64,000 nt of DNA, from contig OZ038451.1 in NCBI GenBank assembly GCA_964036195.1, forward strand, positions 5,770,529 to 5,834,528, written 5' to 3'. Below the pieces are notes generated by a model, which worked only from the letters and a program-made list of their open reading frames with translations, made no database searches and was not told the origin of the DNA. Shown here one piece after another: positions 1-64,000 of the stretch (position 1 is its first letter; each line of letters starts with the position of its first letter). The position numbers and the translations under genes are program-made. This stretch comes from Sphaerolaimus hirsutus (lineage: Eukaryota > Nematoda > Chromadorea > Monhysterida > Sphaerolaimidae).

Positions 1-8
1 GTGACCAG

Positions 9-203
9 GTGTCAGTCCCAGGCCATGTAAAGTGTAAAGTAAAGTATGAAATGTTAAGTGAAATGGAAAATCAAACAAATCAATCAAAAAAAAGGAAAAG
101 GTCAATATTTTTCTGTATTTTGCATAACAATTTACAGTTTCGTTTACATTCAACTTGACATTTTACATTTTACTTTACACTTTACATGGCTTGGGACTGC
201 CCC
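9..203. mobile_element. Foldback MITE, CAGTCCC/TGTAAAG family
   Basis: Inverted ends GTGTCAGTCCCAGGCCATG and its complement close a hairpin rich in TGTAAAG/CTTTACA repeats. The left flank is CAG; the right flank (CCATG) is no longer an exact copy. It belongs to the family that forms introns in ADSL. It sits upstream of the Harbinger transposase exons. Confidence 0.65.
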
Positions 204-342
204 CCATGCATTCGCAATGTCAAAATGGTGTCTCGTGCCATATGTGACTCAAAACAACCCGGCAAACAGGCACTTTAACACCAGGTGACTTATAACAATT
301 ACCTGTAATTTATGAATAAATAAATATTATATTGTTTTACAG

Positions 343-833
343 ACTTTCGCGCGCTAGGAGAATGGTCGAGTGCACTTTTGGAATGCTCGCGGCTCGCTGG
401 AGGATTCTGCTTGGCACCATCACCATGGAGCCATCCCGCATCAGCCGAATGGTGATGGCGCTGTGCTCGTTGCATAACTGGCTGCAAGTGACGCGCGGAG
501 CGATGATTGCAGACCACTTCAACGAGCGGGGGGAGGAAATCGAACCACTGCACGGCGTACCCGATCATCCAAGACTTCGCGACTGCACTGTGAGACTCTA
601 ATTGTCTTTGTTTTCCTAATCTGCATATACTTAAAAATGTGGTTATTAATAATGTCAACTGCTCCCTGCAGCTAAATTGGCGCGGTGCTATCGACCAACT
701 TATCCAAGTTCAGCCGGTTGATCAGCGAGCGTCGGAAGCCATTCGTGAGGCGCGAGCGGTGCGTGAAAAAATTAAAGAGTGGATGAAGGAAGGTGAAGGC
801 AGACTGCCGTGGTTGAACTGGCAAGATGCCTGA
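343..833 (+). CDS. PIF/Harbinger transposase, C-terminal part (DDE_Tnp_4, HARBI1-like), partial
   Basis: Two exons are visible, 343-589 and 672-833 (TGA). Acceptors are TTTTACAG and CCCTGCAG, the donor is GTGAGA, and the intron between them is phase 0, so the frame is kept. The first exon begins with a block of the type RLSRARRMVECTFGMLAARW, then an I-T-x-x-P segment and an A-L-C-S-L-H-N-W segment. This is the end of the catalytic domain of Harbinger transposases, including the last acidic residue region. The second exon is a basic, glutamate-rich tail ending in NWQDA. In its family the enzyme cuts and pastes Harbinger elements, usually with a Myb/SANT partner. The N-terminal catalytic exons are not visible upstream, where 9-203 is a foldback MITE. 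No stop or frameshift is seen in the visible exons. Confidence 0.8.
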
Positions 834-1735
834 GTTGACGATACACATTCAAAACTTATGTCAAATGATACATTTCTAGGTGAAATGTATCAGTTGACGC
901 ATTCTCATACGTTGTCAGCGTCAACTCAGGCATTTTTTTCCTAGTTGGATATTTAGGTGTTAAAAATCGAAAACGGTTCCGTTTTTTGAAATTTCTTCTT
1001 TTACTTGCTTCAATAATTTTAGTATATCAGATTTCACATGCAGTGCGGACATAACTTGCCAGGAAATTTTTTTAAAATTATTGAAGTTTGAAACTTTGAA
1101 AAATTCATATCTTTCTTTTACGTCATGTGATTCTTTCAAAAAAAATACTGCTGTGTTTGCGTTTCTTTCGCCTTTCATTTGGTTGTTGGCATTATGATGT
1201 GATTCTGTGTTGCGCGATGAAAAATAAATTTCTGTTTAAAGAAAAAGATTTTTTATTCTTTCAAAAAAATTTATTACGAATGATAATTAGTACAGAAAAA
1301 TTCACAGACATTTATAGTACATGAAACAACTATCTAATTAACAAGCATTCACACGTGTAAACAATAAAAATTTTTTGAATATGGAACATGCAAATAATTT
1401 TTCATTTGGTTATGCTTCACACAATATATGATAATTAGGTGTCAAAAAATCAGATTAATTATGGTTTATCACATAACACTCTTTAAATCACACAAACTGC
1501 ATCGTAGAAAGCAGGGTCAACTCGTTTCTGAGAATGGATTTTTCCAGTTGACTTTTTCAATGAAATACATGAGCTAAATGCCAAAAATATGGGTTAACGC
1601 GTATGCTCTTTTAAAAAAGTCAAGTGGTGAGTGATTGCGTCAACTGAAACACTAGTTGACTCTGAGTTGACTCTGAAATGCGATGTCAACTAGCGTGTGG
1701 AGGCCCATTGGAGCGGTAGCTCAAAAATACAAAAC

Positions 1736-4700
1736 GTACACTTTTCCGTCGAATCCAGCGAGCTGCGCGACGCGCTCATCCAACTGCAGCACCTTTTTCT
1801 CGTCGCCGCCAAACAAAGTCAAGTAGGAATCTTGAGAACCAGTGGCCCCCTTGGCGCCGCGAAGCCTGCCAGATATTTTGACGATTTTTTGGCCATAAAA
1901 ATGTGTGATTGAGTGAAAATAAAAAGCGACGAAATATACATACAAAAGTAAATAAACTGCCGGTCAATATAAACTGGCTTTCGCTCAAAATTTTTTCAAA
2001 AGTTTGTAGTTCGATCCAGGAATGGAGTTCGGCCAAGGTGTTTGTATTTTTGGATAGCCCTAACATTTGTCTACTCGCACCCCCGGGGGGACCCCTGTGG
2101 CTGCACCCCCTCAGCCACAGGGGTCCCCCCGGGGGTGCGAGTAGACAAATGTTAGGGCTATCCAAAAATACAAACACCTTGGCCGAACTCCCTTCCTGGA
2201 TCGAACTACAAACTTTTGAAAAAAATTTGAGCGAAAGCCAATTTATATTGACCGGCAGTTTATGTGACTTATATTGTATTAGGTAGGTATGTAAATGAGA
2301 TTTACAAATGATAGAAGATCATTAGTGTAGGTTTGGACATATATAAATAAAATCTAAATTTAAATAGTCCATTTTGCACTCACCAAAAAGACGTAGATCA
2401 CTGATCACACTGAAGGCTGCATACATAATCTTACCACACTTTGATGAATAAAATTACTTAAAATCAAATCCACCTAGACAGAATTCTTCATTCAGCTGGT
2501 ATATGGGTAATTTCATCGCAAAGCTTGAGGTCAGTGAACATTAACTCCGCAGAAACACAGCAGTTACGTATGTGATCAAAAAAATCGCACCCCCCCCCCC
2601 GCAATCAACCTGAGGCCCTGGAGCACCCCCTGGACCCCCTTGAACCCCACAAGGAGGGCGTCGATCCACAGACAGGCGCGCTTGCCCACCGTGGTCGCGC
2701 TGGCCGGCTGGTAGTGCGTCCGGCCGCAGGTCGCAGTGTTCAGGTGTTTCAGTGAGAGAGACACCAGGCTGGGGGAGGGGTTGGGGGGTGGTTTGAGGGT
2801 GATTGAAACAACCCCTGGTACCATTCCTACACCCTACCGTGCCATGTAAAATGTCGTGCGAAGTGTCAAAAGAAATGTAAAATGTCTTGAAAAATGTTAA
2901 AAGTACCGTGAACAATAAATTTGACATTCTAGAGGGCATTCTACATGACTTTTGACACATCGCATATGACATTTTACGTTGTCTGTGAGTGGCCCCTAAG
3001 CCCCTAGGTATTCAAGGGAGGAGTTCTGTCAGGTAGAGAGATATTGCGCAAGGCGCTTCATGTTCCAATGGGGGCATCGAGGGTCTAGGTACCCTGGAGA
3101 GTGAGCTCACGCGTCGATGGCCAGGGCGAGCTGCTGGGCGACGTGTCTGAGCGCATCGCGCATGATGATCAGGGGGCAGTCCCACACCCTGTCAAGTGTG
3201 AAGTAAAGTGACAAGTGTCAATCACAGCAAAAAATAAAAAAATTATTAATGAACTTTACATGACAATTGACACTTTACTTAACTTTACATTTGTCATAAT
3301 AATTGACACTTTGCATGACATTTGACACTTTACTTTACACTTTACAGGGTCTGGGATTGGCACCAGGTCGGCGTTGTCCTGCACGAAACACGATGTCGCT
3401 CCTGCGAGATTCACGGTCGGTGAGGAATAATTGATAGTATTGCGGAATGCACTCTTGACTGTAATTGAATCTACCATATGCCACATGAATAATGAACAAA
3501 AATTACGGAATTTACACTTTTCATCAGAATATTCGGTTTCACATGGAGATTATCGAGCACAAACATTACCACACGCCTCGATTCATCTAATTACGATACA
3601 ATTCACAGGAAAGTAAATCTGCTCACACACAAAATAGTAACCAAACATGTAAAAATGTGCACCCCAAACAAGTAGAGCGTGACACCACGGACCCAAGTGA
3701 ATGATGCCCTTGGCCAGGGGGCAATCCCGCTCAAATGCAGCGATGTGCGCCATCACGTCGTGCCGCACTCTGCGCTCCTCGGACTGGATGAAGTCCCAGT
3801 CGATGGGCTTCGACGGGTCCAGCGAGGCCTCCATCGCCAGCACCTGCGCGTGTTAGAGGTGGGTTCCAATCTGTAAATGTCAAGTGTCAAGCAGAATGTC
3901 AATATTCAAGTAAAAATTGACTTTTTTGATTTTTTGATTTTTGACAGTTTGCGTAACATTTAACAGGGTCTGGTGATCGCCCCATGGTCGGGTGATTTGC
4001 CAATAAATTTGTTAAATCACATTGCATACCTTCTCCTCAGTGACACCGGGGACTTTCAACTCGCATTCGGCCCTGGGGCCAATTCCACAAGTTGACAAGT
4101 GGCACTACGTGACAAGTGGTAGGTGAAGGTGACAATAAACGTGGCGTCCGAATATTCGCGAGCGAGAATACCAGACACCAGTTCCAAACCCTGTTAAGTC
4201 AATTGCCCAATCTCAAAAAATTATTACCGTATTACCTCGAAATACCCCCATGGGGGTTTATTATTTCGCCAGCAAAATTTGAGGGGGGGTTAATTCGAGG
4301 GGGGGGGGGGGGGTTATTCGAGGGTTTTTTTTATTATTTCGTCAGAAATTTTCGTGAAATTCATAGTTAAGAATACACGTTTTATAACACAAAAACGGTA
4401 ATAAACTTGAGCAAATAGGTTATATTGGTTCTATAGAAGTACATCTGTACACAAATGAGCGTGTAAGTGTAGCTGCGATGCAAATAAGTAGGAATAAATA
4501 CATCATGTACATTGCATACATGATGTACATCATTCCGGAGGGGGGGGGGGGTATTTCGAGGGGGGGTTATTATTTCCCCAGCCCATTTTGAGGGGGGGTT
4601 AATTCGAGGGGGGGTTAATTCAAGGGGGGGATAATTCGAGGTAATACGGTATTTAACTTAACCTTACATGACAATTCACACTAGACACTTTACGTGATGA

Positions 4701-4978
4701 TTGACAAATGCATCAACGTCGCATGTCATTTGACGCTTGACTTTACTCTTCGCAAGGCACAAGTATACCCTCACCACTCCACCACCACCAACCCACACAC
4801 CAAAAAAAACCCTAGTCAACGTGTGGACTTGGCACCTGGCCAAACAGCACCATAGCCGGCGGACGACGAGCGCCCTGTGGTGCTCGCTGAACAGCTGCAA
4901 GAGGGGGCTGGAGCGGCAGTAGCGCGTCGCCAGCACCGACTCGAACCGCGAGTGCGGCAGGTCCGGCTCGCTGCTCAT
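1736..4978 (-). CDS. ADSL: Adenylosuccinate lyase, N-terminal half (seven exons, partial)
   Basis: Exons in coding order: 4978-4836, 4072-4030, 3843-3693, 3401-3364, 3169-3111, 2768-2610, 1865-1736 (or 1742). They join in one frame with phases 2,0,1,0,2,2,0 and give about 241 of the usual roughly 480 residues; the C-terminal half lies off the left edge. Conserved blocks appear in order: [16 protein letters not shown] joined to [25 protein letters not shown], and [14 protein letters not shown]. These are the substrate-binding and catalytic-histidine regions of the fumarase/aspartase superfamily. The enzyme splits SAICAR and adenylosuccinate in cytosolic purine synthesis and works as a homotetramer. 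The signature GSSxMPxKxN loop is not in the window. Start: first ATG of exon 1, 40 bp below a Harbinger MITE. Introns 1 and 4 are MITE-derived; intron 4 ends in TG instead of AG. Confidence 0.94.
1952..2263. repeat. Near-perfect inverted repeat, arms about 150 bp, loop about 8 bp
   Basis: The left arm starts ATAAACTGCCGGTC; the right arm ends GACCGGCAGTTTAT. The centre reads CTGTGGCTG, a short C-rich loop, then CAGCCACAG. I see only a few mismatches along the arms. It lies in ADSL intron 6 and, if transcribed, would form a long double-stranded hairpin. Such near-identity suggests a recent foldback insertion or ongoing arm correction. No protein is encoded. Confidence 0.85.
2819..2996. mobile_element. 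Foldback MITE in ADSL intron 5
   Basis: Arms carry CCATGTAAAATGTCGTG and its mirror CATATGACATTTTACG around a diverged centre. It has the TGTAAAATGTC repeats of the CAGTCCC/TGTAAAG family. The outer ends are diverged, so the boundaries are approximate. Confidence 0.5.
3174..3363 (-). mobile_element. Foldback MITE forming ADSL intron 4 (noncanonical GT...TG)
   Basis: On the coding strand the element starts GTGCCAATCCCAGACCCTG directly after exon 4 (...GAC CTG) and ends GGGTGTGGGACTGCCC before a second CCTG and exon 5 (ATC ATC). On the + strand the flanks are CAGG at 3170-3173 and 3364-3367, an exact duplication. Inverted repeats match at 15 of the first 20 bases. Both the conserved protein alignment ([12 protein letters not shown]) and the exon phases require removal of exactly this stretch. 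Every equivalent boundary gives a non-GT-AG intron (GT-TG, GG-CT, TG-CC and so on). Known: introner elements in several eukaryotes make introns in this way. Inference: this is such an element. Confidence 0.8.
3864..3983. mobile_element. Short foldback MITE in ADSL intron 2
   Basis: GGTTCCAATCTGTAAATGTC at one end and AACATTTAACAGGGTCTGG at the other form a short hairpin of the TGTAAA/TGTCAAG type. Ends are diverged and no clear target duplication was found. Confidence 0.45.
4077..4835 (-). mobile_element. MITE forming ADSL intron 1 (GT...AG), with nested G-rich element
   Basis: The coding-strand ends are GTGCCAAGTCCACAC at the donor and GTGGAATTGGCCC plus duplicated CCAG at the acceptor. The first 22 bases of the two ends pair at 19 positions. 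On the + strand CTGG flanks both sides (4073-4076 and 4836-4839). Intron ends and element ends therefore coincide, with GT supplied by the terminal repeat and AG by the duplicated target. A G-rich hairpin element (4225-4650) is inserted inside. The right part (about 4655-4760) carries TTTACATGACA-type repeats. Confidence 0.78.
4225..4650. mobile_element. G-rich hairpin MITE (CCGTATT family)
   Basis: The ends are ACCGTATTACCTCGAAATAC and GAATTATC-type complements (...AATTCGAGGTAATACGGT). Inside are repeated AATTCGAGGGGGGG and ATTATTTCG blocks and a poly-G run. It is nested in the ADSL intron 1 element. Other copies or parts: 8081-8416, 12148-13147, 33447-33572, 38123-38213, 50331-52850, 63826-63960. 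Confidence 0.7.
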
Positions 4979-5018
4979 GGCTGTGATGGGTTACCTGCTA
5001 TCGGGATGTCACGTCATT

Positions 5019-5178
5019 GGCCCCACACACGCTAGATGACATCGGCACCAAATGTCAACTGGTTCCGTTCCCAATTCAAAGATTGCGTTTGAAAGTCGTA
5101 ATTCCACTCGTCAGCCAGTTTTGAATCGGGATCGACACAGTTGACATTTGGTGTCGATGTCAACTAGCGTGTGGGCCC
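5019..5178. mobile_element. PIF/Harbinger MITE, 160 bp, ATT target duplication
   Basis: The ends GGCCCCACACACGCTAG and CTAGCGTGTGGGCCC are flanked by ATT at 5016-5018 and 5179-5181. It lies 40 bp upstream of the ADSL start codon, so it probably is part of that promoter or 5' leader. No coding capacity. Confidence 0.78.
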
Positions 5179-5198
5179 ATTGGGCGAGTGGTTTCGTG

Positions 5199-5392
5199 TA
5201 GGGTTCGGAATTTTCAAAGTTTTCGGTTCGGGTATCGGGTCGGCTACCGGTTCCAAAAACTTTGTGGGTATCGGGTTCGGGTATTGAGAGCGGGTATATG
5301 GTTCGGGCAGTAGAGTCGAGTTCGTGCATCGGGTTTCGGTTCCAAAAAATGTGTGGGTATCGGGTACGGGTCGGGTAGGGTTCCCAACCCTA
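5199..5392. mobile_element. hAT-type MITE filled with CGGTTC/GGGTATCGG repeats
   Basis: It begins TAGGGTTCGGAATTTTC and ends GGGTTCCCAACCCTA. The 8-bp flanks GTTTCGTG at 5191-5198 and 5393-5400 are identical, which is the hAT hallmark. The interior repeats TTCGGGTATCGGGTTCGG variants. It is the same family as the outer element at 39475-41969. Confidence 0.85.
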
Positions 5393-5400
5393 GTTTCGTG

Positions 5401-6144
5401 ATCGATGAAAATGGGTTGAAGAAAGGGTGTAAAGAACCAGTTATTTATTTTGAACGTTGTGCCCTTACTTTAGTGCGTTGTGGCACCATTATTCAGGCGC
5501 TTTTCTATCACTAATTGGAATCGACCCCAGCGCACTGTCGTGTTGCAATTATCAGGCAACAACTTATAATCATTAAAATTCGATAGAAATACATCAGAGC
5601 TTCGGGTTACACGAAAAAAATTTGAGCGGAAGTGCCCTATTCTACTTTGTAATTTCACAGCGTGCCGAATTGGCACCGGGACCCGAAATGTCAAGTCCGA
5701 GAAACGTCAAGTCAGAATTAACTCAGAAAGGGATTAATAAATAAACGACAGTGATTGCGCGCCAAAGGCTAGCTATTCTAAAAAAATTAACGAAACAAGT
5801 GTTTTTGCCAAAATTACAGTTTTCAGCATTCATTTCATTTTCACATTTGGAATGAAGTGACCAGAATGAAACACTAACAACGTATCACAGATAGATAAGC
5901 ACAGCTGACAATAAAAAGCTATTGTGAAGGAAGCTTTTCAAGAATAGAAAACCCTAATAAAAGGTCCGTAAATTCCGAAAGTAAAAAAGTGACAGGGAAA
6001 GTGATGTGGCCAGTAAAAGTCACGAATTGGATTTCAAGTAAAAAGTAAACGAACAACTGCATTGAATTTCATACACAAAATTTAATGTCACTCTACGCTG
6101 ACTTTACTTGTCCCTTGATTTTCCCACCTATAATTTTTTATCAC
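5401..6144. other. Non-coding spacer
   Basis: AT-rich DNA between two transposons. I see no exon, RNA gene or recognisable repeat end here. Confidence 0.5.
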
Positions 6145-6147
6145 TTA

Positions 6148-7845
6148 GGCGCTGCACATGCTAGTTGACATAGATTCCAGCGTCAACTCAGAGTCAACTC
6201 CATTTAGTTGACACAACCTATTTCTTAGTAGACATTTACGCAACTGCGTATGTGTTAACCTGTTTTTTGTTATTTTTTGGGTACTTAGGTCTGATTGTTA
6301 AACGATATTGTCAACTGCGAAAAATACATTTTCAGAAATGAGGTCACCCAGCCTTCTTTGATGCTATTTGTGTGATTTAAATGTTCCTATGTTGTTAAGC
6401 AAAAGCCATTTGATATTGCGACACTTGATTATTCATGTTAAAGTAAAGTATGATAATTTTAAAATTTATTTTCTTGTTTCACATTGAAAATTTTTTAATT
6501 TGTGACATGTGTAATTGTGTGAAAATTGTTTTGGTGATTCATGTAGTATTAATATAGGGCAATTTTTTGATATATCAACATGTTTAAATGATGCCTTAAT
6601 GATAGATGAAAAAATTATTTTGTATCAAACCAAAATTTATTTTTCATTTAACACAACAAATGTATATCATATTGCAAACAGTACCAGCAGAAAGATAAAA
6701 AAATTTGGAACATAGTGATCAGTGAACAAATAGAAATGCATACATGAAACAAAATATATGATTTTTAGAAAATTCTATGTATAAATATTTCAAAGTTATG
6801 TTTTTACTGCAATTTAAATTGTGTAATACATGTCATTTGATAGAGGAAAAATTTTCAAACATATATTTTTTAATTGTTAAGAATGGAAACATTTTTGACT
6901 TTCAAAAATGATTTTTGAAAATGAGTGAAAAATTGCTGAGTTGAGCATGAATTCATGAATTTGACAAATACAATCACATGATATGTCAATTGAGCAATTT
7001 GGTCATTTTATTTATTACAGTCTGCATTCACCAGTCTTTATCCACTTTTTCACCTTTTCCCTCACTACTACAGCATCAAATTACATTTTTAGTAAGTTTT
7101 GTGATAAAACTTTTTTTAAGTTGACAAAGTTAAAAATTCATGGTTGTCAAGTGAGCGTGCGCGTACGATCAGTACAAAAACCTGATGTCAACTCAAGCAA
7201 AAAATTTGGACAAAAATGTTTTTCAAAACTTTATTAAAATTTTTCATGCAAAAAGTTCTTCTATGAAAGATGGAGTAAATTTTTCTCTATCAGAGTCTCA
7301 AATTTCATACATTTTCAATTAAAAATGAATTAATAAAGGTACTTTTAGAAAGTCGGCAAGTGCTGTGTCAACTAGCGAAAAAATGTACTTTTTTGCACTA
7401 TTTTGGGCAGTTGACAATGAAGAGCGACTACTTGTGTCAATTGAATTTCTGTAAAATGAAAATGTCAACTAAAAACGTACACTTGCATGCACTACATACA
7501 CACTTTTCACTAGTTGACATTTTCACTATAAAAATCTGTTATTTGAGTGCAGCAAAAATGTCAACTAAAGTTGATTTTTGCCTAATAAAATCACCCAATT
7601 GACAAAGGTAATCATCAAGAAATGTCAACTGAATGAAAAACGTACACTTTTTAGCGCACACATGTCATTTTAATTGACTTGTCACTTTCTCAAAATTGTC
7701 AACTGTCCAAATTTTTCAGTTGACACAAAAAAAGTGTGCACGTTTTCAACTAAATAGGTTCTGGGGTCAACTAAAAAAAAACAGTTGACTCTGAGTTGAC
7801 TCAATCAACTTCTAAAAAGTAGCGTCAACCACCGTGTGGAGCGCC
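6148..7845. mobile_element. PIF/Harbinger non-autonomous element, 1.7 kb, TTA duplication
   Basis: The ends GGCGCTGCACATGCTAGTTG and its complement (...CACCGTGTGGAGCGCC) are flanked by TTA at 6145-6147 and 7846-7848, the classic Harbinger target. Subterminal GTTGAC/GTCAAC motifs occur many times in both arms. The AT-rich core resembles parts of 29681-33271. No transposase reading frame is seen. Confidence 0.82.
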
Positions 7846-7893
7846 TTAAATACAACTTTTCCTGTCACTTGCAGAATTGCAAATCAGGTTATA

Positions 7894-9478
7894 CACTACC
7901 GTGCAGAATAGTTGAGACTTTTTTTGCTGCATGACTAACATTGCCAAAATTTTGAAATGTTGTGTGTGCACAACATTTGGATACCATTGGTGGGTACCAT
8001 GGGGGGTTGGCTACATGTGCCCAGAATGACTGCTCCTTGACTTCATAATTATGCTTATATTCTTAGTGCAGTAACATACCGTATTTGTTTGAATAATTCC
8101 TCCCCTTGAATAATTTTCCCCCTCGAATAATCCCCCCCTGTAAAATGAGTGAGGAAAAAATAATTCCCCCCCTCGAAAAATCCCCCCCCCCCTTCAAGGC
8201 ATATGATCAATTTTTATGTCTAATTTGAACAAGAATAGCATGTTATTGTGTAAAAAAAGCATGTTTTGTCGAATGAGTTGATGGAAACATGCTTGAGAAT
8301 TCTGACGAAAAAATAATTCCTCCCCTTGAAAAATTCCCCCCTTGAATAATCCCCCCGTCAAAAAAGACTGACGAAATAATAATCCCCCAGGGGGATTATT
8401 CAAGCAAATACGGTATTCATTCAGTTTCTTTGTGTTTCAGAATAGTTGAGACTTTTCTTGTTTTGGGCAGTAGCTGCCCAATCTCTTATTTTATAGTGGT
8501 TATCAAATACCTAGGTTCATTTTTGAACAAGATTTTCAATATGGTGGATGTCCACCAGTGTTGCTGTGCTGTGTGCACAGCAAGGAACATTCTAAGCATG
8601 AACAGCATATGTTGGACTGTAGCATGTATTTATCTCAGCTGCAGTTTTGCATTCATTGCCAGCCACTCAGAAATGTGGGTGGGCATACTAGTCAGTAGGG
8701 CTATTTGGTGTGTAAATTTGAGGTTTCGGCTTTGCTCTATTGTGGAGAAAAGTTGGCCCGACTGAAATGTAAAATGTAAGTATTGAGTATGGAAAGATAG
8801 TGAAAGTTTGAAGTTCTATAACATTCGACTGGAATGAGATATTGAAGAAAAATTGTTGCCATATGAGTCATCTTTGTCTACAGTATTTTATAGCATGTTC
8901 AAACACAAAAATGTCATACTGAAAGCCCCAGTCACAATGCATAAAAATTTAGACACCACTGATAAGTTTGAAGTGTCATCACTTTTGATTGGAATGAAAT
9001 ATTGAAAAGATTGAAAAGCCAGATGAATGCTTTTTGTCCAAAGTATATGATAGAATGTTCAAAAAAAGTTATTTTTCATATTGAACAACACGGTCAAATC
9101 AAGCTAATGAATATAGACATCACTGATTCAACCTCAAAAATAGAATTTTCAGGTTGTCCTGATTATTTTAAGTGTTCAATGACACAAATCGGCCCAGAAA
9201 TGGCTGAGTTATAAAGCTTCAAAGTCAATCATTCAGATCTGCCAATTTTTTATTTTTTATCAAACACCTTTTTATAGACCCCCCTTATCTCAGGACTGGG
9301 GGATTATTCAAGCAATCAAATTTTTTTTGCATATAGCCTCAACATAAAACCTCAACATTCCCGAACAAAATTAAAATTGGGCAAGGTACAACAAAATGGG
9401 AAGCAACAAAAGTGTGGTGGACCCCCAGCCTCTGTTTCTCTATGGGTGAAAAGTCTCAACTATTCTGCACGGTAGTGT
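7894..9478. mobile_element. Tc1/mariner-like element (TA duplication), non-coding
   Basis: Inverted ends CACTACCGTGCAGAATAGTT and its complement are flanked by TA at 7892-7893 and 9479-9480. TIR sequence is repeated internally near 8437 (AGAATAGTTGAGACTTTT). A G-rich CCGTATT-type element is nested at about 8081-8416. The remaining interior has frames up to about 110 codons but no DDE/D transposase motif that I recognise. Confidence 0.75.
8081..8416. mobile_element. C-rich hairpin MITE (CCGTATT family) nested in Tc1-like element
   Basis: The ends are ACCGTATTTGTTTGAATAAT and ATTATTCAAGCAAATACGGT. The interior repeats TGAATAATTCCCCCCC blocks. It interrupts the 7894-9478 element just before that element's internal TIR copy. 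Confidence 0.7.
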
Positions 9479-9860
9479 ACTATAGCACACAAAAATGGAC
9501 AACGCAAGAAGCAAAGCATCATAATTATGTATTTATGTAGATAGAAAAGACTGCAAACACACAACACCCAACAGACACAAAAAATTATGGGAACGTTTTC
9601 AATTTAGTAAAAAAAGACAACATGACCAGAGATACTGTTATGCAACTTTTTATTTACCTAAGTATAACATTAAATCACTTGTGTTCAATAAATTACTATA
9701 AAAGCACTGACAAAAAGTAGATGCAAGTTTATTTTATTTAAAAAATATTAGGAATGTGTTAAATTAACCTCTAAACAATTGAAATAAAAAAATATAGCCA
9801 GCAGTTAGGTATCCTATTATCTATCACGTTTTCAAAACTCAAACGTCAACTAAAAAAAAC

Positions 9861-12041
9861 TTACCCCTGCGGATCACACCTGGGGCTCTTACTATGCAAT
9901 TTGGGCAAAATTTCGTCAAACTTATTATCCGGAAAAATGGTGATGAGTAGCCGCTCCAAAAGGACGTACAAAAGACGTCGATTGAGATGGGGATTTTGTA
10001 GAGCGTCGAAAACAAGCTCCACCCCCCGGCGTGACGTTTCCGCGCCGACGAACAAACGTAACTCGTCTGTGTGGGGATTGGGCAAATTAAGTGACAAATT
10101 ATGGGGGAGTGGTTTTTTAAAATGGGGAGTTTGGATTCATTGGGATTTTTTCGACTGCAAAAGCCATTGATAAAGGCTATGCACACTATTTGTGTGTCAA
10201 GTGTCAATAAGTATTTTAGTTGACAAGTCGCAGAACGATGTATTACAAATGCACCTGACGCAAAATTCATTTTTCGTCATGAACTCCGACAGCATAAATT
10301 GAATAATTGTTTAAGAGTTCAAAAGCTGGGGGCAACGCGCTATGTAAAGTGTGAAGTGTCAAATGTCATGTAAAATGTCAAATGAAAAATAAATAGAATA
10401 ATTTACCACTGATCTTTTGACATTTTGCAAACATTTTGACGTACGTCAAATTTGCGTCACACTTAACACTTTCCTTCACACTTTACCGCGTGCACGACCG
10501 CCATAAAGTGTAAAAAATGACCGGGTATAATAGCGAGCAACTTGACCCTGGCGACGAGTCTGCACCTCATCTGGATGTGGGGCGGCCGCGGCGCCGACGC
10601 CTCCGCCAGCACGCCGCCCGGCCAGAACGCGTTCCTGTGAGCAAGCAGATCGCAAAGAATGTTCAAACGGGACTGACTCTTCGGGATCGGGATTGGCTTT
10701 TTGAGATTTCGGGATTGGGCTTTCGGGATCGGGATTGGTCTTTTTAGATTTCGGGATCGGTATTGGTCTTTTTTAGATTTCGGGATCGGGATTGGTGTCT
10801 CGGGATCGGGATCGGGATTGGTGTCTCGGGATCGGGACCGGGATTGGCATTTTTCGGGATTCGGGATCGGGATCGAGATCCCGTTTGAACCCTAATTGCA
10901 CGAGCTCATTGGTCATGTAGAATTTCCATGGTGATCAAAGGGTGTCATGGCGCTGGCGCCAAAGAAAGGGCGCCAGGGCTCTTGTATTGGCGCCGAGCAT
11001 TTCAAAAATGATCGGGTATTTTGAGCGATTTTTCCCCAGTTTTTGCGCCATTTTGCCAATTTTTACCTTCATAATTCATCCGCTATTCTCGTTTATTTTT
11101 ATACACGGTTATATACGTAGCTATTTTTGGCCTGTTTTATATTTGTTTATAGCGATTTCGACATTTTTGGCCGGCTGCCAAGTTGCCAATGGATTTCTCC
11201 GTTCAAAAGCACCATGGCGCATTTCAACTGCTTCGAATTACTGATGGATCAGCGCCGGCGATCGCTTTCATTTTGCAGTCGCGCCAGATACCTCATAAAG
11301 TGTCATGGCCCTTTAAAGGCCCTTTTCATCACTTTAAAGTACCACGTTTCCCGAAAGACAGAATAGCTCTAAAAACACCCTCCCCCACCCAAAAGAAAAA
11401 AAAAACGTACCGAAAAGACTTGAGGTACTCCGCGACCTGCTCCTCGCTGGTGAGCCAGGTGACAAAGTCGATGATTTTGCGGTTGATGCTCGAGCCCAGG
11501 GCCGCGTTGACCAGCTGCCGCAGGAAGGCGACCAGCCGCCGCCGGAACCACTGGTTACGCTCGCGCAGGCCGAAAATCTGCAGGGGTCAAATGCGGAGTA
11601 AGGTAAGGCTACTATCCCCTAAACCTTAACCCATTGGCCACAGGTCGAGAATTTGAAGTGAAACTCAAAAAGCAATTTTCTCGAAATTTTTTTGGAGTTA
11701 TCCAATCTTAGAAGTAAAAACATTTCAATTCCATCATTCATTTTCAATTCCATGTCCAAATGGGAAGTTTATAAAAGGGTTTTACGAGGACGTTTACACA
11801 AGTGAGTGATAAATCAATGCGATAAATACCATAAATATATTCACATTACATTCCCAAAATCAAATGCAAAAAGTCGCAAAAAGCCACAACATTGAAACCC
11901 CCCAACCAAAGAGACCTCGTCCATGAACAGGAGCATGATGCGCAGGGGGATGCTGTCCGGGTCGGAGTCGTTCAGGGGGTCGAGCGCCGCGCCCACCCTG
12001 CCCTCCAGCGGGCTGCCCGCCACCCCCAAGTCGCCCGTGTT
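9861..12041 (-). CDS. SNX13: SNX13-like Nexin_C domain, exons 19-22
   Basis: Exon 19 contains DSIPLRIMLLFMDE, exon 20 GLRERNQWFRRRL and SINRKIIDFVTWLTSEEQV. Exon 21 has RNAFWPGGVLAEA and RVKLLAIIP. Exon 22 has LFVGAETSRRGVELVF, NRRLLYVLLERLLITIFP and LPKLHSKS. The last exon ends CDPQG plus TAA at 9861-9863. The tail after the LPKLHS helix is short compared with the vertebrate protein, which runs on for about 20 residues. Nothing in the domain looks disrupted. Confidence 0.92.
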
Positions 12042-15000
12042 CTGGAGGTGGGGTGGGGTGGGGGATGTCTATTATCTGATGTTTATTCAAAAATGGAAAT
12101 TCATTCAAATGTCAAAATTTAGATATTTAACAACCGCCATCGGTGTACCGTATTTCCTCGAAATACCCCCAGGGGGTTCATTTTTTCAGAGTGAGAATTT
12201 TGAGAGAAAAACGTGAAAAATGCAACAATAACCACCATTTATAAGTTTTTACAGCCTTATATAAGGATGTAGATTTTATAAACGATGTTCTAACGTAACA
12301 CAGAAGTGTTTTGAACGTCTGTTATGCATTTCCCGGACCACAAATACATAGTGCCCATTTTGAGGGGCAAATTACACTTTCCGTCCCGTCTGGCACGCTT
12401 CCAACTTGCGCTTGGGAAAGTTCTTTATGCGTTGACCCCGCCTTGATGATGAACTAAGGTCGGGGTCGGCGGCGGAATGGATCAAAGGGTGAATGCCATG
12501 GGATTAGGTTTGCACTCACTCAGGATTATCGCTCACGTCACGCGGCATGTGAAAAAAATGTTCCCATGCACACTGGTTGACAACCAAAATTTCCCAAAAC
12601 TAAAACATCTGCGTGTAGCGCCATGTGTCATTAAAAATTGTTGTATTCATCAATTATATTTTTAAGATGATATTTTTGGATTTTGGGATTTTCTGAAAAC
12701 ACTTTGAATTTTCGATTTTTGTTAACTGAATTATTGCATTTTTGAATCTTTATAGTGACGCTACGCAATATGCCATGCGGCAGACCGAGAGCAAACCGTA
12801 TTTACATGTGCAACACAGTGCAATCAAATCGAAAACAAAAGCAATAATCTCCACTGAATGTGCGGTTAATCTGATCACATTCAGCCTTTGACCCATTCCG
12901 CCAAGCAAACTGTTTTCACGAAAAGTGTCGATTGACTCAGCGCAATACCTATGCGTGCGATGTAGGGGTCGTGTTTTTCATTAGAAATCGACCACACGCG
13001 TGCAATTTGGCCTGCCTCATGCGAACCAATATTTGACCTTTCCCGCGCGCAACACAAGCCAAGCAACAGACGGGACGGAAACTATAGTCAACCTTTTGAG
13101 GGGGGGGGGGTATTTCGAGGGGGGGGGGTATTTCGAGGAAATACGGTATATGCCAAAATGGAAGACGAAAGAAAATATACCGTACAATGATGTCTTTTAT
13201 TCCTCTGGGCATTTTGGGAACGATGTCAAGTAGGGATGGAAAGGGGTTGACGGAAAACGGAAAACTTTTTCTGGTGGAAAACAACGAGAAAAGATTTCAA
13301 ATTTCAGACGCCTAGACACGGAATGGAAAATATATTCGAATTCTTGTCGGAAAAAATGACAGATGCTAGAAAACAAGTTAAAATTAAAACAATCCACAAT
13401 CGTGAAGTCAGTTCCACAAACGAGAAGTTAAAAAAAAGTTTAGATGTGAAATGAGAAGTGAATGTGAAAATTAGTAAAATGAAAAGTCTAATTTTAAATT
13501 TTTACATCTCTATCAACTACTCACTACTCATACTTATTTCTAAAGGCGTTTTTTTTCTCCAACTGCACCAGGAAACCCAAATACCCCCCCCCCCCCGCCA
13601 ACCCTCATGACGCTCTTGGTGACCTTGCCCACGCCCTCGCCCACTTTGACGACGCCGTCGACGAGCACGTCGGGGGCGGCGGCCACGGCGCTGCCCACCG
13701 CGCGCACGCCCGACCTGAGCGGCGAGATCACGCTCGACACCAACCGCGTCGCCCCAGAACGAGACAGGTTCGACAGCGACGTGGGCGAGCCTGCGGTAGT
13801 GTAGGGGGTAACAATGGGTGGGGCGGGGGTAGGGTTGGCCGATGTTTTTTTTTAAACGTTTTTTATTTAAAAAAAAACGTTTTTTTTTTTAAAAAACATG
13901 ACGTCCGAAATGTTTTTTTTTTAAAAAAAACATCGACCGAAATTTTTAGTACTAAGCACTAGGTATTTTGCAAAATTTTTGCGCGCAAGCGCGCAATTTC
14001 ACACACAAATTGACATTGGTGGTTGTTTTCATTGGTTTTGTGGCATTTTTAGTATCAAAGTATCCAATTCTATGTGCTACCATGGGTTAATAAGCCGTCA
14101 TATGTTGCTGTAGTTATATAATATTGAGGTAATGTGCTTCCATGTACCTCCACAGTGTGTAACATCACTCCCAAAGTAACAACCTCCTTTTTTAACGTTG
14201 TTTCATCACTATTCCGTGCGAAACTTTACCTGAAGTCACAAACATTCGACTATAAGGCGATATACGAACGATATGTCGACGAAAAATGGATATTTTTGAC
14301 ACAAATCACCACTTATAATGCTATCCCATGGCTCAACAGCCATTATATGGTCATATATAACATCACAGAGTATTGCAACTGTCTGATATACCTATATATG
14401 TTGACACAAGGTCATATCTGGGAGCTTTTAAAAAAAAACGTTTTTTATTAAAAAAAAACGTTTTTTTAAAAAAAAAAAAACGTTTTTTTTTTAAAAAAAA
14501 CATCGAGTTAAAAAAAACGTTTTTTTTTCCAACCCTAGGCGGGGGTAACAATGGGGGGCGGGGGGTAAGGTAGGGGGAAACAATGGGGGGCGGGGGGAGG
14601 GTGTAAAAGTGTCCATTCGTGCCGGCTTGGATTCAAACGGTATCCCGAGCGCGAGGCCCCAATAGCGATCCCGATCTCCAAAATTTGAAATGCAAATCCA
14701 CGTCTTGATAAAAATTTCCCCAATACCGATAACCATCCCAGACAATTTGTCAAATGACTTTTTTGCAATGGGAGATATGAATGGACACCTCCAGTGTGCA
14801 TTTTCTGCCATTTTTCAGCCATACTTAGTCATTTTTTCCAGAATTTTCGTGTAAATTTTGAGGGAAAAAAACTGAATAACAGAACGTTGTCCAAAATCCC
14901 GTTCCCCATCCGAAAAAAAGAGAAACCGAATCCCAATCCTGATCCCGGAAAGCCGATCCTATTTGAACCCTAATACCAGCACCCGCTCGTCTATCCATCT

Positions 15001-18000
15001 ATCCATTATAATGCAAAATTTGGACAACTACCCCCAATTCAAATTTTCACTCTAAACCGGCATTTTACATGACATTCGATGTGTGACATTCTGCATGGCC
15101 CTTCACAAGCTGCGGGACCGTCCCGCGGGACCAAACCCATCGCACCGGCAAATTGTTTCCTGGCGACGAAGTCGAGCATGAGCGCGTCGAGGCCGGAGTG
15201 GGCGGCGAGCACGTCGGCGTGCAGCAGCGTCTGCAGGTAGCTGTTCAGCGCCCGCTTGCGCTTCTCCAAGAAGTCCGGCTGCAGGTTGTTGAACGTCTTC
15301 TTGCCAGGGAAGCCCACGTCGCTCAGCGTGGGGAACTGCGAACGAGCGCTACCGTGTTCGGCGGGAATTGTGGAATTTAGGAATGTAGAGATCAGGGGGT
15401 AGTCCCAGAGTCTGTAAAAGATACTGTGAAGTGTACAAGACCCTGTAAAGAGGAGCCTGTAGCTGTACGCACAGAAACTCGGCACGCACAGAAGCCTGTT
15501 ACGCACAGAAGTTAACTCGGTGCGCACAGAAACTCGGCCCGCACATAGCTGATGCCATGTGCGTGCCGAGTTTCTGTGCCTACAAAGTTTATGTGATTTT
15601 TCACATTCTCTTCTATACTATTCCCTATGTATAGCAGTAGTTGACACCCGAAATTTTGCCAACCGTTACATCTGTTTTCTACATATTTGACTTTCGCGAT
15701 TGCGAATGTAAAATATGTAGAAAACAGCTGTAACAGTTGATGAAATTTCAGGTGTCAACTACTTCAACACACATGAAAATCCTGAACTCAGATGGCCGAC
15801 TTGTCCGACAGGGCCCAGTTGTGTGCGTAACGGGCGTCTGTGCGTGGCGGGTTTTGATTCTGTGCGTAACGGGCGCGTGTGCGTAACGGGTTTCTGTGCG
15901 TAATGAGCCTGGCCCGTAAAGAGTCATGTGTCATGTAAAAGACCCTGTAAAATGTCATGTGTCACGTAAAAAGACCCTGTAAAGTGTCATGTGTCCAAAT
16001 CATATTGTATCGAAATGTTATGTTTTCGTATAGGAATCTTACGGAAAGATTTGGATACAAAAACAGTATATTTGGATACGATACAATAATATTTGGATAC
16101 AAATTGCGTCTTTCACATGGCACACGACTTTTTACAGGGTCTGGGACTGGCACCAGGGATCCAATACCCCCAAACCGACCTTACTCTCGACCATAGCATG
16201 CAGCTTGTGAAAGTCCGAGTACCTCCTGACAACCTCCCATGCGCCGAGCGCCCTGCCGCCGGGCTGCTCAAGCCTGGCGGCGCTGATGTGGTACAGGGCG
16301 AAGGCGGGGGCGCCCTGGCCCGAGCCGGCCGCCCACCCGTCGCGCCCCATGCCGATGCTGGCAATGTGCGCCGCCAGGGGGCACTCCCACAGCGACAGCG
16401 GGGACAGCGACGCCAGCCAGCCGGGGTCCAGGTGCACGCCCCACTGGGGGAGGGGGGTATGTGGGGGTGGGGCTTGCAGTTTGGTGTGCGACAGTGGCTA
16501 CCAGGAATGGAAAACGGGCACATTTTTCAATGGTCCGCTCTTTTTAGAAATCGCATTTTTGCTTTTTTTCAACAAAAATAATGTCCAGACGTTTGTCCAG
16601 AAATACTGTGGCATTACCTCAAAATCCTGCCAAAATAAAAATTTCGCACAAAATAACGAAAACGAACCTCGGTGAGGGTGACCTCCAAACCGCCGTCAGT
16701 TTGAAACGCTGCAAACGAACAGCGATTAATCAATGAACACCAATTTCCACACTCCAATTATCATATCACTAAATCCACTGCAACTAAATATAACAGGGTA
16801 TCAGTATGGGGGTTGGGGGGGGGGGGGGGGTTACCCCCCCACGCGCCAGCTATCTGTCTATCCCCTGAAACAGCACTCCCTCCCTCCCAACCCCTCAACC
16901 GACCGAAGCACTGTTCCCCCTTGGCGATGGCGTCGGCGGCCGGGGCGGCGGGGTCGGGCGGCGCGGCGGGCGCGCACTGGGGCCGCATGTCGGCCAGCAT
17001 GCGTCCGTACAGCGGGTTGCCTCGGAAAGCCGGGTAGAAGCGCACGTCCCGCTCCAGCGTGTCCACCAGCTGAGTGGGGGGTTGTGTGGAATTTGGGCAC
17101 GTGTTGTTTGGGCAGATTCAAATTTCTAAAATAATTCGTGAAGTCTAGGTAGGGTTGGCCGATGTTTTTTTTAAAACGTTTTTTATTAAAAAAAAACGTT
17201 TTTTTACAAAAAAAACATGACGTCCCAAATGTTTTTTTTTAAAAAAAAACATCGACTGAAATTTTTAGTACTACGCACTAGGTATTTTGCAAAAATTTTG
17301 CGCGCAAGCGCGCAATTTCACACACAAATTGACATTGGCGGTTGTTTTAATTGGTTTTGTGGCATTTTTAGTATCAAAGTATCCATTTCTATGTGCTACC
17401 ATGGGTTAATAAGCCGTCATATGTTGCTGTAGTATATAATATTGAGGTAATGTGCTTCCATGTACCTCCACAGTGTGTAACTTCACTCCCAAAGTAACAA
17501 CCTCGTTTTATAACCTTGTTTGATCACTATTCCGTGCCAAACTTTACCTGAAGTCACGAACATTCGACTATAAGGCGATATACGAACGATATGTCGACGA
17601 AAAATGGATATTTTTGACACAAATCACCACTTATAATGCTATCCCATGGCTCCACAGACATTATATGGTCATATATAACATCACAGAGTATTGCCACTGT
17701 CTGATATACCTATATATGTTGACACAAGGTCATATCTGGGAGCTTTAAAAAAAAACGTTTTTTATTAAAAAAAAACGTTTTTTTTTTAAAAAAAACACCG
17801 AGTTAAAAAAAACGTTTTTTTTTTCCAACCCTAAGTCTAGGTCCACCAATTTTTGCAGCATGTTTTCCACTTATCAGAAGTGGAGTTATTAAAGCGGGGT
17901 TTTCAAGGGGTAGTTGTTTCTCCCTCATCCAGCCAACAGGGTGGGGGGGGGGGGGGTTTTCGAGGAGGTGTTATTTAAGGGAAGTCTTATTAGAGGATTG

Positions 18001-21000
18001 TCAGTATTTAGCACACAACAACAATATTTTCCGAAAAAACCCTCACATTTCCAACATTCCAAAAGCCCTGCCAACTGTGCAAAAACAACGCACCAAATTC
18101 TGCAGCTCATCGAACCAGGTGTCGCAGGGCGCGTCGCCGTGCAGCTTCTCGTGGACCTTCCTGGACCACGGGCTCGCTCAGGGGCACCGGGTCGGGGGCG
18201 CCGGGCCCCAGGTACTTGGTTGAACAGGGACAGCGCCGCCTCGCGCACGTTGTCCAGCTCGTCGCGCGACATGGCCGCGTTCTGAGTGTCAACTCGGCGG
18301 GTTGACCGGTGAAAAGGTGTATTCAAGTGGGAATTCGGGTTGACGAGAAGTGTGGTGAGTGGTAAGTTAAGTTGTCAACTGATATGTAAAGCTGTCAACT
18401 GATATGTTAGACTGTCAAGTGGTACACTCCAGGAAAAATGTCTTTAGCCTCCTGATCGGGAACAACAAAATTCAACGTCTCCCCCGCTGACGTGCGATCT
18501 GTGTTGGGATTTACATGGGATGAATTCTTGTAAAGTAATGTGCTTTAATGGGGCCTGTGCCTCTGTGCATGTTTACCCGCTGTGCATGTAAGACTTTGAC
18601 CCTCCAGGGGGTTGGATAGTTGGCTAATCGCTCCTCTGGAGGGATAGATAGCTAGAAAAAAATTTTTGGGGGTTTGGGGGTTCGTGGGGTGTTTATTGTA
18701 TAGGCTTTTTCATAATGAGGAAAAATGTATAAAAATCGCAAAAAGTAGGTGAAAAATTACTAAAAATGGGTATATAAGCACATATACTACAAGAAATAGC
18801 TGAAAATAGACAATAAAACACATGAACTAGTGATTTTGAAGGTGAAAATGTATAAAAGGGTATGAAAATGAGCGATTTTGTGTGAAAATTAGGGGTCTAC
18901 ATGCACAGCGGGTAAACATGCACAGAGAGCCTCAGTCGCTTTAATGCCACATGTCGATTTTTAGCTTTCTGGGTAGGTTACTGCTCATTTGACAGCCATC
19001 CAAAGTCAAATTTCCGGTGGAAAAATTTAGCTTTTTTGTGAAAACGTTAAAACAAGGAAAAAAAACATTTTAAAACGATGAAAAAGACTGCGATGCGATG
19101 TGGAAAAAGGATGCATAGCTCAAATATTTATCACTTTGCGAATTTATATTCAAAATGGTAAATATATACGGTGGACTTGATTAGGGTTGGAAAAAAAAAC
19201 GTTTTTTTTTAACTCGATGTTTTTTTTTTAACGTTTTTTTTTAAAAGCTCCCAGATTATAAGTGGTGATTTGTGTCAAAAATATCCATTTTTTGTCGACA
19301 TATCGTTCGTATATCGCCTTATAGTCGAATGTTTGTGACTTCAGGTAAAGTTTGGCACGGAATGGTGATCAAACAAGGTTATAAAAGGAGGTTGTTACTT
19401 TGGGAGTGAAGTTACACACTGTGGAGGTACATGGAAGCACATTACCTCAATATTATATATTACAGCAACATATGTCGGCTTATTCACCCATGGTAGCACA
19501 TAGAAATGGATGTTTTGATACTAAAAATGCAACAAAACCAATGAAAACAACCACCAATGTCAATTTGTGTGTGAAATTGCGCGCTTGCGCGCAAAATGTT
19601 TGCAAAATACCTAGTGCTTAGTACTAAAAATTTCGGCCGATGTTTTTTTAAAAAAAAAAAACATTTCGGATGTCATGTTTTTTTAATAAAAAAAAAACGT
19701 TTTTTTTTTTTAAAAAACGTTTAAAAAAAACATCGGCCAACCCTAGACTTGATACTCTGCACTCACACTGATTTCTCATCCTGTTCAAAATTGTCTGCCA
19801 TCGGTCGGCAGAAAAATATCGACCCGGCACCCGGCATGGTGCAGATTTTTGAAATTATCAACAAAACGAAATGTTGGCACCGTGCCAACTCATGGCTGCG
19901 CGCATTAAGCGAAATGTAAAAAAGCCAAAAAAATCGCGGAAGGCGCTGTGTTCACGGTTAACAAAATGTTGACTATATAAATACACATGATGGGGGCCAT
20001 ATTTCTACTGTGTTTGGTCGACATAATAAGCCCCCCCCCTATGTATGAGTTTCACCCGTCCGTGACCCATATTTAATGTTTGGTTTGCCATTGAACCAAA
20101 AAAATCAAAGGGCTAAAGCAGGGGTCTCGAATGGGGGGGTTGGGGTTACCCCCCCCCCCAAACCGCCCAGCTATCTATCTATCCCGGAGGCCGCTCAGCT
20201 ATCTATCTATCCCGGAGGCAAAATTTTGGGCTACTACCCCCTAAACCCCCCCCCCCCCCCCCAAATCGCCCAGCTATCTACCTATCTGGAGCGATTTTTC
20301 AGAAACTATACCCTAATTTTCGCTCAAAATCGCTATTTTTCATACCTATATATAGATTTTCACCTCCAAAATCACTGGTTCATGTGTCTAACTGCCTATT
20401 TTCAGCTATTTTAAGTACTATATGCTCTTGTATACCCATTTTGAGCTATTTTACACCTTCTTTTAGCGATCTTTCTCCCTTTTCTTCCTTCTATGCCCCG
20501 AAAAAGCCTTTATATTGAACCACCACAACCCCCCCCCCCCCCAAACCCCCCCCCAACCCCCCCAGAAAATTTTTCAGCTATCTATCCCTCCGGAGGAGCG
20601 ATTTGCTATCTATACAACCACTCGGAGGGTCAAAATTCAAGATACCCCTGGGCTAAAGACATATTTCCTGGAGTGTAAATATGTAAGGCTGTCAAGTGGT
20701 ATGTAAAGCAGTCAACTGGTACGTAAACCTGTCAAGTATTTTCATTTAGAAAGTTGACTTCTCACTTGACTGACACAAATACCACCTTTCTTGTCAATTG
20801 TCAACTTGAAAAATTGGCACCTGGGTGCTGGTGGCCCGGCGCAGCGTCGCCCGAGACAACTGGTGTTGCGCGGAAACTTTGAAACCCTGCGAAATGGTTG
20901 AGGTTTCATTTGCACATACCGTAATCCCTCGATTAGTCCACCCCGTTCAGATGAGTGACAAAATCATAATTTCAGCATGGTTCCCATGTATACGGATATG

Positions 21001-24000
21001 TACATTTTTTCCTTATTATGTATTTATTTAGCTTTGAAAATATTCACATCAAGTTTCTACAACTGCATCTTATAACGTGTCGAATTTGCAGCAAAATCAC
21101 AAAATTTCTTCCACGTGTGCATGCGACATTAAACTGATAGAAACCTAGAATAGTTGAAGATTCTGAAGCATTTTGTTTATCTGTTGAACACTTCCCAAGG
21201 GCGGGCTATTCAAGAAATTACGGTAATTACCATCTATAGAACGAATAAATTCCGTCAAGCTAAATTTCTCACCTCGATGGCAAGGAACAAGTCGATAAAA
21301 ACGCCGCCGCCGACGTTTTGTAGAAAATCTGAAGAAAACGTGAGATGAGACTTTTCGACGTGAAAAATATTTCAGACCGAAAACATTGATCCGACCTATA
21401 AAATAGCAAAGTGAAATGCTGTTGTTCAGAATGTAGCTGAGCGGCAGATCGGACAGAACCGAGTTTTCGCTTTCTTCCTGCAAACTTTCACATTGATGTT
21501 AAGGGAGAAATTGGGAAAAAAATCTGAATTCTCACCGCAATGTCAGCAGCATCCACCCCGTTTGTAGTGCACCTAAAACGCGGAATTATTAAACTCGATA
21601 TGGAAACACACACTAGTTGACCGCAGGTCAACTAAAGTTGGCGGTCAACTGAAAAATCTGTTTTACGCGCTGAGAATGGCTTTTCATCCGTCAACTAGTG
21701 CATCGAAAAACCATACTCAAATTTCAACGAGTTTAAAATGATTTTACAGTTGCCAACCACCTGAGTTGACCGCCGGTCAACTAGAACCATCAACTACTTT
21801 ACAATGTAAAAACCAACGGCCGCACCTCCTGAGCGCCAAGTCGACGAGCCTGCGGACGTAGTGCAGACTGGCGAGCGTGGACTTGATCATGGCGTCGTCG
21901 GCGCCGCCCGTGTCCTTGGCCCTCAGCGCGGCCGTGTGCTCGTCCACTGCCGCCTTGACCGCCGTCAACTCGTGCATGTGCCCGCTGGCGGACACCAGCG
22001 ACAGCAGGTCGTCCGCGCTGGACGGCACGTCCCACAGCTGGGACCAAAGGGGGGGGGGGTTGGGGCGGGGGCTACTTGAACTTGAGGGGCATGGTGAATC
22101 GTACAGCTCGTAAAATGTCATGTAAAACGCGAAAAAAACATCTTTTTTTATTTTGCAATTAGTTGTTGTCATTTTCATAACATTCTCCATTTTAAAAGAC
22201 ATTACACACTTTACAGGGTTTGGTAGTGACAGTATTTCAGATATCACATATCCCCAGAATCCCAATTAATTATCAATGTTTAGTCGAAAATTGGGAAGCA
22301 TTTATGGATAAATAGAAAAGCTAGCGAAAAGTAGCCGAAAAATGAGGAGGCAGCTACCCCAATAATTTACGCCCCACATGGCTATTTAGACAAGTGCTGC
22401 ACGGCGAGAACACTGTGCGCATGTAAACCCGGTGCACATGTACACCCGGCGATCGGGTGGCCAGGGACGGGAAATTTGGCCTGCATGTGCATCGAGTTTA
22501 CATGCGCACCGGCACAGACCCCCGGAAACGCACCAGCCAAACGACGAGTGCGTTCACGTAGTCGGGCTCGCTGAGCTGGTCGAGCAGCGGGAGGGCGATC
22601 CGCTTCACGAACACCTCCTGCGAGCGAATATACATTTACGGCGGACAGCACACTTAGTACGAAATCTTGTGCTAAATTTCGTAATTTATCATTCCATTAT
22701 AAAAACGGAATATTTTTATGAAAAGACTGTATAATTTTTGGTTCATTATTCAGATGGGTTATGGTAGGTTTTCATACTAAGTGTGATGTTCGCCGAGTAT
22801 ACTTCATTCATTCCCCACACAAAATATGGTTGAAAAAACCCAGTACCCTAATACATGGAAAAACGTTGTTTTTTCAACGACTCCGTAAAAACGTGTTCTT
22901 TTAAAAACTAGTGAAAAACGCAGACCACACATAAACTTTAACCATACCTAAACACAATGCTGGAGTACGGTGTGAGCGTCAGGGCAAAAAAACGATTCCC
23001 AAAAACGTTACCCAAAACACCTCCCCCGCTTTCCTTTCACAATAGTACGATTTTTTGCAACAAAAAAAACAACAGCCGCAAAGTGCAAAAATCTCCAAAA
23101 AATAAACCGACCCTCAACATAAACCTGAGCGGGCGGCACTTGAAGTCGTCGCTGGGCACGAGCAAGTAGAGCAGCACGTCGGCGATATCGTGCAGGTAGG
23201 CGTTCTCGTACAGGGGCGACGTGGACACCAGGTCCCTGCAGTGCGTCTTCTCCATGTCCAGCTCCAAGTCGAAGAAGGCGCTCTCCAGGTTCGCGTCCAC
23301 GTCGTCCGCCCACGAGCTAATATGGGGAAAGGATAGTGTGGAGAAATGTTGATGTGAGTTGATAGGGATGGAGTTTTGGGGGCGACTCGAAAACGACCCT
23401 GTGCCTGTAGTCATGTAAACCCGCTAGTCATGTAAACCCGGCAGTCATGTAAACCCACCCGTGTGCACCTGCATTGTTTTTGTCACTAATTTGACGACAC
23501 CACTCCAAAAGTAATTGAAAAACTCAAATCAGTTGTTATGCATTTGAGTTTGCCAAATTTTTCTTTGAGCAGTGACATAAAGAAAACAAAAATCATGTGA
23601 GCGCAAACGCAGAGTGGCCCACGCTATATAAATACTCTACTAATCATGTAAACCCTCCCCACCCCACGTGTCATGCTAATCCCCCTAAAATACATTACAG
23701 GTGGGTCTACATGACTACAGGGACAGGGTTGATTTGATCTGTGATCAGTAATACAATGATCATAAATTCAGCATTGCAATTTGAATACTATTAGCTTTTT
23801 GTAGACACAAAGACGGTGCTATTTCATCGCTATTGCAGTAACAGAAACCGACAGAAAAATGCAAAAAGCACAAACGGACGAGTCTTTACTCTGGGCATCC
23901 TCTGTTTGCGCCGCGGGGGCGTCCCGGTTCACCTTGCCGCGGGCTTTCCTGTACAGCCGCATGTGCGACGCGAAGTCGTCCACGATGCCGTGCGTCAGCA

Positions 24001-26535
24001 GGGGCGTCCAATCCACCTAAGCGACAAACGCATGCAAAATGTCTTTTTGATGTTTGAAGAAAAATTCTGACATACCGCTTTTTTACTATTAAAAAATATC
24101 AATACAGGCAGGGACGTATCCAGGATTTTTGAGCGGGGGGGGGGGCTGCTTGTTTACGGGATGCTCAGCCCCCCCCCCTAAAATTTTAGCTTCAGAGTGG
24201 CGGAATGGCGCCATTAGTAGGCGCCACGCCATGGCGCCATAGGCGTTGGCGCCAACGCCAGTGAACGATGTATATGTATGTGAATATACAGCAAAAAGCA
24301 CAACATTGGGTGTATTTATAACAATTTGCTGCCACATGGAGTAAATCTGATGATAATACCTTACGTCTGGTGAAAAATGCGCGATAGGTTTTTGGCACTT
24401 TTTCAATCGCGAAAAATAAAACGGCAGCCTCCAATACAACAGAAGGTAAATGTTGACGAAAAAATATAATGATGAATGAAGGTGAATGATGGGAATTCCG
24501 TACGTAACCGATTTTCCGAAACCACAACACATTCCTCAATAAGCAGATTTACTTTTACCTAGGGTTGGAAAAAAAACGTTTTTTTTTAAAGGTTTTTTTT
24601 AACTCGACGTTTTTTTTATAAAAAAAAACGTTTTTTTTAAAAGCTCCCAGATATGACCTAGTGTCAACATGTATGGGTATATCAGACAGTGGCAATACTC
24701 TGTGATGTTGTATATGACCATAGTATGGCTGTGGAGCCATGGGATAGCATTATAAGTGGTGATTTGTGTCAAAAATATCCATTTTTTTGTCGACATGTTC
24801 GTATATCGCCTTATAGTCGAATGTTCGTGACTTCAGGTGAAGTTTGGCACGGAATAGTGATCAAACAAGGTTATAAAAGGAGGTTGTTACAGTGGGAGTG
24901 AAGTTACACACTGTGGAGGTACATGGAAGCACATAACCTCAATATTATATACTACAGCAAAATATGACGGCTTATTCACCCATGGTAGCACATAGAAATG
25001 GATGCTTTGATACTAAAAATGCCACAAAACCAATGAAAACAACCACCAATGTCAATTTGTGTGTGAAATTGCGCGCTTGCGCGCAAAAATTTTGCAAAAT
25101 ACCTAGTACTCAGTACTAAAAATTTGGGCCGATGTTTTTAAAAAAAAAAAACATTTCGGACGTCATGTTTTTAAAAAAACGTTCTTTTTTAATAAAAAAA
25201 CATCGGCCAACCCTACTTTTACCCCCCCCCCCCTGCCGCACCTGTCTGAGGGAGTCGCTGAGCGCGGCCACGGTCCTGTAGGCGGAGTGTCTCAGCTGGT
25301 CGCGCAGCTGCTCGTCCGTGCTCAGGCGGCTGTACCACACGTCCACGAAGTCCCGCAGGATGTAGCTCACGATCTGCGCGCAGGATTACATGGACTTACA
25401 CTCCTGGAAAAATGTCTTTGTCCCTGTTTTTTTGGTTCAATGGCGTGCCACACATTAAATATGTGTCACTGGGGGTGGAACTCATACATTGAGGGGATCG
25501 TCATGTCGACCCTCCACAGTAGAAATATGGCCTCCGCCCTGCCTATATAGACAATGTTTTGTTAACCGTGAATACAGTGCCTTCCGCGAAATTTTTGTCT
25601 TTTTTTACATTTCGCTAAATGTGCGGAAATTTGACTTTGGATGGCTGTCAAATGAGCAGCAACGCACCCAGAAAGCAAAAAATTGAAATGTGGCATAGTG
25701 GCACCTTAATCTTCAAAAATTCATCCAATGTATATATCCAGACTGGCCGCAAAATATCAGGGGAGACCTTGATTTTTTTGTTCCCGATCAGGAGGACAAA
25801 GACATTTTTCCTGGAGTGAATATTGGCCGCGTTTTTACTTCTTGTTTAAAGTGAGGAAGTATTTAGTGTGCAAAAAAGTCAAAAACGCGTGAAATTTCGA
25901 ACCTGTTCCACGATGGGATCCAACGTGGCGCATCCAGTTAAACGATCGTATAAATAAAGTCGATCGGGCTCAGTGCGCCGCCGGCCATCTCTCAGAAGCT
26001 GAAATTGATAAATGAAATTTACACACAAAAAAAATTATATTTATATTTCACTACTGTAAGTAGATGCTGAAACAAACTTTGGGCAAGCCGACAGGAAAAC
26101 GGGCTTCAGCATTATCAAACTCTGCCAACAATTCCTTGGCACGACGCCAGCCGTGCTCCAACAGAACCACGGAAACACTGCGAAGCGACGGAAAATCCAT
26201 TAACATTTGAATGATATCGAATAATTGTAACGGTTTTATTCTAATGTGCAATCGGGGCCGGGTGGGTGGCGCCTTGGCACTTTGCCAAAATTCTAAAAAA
26301 CCAAGTCTGAGAAGGTGTGGTCAACTTGAGGGCTGAGCGACCGTGATCGGAGATGCAACACATAAAGTTTTACCAAAACGGACCCAAGCAGGAAGAAGAG
26401 CATGGCGAGCACGGCGCCGATCAACGCGGACAGGCCCAACGTGGACACGGCCAACAGAACAGCCAGACTCAAGTACGGCCACAGCGAGTCCCTGCTGATC
26501 GCAGTGGCCATTGCGGCGCTCTGTTCTGCGGGCAT
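9861..26535 (-). CDS. SNX13: Sorting nexin 13-like protein (PXA-RGS-PX-Nexin_C), 22 exons
   Basis: Exons in coding order: 26535-26384, 26177-26078, 25998-25903, 25373-25242, 24016-23880, 23316-23112, 22617-22534, 22037-21826, 21572-21536, 21477-21396, 21328-21273, 20859-20821, 18281-18094, 17069-16904, 16708-16668, 16443-16180, 15335-15146, 13790-13603, 12041-11916, 11577-11411, 10634-10522, 10066-9861. All phases match and the product is about 992 aa, close to vertebrate SNX13 (about 960). Family role: endosome/ER-associated scaffold; PX binds phosphoinositide, the RGS domain can act on G-alpha, and PXA/Nexin_C bind lipid. The start is the first ATG of the membrane exon (CAAAATG); a second ATG follows eight codons later. 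A poly(A) signal on the minus strand near 9728 is plausible. Exon 13 needs two one-base corrections. Confidence 0.94.
10328..10500. mobile_element. Foldback MITE in SNX13 intron 21
   Basis: Arms GCGCTATGTAAAGTGTGAAG and CTTCACACTTTACCGCG surround TGTCAAATG repeats. It sits about 20 bp from the exon 21 donor and belongs to the TGTAAAG family. Confidence 0.6.
10659..10896. mobile_element. hAT-type MITE filled with GGGATCGGGATTGG repeats
   Basis: The right end is GATCCCGTTTGAACCCTA and the left end GTTCAAACGGGACTGAC, with tandem TCGGGATCGGGATTGG units between. It ends within 30 bp of the exon 21 acceptor (10635). The left terminus is degraded, so no target duplication could be confirmed. Confidence 0.65.
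10946..11002. repeat. GGCGCC-palindrome repeat
   Basis: Blocks TGGCGCTGGCGCCA and GGCGCCAGGG. The same GCGCTAGCGCCA units recur at 27515-27735, 27960-28200, 28965-29110, 33422-33445, 53560-53590 and 57746-57775. They look like the ends of a dispersed element family whose full structure I cannot define. Confidence 0.5.
12148..13147. mobile_element. Composite CCGTATT-family element with nested insert
   Basis: The outer ends are TACCGTATTTCCTCGAAATA and TATTTCGAGGAAATACGGTA. Between them a second element runs about 12379-13082, bounded by TTCCGTCCCGTCTG and its complement CAGACGGGACGGAA. It lies in SNX13 intron 18. No exon seen. Confidence 0.6.
13830..14537. mobile_element. hAT MITE, poly-T/AAAACG family (copy 1)
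   Basis: TAGGGTTGGCCGATG at one end and CCAACCCTA at the other, flanked by an exact 8-bp duplication GGCGGGGG (13822-13829, 14538-14545). The arms are runs of TTTTTTTAAAAAAACG. The core contains GCGCGCAAGCGCGC and a conserved CTTATAATGCTATCCCATGG block. It is one of seven copies. Confidence 0.93.
14627..14975. mobile_element. hAT-type MITE, GGGATC family, degraded
   Basis: The ends are GGATTCAAACGGTATCCCG and GATCCTATTTGAACCCTA with repeated ATCCCGATCCC-type units near the ends. It lies in SNX13 intron 17 next to copy 1 of the poly-T hAT family. No exact duplication recognised. Confidence 0.5.
15146..16443 (-). CDS. SNX13: SNX13-like PX domain, exons 16-17
   Basis: Exon 16 (88 codons) ends with FALYHISAARLEQ, W-E-V-V-R-R-Y-S-D-F and HKLHAMV. 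The RRYSDF block includes the arginine that contacts the 3-phosphate in PX domains. Exon 17 starts with FPGKKTFNNLQPDFLEKRKR, the proline-rich loop and following helix of PX domains, then NSYLQTLL. The lipid-binding motifs are intact. The exons are separated by a 0.84-kb intron holding a foldback MITE (15397-16153). Confidence 0.93.
15397..16153. mobile_element. Foldback MITE with CAGG duplication, SNX13 intron 16
   Basis: It starts GGGTAGTCCCAGAGTCTG and ends GGGTCTGGGACTGGCAC, flanked by CAGG at 15393-15396 and 16154-16157. It is the same family and target as ADSL intron 4, here inside an existing intron. The interior repeats TGTGCGTAACGGG/ACGCACAGAA and TGTCATGTGTCATG units. Confidence 0.8.
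16801..16900. other. Low-complexity C/G tract in SNX13 intron 14
   Basis: Poly-G then poly-C with CAGCTATCTGTCTATCCCC next to the exon 14 donor. It resembles fragments of the CAGGGGT-family hAT at 20119-20650. Confidence 0.4.
16904..21477 (-). CDS. SNX13: SNX13-like RGS domain, exons 10-14
   Basis: Exon 10 carries DLPLSYILNNSISLCYF (RGS helix 1). Exon 11 has DFLQNVGGG..IDLFLAIE and exon 12 a 13-residue piece. Exon 13 has the core of the type LFNKYL and VHEKLHG..TWFDELQ. Exon 14 starts TLERDVRFYPAFRGNPLYGRML (closing FYPxF motif), then an alanine/proline-rich linker. Exon 13 (18281-18094) is 188 nt between phase-0 ends. It reads as RGS only if one base is discounted near 18218 and one near 18160; without this the frame breaks twice. 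Intron 12 (2539 bp) is a nested MITE intron. Confidence 0.88.
17150..17833. mobile_element. hAT MITE, poly-T/AAAACG family (copy 2)
   Basis: Exact 8-bp duplication AGTCTAGG at 17142-17149 and 17834-17841 around TAGGGTTGGCC...CCAACCCTA. Same core as copy 1. Located in SNX13 intron 13. Confidence 0.93.
19182..19745. mobile_element. hAT MITE, poly-T/AAAACG family (copy 3, inverted)
   Basis: TAGGGTTGGAAAAAA...CGGCCAACCCTA with exact 8-bp duplication GACTTGAT at 19174-19181 and 19746-19753. Core shortened compared with copy 1. Confidence 0.93.
20119..20650. mobile_element. hAT-type element with CAGGGGT ends and CTATCTATCC repeats
   Basis: CAGGGGTCTCG...ATACCCCTG with exact 8-bp duplication GGCTAAAG (20111-20118, 20651-20658). 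The interior repeats CAGCTATCTATCTATCCCGG and long C runs. It is inserted in the terminal repeat of the TA-flanked element. Confidence 0.85.
21605..21785. repeat. GTTGACCGC inverted-repeat block in SNX13 intron 8
   Basis: CACACTAGTTGACCGCAGGTC near one end and TTGACCGCCGGTCAACTAG at the other. It looks like a diverged Harbinger-type MITE. No duplication found. Confidence 0.45.
22086..22222. mobile_element. Short foldback MITE, TGTAAAG family, SNX13 intron 7
   Basis: Arms GTAAAATGTCATGTAAAAC and TTTACAGGGTTTGG around an AT-rich loop. Confidence 0.5.
22405..22515. repeat. Palindromic GCATGTAAACCCGGTG block
   Basis: GCGCATGTAAACCCGGTGCAC pairs with the complement near 22490-22512 (GTTTACATGCGCACCGG). 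It resembles the blocks at 18560-18930 and 23398-23729. It is directly next to the exon 7 donor (22533). Confidence 0.5.
22534..25998 (-). CDS. SNX13: SNX13-like PXA domain, exons 3-7
   Basis: Exons 3 to 7 encode the PXA (PX-associated) domain. Landmarks: DRLTG...LDPIVEQ at the end of exon 3, ILRDFVDVWYSRLS in exon 4, DWTPLLTHGIVDDF with RLYRKAR in exon 5, ELDMEKTHCRDLVSTSP with DVLLYLLVP in exon 6, and LPLLDQLSEPDYVN in exon 7. Every exon aligns in order and spacing with human SNX13 as I remember it. Donors here include GTCCGTTT and GTCGGTTT. Introns hold a hAT element (24560-25215), a TA-flanked MITE (25399-25818) and foldback repeats. Confidence 0.92.
22624..22801. mobile_element. Foldback MITE, CACTTAGTA/GGTTATGGTAGG family
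   Basis: Ends GGCGGACAGCACACTTAGTA and ACTAAGTGTGATGTTCGCC, with ATTCAGATGGGTTATGGTAG inside. Related copies or parts: 3423-3490, 28210-28282, 36443-36636, 41484-41677, 49576-49745, 51780-51896. Confidence 0.65.
23398..23729. mobile_element. MITE with TCATGTAAACCC tandem units, SNX13 intron 5
   Basis: The left end ACCCTGTGCCTGTAGTCATG mirrors the right end CATGACTACAGGGACAGGGT. AGTCATGTAAACCCGC is repeated three times in a row after the left end. Confidence 0.62.
24560..25215. mobile_element. hAT MITE, poly-T/AAAACG family (copy 4, inverted)
   Basis: TAGGGTTGGAAAAAA...CCAACCCTA with exact 8-bp duplication CTTTTACC at 24552-24559 and 25216-25223. It ends 26 bp from exon 4 of SNX13 (donor side). 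Confidence 0.93.
25399..25818. mobile_element. Short TA-element copy (CACTCC..GGAAAAATGTC)
   Basis: CACTCCTGGAAAAATGTCTTT and GACATTTTTCCTGGAGTG ends. TA on the left, AA on the right. It shares its interior with 18425-20675. Confidence 0.65.
26384..26535 (-). CDS. SNX13: SNX13-like exon 1: N-terminal membrane segment
   Basis: The first 50 residues start MPAEQSAAMATAISRDS and continue into a long hydrophobic stretch of L, V, A and F, two closely spaced helices as in vertebrate SNX13/14/25. The exon ends in phase 2 at donor GTCCGTTT. A spliced continuation in exon 2 (26177-26078) carries the short cytosolic linker. The start codon is the first ATG after a GC-rich stretch at 26600-26720 that is probably the promoter. 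Confidence 0.82.
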
Positions 26536-28284
26536 TTTGACCTGTTTATAGTTACATCTTGATGCGATTGCTGGGCTAGTGGATAATCATAGTCCAGATC
26601 GTCGAGACTCGAGACGGAAAGCTGGCTCGCCGCCAGTTTCCTTTTTCGGAAACTTCGATAGTTGTTACATCGCTCGTGCGCAAATGCCGGAATTTGACCG
26701 AACCGGCCGCCAAGGCGTTGCCGTCGTCAATGGTTGCCACGTCAATTGACATTTCAGTTGATCACACAACGACGCAAAAATAAACATGCTACGCACACAA
26801 GCAGTGTTGTTAAAATACTGGTATTTTTGGAAAACTGTAAACGTAAAACCTTTTCCAAATCAAAAGTATAAATACTATTATATCACGTAAGGTATTTTCA
26901 AAATACCAAGGAACACACAAAAAAACGTAAACGTAAAAAAATTTAAAGAAGTATTCGCCATTCTCTTTCGAAAAATACCGCACACTTTATGGTGGAATTT
27001 ACCATATCCCATCTGAATAAAGGACCAAGAATTTTTCTCACACCACACCATGTGTAATTGTTTCAGTATGGGTGGAATTGGTTTGTAATTACTAATTATA
27101 ACATCAAATAAATACAAATAACACAGTTGTAAAGTGTACGGTCCAATAAGTATGTTTTAGTGATCGATATCGCACTTTTTCGTCTTTGTGCGCTGCTTGT
27201 GATTTTTTATCATCATTTCCATGAGGCCATATTCTCTTGGAAAAAATAAACTGTCGCACAACTGAAAATCGCTTTACTCGCTACCATCCCATCAAATTAC
27301 ATAAATCAGCCGCTCGGCGGCACCAAAAACACCTACTAAACTTTCTTAATAAAAAAAAGCCTCCGCTAAAAAATGGAGACTCAATGAAGAAACCACTGAC
27401 CAGTGCTGATTAGAATTCAGTGAAAGTTAACCGCAATTAAATAGAAATGGGAATTTGCTGCTGTAAACACAAGAAAGCCGTGAAAGGTAGTCATGGAAAA
27501 GACAACTCTGCCTTGGCGCTGGCGCCAGGGGACTAGTGATGGAGTGTGGCGTTGGCGCCATTGTCGTTTTGGCGTGCCGAATGGCACCATGTCCTTTGTG
27601 AACGGCGAGCTGGTACTGCTTTTGTGGTTGATAGGTGCCGATTGGTGGCGGAAAAATGTCAAAAAAGTGACAAAAATTGGCACGGTACTCAAATGGCGTC
27701 ATTCCATCACAACTCCAGTGGCGGCGCCAAGTACTCCCTGCCACAAGTCGTTTTGAATTGAGTCGATTCGAATTTGAACCGTTTATCGCCACACCGGCAA
27801 AAATTCGATCAGTGTCAGTCTTGCACCCTGGAAAATGAAAAGTAAAATATTAAAGTAAATTTTGGCATTGCTCCCAGACCACTCATTTTCACCATTATGA
27901 TATCAGTGTTGTATCCAAATTGACTTTATTCTTGGGAACATTGCCGGCGCCTTTCCATCACTACTTCACGCGTCTGGCGCTAGCGCCAGAGCAAAAAGCG
28001 CTTGGCGCTATATTGCTGTGGCGCCATTGGCGCTTGGCGCCACACCCATGAAAAGCTTTTGGCGCTATGTTTGCGTGGTACCTGCAACAACGCCTGGCGC
28101 TAGCGCCAGAGCAAAAAGCGCCATGGCATTTTGTTCTGGCGCCAATTGCGCTTGGCGCTGGGATTCGAAAAAGCACCACGGCGCTTTTGGCGCCTCGCAT
28201 TTTTTTCTATCACTAAATTTATCACAAGACTTTATTCATTAAATTATGGTAGGATTCAGCTCATACTTTGCGGTCTGCTGGGAA
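26536..28284. promoter_or_regulatory. Head-to-head intergenic region, SNX13 / gene 4
   Basis: It is GC-rich from about 26580 to 26760 directly upstream of the SNX13 start codon; this is the likely SNX13 promoter and 5' leader. The rest holds AT-rich repeats (about 26800-27130), GGCGCC palindromic blocks (27515-27735, 27960-28200) and an end of a foldback MITE (28210-28282). No TATA box or other exact promoter element can be assigned. Inference: both genes may draw on regulation in this 1.7-kb interval. Confidence 0.4.
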
Positions 28285-28285
28285 T

Positions 28286-31200
28286 CCCTACATAACATGT
28301 GTACGCCACTGCAAACTGGGCACAGAGAGCGGCGAGCCGCAAGCCCAGCAGGGTGGACAGGGCGCACCAGCCAAAGCCAGCCAGCAGTTGATCAAACTGA
28401 CCGATACACAGGCGCCAAGCACTGACGCCCCTGAGGTTGGTGAGCACCAACGAGTTTGTGGCATGTTTGGTGCCATTTTTGTTCACTATACACAGCAAAT
28501 TGATCATATGCCAAAAGGGGTTATTATTCAAGGGGGGATAATTATTCGAGTATATATGGTATACATTTGTCTGTTTTGTAATACGAAACTGATACCAGCA
28601 TAAACTACCTGGTTGTGCAATCCCCATGCTAATGTCATTGCTTTATGCTGTTAACAAAACATCACTTTTTCTGTTTCTAACTATCACATCACACTCCACA
28701 GAAACATCAATCATCACTCAACCAATCGCCAACCACTCACTGACTCCGCCCACGCAGCCGGACCAACAAACGCAAATGACCAATTCGGGGATGGCTGCAC
28801 CAGCGCCACTGCAGCCGGCCGCAGCTGCGGGAAAAAGCTCTGAGCGCGTCAGCCGAATGTCGAGCGTGGGCCCCGGGCCCTCCATGTTGGCGCCCGGCCA
28901 GCCCACCACCAACGCCAACACCACGCCCGGTCTGGTGCGTTGTGTTGTGACTGAAATACGCCGTGGCGCTGGCGCCAAAGCAAAATGTGCCAAGGTGCTG
29001 AGCGCTATTTGCCGTGGAGCTTGGTGCTAAGGTTTGTAAAAGCGAAATGCGCTATTTTTTCGTGGCGCCAGGAACAAAACGCATGGCGCTAGCGCCAAAG
29101 AAAAAAGCGCTGTGGCTAGGGTTGGGACGATATGACTTTTCGATATCGATATTCGATATTGTTGTCTGAAACTCGATATCGATACAATATGGACCCTCGA
29201 TAACGATATTCGATATGAAAATAGGGTCCATATTCGATATCGATATTTCGATATTTTCGATATTTTGTATTTAAAATTGAAGGGCATATCGCATTCGGCA
29301 TATTGTATATCCATTAGGTCATCATTAACATAGTTGATAATCTCTCTACTGAAAATTAGATGTTTACAAATTTAAACGAGGCTCACAACAATCAAAATGA
29401 GAAAGTGAACTAAAAATATGATGTACTAAGGAAAATGTGAAATGGTGCCAGCGTCATTCATAGGTGCAATGCCATGGCACCATTGAGCACCATTGGTGCC
29501 AAATGCCATGGTAAATTTACACTCTTAGTGGACATTTGTGAGTGCATTTGCAAAGTTTGAGGCTGTCACAACCGGTGCAATGGAAATACCTGGCATCTGA
29601 GGACAAAGCGCGCACTTGCGCGCAAAATTTTTTAAAATAACCTCAAAATTGCTTTCTATAAGTGTCATTCCTGGCACATTGGGCCTCCACACGCTAGTTG
29701 ACATCGCATTTCAGAGTCAACTCAGAGTCAACTAGTGTTTCAGTTGACGCAATCACTCACCACTTGACTTTTTTAAAAGAGCATACAACCCATATTTTTG
29801 GCATTTAGCTCATGTTTTTCATTGAAAAAGTCAACTGGAAAATCCATTCTCAGAAACGAGTTGACCCTGCTTTCTACAATGCAGTTTGTGTGATTTAAAG
29901 AGTGTTATGTGATAGACCATAATTAATCTGATTTTTTGACACCTAATTATCATATATTGTGTGAAGCATAACCAAATGAAAAATTATTTGCATGTTCCAT
30001 ATTCAAAAATTTTTTATTGTTTACATGTGTGAATGCTTGTTAATTAGATAGTTGTTTCATGTACTATAAATGTCTGTGAATTTTTCTGTACTTATTCTCA
30101 TTCGTAATAAATTTTTTTGAAATAAAAAAAAATCTTTATCTTTAAACGGAAATTGATTTTTCATCGCGCAACACGGAATCACATCATAATGCCAACATAA
30201 CCAAATGAAAGGCAAAAGAAATGCAAACACAGCAGTATTTTTTTGAAAGAATCACATAACATAAAAGAAAGATATGAATTTTTCAATATTTCAAACTTCA
30301 ATAATTTTAAAAAGTTTTCCTGGCAAGTTATGACAGCACTGAATGTGAAATTTGATATACTAAAACTATTGAAGCAAGTAACACAAGAAATTTCAAAAAA
30401 CGGCAGCTTTTTCAATTTTTAACACCTAAATATCTAACTCTGAAAAAAAATTGATGAGTTGACACTGACAGTTTATAAAAATATGTCAACTGATTCATTT
30501 CACCTAGAAACATTTAAATCTGACTCATTAACTCAGAAATCTTGCCAGTATATAGTATCTTTTTGTATAAAAAACATAATTAATTAACATAAAAAATTAA
30601 ATCAAATAAGGAAAATTTAATTGAAATATAAATAAAAAAGGAAGAAAAAATAATAATAAAAATTATAAAATTCATAAATAAAAAGTAATTATGATATGAA
30701 ATAATAATAATAAAAATTATAAAATTCAAGTAAAAATATAAAAAATTAGTAAAAATTAAAATGAAAACAATAAAATTTATAAAAAAATAAAAATAATTGA
30801 AAAAAAAATAGATAAAATACCCATGAAAATAAATATAATAAAACTTTAAGAAAAAAAACAATTGAAAAATTGACATTAAAATATAAGTAAAAACATTTAA
30901 ACAAATAAAAACATAAAATTTAAATAAAAATAAAAATAATTTAAAAATAATAATAATAATATAGCAAAAAATATGAGTGTAAAAATAAATTTAAGGATGC
31001 ACATACTGCACACACAAATCAGCACTTGCAGAAATGAACAGAATCACCAAGTAGTGTCCCTTGTGATAGTAATATCTGGTGCAGCTGCCTCTGCATCAAC
31101 AAAATCAGAACATTAGTATTGAAAAGCATTGTTTACTGAACACATGAAGTGTAGAAAAAAAATTGAAGTTGACAAAATGTCTATGTAGCTTATGTCAATA

Positions 31201-34200
31201 TGCGTATGCACTCATAGTATACAAAAAACACGATGTCAACTGACTTGGAAATTTTGAACAAAAAAAATCTCACACTTTTTTGAACTGTTCCTTTGCAAAA
31301 AGTTCTTCTATGAAAGATGCGCATTATTTTTCTCTATGTGTACCTAAAATTTCGTATAAATAGAATGTAAATTGGATAAAAAAAGTTACTTTTGGAAAGT
31401 TGGCAAGCGCTGAGTCAACTGCCGGAAATACGCACTTTTGCATACGTTTTTTGACATTTTCATACAATTTTGGGTACTTGACATCGTACGCACAACACTT
31501 GTGTCAACTGAAATGAAAAAAAACGTATACTAGCGTACACAGCGTACACTTTCAGCTCAGTTGACATTTTCGATCATGATTTTCACTTTTATTGAAACTT
31601 TTGAAGCAGCCAAAAAGTCAATTCAATGAACACTGTAAATGAAAATGTCAACTGCAAATGTAAACACAGATAAGTTGACATTTATGGTTGCATGTTGTCA
31701 TTTATGTTGCTTATAGTTATATTTGTAGATTGAAAATGTCAACTTATATAAGTTTGAGTGTGTGTGTAAGTGGTTGGCTCCACCTCATAATTGAAAAAAG
31801 GGCCCACACAGGCTAGTTGACATCGACACCAAATGTAAAGTCCCAAACCAAACTGATCCCCATTCAAAGCTTGCTTTCAGGAATTGAAAAGCAAGCTTTG
31901 GATTGGGACAGGAAACAGTTGACATTTTCTGTCGTTGTCAAGTAGCCTGTGTGGAGCATAGTAGTGAAGTAAACAATATATAAGTTTACATTTTATAGAC
32001 TAATCCATTCTTAACTCTATTGATACTTTCAGGAGAGTGGCAGCAGTGGGCGGTGTCTGAAGTGAAATGGCTTGAATGTTTTCTGGAATTAGTGGTTTTG
32101 TTTGGTATTTCGCGATGATTTTTGAGTATTTTTGAATTTTTGGAAAGATTTGAATGTGCTTGTTTTTATAATAGTTTGGAAACTTTTTGTTTTGTTGTTA
32201 ATAGTAAATAGATAGCAGATATGAATTCTTTGTTAGACACAAAAGTGCAACTTTTAAAGAATAACTAAATTTTGAATTTTTTTTTACCTTGAATTTTCAA
32301 AATAAAAATTTCAAAAAGTTGTGTCAAAAGCTGTAAATTTTTTTTGAAAATATATGCAAAAATGCAACAATTAAAGTTTTCATGTTTGCTATTTTCAATC
32401 TCCAAATTATTCAAGTTTAAAATGAATCTCCTCTGTTTGTTTTTCTTAATAAATTTTGATATGTAAAGATTATCTGGTTCAAAATTTTTTAACTTGTCAG
32501 TCAACCCAAGTATCCTGTTGTTTTAGTTGCTTAAAATACTTTGTTTTGTTTTTTGCTGTCTTGTTACTCACTTTGTGTGATTTGTTGGCAGAATGTAATT
32601 GTAATAGTAATTATACATGAAATCATTTGAGCTTGTGATTTTTCAATTTATTACATTAAATAAAGTAGTTAAATGAAAATGTAAATCATAAAGACATAAA
32701 ATTTTTATTTTATACAAATTGTGTCTGGAAACAACAGTAAATTACATGAAATATAAAGCAACAACTAAAAGGCAACAATACATCACTATCACATGAAAAA
32801 ATACATCACTATCACCACTTTCATCATTAACCTTTCAAGTTATCCTATTTTGGCAATTCAAAATAAATAAATTACTGCAAATTGTGTATGTGTACGCAAG
32901 AAAACATGAAAAAATACATCACTATCACCACATTTCATCATTAACTTTTGAAGTTATCCAATTTTGGCAATTCAAAATGAATAAATTGTGTACGCGTATG
33001 CAAGAAATTGTATAAGTATGCAAAATCTCATACGCGTACGATTTTTTGCATTCGCGTATGCCAAAAAAACATATGTGTACGCAAAAAAACATACGCGTAT
33101 GCTTTAGTTGACTCGGCCACTGACACAAATATCTGTACTGCCCAAATTTTCTAGTTGACATTATCAATTTGTGTATGCGGACAACTGGAGTCAACTGAAA
33201 AAAATTTCAGTTGACTCTGAGTTGACATTTTACATGCGAAAAATGCGACGTCAACTAGCGTGTGGAGGCCCATTATAAGGCAGGCCTGGAAGGCTAGAAT
33301 ATCGAAAAATATCAAAAAAATGGTCGATATTCGATATTTTTTCAAAATTTTCGATATCGATATTCGATATGAAAAAACAGTTGATATCCGATATTCGATA
33401 CAATATATCGTCCCAACCCTAGCTGTGGCGCTTGGTGCTAGGATTTCCAGACGGGTGTAATTCGAGGGAGGCTTTATTGAATGTATTTCGGCTCGGCTAT
33501 ATCCTCGGCTCGCTCACACCTGGGTGTATTTCGAGGGGGTTATATTCAGGGGATTATTTCGAGGAAACACGTATCTTCCCCCTGTAGGCACAGAGGAGTC
33601 CAAGCAAGGAGTCGCTTTTCGTGCGCGCGTGCAGCGGCAGCGTCGAACGGAGGTCGCCATCATCCGGGCCGCAGAGACCCAGCAGAAGTGAGCGCATGGA
33701 TTTGTGTGTGCGTCGTATTGCCCCGAGCAGAACAAGTGGATGTAGAAAAGCGGATAAGAACTACACCACTCAAATACTACAGAAAGAGTGCAAAAAAGTC
33801 ACTGCCGCCGGTGGGATCCGAACCCGCGCGCCCTCAATGCGCCGCGACCCCACAAACACCCGCAGCGAGTCTGAACCGGCGCCTGCGCGAGGGCCTGGCC
33901 GTGCACATGACCAACCGGCTGCTGCCGTACGACCGCGACGCGAACGAGAAGGACGGCACGCTGAGGGGCGTGCCCGTGGCCATGCCGGTCGTCGACGACG
34001 GTGTGCCCGAGCCGCCGCACTTCGCCCCCACCCAGGTCCAGTCCCGCACCCGGCAGAGTGTGAGTCCAGTGTCAACTGTCATGTGGAATGTCATAAAAAT
34101 TTGTTAAATTTCATTCAAATTGTCAAAAGTTCAGTTATTAGAACTAATGTTTCTTTATGTTTTTGACATTTTACATGACATTCGACAATTGACTTTTACA

Positions 34201-34269
34201 CTTTACGAGGTGCGGGACTGCGCCCAGGACGAGGTGCTCGAGAACGTGAGCGTGTGCAGCGAAGTGTGA
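28286..34269 (+). CDS. Unrecognised small gene, five visible exons
   Basis: Exons: about 28286-28439 (5' end uncertain), 28702-28929, 33588-33687, 33870-34059, 34228-34269 (TGA). Phases 1,1,2,0 agree across all junctions; donors are GTGAGC, GTCTGG, GTGAGC and GTGAGT. If translation starts within exon 2 (ATG at 28776) the protein is about 160 aa. The N-terminal half is low in complexity (Q, T, P, A and S). The centre is basic and probably helical: FRARVQRQRRTEVAIIRAAE and LNRRLREGLAVHMTNRLL. The end is acidic (DEVLENVSVCSEV). I do not recognise the family. Exon 4 uses acceptor GCGAG. The first intron is 4.7 kb because of a nested hAT/Harbinger insertion; the last is a 168-bp MITE. The gene could also include upstream non-coding exons. 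Confidence 0.55.
29681..33271. mobile_element. PIF/Harbinger non-autonomous element, 3.6 kb, ATT duplication
   Basis: GGGCCTCCACACGCTAG...CTAGCGTGTGGAGGCCC flanked by ATT (29678-29680, 33272-33274). Subterminal GAGTTGACTCTG/CAGAGTCAACTC motifs occur at both ends. The left 750 bp is the same as 930-1706. A smaller inverted pair with GCTAGTTGACATCG ends lies at about 31802-31952. The core is AT-rich with no transposase. Confidence 0.88.
30541..30985. repeat. Extreme AT-rich, A-biased simple-sequence block
   Basis: About 445 bp almost only A and T, with strong A over T on this strand: AAATAAAAATAATTTAAAAA-type units and AATAATAATAAAAATTATAA. It is the core of the 3.6-kb Harbinger element. No gene. 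Confidence 0.85.
33447..33572. mobile_element. CCGTATT-family fragment beside exon 3 of gene 4
   Basis: GGGTGTAATTCGAGGG and TTATTTCGAGGAAACACGTA units, 15 bp from the exon 3 acceptor. Ends incomplete. Confidence 0.5.
33793..33866 (-). tRNA. tRNA-like sequence (probable pseudogene or tRNA relic)
   Basis: The minus strand has GGGTTCGGATCCC, a good internal B-box/T-arm (stem of five pairs with one wobble, seven-base loop), followed by a T run. On the + strand it reads as the tRNA-antisense frame GGIRTRAP. A hairpin with loop ATTGAGG could be an anticodon arm, but the acceptor stem does not pair and there is no variable loop or clear A box. It lies in intron 3 of gene 4. A working tRNA is unlikely. 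Confidence 0.3.
34057..34224 (+). mobile_element. MITE forming intron 4 of gene 4
   Basis: CAG at 34054-34056 and 34225-34227 flank it; the right end is GTGCGGGACTGCGCC, family-typical. The left end AGTGTGAGTCCAGTGTC is diverged. TGTCATGTGG and TTTACATGACATTCG repeats fill it. Splicing at AGT|GTGAGT...CAG|GAC keeps the frame and adds one serine codon from the element. Confidence 0.65.
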
Positions 34270-34283
34270 TGTGAGCTGATTGG

Positions 34284-34446
34284 TGCCGGCGCCAGTCCCG
34301 CACTTTGGGAAATAACCGGCAGCCAGGAGTTAAATGTTATGTAGATGTTCAAGAAAATTTGCTTGCTGTTTTGCATGTAATTTGACAGATTTTATCGGAT
34401 ATTTTGCATTTTGCGGGACATTTTACAGAGCGCGGGACTGGCTCTT
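34284..34446. mobile_element. Foldback MITE after gene 4
   Basis: CGGCGCCAGTCCCGCAC at the left and GCGCGGGACTGGCTC at the right; TGTAATTTGACAG and ATTTTACAG motifs inside. It is 15 bp after the stop codon, so probably in the 3' UTR. Confidence 0.6.
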
Positions 34447-35026
34447 GGAGCGTTTGATGGTGGATAGATTATTTGTCCATTGAACTCAGGAAATGAAGAT
34501 CATTTCTGAAGTTCATTAATGAATAGGTCTCTAGAACATTAGGGGCAAGTGACAATATAAGTGGTGAGTTAAGTGACCAATCTTGATGAATCTTGATAAA
34601 TCAAGCAAAGTTTTCACCTGCATATGAATGACAGCCAGTTTCATATAAGGCTCCAAAACTCTGCAAATAATGCATAATTCCCACACACCCACAGCTGAGA
34701 AGTTCAGTTGTGACATCACTAGGGATTGCCGCATTGTGAAGGGCTGAGTGATTGTGATTAGCATTGAAAAAATGGTCAATTTTCAGAAAATATAATTAAT
34801 TATAATCTCAGAAAATCTCTCAAGTAAATTTTTTTATTAAATCTTTCGCAAAAAACCCTGGAAAAAATACAAATAAATATTAGAATTTGAAAGATTTTGC
34901 GATATTTTTAAAAATCTCAGAAAATCTCTCAAAAAGAAAATATAATTAAATCTCTCTAGAATATCAGGAAAAAATATAAATGTCAGAAAATCTTATATTT
35001 CTGAGATTTTTGCTATTTGTGATAAT

Positions 35027-35271
35027 GGCCCTACACACACTAGTTTTCACCGTGACTTATGTGAAAACTGAAATGGCGACATGGCGACATCCAGCCTACT
35101 CTTATTGTATGCTATACGTGTTTTAGTTTTCAAATTTTCAAAGTTTAATTATCATTTATTTATATTCAAATTTAAATTTTATTAAATAATTCAACCGTGT
35201 TCATTAATTTGCACTTCAAAAATTTTCAGTTTTCACACGAAGTCACGGTGAAAACTAGTGTGTGTAGGCAC
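35027..35271. mobile_element. Harbinger-like MITE, AAT duplication
   Basis: GGCCCTACACACACTAG...CTAGTGTGTGTAGGCAC between AAT at 35024-35026 and 35272-35274. Subterminal TTTTCACCGTG/CACGGTGAAAA replaces the GTTGAC motif of its relatives. Confidence 0.65.
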
Positions 35272-35333
35272 AATGTTGTCTGTTGCATACCCAATGACTC
35301 ATGACATGCGCCGTATACTCAGCGGAGTCCGCG

Positions 35334-36430
35334 ACACTTCTGATACTGGCCAGTTTTCATACCACGAAAACGCGACACTTCTGATACTGCAGGGGCGACA
35401 GTTTTCATACCAAGGTAAATTTCTCTCATGCTATTTAAATGCGTCAGATTACATGCCGTATTGTAGATATGCCATTATGTGGATTAATGTGCGGCAAGAA
35501 TAGAGAATCTTTAGATGGCTGGGAAGTGCTGCACCTGCTATTAAGTGTGTGGCGCTCTTCAGAATAAAGCATGTAAAACTTAAAAGCAACACACCGCCAG
35601 TGCCACCTCCTTATTATAACTTTATAACAGTATGAACAAATAGAAGATTTTACATTAAAAAAATTCAAAACCAATAAGAACAACCACCAACGGTAGTGTG
35701 TATGTGAAATTGTGCACTTGCGTGCCAAAAAACTGCAAAATACCTAGTGCTTAAGTACTAAAAGTTTTTTGAAAAAGCGCTGGGACCCTTGCAATTTTTT
35801 TTAAAAAAGCGGCGTTTTTAAAAAAGTAATGGCCATCCCTAGCTTTAGTGTTCCTTGTCAATTTAATGTATATTTTTGATTTAAATCCATTGAAGATTAT
35901 CCAGTTATTGTTTACTAATAATTTTACTTTGATTTGCTTTTTTAAAGATTTTTTACACATTGTTAAAGCTTGCCATTGTTAATTCAATTGAAAAGTTGAT
36001 TTGTAAAGTAGAAATTAATTTGCAATAATGAGTATATAAAATGTACATTTACATAAATTACAACCCATTCACGTGAACTGTCACACAATGAAAAGTGTAG
36101 CATTTTGCAGCATGACAAAAAAACGGTAGCATGTTGCAAAAAACGGTAGCTTGAAATGATCGCACAACACCACCAGTGGTACAAAAAGTGTCGCGTTTAA
36201 GCAGCATGAGGTAAAAAAATGGTGGCATCAGAAGTGTCGCACTTTGGTATCAGAAGTGTCGCACTTTGGTATCAGAAGTGTCGCACTTTGGTATCAAAAG
36301 TGTCGCGTTAAAGCGGCATGAGGTAAAAAAATGTTGGTATCAAAACTGTCGCACTTTGGTATCAGAAGTGTCGCACTTTGGTATCTAAAGTGTCGTTTTT
36401 GGCAGTATATAAAGTGGCCAGTATATAAAG
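35334..36430. repeat. Repeat-bearing element with GAAGTGTCGCACTTTGGTATC units
   Basis: The left part has GCGACACTTCTGATACTG twice. The right part has five or more 22-bp units of the type AGTGTCGCACTTTGGTATCA (about 36180-36400), inverted to the left part. Between them (about 35560-35841) lies a right-end fragment of the CATCCCTA hAT variant. Terminal boundaries are uncertain. Confidence 0.55.
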
Positions 36431-36442
36431 TGTCTTGGCCTC

Positions 36443-36636
36443 TACTCAGCGGGCCACAAAGTAAGCGCGGAATCCTACCATAATTTAAAGAATAAATTTC
36501 TGTGATAAATTTCGTAATTAAGTATTCCATAGTAAACACGAAATATTGTGATGAAAAATTGTATAATTTCGTGTTCATTATTCAGATGGGTTATGGTAGG
36601 TTTTCATACTAATTGTGATGTCTGCCGAGTATATGC
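36443..36636. mobile_element. Foldback MITE, GGTTATGGTAGG family
   Basis: CAGCGGGCCACAAAGTAAGC...GTGATGTCTGCCGAGTATA with ATTCAGATGGGTTATGGTAG inside; related to 22624-22801. Confidence 0.6.
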
Positions 36637-36870
36637 AATAGTTTTGTCAGAATATAACTCAGTTGAACCATATCACTTATGGTTTCGATACACTTACTTT
36701 TATATATTTTACTGATTTACATAAATACCACTTTCGTACTTGCGGAATAGGCACCACTTTACCGAATAATTCTTCGAGTGTGTATGAAATTTATTGCATT
36801 CAATTTTGATTGATTGAGATGCTGCGCAATATAAATAACTCAGTGGAATCAAATTATCTCAGAGAGATCC

Positions 36871-37317
36871 ATGTACACCTCTGACGATTTAACGAAACAG
36901 ACTGAAATTTGTTGTTCTGTTCGAACGTTGTTTGGAAGCGGAACTAAAATGCGGAAATGGAAATCTCCCAAAAAGAAGCCTGTACAGGGAAAAAAGTTAG
37001 GCCTACATCAGAGTTATTTTAAGGACCACGACTTTTTCTCAAATATTTTTTGTGATGGGCCTGTTCTTTCATCCAAAAATAAATTTTGTTTTGACGATAT
37101 TAGTTCCACTACCGTGTCCAAAAAAAGTTCGAACACATATAAGTCGAAATTTTTGTGTGCGGTGCGCATTTGTATTCACTATACATCGCGTGAAAACTTG
37201 TTGCTAGCCGTGTACCCTGCAAAATGGCATGCAATGTCACACATTTGTCATGTAAAATACCTACCCGGTAATAATAAAAGGATCTTTTGCAGCCACTTTA
37301 CATTCTACAAATTCTGA
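36871..37317 (+). CDS. Doubtful reading frame, 148 codons
   Basis: It starts MYTSDDLTKQTEICCSVR and has a basic KMRKWKSPKKKP stretch. The composition is AT-rich, unlike the GC-rich proven exons of this window, and I recognise no family. The last third runs into a TGTAAAATACC-type MITE after a possible donor (GCC|GTGTACC). It could be a lineage-specific exon or chance. Confidence 0.18.
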   Translation: MYTSDDLTKQTEICCSVRTLFGSGTKMRKWKSPKKKPVQGKKLGLHQSYFKDHDFFSNIFCDGPVLSSKNKFCFDDISSTTVSKKSSNTYKSKFLCAVRICIHYTSRENLLLAVYPAKWHAMSHICHVKYLPGNNKRIFCSHFTFYKF

Positions 37318-37582
37318 CATTTTACAAGTTCACAACATTGCGAAGCGAACTGATACAAAATTGTGACAAAGAAAAGATACAACATTCGGACAAAATTTAC
37401 ATTCGGTTATGCACACTACTACACCGTTAAAACTTTGGAATTTACACATTGTAAAATGACATAATTTTCAATCGCAGCCAGTAATGATCCAGACACTTTA
37501 TCGTGGTAAAACATGTATTCAACATTGTTTTTCAAATTCGGTGGTTCTCTAGTGCCCTAGCGTGCTTAGCGCCACGATGTCA

Positions 37583-37772
37583 ACCATTTACAAAAAGCAC
37601 CAAAAGCAGGTCCCGCACACCTTAAAGTAAGGTGTCAAATGTCAAGTAAAATTTCAATTAAAATAACAAATAGATTTTATTACTGGTCTTTTGGTATTTT
37701 GAGTTACATTTTACAAATAGCATTTTGACACTGACTTTACCCTTTACAGGGTGCGGGACTGCCAACAGAGTG
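37583..37772. mobile_element. Foldback MITE just after the RPA2 stop
   Basis: GCAGGTCCCGCACACC...GGGTGCGGGACTGCC with TGTCAAATG repeats. On the minus strand it holds AATAAA (complement of 37676-37681), 180 nt after the RPA2 stop, which could serve as its poly(A) signal. Confidence 0.68.
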
Positions 37773-37860
37773 TGAATTCTCAAATTGCTACCATACGCAC
37801 ACCGGAAAAAACGATTCACCACGAAAAAACTGCAATTTTCAAGATCGTTTTTTAAATTCA

Positions 37861-40800
37861 CTAGATGGCGGCAAAGTGCTCATCGTCGACGGTGCTGTAA
37901 ATGTGCCCCTCGGAGCAGAGAAACTCGATCGCTTGCGTGATAATTTCCCGCTTCATGTTCGGCAAACTCGACTGCGGTCGCAAACAGGACATTACACATT
38001 TTTCGTTAAAAATGGACCCACACAAGCTAGTTGGCATCGCAAATTCGTGTCAACTCAATGTCAATAAATAACACAAAAACTTTTTAAAGCATCAGGAATC
38101 ATCAATTTTTTAAAGCATAGGAAAATACCTGGCGAAATGACAGCCCCCCCCCCGCCTCAAAATTTCCTATCTGAAAAAAGAACCCCCTTGGGGGTATTTC
38201 GAAGACATACGGTAATTCACTAAACTTGAGTTGACATCCAGCGTGTGTGGCGCCAATCTTTTTAGCAAAACCGGGGGGAAAAATCGAATTCAAAAGAAAA
38301 ACGAACGCAAATTTGCTGCATGGAGGCGCCCTTCTCGTCGGCGCCCTTGCCCAGAGCGGTCACCTTGAGCATGACTTGCGCGTTGATGCCCGTCAGACCC
38401 CCCACCGTGATCGTGCTGTCGGGCGAAAACGGGGGGTATTTTCTAGGACTATCTGAGTGACTTGTTGGTTTAGGAAATTGGTTGAGGGCGGTTCCATGGG
38501 CCACTCACGGACCGTGTAAAGTCATAGAAAGAAAAGTCATGTGTCAAACCGTCCTTCGTTTTTTTACCGGACGTTTGACATTTTTCATGACTTTTGACAC
38601 TTTGCATGACATTTTACTCAGTCTGGAAGCGTCACCAGGTTGAATTGAATACACAGCATTTTATTGCCTGCCCTTACACCCAAATCTGAAAAATAACCCT
38701 GCCAAACCCTAATGAGCATTCACCCAGGGTTCAAACGGGATCCCGAATCCCGAAATCACAAAAAAGCCAATCCATATCCCGAATTTTCAAAGTTTTCAAA
38801 ACCCAATCCGATCCCGTGACTCCAATCCCGATCCCGTAAAAATCAGTGAAAATAAATTAAAGTGAAAAACACCACTTTTCCAATTTTATGCCACTTTTCT
38901 GGCATCAGAGTGTTTTTAAATATTTTTGAACAACTCTGAATGCCGGATTTATGGCCAAAATCTGGATCCTGAGACCCCAATCCCGATCCCGAAAAAATCC
39001 CATTACTGATCCCGTGGCCCCAATCCCGATCCCGAAAAGTCAATCCCGTTTGAACCGTAACCAACCCGGCCGCTTGGCTGCTGTTGGCGGCGGCGCCGGC
39101 GGACGTGGCGGCTGCGGCGTTGCGCTGCGCGCCGGACTTGAGCGGGCCGCACATGGTGTTCTCCAGGCCGGCCAGAGTGATCGTGCGCGACCGGATCCGA
39201 TTGATTATGTCCTGGCATTGTTAGGAGATTGGGAGTTTTTGGGATTAGATTAGGTGTGACCGGAGTTTTTTGATGTTTTTTTTAAAAACGTTGTTTGAAA
39301 AATACGCAAACATCGAAATCGTGTTTTCACCGCAACCAAATTGTTTTGTACATATTCACTAGGTATTTTGGAATTTTTTTGCGCGCGAGCGCGCAATTTC
39401 ACACGCACATTACACACAAGAACGTTTTTATCCATATCTTGTATACCTTTCACGATTTTCTCCCTTCTCTGCATTAGGGTTGGGAATAGGGTTGGCCGAT
39501 GTGTTTTTTTAAACGTTTTTTTTTAAAAACGTTGTTTTTTTTAAAAAACATGACGTCCGAAATGTTTTTTTTTTAAACATCGGCCAAATTTTTTAGTACT
39601 AAGCACTAGGTATTTTGCAAAATTTTTGCGCGCAAGCACGCAATTTCACACACAAATTGATATTGGAGGTTGTTTTCATTGGTTTTGTGGCATTTTTAGT
39701 ATCAAAGTATCCATTTCTATGTGCTACCATGGGTTAATAAGCCGTCATATGTTGCTGTAGTATATAATGTTGAGGTGATGTGCTTCCATGTACCTCCACA
39801 GTGTGTAACTTCACTCCCAAAGTAACAACCTCCTTTTATAACCTTGTTTGATCACTATTCCATGCCAAACTTTCCCTGAAGTCACGAACATTCGACTATA
39901 AGGCGATATACGAACGATATGTCGACGAAAAATGGATATTTTTGACACAAATCACCACTTATAATGCTATCCCATGGCTCTACAGACATTATATGGTCAT
40001 ATATAACATCACAGAGTATTGCCACTGTCTGATATACCTATATATGTTGACACAACGTCATATCTGGGAGCTTTTAAAAAAACGTTGTTTTTTTTAAAAA
40101 ACATCGAGTTAAAAAAAACGTTTTTTTTTCAACCCTAGTTGGGAATTTCAAAATTTTCGGTTCCGGTTCTCGGTTCCAAAAGATTTCGGTTCGGGTATCG
40201 GTTCCTGAAAATTTTCGGTTCCGGTTCTCGGTTCGGTTCTTAAACTCGGTTCCGGTTCGGTTCTAAAATGATCAAAATTTCGGTTCCGGGTAATAAAATA
40301 ACCGGGTATCGGGTAATAATCGGCTGAACAACAGAAAAACAATATACCCAAGTTTTAGGGTTCAAACGATATGACTTTTCGATATCGATATTCGATATTT
40401 TTTCAAAATTTTCGATATCGATATTCGATATTTTTTTCTGAAACTCGATATTCGATATCGATACGATATGGAACCTCGATATCGATATTCGATATTCGAT
40501 ATTGAAAAATGGTCGATATTCGATATTCGATATTTCGTTATTTTCGATATTCGATATTGCGATATGCTTTTGGTATAGCAAGGCATATTTCAAGTGGCAT
40601 ATTGTATTTTCATGTGGTTGCACATATGTTTAATCATCTCTTTACTGAAATTTGAATGGTACAAGTGATTTTAACAAGCTTTACATCACTCAATGGTAGA
40701 AAATAGAAGAAAAACATGATGAATCAAAGTGTATCCGACAAATAACAATTGGTAGATATTACAGTTCATCCTAACCTAATTGCTTAAGGGCATGTTGCAA

Positions 40801-43800
40801 AAAAGTATATCAGCGTTTTCTGGCTTCAAATTTAGCACTCCAACAACAATGACATTTTAAATACCGTACTTTTACTCATCAAATACAATACTATAAGCAC
40901 ATCAGATCAACCATAAACATCTCAAAATGAAAATGAAAAGTAAATTTGGGGACACAATACAGGTTCGATATATCGAAAAAATGGTCGATATTTGATATCG
41001 ATATTCGATATTTTTTCAAAATTTTCGATATCGATATTCGATATTTTTTCAAAATTTTCGATATCGATATTCGATATTAAAAAATGGTCGATATCCGATA
41101 TTCGATATTCGATACGATATATCGTTTGAACCCTACCAAGTTTACATGTGTAAGCACTTTGGTTGGATATTTCATACTACAGGAGCATATCACAGCTTAT
41201 TATTTCATGGTAGAATGCAGAAATCAGAGTTGTTATAATAATACTGGTATTTAAAAACGTGTAAAAGCAAACATATACGTTTTCTGTACTCGCGTACTTT
41301 CAAAAAGTACACGAGTAAATGAGTACTGGTATTTTTTTCTGGAGGAAACGTAAATGTATTTATGTAGTACGTGAGTGAGTACGCATATTATTTTGAGTAC
41401 AAACATAAATAACTTTTGCCAACTACGGTTAAAACTGCCACAAAACCAATGAAAACTACTACCAGTGATAATGTGTATACTGCAGCGACATTACACCTTA
41501 CAATGAAATCTACCATATCCCATCTTAATAAACGAACATACATACATAAAAATTTCATCATATTTGTCAAAGCAATTTGATAAATATGATGAAATTTTTT
41601 TATGTTTGTTCTTTTATTCAGGTGGGATATGGTAGATTTCATTGTAAGGTGTAATGTCGCTGGAGTATATGTGAAATTACACGCTCCTGCGCAATCATTT
41701 TGCAAACAGATGAATTTTGCAATTCTGAACACGAACCAAGATGTTCAGCTGCTGTTTAAAGGCTTAGATGTAGGTGTTGAAAAAACGCTGCTTAAAAACT
41801 TTAAGATTCCTAGAAAATTTCGGTTCTTTCGGGTATTTAAATTTTGAAAAAGCTGTTGGCGAGCTCGTATCGGTTTACTTCGGTTCCGGGTATAAGTGCC
41901 GGTTCTCGGTTCCGGTTCGGTTCTCAAGCTCGGTTCCGGTTCTCGGTTCGGTTCGGTTCCCCAACCCTACTCTGCATTCTACACCTTGAAAAAGCCGATT
42001 AAACCACGGCAAACCCCCCCCCCACCCAAAAAAAAAAGAAAAAATTTCAGCTATCTATCCCCGGGGGCCATTTGCTCACAAACGGACCTTTTCATATAGC
42101 ACAACGCAAAGTTTCACTTCCAGCTGGTGAGCCTCTGCATCTTTCGGATTAGCGGACGCGAGAATTTTGTAAGCGACGATCGACAGAGTGCCGCCGAAAT
42201 TCCTGCGTTTTTGGATACTGTTTTTCAGGGGTCTCCTAGATTTTGACCCTCCTGGGGGTTGGTTAGATAAATAGCTGAGCTGCCTGTAGGGTTCAAACGG
42301 GATTGACTTTTCGGGATCGGGATCGGGATTGCGGTTTCGGGATCGGGATTGGTTTTTTTGAGATTTCGGGATCGGGATCGGGATTGGCCGGGATTGGGGT
42401 CACGGGATCGGGATCGGGATTGGGATAGGCATTTTTCCGGGATCGGGATTGGGTTCTAGGGATAGAGATTTTGGCCATTTTTCTGGCATTCACAGTTGTT
42501 CATAAAGGTCTCAAAACACTGTTGGATGCCAGAAAAGTGGCATAAAATTGACGCTGGGGGTTTGCACCCACTTTTTTGCATGCAAAAACGTCATTATTTC
42601 ACTTTTTATAATTTCCACTAATTTTTCCGGGATCGGGATCCCGGACTTGGGAGTTTCTCGGGATCGGGATCGGGATTTGAAAACTTTTGGGATCGGGATC
42701 GGGATTGGTATTTTTGAGATTTCGGGATCGGGATCGGGATTGGGGTTTCGGGATCGGGATCGGGACTGGTAAATCCCGGAATTTCACGGGATCCGGGATC
42801 GGGATCGGGATCCCGTTTGAACCCTAGCTGCCTGCGGGATAGAAAGACAGCTGGAAAAAGTATTTTTTTGTGTGGGGAGGGGGGTTGGAGGGGGTTGCGG
42901 GGGTTCGATATTTCAGTGGCTTTTCAGGGTGTAGAAGAAAAAAATGCAGAAAAATCGTTCAAAGTAGGTGTAAAATAGCTCAAAATGGGTATACAAAGTA
43001 TATACCTAGTACTAAAATAGTTGAAAATAGGTAAATAGAAACAAGAACTAGTGATTTTGGAGGTGAAAATCTATTTAAACAAGTATGAAAATAGTGATTT
43101 TCAGCGAAAATTGGGTTAATTTTCCAAAAATTGCTACAGATAGGTAGATAGCTGGGCGGCCTCCGGGATAGATGGCAGGGCGGTTTGGGGGAGGTAACCC
43201 TAGGGTGGCAGACGGTACGGCCTTGCGGTAAACCGTACGGTACGGTAAATTTTCTATTTTGCGGTAAACGGTACGGTACGGTAAATGTTCAATTTTGCGG
43301 TAAACGGTACGGTACGGTAAATCTGAAAAGTGCGGTACGCGGTACGGTACGGTACGGTAAATTTCCGATTGTCAGAAATGTATCAATACCGGACTACATA
43401 CAACTTTTTCTTCATAAATTGACACCAAATTCAATTACACAATTCGATAATGGACTTAAGAACAAAATAACAGTGTGATGACACAAAATTACATTACAGG
43501 GGCTCAATATATAGGTTTTTTCAAGGTGTAGAAGAAAGAAAAGAGAGAAAATAGGTAAAAATGGGTGAAAATTTGCTAAATAGTTGAAAAATAGGTATAT
43601 AATGGCATATAGTATAAAAATAGCTGAAAATATTCCATAAGGCATGAATGCAATTTGGGAACAATATAGCATGTGAAAGGGCTGAAAATCAGTGAAAACA
43701 ATGTTGTGAATATTGCGCACTTGTGCACAAAAAATTTGCAGAACATCACGTCAATTGTCATCAATATGTTGAAAAATGTCAGGTAAATCTGAGTAAAATT

Positions 43801-46654
43801 TACCGCGTAAAATGCGGTAAATGAGTGCGGTACGCGGTACGGTACGGTACGGTAAATTTCGGAAAATGCGGTACGCGGTACGGTACGGTAAATTTCTCAA
43901 ATTGCGGTAAACGGTACGGTACGGTACGGTAATTTTCCCAAAAATGCGGTACGGTACGGTACGGTAAATTCTGCCACCCTAGGTAACCCCCCCCCCCCCA
44001 TTGGAGACCCCTGCAGTTACTTTTTTGTTTTGGATACTGAAAGTAATGGTAGAGAACAGACCTGATGCGGCCGTAAACTCGGACCCAATTGTCAACTTGA
44101 AAATCGCCCAGACCGGTTTCATCAGTCTGAAAACGGGGGGGGGGGGGGGTATTTGACATGTTAAATGTTTACAAACAGAAAACCATTCCCACATCCCCAG
44201 TCAATGATTAGAGTTCAAATGGGTGTCAAATCTGTAGCCTGAACATCGCAACGGTTTGAATTCGATAGTAACGATGGATAGTAACGATAGAAACCTATAT
44301 TCTGAATATTTTTCAAAATTGTTCCTAATTGTACCAAAAGTATTGATGTGACGGTGTTATTTTTTTGGAAAGCGGTTACCTGCATAGGGTTGGCCGATGT
44401 TTTTTTTAAACGTTTTTTATTATAAAAAAACGTTTTTTATATAAAAAAACATGACGTCCGAAATGTTTTTTTTTTTAAACAGCGGTCGAAATTTTTAGTA
44501 CTAAGCACTAGGTATTTTGCAAAAATTTCGCGCGCAAGCGCGCAATTTCACACACAAATTGACATTTAGTATCAAAGTATCCATTTCTATCTGCTACCAT
44601 GGGTTAATAAGCCGTAATATGTTGCTGTAGTATATAATATTGAGGTAATGTGCTTCCATGTACCTCCACAGTGTGTAACTTAACTCCCAAAGTAACAACC
44701 TCCTTTCATAACATTGTTGATCACTATTCCGTGCCAAACTTCACTTGAAGTCACGAACATTCGACTATAAGGCGATATACGAACGATATGTCGACGAAAA
44801 ATGGATATTTTTGACACAAATCACCACTTATAATGCTATCCCATGGCTCCACAGACATTTTATGGTCATATATAACATCACAGAGTATTGCCACTGTCTG
44901 ATATACCTATATATGTTGACACAAGGTCATATCTGGGAGCTTTAAAAAAAACGTTGTTTTTTTTAAAAAAAACATCGAGTTAAAAAAAACGTTTTTTTTC
45001 AACCCTAGACCTGCAGAAGTGAAAAATTCCCGTACCGATCACAGATGCCGTTTCAGCGCTCAATTTCCTAATTTAGAATAAGGAGAGCACGCCTCAATTC
45101 TAAAAAATTATGAAACAAACGTTCAGAAACCCGGCCGCGGCTGCCCGATACCGACACCCCAAAAAACCCAGTCCCGTTTGCACTCCAATTCAAACCTACC
45201 GTATATTGTCGAATAATAGTCTGGTTCTGATCGTCATCAGTAATGACGTAATCGATGGACGCAGCCGAGGGCGGGCGGTCGATGTTCACGATGCGGCCCA
45301 CCAGCGTCACGCTGTTGAACTCGTGCGAGCCGATCTTAGACACGATGGGGTTTGGATGAAAAAAAGTTGTTTTTCGACGACGCTGTTTAAAAAGTTTTTT
45401 TAAACTTTTAAAACACCGGCCGTCCCTTGTTGGGGGTTAGCGAATGGGGTGTTGTATTTGTATTTTGAAGTAAGTCGGTATGGGGTTGATACGGCAGAGA
45501 TTCGAATTATCTTTTCCCAAAACAGCCGGCTGCCAAAACTTTTTTTCCCGATTTGGGCATCGCCCAAAAAATTTCAAATAAATCTTTCGCAATTGTTTGG
45601 CGTGACAAACTGGGGTGCGAACTCGTGTCATGTAGCTAATCCCGGGGTTTTTTTTCGGGTTTAGTCACGTTGGAATTCATTGAAAGAGCACATTGTGTAA
45701 TGCCGTTGGCGGGGCAATGTACATTGTTGAATGCCATGCGCGGGGCAACGTACATTGTCGTAATGCCGTTGGTGGGGTAATTGCGCTGAATTCAGTGACC
45801 GGGTGAAAAAAGAGATCAATATATCGCCACTTAATAGTGTCAATGTTAAGTGGTCGGTTGGCTCAGTGGCATGAGACCTGCCCTGTGTTCGAAAACCGAG
45901 CACAATTTTTTGCAGTGCGACTGTCAGCCGCAGGTTTTCTTGACCGGAGAAAACTTCTTCAGTCTCCGGTCAGGAACAACTGGGGCCGTCATGTTGCCTG
46001 CCAAAACGACCCGAACCTCTGCCGTATTCCTCCCAGTCGGTATTGGTATTTCTATGGCAAAATTTATTTTAATTTAACTTTCTTAGTATTTTTAGAGCCC
46101 GGTGTTAAAACTTAACAAATTTTCTAAAAAATCACGCAGCTTCAATCAAAACTTGAATAAGGATAAAAGGAAAACATATTATGATTTTCCATAATCAGTA
46201 CACCAGTATTCCAGACAAAACAGTATTTCATTCAATCAAGGTGCTTTAAAGGTAACTGATGGATTCTATGCTTATTCCTCTAGTAGCTTTTCCGTTTGAG
46301 AAACAATTTTGGTAAATCGTCTAAATACGATTTTTAAAGTCATTTTTCGACGAATCAAATAAAAATGAAAACAAATCAACCAAAAACAAACCGTGACTTT
46401 CTCCTCGCCCGGCAATACACCGCGCAACATCTCGCAAGAAACGGGTATGGTTGGCGCGTTTTCCCTGCCGCGTCGGCTGCCGCCCTGCCCAAAAAAAATA
46501 AATTCAAACGATATTTTCCCTAACAAATAACGAGGCTTTCAATTTGGCACACGTCCAAACTTTTATCAGACAGTAAATAACGCACCGTTTTCGCGTCTCC
46601 AGCGGGCGATTCCGTCCACCCTCCGCCAGTATCACTGAAAGTTTGATCGAACAT
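37861..46654 (-). CDS. RPA2: Replication protein A 32 kDa subunit, eight exons
   Basis: Exons in coding order: 46654-46586, 46484-46398, 45334-45200, 44126-44062, 42202-42088, 39211-39066, 38415-38307, 37971-37861 (TAG). Phases 0,0,0,2,0,2,0 agree; the product is 278 aa (human 270). Layout: glycine-rich N-terminus with a Ser-Pro site (GGGWTESPAGD), the region equivalent to PCTISQL, the OB fold in exons 3-5 (SHEFNSVTLVGRIVNI, WVRVYGRIR, LSIVAYKI), an alanine-rich linker (exon 6), and a winged helix in exons 7-8 (AIEFLCSEGHIYSTVDDEHF). RPA2 is the middle subunit of the single-strand DNA-binding trimer used in replication, repair and checkpoint signalling; the winged helix binds repair factors. 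Introns 4-7 are filled by transposons. Start: first ATG in frame. No defect seen. Confidence 0.95.
38509..38636. mobile_element. Foldback MITE, TGTAAAG family, RPA2 intron 6
   Basis: GGGCCACTCACGGACCGTG...CAGTCTGGAAGCGTCACC with TTTTTCATGACTTTTGACAC repeats. Confidence 0.55.
38729..39056. mobile_element. hAT-type MITE, GGGATC family, RPA2 intron 6
   Basis: AGGGTTCAAACGGGATCCCG...GTCAATCCCGTTTGAACC with CCCAATCCCGATCCC units. Its edge is only 10 bp from the exon 6 donor (39065). No exact duplication found. Confidence 0.65.
39487..40137. mobile_element. hAT MITE, poly-T/AAAACG family (copy 5)
   Basis: Exact 8-bp duplication GTTGGGAA (39479-39486, 40138-40145), which is itself the end of the outer element. 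Confidence 0.93.
40356..41135. mobile_element. hAT-type element, GATATCGATATTC family
   Basis: TAGGGTTCAAACGATATGAC...ATATATCGTTTGAACCCTA with an exact 8-bp duplication CCAAGTTT (40348-40355, 41136-41143). Arms are CGATATTCGATA tandem units. Confidence 0.92.
41484..41677. mobile_element. Foldback MITE, long hairpin
   Basis: CAGCGACATTACACCTTAC and its complement GTAAGGTGTAATGTCGCTG end a hairpin of nearly 90-bp arms with CCATATCCCATC/GGGATATGG inside. Confidence 0.75.
42287..42826. mobile_element. hAT-type MITE, GGGATC family, intact
   Basis: TAGGGTTCAAACGGGATTG...ATCCCGTTTGAACCCTA with exact 8-bp duplication GCTGCCTG (42279-42286, 42827-42834). Both arms are TCGGGATCGGGATTGG tandem repeats. 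Confidence 0.93.
43201..43981. mobile_element. hAT-type MITE, GGTACGGTA family
   Basis: TAGGGTGGCAGACGG...ATTCTGCCACCCTA with exact 8-bp duplication GGTAACCC (43193-43200, 43982-43989). Arms repeat ACGGTACGGTAAA and GCGGTAAACGG. Confidence 0.93.
44385..45007. mobile_element. hAT MITE, poly-T/AAAACG family (copy 6)
   Basis: TAGGGTTGGCC...CAACCCTA; flanks TACCTGCA (44377-44384) and GACCTGCA (45008-45015), 7 of 8 alike. RPA2 intron 3. Confidence 0.9.
45437..45660 (-). mobile_element. tRNA-derived SINE-like copy
   Basis: On the minus strand CGAGTTCGCACCCC (B-box-like) is followed by a tail with CGAATCTCTGCCGTATC, shared with the + strand copy at 45846-46080. 5' part diverged. RPA2 intron 2. Confidence 0.55.
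45846..46080 (+). mobile_element. tRNA-derived SINE
   Basis: A-box TGGCTCAGTGG and B-box GTTCGAAAACC are about 30 bp apart in a tRNA-like head, followed by a unique tail with CGAACCTCTGCCGTATTCC. It is in RPA2 intron 2. Confidence 0.72.
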
Positions 46655-47011
46655 CTCTGAGTTAACAGGAAGTACTTTGAAAGGCGACGATTAAAATATG
46701 TCGACACTGGCGCGGTCCAATTCGCAATTTTCTTTTTTTGAAGCGCGCAAAATTCGAACTGAGTCTTTTTCGGAAAATGATACGATTTTTCGTAGCGAGA
46801 TACGGACGACCCTTTTTCACCCGACCGTTCCGGAAGAGTTCCGTTCTAAAAGTGCATAAGCGCCAAATCCAGCCAAATCGAGTTAAGCGTGGATTTGAAA
46901 TCCACATATAAACTCCTTCCCGGTCAGATCCGGCACCCTATTTTTAGTTTCACTACGGATTTTCTGCGGTGGGAGTAGAAAGCTGAAAATCGGGGGGTAT
47001 ATAGTTGATAC
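46655..47011. promoter_or_regulatory. RPA2 upstream region
   Basis: Single-copy DNA directly upstream of the RPA2 ATG; 5' leader and promoter probably lie here. No TATA box or binding site can be fixed. Confidence 0.35.
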
Positions 47012-47651
47012 TAGGGATGGAAAAAAGCGCTTTTTTTAAACGGCCCCGCTTTTTTAAAAAAAATGCGCTTTTAAAAAAAAAAGCGCCAAAAAAACGCGCT
47101 TTTTTCGCTTTTTTTCAAAAGATGTCAACACGTTACCAATATGGCTGTAAAATCATGAGATAGCATTTCAAGTTCTGATTTCAGGCAGAAAAGTGCAATT
47201 TTGTGTTGACTCATTTTGTATATTGCTGTTTGTTAATGTTTCGTGACTTTTAGTGAAGTTCAGCATGGAACAGTGATTAAATACAGCTATAAGAGAAGGC
47301 TAATACATGACAGAGACATTTCACACTGTAGAAAAATGTGTGGAAGCACATTGGCTGGATATTATATACTAGACTGACATAACACAACTTATTATTACAT
47401 GATACCATGCAGGAATAGAAGCAATGGCACTAAAAATGCTACAAAACTAATGAGAACAACCACCAATGGCAATTTGCATGTGAAATTGCGCGCTTGCGCG
47501 CGAAAAAATTGCAAAATACCAAGTGCATAAGTACGAAAAAATTTGCCAGCACTTTTTTTTTAAAAGCGCTGGGACCCTTGCGCTTTTTTTATATAAAAAA
47601 GTGGTGTTTTTTTGAAAAAAAGCACTTGAAAAAAAGCGCTGGCCATCCCTA
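47012..47651. mobile_element. hAT MITE variant, GCGCTTTTTT family
   Basis: TAGGGATGGAAAAAAGCGC...GGCCATCCCTA; flanks GTTGATAC (47004-47011) and GTTGTTAC (47652-47659), 7 of 8 alike. Arms are TTTTTTAAAAGCGC; the core has GCGCGCTTGCGCGC as in the poly-T family. A broken relative is at about 35560-35841. Confidence 0.85.
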
Positions 47652-47659
47652 GTTGTTAC

Positions 47660-48690
47660 CCCCTTCTATGCCCCATAAAGTGCGGGGGCTACAGCGACTC
47701 ACTACAGTGTGGGTTGCTGTATATGAAACATTTTTTGGCTTTTTCAGTGTCCCGCACACACAGGTCTGGCACCAACTTGATGTCTTACACTGTGGGCGAC
47801 GTATCTCCAGCTGTGAGTGGGTTAGAGAGCTTAAATTAGTGGCGAGTGTAGACAAAACCCACCCCTACTGTACACCGATGGGGCAGCCACCGGCGATTCA
47901 CTATAGTGCCTGGCGCCGTGTTTCAATTTTGTTTTTTTTTGTATCGAAGCGTCGCATTTATTTCCGGCACCCACTTCTGCTTTAAAAAGGTACCTAGTTA
48001 AAAACAAACAGTAAACTCGGCGGACATGAAACGAATCAGCGATTCGGCCCTTCGTTACCAATGACGAATGTTTTTAAATTCGAACTTGAATGGACGGATT
48101 CCATTCGGTTCACGATAAATTTGATACAATCCTACTTTTTATGCGAGAACGATGTGAATTTGATAGACAAATCGTTATAGAAAGTCGGATTGTTAGGTCT
48201 TAGGTAAGATCTTATCATCGCAGTCCCGACAAATTCATTCAAAAAATTACGTATGAACTTACCGCTGCGTCCAAGTTACTTTTGCGTTTTATAGGAACGA
48301 AGTAAAAGACGCACGATTTCCGTTCGCGTCAACGATAATGACCGCAGAATGCAATTTAGTCAACACAAGTGTCAACTCGTGTGTGGGCTGCCATTAGCGA
48401 CCAATTGCGGTCGCTTAATCGCATTCCGCAGCAATTTTTGTTGACGCTGACGGAAATCCTGCATCTTTCATACATGGTAACATTCTCGCAAACGGTAACT
48501 TGGACGTGTGCCAACTAAGAATATACGCAGTTGTACGAAAATTCCTTAGACCATTGACTTCTATAATGTCCGTCGAGTTTAAGTGATCCCAACCCCATGA
48601 CCTGAATCCTGATCTCAATCCTGAAAACTCAAAAGACCAGTGCCAAACAGATCCCAAAAAGTTTACCCCATTTGAACCATACTTGTGTGG
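47660..48690. other. Non-coding spacer with repeat fragments
   Basis: It contains an inverted partner (CTCACTACAGTG and GTGTCCCGCACACACAGGTC) to 49250-49400, a Harbinger-type end near 48335-48395 (CAACTCGTGTGTGGGCTGCC), and GGGATC-family remnants near 48600-48680. No exon seen. Confidence 0.4.
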
Positions 48691-48692
48691 TA

Positions 48693-49073
48693 CACCCCCC
48701 CCCCCTAAGTGTCAGACAAAAAATTCACTCCGAGTAACTTTTTTGTTAGACACTTGAAATGTTGATTTACAATGATTTACAGGGGAGAGTTAAACACTCA
48801 AAGTTGTGTAAAAAACATAACCTCTAAAATGCTTCCTTTACAAAATTTACTTGGGACATCATAATGACATCATTGCAAAAACAAAATTTGACAAAAACAT
48901 AACTTTTATATTTACCCCAAGTAAATTTTGTAAAGGAGGCATTTTAGAGGTAATGTTTTTGATGCAACATTAAACCTTAAACCCTCCCCTATAAATCACT
49001 GTAAATCAACATTTCAAGTGTCTAACAAAAAGTGGCCCAAAGTCTGTTTCGTTGTTTGACACTTGGGGGGGTG
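48693..49073. mobile_element. Foldback MITE with AAGTGTCAGACAAA / TTGTTTGACACTT ends
   Basis: Outer poly-C/poly-G, then inverted AAGTGTCAGACAAA...TTGTTTGACACTT, and long inner arms (GACACTTGAAATGTTGATTT and its complement; TAAAATGCTTCCTTTACAAA and its complement). Confidence 0.7.
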
Positions 49074-49575
49074 TCTTTTGGGTTGTTTTTTTACAACTTT
49101 GAATGTTTTTCAAAATTCTTAGCTTTGCATGTGGTGCAGTTATACTGCTTCTTTTCTCATGTAATGGCTCTTTACTTATATAGTAGTATAGTTATTTAAT
49201 TAGTAATGGGTGTTTTCTACACTGCCCCAAAATTTAAGCTTTCTACCTCCCCAGAGCTGAAGGTATAGCATCCGTAGTGTAAAAAATCAAGTGGGTGCTG
49301 GAACTGAGTGGGACACTGAAAAACCAAAAAAAGTTCTATATACGGCGACCCAGCCAGTAGTGAGTCGCCGCGGGCCTGCCCATTCATGAGGAGTGGGGGG
49401 TGGTTCAGACTATATACCACCCAATTTTCAGCTTTGTGCTACCCCCACAGGGGAAGATATGACATCCGGAATGCAATCAAAATTAGGCTGCCGGATCTGA
49501 CCAGGAAGGTGTTTACAATAGTCCTACACATTTTAGGAAAAAAATAGTAGTAAAGTTTACGCCATTCCCTGGATA

Positions 49576-49745
49576 CATTGGTATACTTGACGGACATCAC
49601 ACTTAGTATGGAAACCAACCATAACCCATCTGAATAATGAACCAAAAATTATACAGTTTCTCATCATAACTTTATCAGAAATTTATCACAAGATTTTATT
49701 CATTAAATTACGGCAGCATTCTGCGTATGCTTTGCGGTCCGCCCA
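49576..49745. mobile_element. Foldback MITE, GGTTATGGTTGG family
   Basis: GACGGACATCACACTTAGTA at the left; GGCAGCATTCTGCGTATGC and TTTGCGGTCCGCCC at the right. Confidence 0.6.
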
Positions 49746-50330
49746 ATATACCGCTTTCCAGAATAATCATGATTTTTACATAAAAAGTGCAGAAGTCAGC
49801 GATTTCGAAAATTTGGCCAACTGCCAAATTGTTCTTCTTTTTGTGAAAGTGTGTGCATAAGTATGATGTAAAAGTGCAGTAGCGCGTAAGACATAAGTAT
49901 TTATGTGCGAATGTGCTCTCCACGGAGTGTCAACTCACGAGAGAATAGTCTATAGAAACGTATAGGTCAGCTTTGAATGCATTTGAGTTTACCAGAATGA
50001 GGTGTTTGTCAACTGCTGCTGATGGAGATTGAAAATAATCAATCCCGTAAACGCGGATAAGTTCAAAACTGATTGATGAGTTTTTCAAATGTTTAGAAAT
50101 TTCGGTAACGAAACAAAAATTTTGCCGGCCGCATGCTGTACATTTTTTTAGAATGGAACGTTCGATCGTGATGTCATCGTTAATTACTTCAATCAAAATA
50201 TCGATTTGATAAGCCAAACATACCTAATTATTTTGATGAAACTGTGTGATCGTCTTTCCCGTATACCCGCTAAGTACATATTTATGTGCAGAATTCTACC
50301 ATAATTTAATGAATAACATATTTAATTACC

Positions 50331-52850
50331 GTATTACGTCGAATTATCCCCCCTTGAAGTAACCCCCCCCCCTCAAAATGGGCTGGGGAAATAATACCCC
50401 CCCCCCCCTCGAAATACCCCCTCAGGAATGATGTACATCATGTATGCAATTTACATGATGTATTTTTTACTGCTAATTTGCACTGCAGCTACACATAGAC
50501 TAGTTTGCGTAGCTACCGTATTACCTCGAAATACCCCCAGGGGGTTTATTATTTCGCCAGCAAAATTTTAGGGGGGGATAATTCGAGGGGGGGGTTTATT
50601 CGAGGGGGGGTCTATTATTTCGCCGGAAAATTTCGGAAATTCCCCATACTCAGACGTAGAAAAAACACAATTACATGGATATATGTGTTCATAGGCATTT
50701 ATAACTGTATATACACAGTAACCCTTCTCTAACGTCACTTTATCATCAGTTTTAACGTGTGTTCTGCATTGTACAGATCACAAACTGCGGTATTTGTAAT
50801 GCACGTGATCTTTACACTCAACTTTAGGGGGGTATTTCGAGGGGGGGGTTTATTTTTTCCTCAGCCGAATTTAAGGGGGGGTATTTCGAGGGGGGGGTTA
50901 ATTCAAGGGGGGGGGTTAATTCGAGGTAATACGGTATCTACGTTTTTAAGTCCGAATATACTCTGTTTGGACACATTTATTAAAGTCGGCAGACGTATCG
51001 CCCTACAAACATTTGCGTCAATCTCTCCAGTGGAGAGTGCATGACGGCATTAGGTATTGTGACGCAATATTTTAACCATTGGAATAGATCGGGTCACGTA
51101 TGAAAACTTGGCCCTTATCCTAGTTACCAGTTGCGCATTATACAAATGAGAGTGAAAACTGAAAGTTAGCTAAAAATCGTTAAAATTTGCTTCGCTTTGC
51201 CAATTTCCACCTTCATAATCGCTATTTTTGTTTATATACATGGTTATATATCTATTGTGAGCCTATTTTATTCATATTAATAGCGGATTTCGAAATTTTG
51301 GCCGGCTGCCAAGTTCTCTTCTGTTGGAACGGAGCCAACGAATGAAAAATAAAAACAAAAACAAAAACGGTAGTTTGAACGGTAAAACGGTAGTTTGAAC
51401 GGTCAAATTCTTTACGAGCAACGTTGAAAATTGTAGATAACTAGTGAAACGCAGTGAAACGTCCATTTTTCTTTTAATATGATTATAGTTTTCAATTTCT
51501 GGCGTCCGCGTGGGACACAAGTTTCGTTGTTCGCTCTATTCACGAGCGAATTCTAACTCTCCGATTTTGTAGGGTGAAATGTCCGCCGACTTTACCTGTT
51601 TTTAGTGTATGCAAATCTATAATATTTGCTACGATTCTTACAAAAATTTCCGACGAAATAATTTTTAAAAAACCTCGAATTAACCCCCCCCCCCTCGAAT
51701 TACCCTTCCCCCTCAAATTTTGCTGGCGAAAAAATAAACTTCATGGGGGTATTTCGAGGTAATACGGTCATTAATTTTTAATAATTAATTGTTCCATAGT
51801 AAAAACAAAAAACTATGACGAACTACTGTATAATTTTTAGTTCATTATTCAGATGGGTTATGGTAGGTTTCCATACTAAGTGTATGTCCGCCGAGTATAC
51901 ATTCATTTCACTGTGATTTTTGGATTTTTCCATATGATTCTATTCACATTTCCCCGATATTTCTGAAATTTTAGAAAATTTATATGGGAATTCTACCATA
52001 AATAGTAAATTTTCCCCCTCATATTTTACTACATCACTTTGCATGAACCATTTGTGCATGATCAATCATGATTCATGAAAAAGTGCTGAACATCCAGAAA
52101 CAAGTTTACGTGAGTGGGCCCACAATAAAACAGACAAATTACAGTGAAAGGAAGTGCCGATTCCACAAAATATAATCATAAAAAGTCGTTTAGGCGACCC
52201 ATAAAGGCGGCTATGCATGAGCTTCTGTATTTACTGTACCCATTTTACACGGTGGTTCATGTTGTTTGGGTTGGTTCTTTTGGATTTTGTTTGTGTAAGC
52301 TACCGTATTACCTCGAATTATCCCCCCCCCCCTTGAATTACCCCCCCCCCTCGAATTAACCCCCCCTCAAAATGGGCTGGGGAAATAATAAACCCCCCCC
52401 CCCCCCTCGAAATACCCCCCCCCTTCGGAATGATGTACGTCATGTACATAATACATACGTCATGTATGCAATGTACATGATGTATATTACTGTTAATTTG
52501 CATTGCAGCTACACATAGACTAGTTTGTGTAGCTATCTACGTTTTTATGTCCAAATATATCCTGTTTGGACACATTTATTACCTGTTTTGGGTATGCAAA
52601 TGCCTACTATTAACTACGATCCTTACGAAAATTTCTGACGAAATAAACCCCCCCCCCCTCGAATAAACCCCCCCCTCGAATTACCCCCCCTCAAATTTTG
52701 CTGGCGAAATAATAAACCCCCATGGGGGTATTTCGAGGTAATACGGTATTTGGTATATTTACCATATTTGCTTGATTAATTGAACTGAATTACCTCTTCA
52801 TCAAACTTTTATGAGGGGGACTTATTCGAGGGGGAAGAATTCAAGCAAAT
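50331..52850. repeat. Cluster of G/C-rich CCGTATT-family hairpin elements
   Basis: At least five element ends: TACCGTATTACGTCGAATTA (50331), TACCGTATTACCTCGAAATA (50516), GAGGTAATACGGTA (about 50925-50937), 51660-51768, 52301-52749. They alternate AATTCGAGGGGGG and ATTATTTCGCC/GGCGAAATAAT. Copies share a core with ATGTACATGATGTA and GCTACACATAGACTAG. A foldback MITE end is at 51780-51896. Confidence 0.65.
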
Positions 52851-55800
52851 ACGGTACTTTTTCGTAAATATGTGCTGACAGTGTGACACACAGCTGAATT
52901 TTCTGAAAGTCACAGGCAATAATGGCATTTGATATTGAAGTTTTCAAGATATCGTTCATTCAATGCAAAGTCCCGGTATTTTGGAGTCTGTATTCCATAT
53001 AGGTAGAAAAATTGGTTTTAGATTAATAAATCCTATGCAAAAAATTGTCAATATTCCATATCATAAAAACACGGTTCCCACCCAACCAATGGCCAAACTG
53101 CAGAAACCACATTTAAATACATTTCGTTTCATTCTGGGCCACCCCCCAATCGCAGGGCGTGGCGAAATCCGTGACGCGGCTACAAACGCACTTCAAAGGT
53201 GCCGCCGCCGCCTGTAAAATAGCCTATGAAATCTGTGCCGCCCCGCCAATCATCGAGAATGCATGATGTCATTTATGTCCTCAATGGGTCATTTCACGCG
53301 TTGCATAACTGCAGCAGCGGCTGCGATTTGGGGATGATTCAAAGTTACTTTTTTATTATGTTGCAGCTCTAAGGTCAATTGCGCAAGTGAACAAGTGACA
53401 CTGGTAAAGTGATGCGTAAAGTTTTTTGGTAAGTTGAGTGACAGTAACGTTTTAAGTGTTTGAGACAAGCGACAAGATAATTTGAAAGCAGTGATAAATA
53501 GTATCCACTTACAAGTTTACTTGTCACTTGATTTACCAGTAGTGGTGTGAGGTGCCATGGCGCTAGCGCCAAAGCAAAAAGCACCATGGCGCGATTGCTA
53601 CGGTCTTGCCGCTTTTCACGTCAATATTTACCACATATTTATACCTCTACTTTTATCACTTACTAGTTTCGTTGTCACTTATTCACTTGCGGAATTGTAA
53701 CAGCGTTTTTTTGTGTATCTTATTTTGTTTGATGTGCAATTGTTTTACAGATTTGATGTTTTAAATTTTTTGAGTTTTTTTTAATAGAATATTGAGACAA
53801 TTTGATGAAACTTCCAAATTGGCGCGTCTTAATCGAATCAAAATCGCCCGTTTCGCAGTGAAATCAGCAGCGAATGAATAGGGGGCAATTTTCCTTTTAT
53901 TTTACGACCCTTCGATGTTTCGTTTATTTTGACAAATTGCTCAGACGCCGCCAAAAGTTCATGATTTTGTAAAGGTTAAAATACTTGTAATCGTGCAATT
54001 TTCATTTTTACATCTCCGCATTTTGGCGACTTGGACCAATTTGATGAGCAGTTGCAAACTTACAGTAATCTGGGATCGAATATAGGTGATTGATTCAGGA
54101 AAAAGTCGTTTTACCGCTCAATTATGGTCCACTTGGCAGGCTCACATTGATATTTACCCATAAATTTGATAAATAAATTTATATTTTCACACAAAAACAG
54201 TCATTCCCCAACAATATGCACAAAGTAACGCCGCAATGCTTACGTTAGCTTGAATAAAAGCGCCCCCAAAATCCGATTCACATTCAACCTTATCCGACCG
54301 CGAAAGAAACCCGATATTTAACCAGAGCGATTTGTAACCCTTCGATTAGTAAGCCAAAGTGGATCGCTTTTACTCGTTTCTGGAGCTGCTGGCAAGTTTT
54401 ATTCCACAATCAGTTCACAAGCATGAGTGTTTCGATATTTAACAATACTGTCTCGATATTTATGCCACACATAAAATACGTTCATTTGCTCCCTGCAAAC
54501 AGATCTTTCTATATTATGCATCATTTCTTATGAATCAACACATTGACCTTAATATTGTCACAAAATTGGTAAAGTAATTGTACACTTTTCAAGTTCAAAG
54601 TGCCTTCAATATCGCTATACTTTGGCTTACAAATCGAGTTACTTTGTCTTTACAATCGATGGCTTACATATCGGGTAGCTTAAATATCGCCAACCGCCGC
54701 CTCTACAGTCAACGGGAAAATTTCAGCGCATACTCAAAACAATCCCCAGATACTCATGATGCAACAATAATATTTTATGAGATCGGGTCCGGGTCGAAAT
54801 CGTTAGAAGCTAATCAGCCAAATGAGCACATTCCTTCGTCAGTATTCTAGCCAATGGAAGTAGGGCCGCAATTTAATTATCGCTATCATACCATAATTTA
54901 TTATGCATGCTGCTTGTGTTTCTGTGTACTTGTCCCATAGGGCGACTTGTTGTAGGTTTGTCTTTAGTGTTGGTTTTTGGACCCGGAATTCGAAACCCGA
55001 CCCGGATTGACCAGATATTGACGTATTCGTTTCGAAAGTTGACGAAAAATGCGTGAATTTTTTACTTTATCTAAACTGGCAACAAATCCCAACCCTACAT
55101 AGTGTTTTCTAATTAAGGATTTCTTGTCATTTAAATGGCTCACTCACAGTTCTTGTTTCGCCCCAAACATGAAACATGCGGAACTACTGGAAATTTGGAA
55201 ATTTCTGTTTTAATCTTCAAACTAAATATTTAGTTTGGGGCATTAACCTGGCTCATTGCCCTAATTTCTAACAAGCACAAAAAACGCTTAAAATCAAAAA
55301 TCGCGGGTAGCAGAGTGGACAAAAAACTCATTTCAAGTGCCACTTTCAAGTGAAATATCATGTTCTCGTGTCACAGTCACCCGTAGTTGTTAAAAGCACC
55401 GAACTTTTTCAAAATAAACGTAAACTTATTTTACTCACCGTTGAGTACAGAAAACCTAAAAAAATTTTAGTAACACAAACAAGTAAGTAAAACACTGCAT
55501 GAAAGGTTGGTAAAATACTTTTTTTGTTAGGTAAAACGTAAAATCAAGTATTTTTTCATAAAACAGTCAAGTGAGTACCTATTTTTACTCTAGAATACAT
55601 CACATATGTATTTTTTCACCTGATAAATATTTTTTGAGGAAAATGTCAGTCACTTTGCATGTTCCCAATCATTTTTGGTTATGCCATAAATGTACTGTCA
55701 AAAAGTACGCGTAAAGGTGAGTACTGGTATTTTTTTGTCTGAGGAAACGTAAACGTATTTACTCAGTACTCGAGTATACGTATTTTCGAGAAAACGTAAA

Positions 55801-56040
55801 TACGTTTTAACAACTATTTATATATACCCACCAGCGAGCTAAGTGGGCCGGATTAGCCAAAGATTAATGCAGCGTGGAATCGCGTTTTATCACAGCCGCG
55901 CGTCGCGCCCAGGCAATAACGAGTTCATTCCGATTCGCTTCATGAGGCGGTCGCCGGTGCTTGACACTGTCATGATTAGGTCTGAATAAAAAGCTCGCAC
56001 CTGGGTCAGGGGCCTAATTTGATTGGTGTAATGGTTTTTT

Positions 56041-56425
56041 CTGGGACCTGGTGCCTGTAAAAGATCATGTAAAATGTCATGTGTCATGTAAAAGACCATG
56101 TAAAATGTCATGTGTCATGTAAAAGACCCTGTAAAATGTCATGTGTCATGTAAAAGGCCAGTAAAGTGTCAAATGTCATGTGAGAGACGCTATAAAGTGT
56201 CGTGTGTATCAAAATCTTAATTTCTTGTGTCCAAATATGATGTTTTTGTATCCAAATTTTACTTTTTGACATTTGGATTTGGATACAACAACATAAGATT
56301 TGGATACAATAAAATAAGATTACATGACATTTGACACTTTACATGGCCTTTTGCATGACACATCATGACATTTTACAGCGTCTTTTACATGACACATGAC
56401 ATTTTACAGGGTCTGGGAGAGCTAC
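56041..56425. mobile_element. Foldback MITE, TGTCATGTGTCATG tandem type
   Basis: AAAGATCATGTAAAATGTC and the complement at 56390-56420, with four or more TCATGTGTCATGTAAAAG units on the left arm. Same family as 15397-16153. Confidence 0.65.
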
Positions 56426-57027
56426 CTGATTTTTTGAAGTCGGTTTAATAGGCTTGCGCCCCACAGTGAAATATACTCACTGTCATCACATTGCATTGCT
56501 TTCACTATCGCTGAATTTATGCCATACTTGTCGTCACTTTGTTCATCAGAATACTGTAATATTGCCGATAAAGCATGCGATTACTTTATATCGGATCAGA
56601 TCACCATATCCGCATACAGCTGACAATACGTGAAAAATGGGAGCGGGCAGTAGGCGCATGAAATAGTGCGCCTTCTGTGTGTCGTGATGGGAACTTTACG
56701 CTATAATTGGATCTGGGCCCAGGCATCGCGTACTTCACTTGTATGCCTGGACCCAAATTAACCTTAACAGCGCGCACTGCTCATTTCATCTGGCTTCAAT
56801 GTATCACAACTGCAGAACTCAAGCTCAGTAAATCGGCCCGCTTCAATACCTATAAATAAAGCCAATCAGAATGGTATCAGCCTCCCGTTTTGCAATATAT
56901 GCGGCCGGCATCAATCAACCCTCTATCACTTCACAAATATCTGCGCTCGTGTGTTTTTTCGGCCGCCCGCCCCGGAAATACGCGAATATGTAAATTGATC
57001 CTAAATTGAGCCCCGCGCCCGCTCGAA

Positions 57028-57513
57028 CTGGGGCCGGATCCAATTTGAAGGAAAGGCGCGCGTAGGGCGCCCGGCACAAGGGTAAGCGCATTCACAGGAA
57101 AAATGGGTTTGTAATGCGCGGTGAAGTGTCGTGACGCGTTTTCAGATGTGCAGTGTGTGAAAACACCTCACTGCACCTACAGATGCTTCATGAAGCCTCA
57201 CGGAGCATGCAAAGTAGGCTGCAATTACCTATTTGTGAAGTGCACTTCACGAATTTTGGCCGTCGAAATGATAAGTGAAGCGTGTGGAAGACAGTTCACC
57301 TCAAATCTCGTGAAGCGTGTGGAAGTGTGTGGAAGTGTCATCACAAAGGTTTCCTTCACACTTCACGAACATATTTTCGCAGGGATCACATTACGTACAG
57401 GGATCACATCACATGACGTGCACAATTTCAGCGCTTAATTTCGCATGCTTAATTTCAGCGCATTTCGCGCGTCGGGCGCCTTACCTTCAAATTGGATTTG
57501 CGCCCTGGCACCG
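57028..57513. mobile_element. Foldback MITE with GATCCAATTTGAAGG ends
   Basis: GATCCAATTTGAAGGAAAGG with GCGCGTAGGGCGCCC pairs with CGCGTCGGGCGCCTTACC and TTCAAATTGGATTTGCGCC. The inside is made of GTGAAGTGTCGTGACGCG/GTGTGGAAGTGTGTGG blocks. Confidence 0.65.
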
Positions 57514-58507
57514 CCCCCCAAAAATGAATGGCATTTAGGGTCGGCGCGCGGTAGAAAAGAGGGATTGCTCAAAAATCGTAGCTCGGCGGCAATAAAACAT
57601 GCATGATAGGCCGCTACCCCTCTGCTATTCGATAGGGTCATTTATAAGGCTACTTACACCCGATATGATAGGGATGAAAACGGACCCACATCTCGGGATT
57701 GGATTCGCGCAAAATTGCCATTGTGATTGGCGTAGTTAGTGATTGAATGGCGCTGGCGCCATTTGAAAGGCGCCATGTTTTGTTCGAGTAGTTTATGATT
57801 TTTTCCCAATTAATTAACTGTGGCGCTATGTGCGCCTGCGTCTATTGCACTTCGGTAGTGTCATTTTTGCTGTTTTCAATCACTAAATTGTATTTTTTTT
57901 CAAAGCGATAGGTCGCTTCATTTGTTCTTTTTCCATGATTGAAAAGTGAATTTGCCGCACTCTTGTAAAGCGATATAATAAATAAATATAATAAAAAAAC
58001 CCATTCATATTTTCAATCGCAACCACAAGCAACAACAAATAGTAAAATAGTGTGCCCAAAATCATAGATGAGCAATTTGCATGTTTCCATATTCCCAATT
58101 TCCATTGGCATCATGCACTCGGAGTGGGCGGAGCCTATGGATGCACATGCATTTCCTTCTTCTGTCTTCATGCATTTCCCTCCCTTTTGCTTGCAGTCGG
58201 TTTCATGCGCTTGAAAGGGATGAGACCTATTATGGGCTAGGTATTACTGTAATTAGTGAGATTTTAATGCAAGGTCTTTTTTGGAGGATTTTAAGTGTTT
58301 TATATAAACTGTTCTATATATTTAAGATATCCTGATTATTTTTGATCACTCATTAGTTCTCATATCAATATCTGACAACATTTCACGAGAAATATCATTC
58401 TTCAATGGCCACCCTTCAAAACCTACCATATACCCACTAAAAAACCCCCCACACTCCAGCCTATCAACCCCATCTAACAACCCCAAATCTCACCAAAATC
58501 CACTAAA

Positions 58508-60228
58508 ATGCAATCATTCGCCAACATCGAAACCCTGATCCAAATGAAGTCGCCCCCGACGTCTGAAAGTGGCGCCGGCGGCAGAAACGATGCCGCCGCT
58601 GCGCTGAGCGGCCGCAGTCAGCAGCAGCAGCATAATGCTCTGCTCGCCAGTGCAGTCGGGCTGCCCGCTTTTTTGGGCAATAATGGTGGGTTGGGGGGTC
58701 CTGGATAGTGTTAAGGTGTTGACATATGATGAGCTATTATATGAACTTGAAAGTCTAAAAAATATCAATATGTGGCGGTATAGATAGTACCGTATTTCTC
58801 CTAATGGAAGAGCGTTGTTCTATTCTTTTCGACATTTTTTGCCCGCCGTTCTATTGGAGGCTGCCGTTTTATTTTTTACGTGGCTGAAAAAACTGCCGTG
58901 CAGGTATGCCGTTCTGTTAGACGGAATACGGTAACGGTCTTTCTGTGATCAAAATGATAGTTGAAGATTGCTTTTGTAAACGGCACACGGGTTTCTGCGA
59001 ACGGAAAGCTTTCGCATGTGTTCAAATGCAATCGCGCATAGCATCGCACTGCAGACACATAACGACCACTCACAAAGTGAAGACATTTTTCCATCTAAAA
59101 ACTCCAAGGAATTGAAAAGCCTACTGGAATCCACTCACAACATCAAATTTCCTACACTTTTCCAACCCCCCCCCCCCACCAGGCGCAAGCGACACCTCAA
59201 CAACAACCCCCAGCGTCACATCAGCCTCCCTGGGCGCATCACCCCCCTCAACAGTGGGGGGTAACGGGGGGGAGTCCACCGCCAGCGCCCTACTAGCCAG
59301 GGCGGGCCTTCTTAGGGCGCACCATTTGGCACTGTTCCACGCGGGGGTGCTGGCGCCCGACGCCCTACTTAGGGCGCAGGGCTTGCTGCAGCACCAGCAG
59401 GGTGTAGGGCAGGGGTTGTTGCAGCAACACAGCCAGATGCTCGGCGGTGCTGGGCAGGGAGCATTGGATCAGGTATTTTTGGCGGTTTTGGGCTTGGGGG
59501 GTTGATTTTTTTGGTGTTTTCTTTTGGGGGGGGGGGGGGTTCGGGGTTTGGGCGGTGTGAAGTTTGAGTGTGCGACTTGAATTTTGACGGAATCTTTAAA
59601 GATGTGGAAAAATGGTTTGAATTGTTTACTCACATTGTAATAAGGCCCTTGTTTTTTCTTGAATTCTTCCTGGCGGCTTGAGAATTTCCAGTTTGCATGT
59701 GCAAATCAGTTTGCAGAAGCCGCTGTTCATTTCATTTCCCTGTTCATCAAGGTACCTAACTATTTCAATTTTAGAAAAAAAACAACAACATTTTTTGGCT
59801 TCAGTCTCAAATTAACAGTTTCAGTCGGACGAAAGGGCCGCTAGCAGCGACGCGGACAGTACGGACGGCGAGAGAAACAAATCCGACACTACAGATGGTT
59901 TGCAGGTCCGTTTCTCTCGATTTGGCAGCGTGCCAAGTTTACGTGTGGGTGCACGACTATTATGCTTCAAGCGGCAGGGTTTTTTCCTAAAAGTTAACGG
60001 TCGCTCCGAATAGATAAATCTGTTTTTGGCGTTTTTCCGCTTTCTGCAAAGCAAAAGCTCCAAAGATAAATCAAACGTACAAATCGGTCTGGTCGAATCT
60101 CCGAGATTTTTTAAATTTTTGCAAAAATGTGAAAACGTGTTTTACAGGACTCCACGAGAACGTGCGCCGATGCACAGGAACTCGGTGGCAAACGTAACGT
60201 GTCGCACAATGGACAGCAGAGCTTTAAC
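58508..60228 (+). CDS. Unrecognised low-complexity protein, four 5' exons, partial
   Basis: Exons: 58508-58685, 59183-59472, 59825-59905, 60148-60228; phases 1,0,0,0 agree, donors GTGGGT, GTATTT, GTCCGTTT and GTTAAA. The 210 residues begin MQSFANIETLIQMKSPP, then a Gly/Ala/Gln-rich stretch (SQQQQHNALLASAVGLPAF), Ser/Thr-rich TSTTTPSVTSAS, a Leu/Ala/Gln helix-like region (ALLARAGLLRAHHLALFHAG, LLQHQQG) and an acidic Ser/Asp block (ERAASSDADSTDGERNKSD). This is the style of the N-terminal activation or repression region of a developmental transcription factor, but no DNA-binding domain is in the window, so the name cannot be given. The gene would continue beyond 64 kb through a first long intron. 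The last exon is the least certain. Confidence 0.55.
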
Positions 60229-62278
60229 GTTAAAACTGGTCGGTCAACGTTTTTTCTTCATTCGTGTGTTTCCGATGTAATTTTCATGTACATGTGGACC
60301 TTGTCAACTAAGAAGTTTAATGTTACGTTAAAAGTTGCGGTACCCCGTGCGAGCAAAATTTAAACAATTCGCAATCATTTTTATTCAAAATCTTACTTAT
60401 ACCACTTTACTCGTCACTTGACACTTGACAAGCCCACTTAACACGCCCCATGTCCTACTGTATTCCATTCGCATTTAACTGTAATCTATCCTAGATCAAA
60501 TTATAATCCATCACGCGTGCCCAAGTCCGATCCAAGTGTCAAATCGTACAGCTAAACGGCTAAAGTGCCTTTTTCTGCCCACCTCGCAAACTAAAGTGCG
60601 CGAAATTGCTATCAATAAGTCGCTTCAAACCAGGGGCCAATTCCCCCGGGGGCCCTTTTGAGTTGACTGGAAATGAATGCGTGTTTAGAGGGGCGCGGCT
60701 TTTCATGGGCTGACATGATGCCGCAAATTGAGCCGCTACCGTAATTTGGCGATTTGGGGGGTTTTGATTGTGACAAAATTTGATGGGATGGGGGGTGGGG
60801 GTTAATGAAACTGAGTTTTTGCTGTAAAATGCTTCGCGTATTAAAAGTCTTATTTAAAGGCCTATTAATCGCGTTTGATACTTTGTATGGTAATAACGCC
60901 AAAGGAATTTATAAATCTACCTAAATATATTCACCCACTATCATTTTATTTGTATGCGTATTCACACTTTTTCCAGTGTGCGAGATGGGCGATGGAGGTT
61001 ATCATTCACAATCACTGGATTACTGTAGCTTGTATCTGCTTATCTCACAAGATCATTCTATTATAAGAATGCCGCTCGGCCTTACTTTGACTGATGTATT
61101 CCGCTGTATTCCCAAAAGGCGTGAACTCTCAATTCGCTTAGATCACATGGAAACGCGTGCACACGCCTCAGATGATACGGTATCATGCGAAATTGGCTTC
61201 CATGCGTTTCATGCTTCTTATTTCTTATCATTTCCGCCATTTTTACGTGTCCGCTGGCAAATTGGAATTGGGGCGTGGCATGAAATTGAATGATGGTCGA
61301 TTGAAATGTGGCGCCGTTTACTGGGCGCATGCATAATGAAATTGCGCCAAGATCGACCGTTTACGCATGTGATACACTCATCTATTAATCGCGGGGTGGG
61401 GCAGCCGTTATGACGGCTTAACACAATTAGCATGGCGTTTACCGCGGCGAGCGGCTGAATAATTGCCGCCGCCCGACGCCCTCCGGCTGTCGCGACGGCA
61501 CAATTGATATATACGTCATTGTGCCGCGGCGGCTGCAAGCGGCATGATATGATTGGGCCCGCGTGCATGACACCTGGAGCCAAATTCAGTTTGAATGTAA
61601 AGCGGTTGACACGCGATTAAGTGCACGACAGTATGAAAGTGTGTGCTGCGCACTGTAAAGTGTTAGGTAAAGTGACAAATGTCATGTAAAATGTCTTTAT
61701 GAACTTGTCAAGTGGCACGCAAAATGTCAAATGTTCAGTAATAAAATTCTTTCTTTCTGCATTTTTATTGACATTACATTCGAGGATTTGACACTTGACT
61801 TCACAGGCGGCACTGCCCAGGGTGTGCTAACAAAATGTGCTTACTATCTTTCGGGCGCCTTACACGCGCCTTATTACGTTCCAATTAAATCTGCCCCCTG
61901 CATGCATTATCCATATTGGCTGGTTCATGCAAATTGGGCCATTTCCAAACAGCTAAAATTGGCTTGAATCAGTGCATTTCGATGAACGATTGAATTGTTG
62001 ATCGGCCAGTGAGTCAATCAATCATTTTGATGTAATAGTTGATCTGGTGTAAATCTGGGGGCCCCTAAACGTGTTTAATTGCCTCGCCCACGCCACATTG
62101 AATGCGTAATTTGATTGGCTTAACAATTGCGAACTGATATGCGTGGTTTACATGCGATGCCATATTTACATGATAGTAATTTATGGTAACTGTGGGCGTG
62201 ATTTGATTGTATTTACCTAGCTCAATTGTGTGATTGAGGGATGATTAATGATTTGATGGGTGAACATTTTCTTCAATT
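60229..62278. other. Long non-coding stretch, few repeats
   Basis: Mostly single-copy, with many GATTTGATTG/TTAATTG and GCGGCGGC-like words; it may be intronic regulatory DNA of the preceding gene. A foldback MITE is at 61640-61815. No exon seen. Confidence 0.4.
61640..61815. mobile_element. Foldback MITE, TGTAAAG family
   Basis: GCGCACTGTAAAGTGTTAGG...CACTTGACTTCACAGGCGG with TGTCATGTAAAATGTC and an AT-rich loop. Confidence 0.55.
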
Positions 62279-63175
62279 AGAGACCACACGCTAGTTGACA
62301 TCAAAATTCGTGTCAACTAAATTTAACTAAATTTTGGTTAATTATGTGATTTCAAATTTTTATACAGTGATAGAATCTACCTAAATAGTTGATGTTATGT
62401 GTCGGGTTGGCCGATGTTTTTTTTAAAAAAACATGACGTCCGAAATGTTTTTTTTTTTAAAAAAACATCGGCCAAAATTTTTAGTACTAAGCACTAGGTA
62501 TTTTGCAAAATTTTTGCGCGCAAGCGCGCAATTTCACACACAAATTGACATTGGTGGTTGTTTTCATTGGTTTTGTTGCATTTTTAGTATCAAAACATCC
62601 ATTTCTATGCGCTACCATGGGTGAATAAGCCGACATATGTCGCTGTAATATATAATATTGAGGTAATGTGCTTCCATGTACCTCCACAGTGTGTAACTTC
62701 ACTCCCAAAGTAACAACCTCCTTTTATAACCTTGTTTGATCACCATTCCGTGCCAAACTTTACCTGAAGTCACGAACATTCGACTATAAGGCGATATACG
62801 AACGATATGTTGACGAAAAATGGATATTTTTGACACAAATCACCACTTATAATGCTATCCCATGGCTCCACAGCCATTATATGGTCATATTTAACATCAC
62901 AGAGTATTGCCAGTGTCTGATATACCTATATATGTTGACACTAGGTCATATCTGGGAGCTTTTAAAAAAAAACGTTTTTTTTTAAAAAAACGTTGTTTTT
63001 TTAAAAAAAAACGTTGTTTTTTTTTAAAAAAAACATCGAGTTAAAAAAAAACGTTTTTTTTCCAACCCTAGTTATGTGCACTTAATGTTCATGGTGGTGT
63101 TTAATGTTTGTGTTTTTTTTAGTTGACATTAAGTTTGACAACGAATTTGCGATGTCAACTAGTGTGTGTGGGCCA
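62279..63175. mobile_element. Harbinger-type element with nested hAT, ATT duplication
   Basis: CCACACGCTAGTTGACATC near the left and GATGTCAACTAGTGTGTGTG near the right; ATT at 62276-62278 and 63176-63178. The hAT at 62402-63070 is inserted inside. Confidence 0.72.
62402..63070. mobile_element. hAT MITE, poly-T/AAAACG family (copy 7)
   Basis: TCGGGTTGGCCGATG...CCAACCCTA with exact 8-bp duplication GTTATGTG at 62394-62401 and 63071-63078. Very similar core to copies 2, 3 and 5. Confidence 0.93.
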
Positions 63176-63178
63176 ATT

Positions 63179-64000
63179 TAAGTGCAATCAAGTCTGAATT
63201 GACAAATATTTACCTCCCTAACAAACCTTTGCCATTTATTTCCCCATTCAATACCATAATCTAATTGGAAAATATCAAGTTAATGGCAAATGACAACAAA
63301 ACACTTTTACGAAATTGCCATTTTGCACCTCCATTGATGGGGTCAGTAAACTGGCTTCCAATGGTCATAACCCATCGGCAATAAAATTCTGTGAAAATTG
63401 GTCCTTACTTATTTGTCCTGTCGTGTTAATTTGACTTTCGCGCACAAATTGTGTACTTGTTCAAGTTAGGTAGTTTATATTTAATAGCGGCTGTGATTTT
63501 GTCGAATGAATTTTGGGTTGGCGTTTGCGCGATTTGTATTTATTTTGCGGCTATTAATTTACATTTACATTTACCGTAATTGTCCGAATGGATAAATGGC
63601 TGTGTTTTTTATAAGGGAATTTGGGGCGGGTGAATTTAAGCATGCGCCTGTATTCAAACAGGGGACCCATGCTTTTGATGTTAGAAACTTGCAGAGTTTG
63701 TGCTGGGAATGTTGCATACTGGGAAATAGCATGAATATAAATTGAGTGGTCTCAAATGTGCATATCACTGGAAGGGGGGGCAATGTAAATGAATAAAACG
63801 TGAATGACCCTTCCCGTTAAAAAATGCTACCCTTGAATACCCCCCCCCGTCTTAGCCAAGGTAGGGAAATAACGAGGGAATCCCGATCGGTAACCTTACC
63901 GATCGAGAGCTTACCGATCGGAAGGTTACCGATCGCTATACTCTCGAAATAACGCAGGTAAATACACATCACTAATACGATTTTTAAGTGCAAGCTGAAA
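63179..64000. other. Non-coding right edge
   Basis: AT-rich single-copy DNA, then a short C-run of the CCGTATT type (about 63826-63850) and a cluster of TTACCGATCG palindromes at 63880-63940. No exon seen. Confidence 0.4.

Follow-up and report, generated by a model that had tools for sequence, protein, structure and literature searches.

A NuwaI-like transposable element as the source of an ADSL intron with a plausible noncanonical 3' end

How can a gene be read through an intron whose 3' end appears to be TG? The question is raised by the ADSL gene on the minus strand of the window, by which we mean the whole 64-kb stretch of DNA that was analyzed (Table 1). Seven ADSL exons are readable there; the 3' part of the gene runs on beyond the window, and its later exons, including SSAMPYKRNPMRSE, were intact when read by eye. 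A preliminary description of this DNA had placed the end of exon 4 at GAC CTG and the start of exon 5 at ATC ATC, and we read the same boundaries on the minus strand. Joining the two exons exactly at 3364/3169 removes a sequence with GT...TG ends, as had been claimed. The junction is in phase 0, the frame is kept, and neither of the two PDB ADSL alignments shown has a gap at this point. The best PDB match of the ADSL protein is 1yis, and the joined protein matches Pfam Lyase_1 across the exon 4/5 junction. All five of the other ADSL introns readable in the window have GT-AG ends, a count that covers ADSL only. A 240-aa ADSL query searched against the genome gave four match rows, every one at the window locus, and a second ADSL locus was rejected. 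Elsewhere in the gene, intron 6 contains a near-perfect inverted repeat (window 1952-2263) with arms of 152 nt that are 98% complementary and spaced by 8 nt.

The sequence between exons 4 and 5 is indeed a foldback element with terminal inverted repeats (TIRs). Compared end against end, the element agrees with itself at 33 of 40 terminal bases, one end reading GGGGC and the other GTGCC, and a genome search showed that the element is a member of a real family. The preliminary description had equated the removed sequence exactly with this MITE. This holds for the element itself, but the intron also includes one duplicated CTG triplet. The target duplication had been given as 4 bp (CAGG/CCTG), which we rejected: the family shows a 3-bp CWG duplication, here CTG, and the extra right-hand C belongs to the CCCC end of the element. 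It remains correct that no shift inside the duplicated bases yields GT-AG.

Table 1. Features of the ADSL gene and of the element in window coordinates (a slash marks a splice junction)
Feature	Position	Strand	Remarks
ADSL exon 1	4836..4978	-	reading of window
ADSL intron 1	4073..4835	-	763 nt, CAG/GTGCCAAG...GGCCCCAG/
ADSL exon 2	4030..4072	-	reading of window
ADSL exon 3	3693..3843	-	reading of window
ADSL exon 4	3364..3401	-	window reading and PDB alignment
CTG target duplication, 5' copy	3364..3366	-	last codon of exon 4
ADSL intron 4, exons joined exactly	3170..3363	-	194 nt, GTGCC...CCCCCTG (GT...TG)
NuwaI-like MITE (assignment from sequence fit)	3173..3363	-	191 nt; GTGCCAATCCC end on 5' side, GGGACTGCCCC end on 3' side
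Internal AG, 19 nt ahead of intron end	3189..3190	-	predicted paired (probability 1.00) in TIR stem; acceptor in the main rival explanation
CTG target duplication, 3' copy	3170..3172	-	would be the final three intron bases
ADSL exon 5	3111..3169	-	window reading and PDB alignment
ADSL exon 6	2610..2768	-	reading of window
ADSL exon 7	1739..1865	-	3' end approximate
Second TIR copy in window, CTG on both sides	15396..16153	-	758 nt; by eye within an intron of a sorting-nexin-like gene

A search of the genome (348 Mb, 762 contigs) for the family yielded 2638 first-look candidates, 40 of them scored, and 86 match rows. Among 151 end-pair records, counted strand-wise so that one copy may count once per strand, CTG was repeated exactly at offset 0 in 44 and CAG in 41, and the CWG triplet duplication was seen on inspection of 36 loci. 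Because CTG or CAG repeats exactly at both element ends, the target is CWG, 3 bp long. According to the available sections of PMC4482050, a CWG target is the mark of the animal NuwaI group within the PHIS superfamily, whose TIRs measure 12-61 bp and usually start with GGG. Autonomous partners in this group have a DDE transposase and a Myb/SANT protein. By its sequence, the ADSL element fits this Harbinger-related group: it shares the CWG duplication, the long TIRs and the Harbinger-type relatives. The gene content of the genome looks animal-like. Of the two ends of the element, one starts with GGG and the other with GTG, which puts a splice donor at the junction; the NuwaI sections consulted are silent on introns.

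Other traces of such elements lie in the window. The ends of ADSL intron 1 are a related TIR (20 of 24 bases match), and with its CAG duplication the configuration is a canonical GT-AG. A family copy at 9-203 on the plus strand has CAG on its left and no matching right triplet. Matches to DDE_Tnp_4, a Harbinger-type transposase fragment at about 341-831 on the plus strand, were kept separate from the MITE.

Four configurations are possible along a gene. With the GTG end on the left, insertion at CAG gives GT...AG and insertion at CTG gives GT...TG, and flipped copies give GG...AG or GG...TG. Because the family inserts at CWG, its copies form matched versions whose 3' splice sites are set apart by a single base. 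A search for the element at other exon junctions, which had been proposed as a check, recovered copies in coding exons of several other genes. We list 13 coding-exon insertions at CAG with exact GT...AG ends. When 10 joined CAG junctions were compared with Pfam, hits at E<=0.01 were obtained for 6, with 4 above the curated cut-off (PLP decarboxylase, Phe-tRNA synthetase, channel ligand-binding domain and intermediate filament) and L059 and L063 below it; the other 4 had no Pfam hit. Given these GT-AG sisters, the earlier view of the ADSL intron is well supported in its first half, the origin from a MITE; its second half, a noncanonical 3' end, is plausible from the sequence.

Insertion at CTG with GT...TG ends was found in four coding exons, those of ADSL, a P450, an M4 peptidase and an aminotransferase-like gene. 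The Pfam match of the M4 peptidase extends well across the junction, and that of the P450 extends only 2 residues beyond it. The aminotransferase-like gene was recognized by eye from exon pieces that were also joined by eye, and its later exons, downstream of the junction, match Aminotran_1_2. We excluded from this list L080 (CTG..CCG), L082 and L099 (both CTG..CAG) and L088 (one T lost), and we left off L035 (IQ_SEC7_PH) because its left end reads AT and the junction lies just upstream of the match. Pfam gave no hit for L077, a flipped insertion in a possible aquaporin-like gene, nor for L024 and L082, and returned only sub-threshold matches for L080 (RIFIN, taken as chance) and L099 (SKICH). 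These exonic counts are not a census, since coding flanks were judged from joined translations by eye and from a codon score, and 20 chosen junctions were sent to Pfam. By this score, at a threshold of 4 and in the GT-left sense, 7 of 20 CAG..CAG records were coding versus 1 of 23 CTG..CTG records (ADSL); genes of lower GC content, among them the P450, M4 and aminotransferase-like genes, escape it. L004 (C6:17519280) and L008 (C6:17527012), two channel-receptor-like genes separated by about 8 kb, carry related copies that differ by 7.1% at the same coding position, which looks as if the intron had been duplicated along with the gene.

The preliminary description had allowed no other join of the ADSL exons. 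This was too strict, as several joins keep the frame by using an AG, though with residues gained or lost. The element may be the intron and yet be spliced at an AG, either at the internal AG with a shifted donor, giving 7 (GC-AG), 14 or 18 (both GT-AG) or more TIR-coded residues, or at one of two exonic AGs, 36 and 39 bases past the junction, with the loss of 12-13 residues. All these joins are in frame, and those checked are free of stops. In the available parts of the respective papers, human AG-to-TG mutants activate neighbouring AGs (PMC2374985) and some introners elsewhere add codons upon insertion (PMC9860276). Additionally, the copy in an ABCD-transporter-like gene (L088) has a 3' CTG that seems to be missing its T, which brings the internal AG into frame with 6 added residues; this T loss is a possible second way of repairing the 3' end. 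The AGs nearest to the ADSL TG lie 19 nt upstream and 23 nt downstream, which fits either a TG used with the help of an AG or the use of an AG itself.

Several observations nevertheless speak against AG splicing. Both ADSL alignments shown run without a gap at this position, and the same internal AG is apparently skipped in the CAG introns of coding exons. Indeed, 10 of the 13 coding CAG introns have an AG 19-20 bases ahead of the terminal AG, which must be skipped because its use would shift the frame; of the other three, two have an AG at 18 bases, in frame, and one has none there (offsets were read allowing the one-base offsets of L059 and L033). If these genes work, the terminal AG would be chosen over the nearer internal one. 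An AG is kept at the internal offset in 67 of the 87 extracted element records. Folding placed it in the TIR stem, with a mean predicted pairing of 0.46-1.00 in the nine CAG introns with an AG exactly there and of 1.00 in ADSL (fold z-scores were based on 30 shuffles). The result agrees with a fold in which the internal AG is concealed and which, by analogy, would favour use of the element end in ADSL; it is likewise consistent with the earlier suggestion that a hairpin may help splicing. Furthermore, the M4 and P450 copies are without such an AG: none occurs among their last 60 intron bases, and the first downstream AGs are 32 and 44 nt on. Among acceptors no further on than the junction, none gives M4 an in-frame GT/GC-AG join and none gives P450 one that adds fewer than 28 residues, so that M4 would need its exonic AG at +39, whose use would delete 13 residues. 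We regard AG splicing of the ADSL intron as unlikely, while giving it the first place among the rival explanations.

We then compared the triplets on the two sides of near-intact copies across the whole genome, requiring exact ends and set lengths. In total, 162 copies had any CNG pair; read left to right, 70 were CAG..CAG, 57 CTG..CTG, 27 CTG..CAG and 2 CAG..CTG. The two discordant classes would be equal under neutrality, and their 27:2 ratio (p = 1.6e-6, an optimistic value because some CTG..CAG sites are close pairs, such as C4:22139914/22159406 and C13:17094189/17110143) shows that AG is favoured over TG at the 3' end. Purifying selection could keep CAG..CTG rare but would not on its own raise CTG..CAG, which points to repair of CTG..CTG by a T-to-A change. 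The skew thus suggests that the 3' end is repaired to AG and that TG is at best tolerated, and many sister copies look as though they had been repaired by this single change. Among the seven CTG..CAG copies in hand, L082 is coding by score, L099 has the SKICH match below cut-off and L095 adjoins an ELO exon; the other four gave no coding sign in the tests applied. The L095 copy starts 6 bases past a possible older donor (GCAG/GTGCGT) at the end of this ELO-family exon.

Since TG ends are disfavoured to this degree, the ADSL copy might also be a damaging or poorly spliced allele, polymorphic or hypomorphic in the sequenced individual, with function provided by another allele or by leaky splicing; the P450 and M4 copies would then sit in decaying family members. 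Both of these belong to gene families, and M4 has an intact paralog that reads through the insertion site without a stop (108 of 109 query residues). However, ADSL was found at one locus and its other exons are intact, and the exons adjoining the insertions in the P450, M4 and aminotransferase-like genes are intact where seen. Nor does divergence mark the ADSL copy as young. The insertion had been called recent, but the copy differs from the consensus by 7.6%, a value within the range of the 53 records in its group (6.1-14.6%), and its nearest neighbour among the extracted records is 9.8% away (a second group comprises 34 records that differ from the consensus by 24-33%, backward-read copies among them). 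The sequence thus gives no sign of young age, although part of the divergence may predate the insertion. Overall, we consider a damaged allele doubtful, and place it behind AG splicing.

Two further explanations received much less weight. A base error or local misassembly could conceal a junction that in reality has an AG, as one base decides between TG and AG and another part of the window, read by eye, shows two apparent frame shifts. The latter fall in a stretch of about 70 bases inside the sorting-nexin-like gene (window about 18210-18140, minus strand) and may reflect sequencing error, a tiny intron or real damage. In the family, however, the CTG..CTG arrangement is common and regular, as the 57 near-intact copies show, and it follows from the CWG target, which makes an error at the ADSL junction improbable. 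The element could also be removed from DNA rather than from RNA, by precise excision in the tissue that expresses the gene. TIR ends with a short duplication would permit this, but the AG skew is confined to the 3' end and the fit to GT-AG at CAG targets is exact, both of which argue for RNA splicing; we take excision to be the least probable of all.

Exact GT-TG splicing of a transposon-born intron is therefore our best reading of the ADSL locus. We hold it at a little short of an even chance, ahead of both AG splicing and a weak or damaged allele. According to this reading, a NuwaI-like MITE behaving as an introner would have inserted into the ADSL coding sequence at a sense-strand CTG. The element would provide the donor (/GTGCC) and a 3' end rich in C, and the duplicated target triplet would contribute the last intron bases, so that a CAG target gives GT...CAG and a CTG target GT...CTG. 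Through pairing of the inverted ends in the RNA, the two exon junctions would come to lie at the foot of a stem that also encloses the internal AG 19 bases upstream, and the spliceosome would then join the exons exactly, via TG. We infer three things here: expression of ADSL from this allele, genuine use of the TG in 3' splicing and a role for the hairpin. Use of the TG is probably inefficient. The fuller version, in which splicing is constitutive and the TG serves as the only 3' site because end pairing keeps the internal AG out of reach and offers the junction instead, with selection from TG to AG visible in the family, we advance more tentatively than exact GT-TG splicing itself.

The ADSL intron belongs to a kind already known from introners, Amoebophrya elements, Fritillaria introns and human TG sites. 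According to the available sections of PMC7789003, non-canonical introns, supported by RNA, make up more than 60% of all introns in the dinoflagellate Amoebophrya. The introner elements described there resemble ours in having inverted repeats near the intron ends, direct repeats of 3-5 nt over the junctions, non-GT-AG ends and a suggested hairpin; they differ in that non-canonical introns form the majority there, whereas the other ADSL introns in our window are GT-AG and our case is read from genomic sequence. The larvacean Fritillaria shares with our case non-AG 3' intron ends in an animal, and about 95% of its introns break the GT/AG rule (PMC13326754, in the sections available). In Fritillaria U2AF subunits are duplicated; in this genome one clear U2AF2 locus was seen: an exon-by-exon search with TIGR01642 gave 15 match rows, with several good pieces at one locus and none over the cut-off, and the same model gave a weak signal in 2 of 14 control genomes. 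There is thus no sign of a Fritillaria-type change as far as U2AF2 is concerned. Human TG 3' sites, as treated in the available text of PMC2374985, are never the sole site but always an alternative to an AG within 28 nt. They are TGs used as 3' sites in U2-type introns, as proposed for ADSL, which has an AG within this limit; M4 and P450 have none within 28 nt on either side.

The closest relatives are the introners, which in the available sections of PMC9860276 are introns born from DNA transposons that recruit splice sites from the target duplication. As in our family, a non-autonomous TIR element with target duplications enters the coding exons of several genes, the donor lies in the element and the acceptor is completed by the target. 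The AG at which introners usually end, which we do not treat as defining, is absent from the ADSL copy, which has CTG at 3172-3170. In the open-licence papers searched we found neither a paper linking NuwaI elements to introns nor one on an element that targets CWG and so gives rise to AG and TG introns as matched versions. New introns must persist until they have acquired good splice sites, and how they do so is an open question; this family allows the AG requirement, the apparent T-to-A repair and the role of end pairing to be tested in one genome. What sets it apart from introners is that the 3' end is TG at CTG targets, with matched AG and TG versions in a single family known here from genomic sequence; its CAG-landed sisters look like ordinary introns, and the family as a whole offers a natural experiment in how much deviation splicing can accept.
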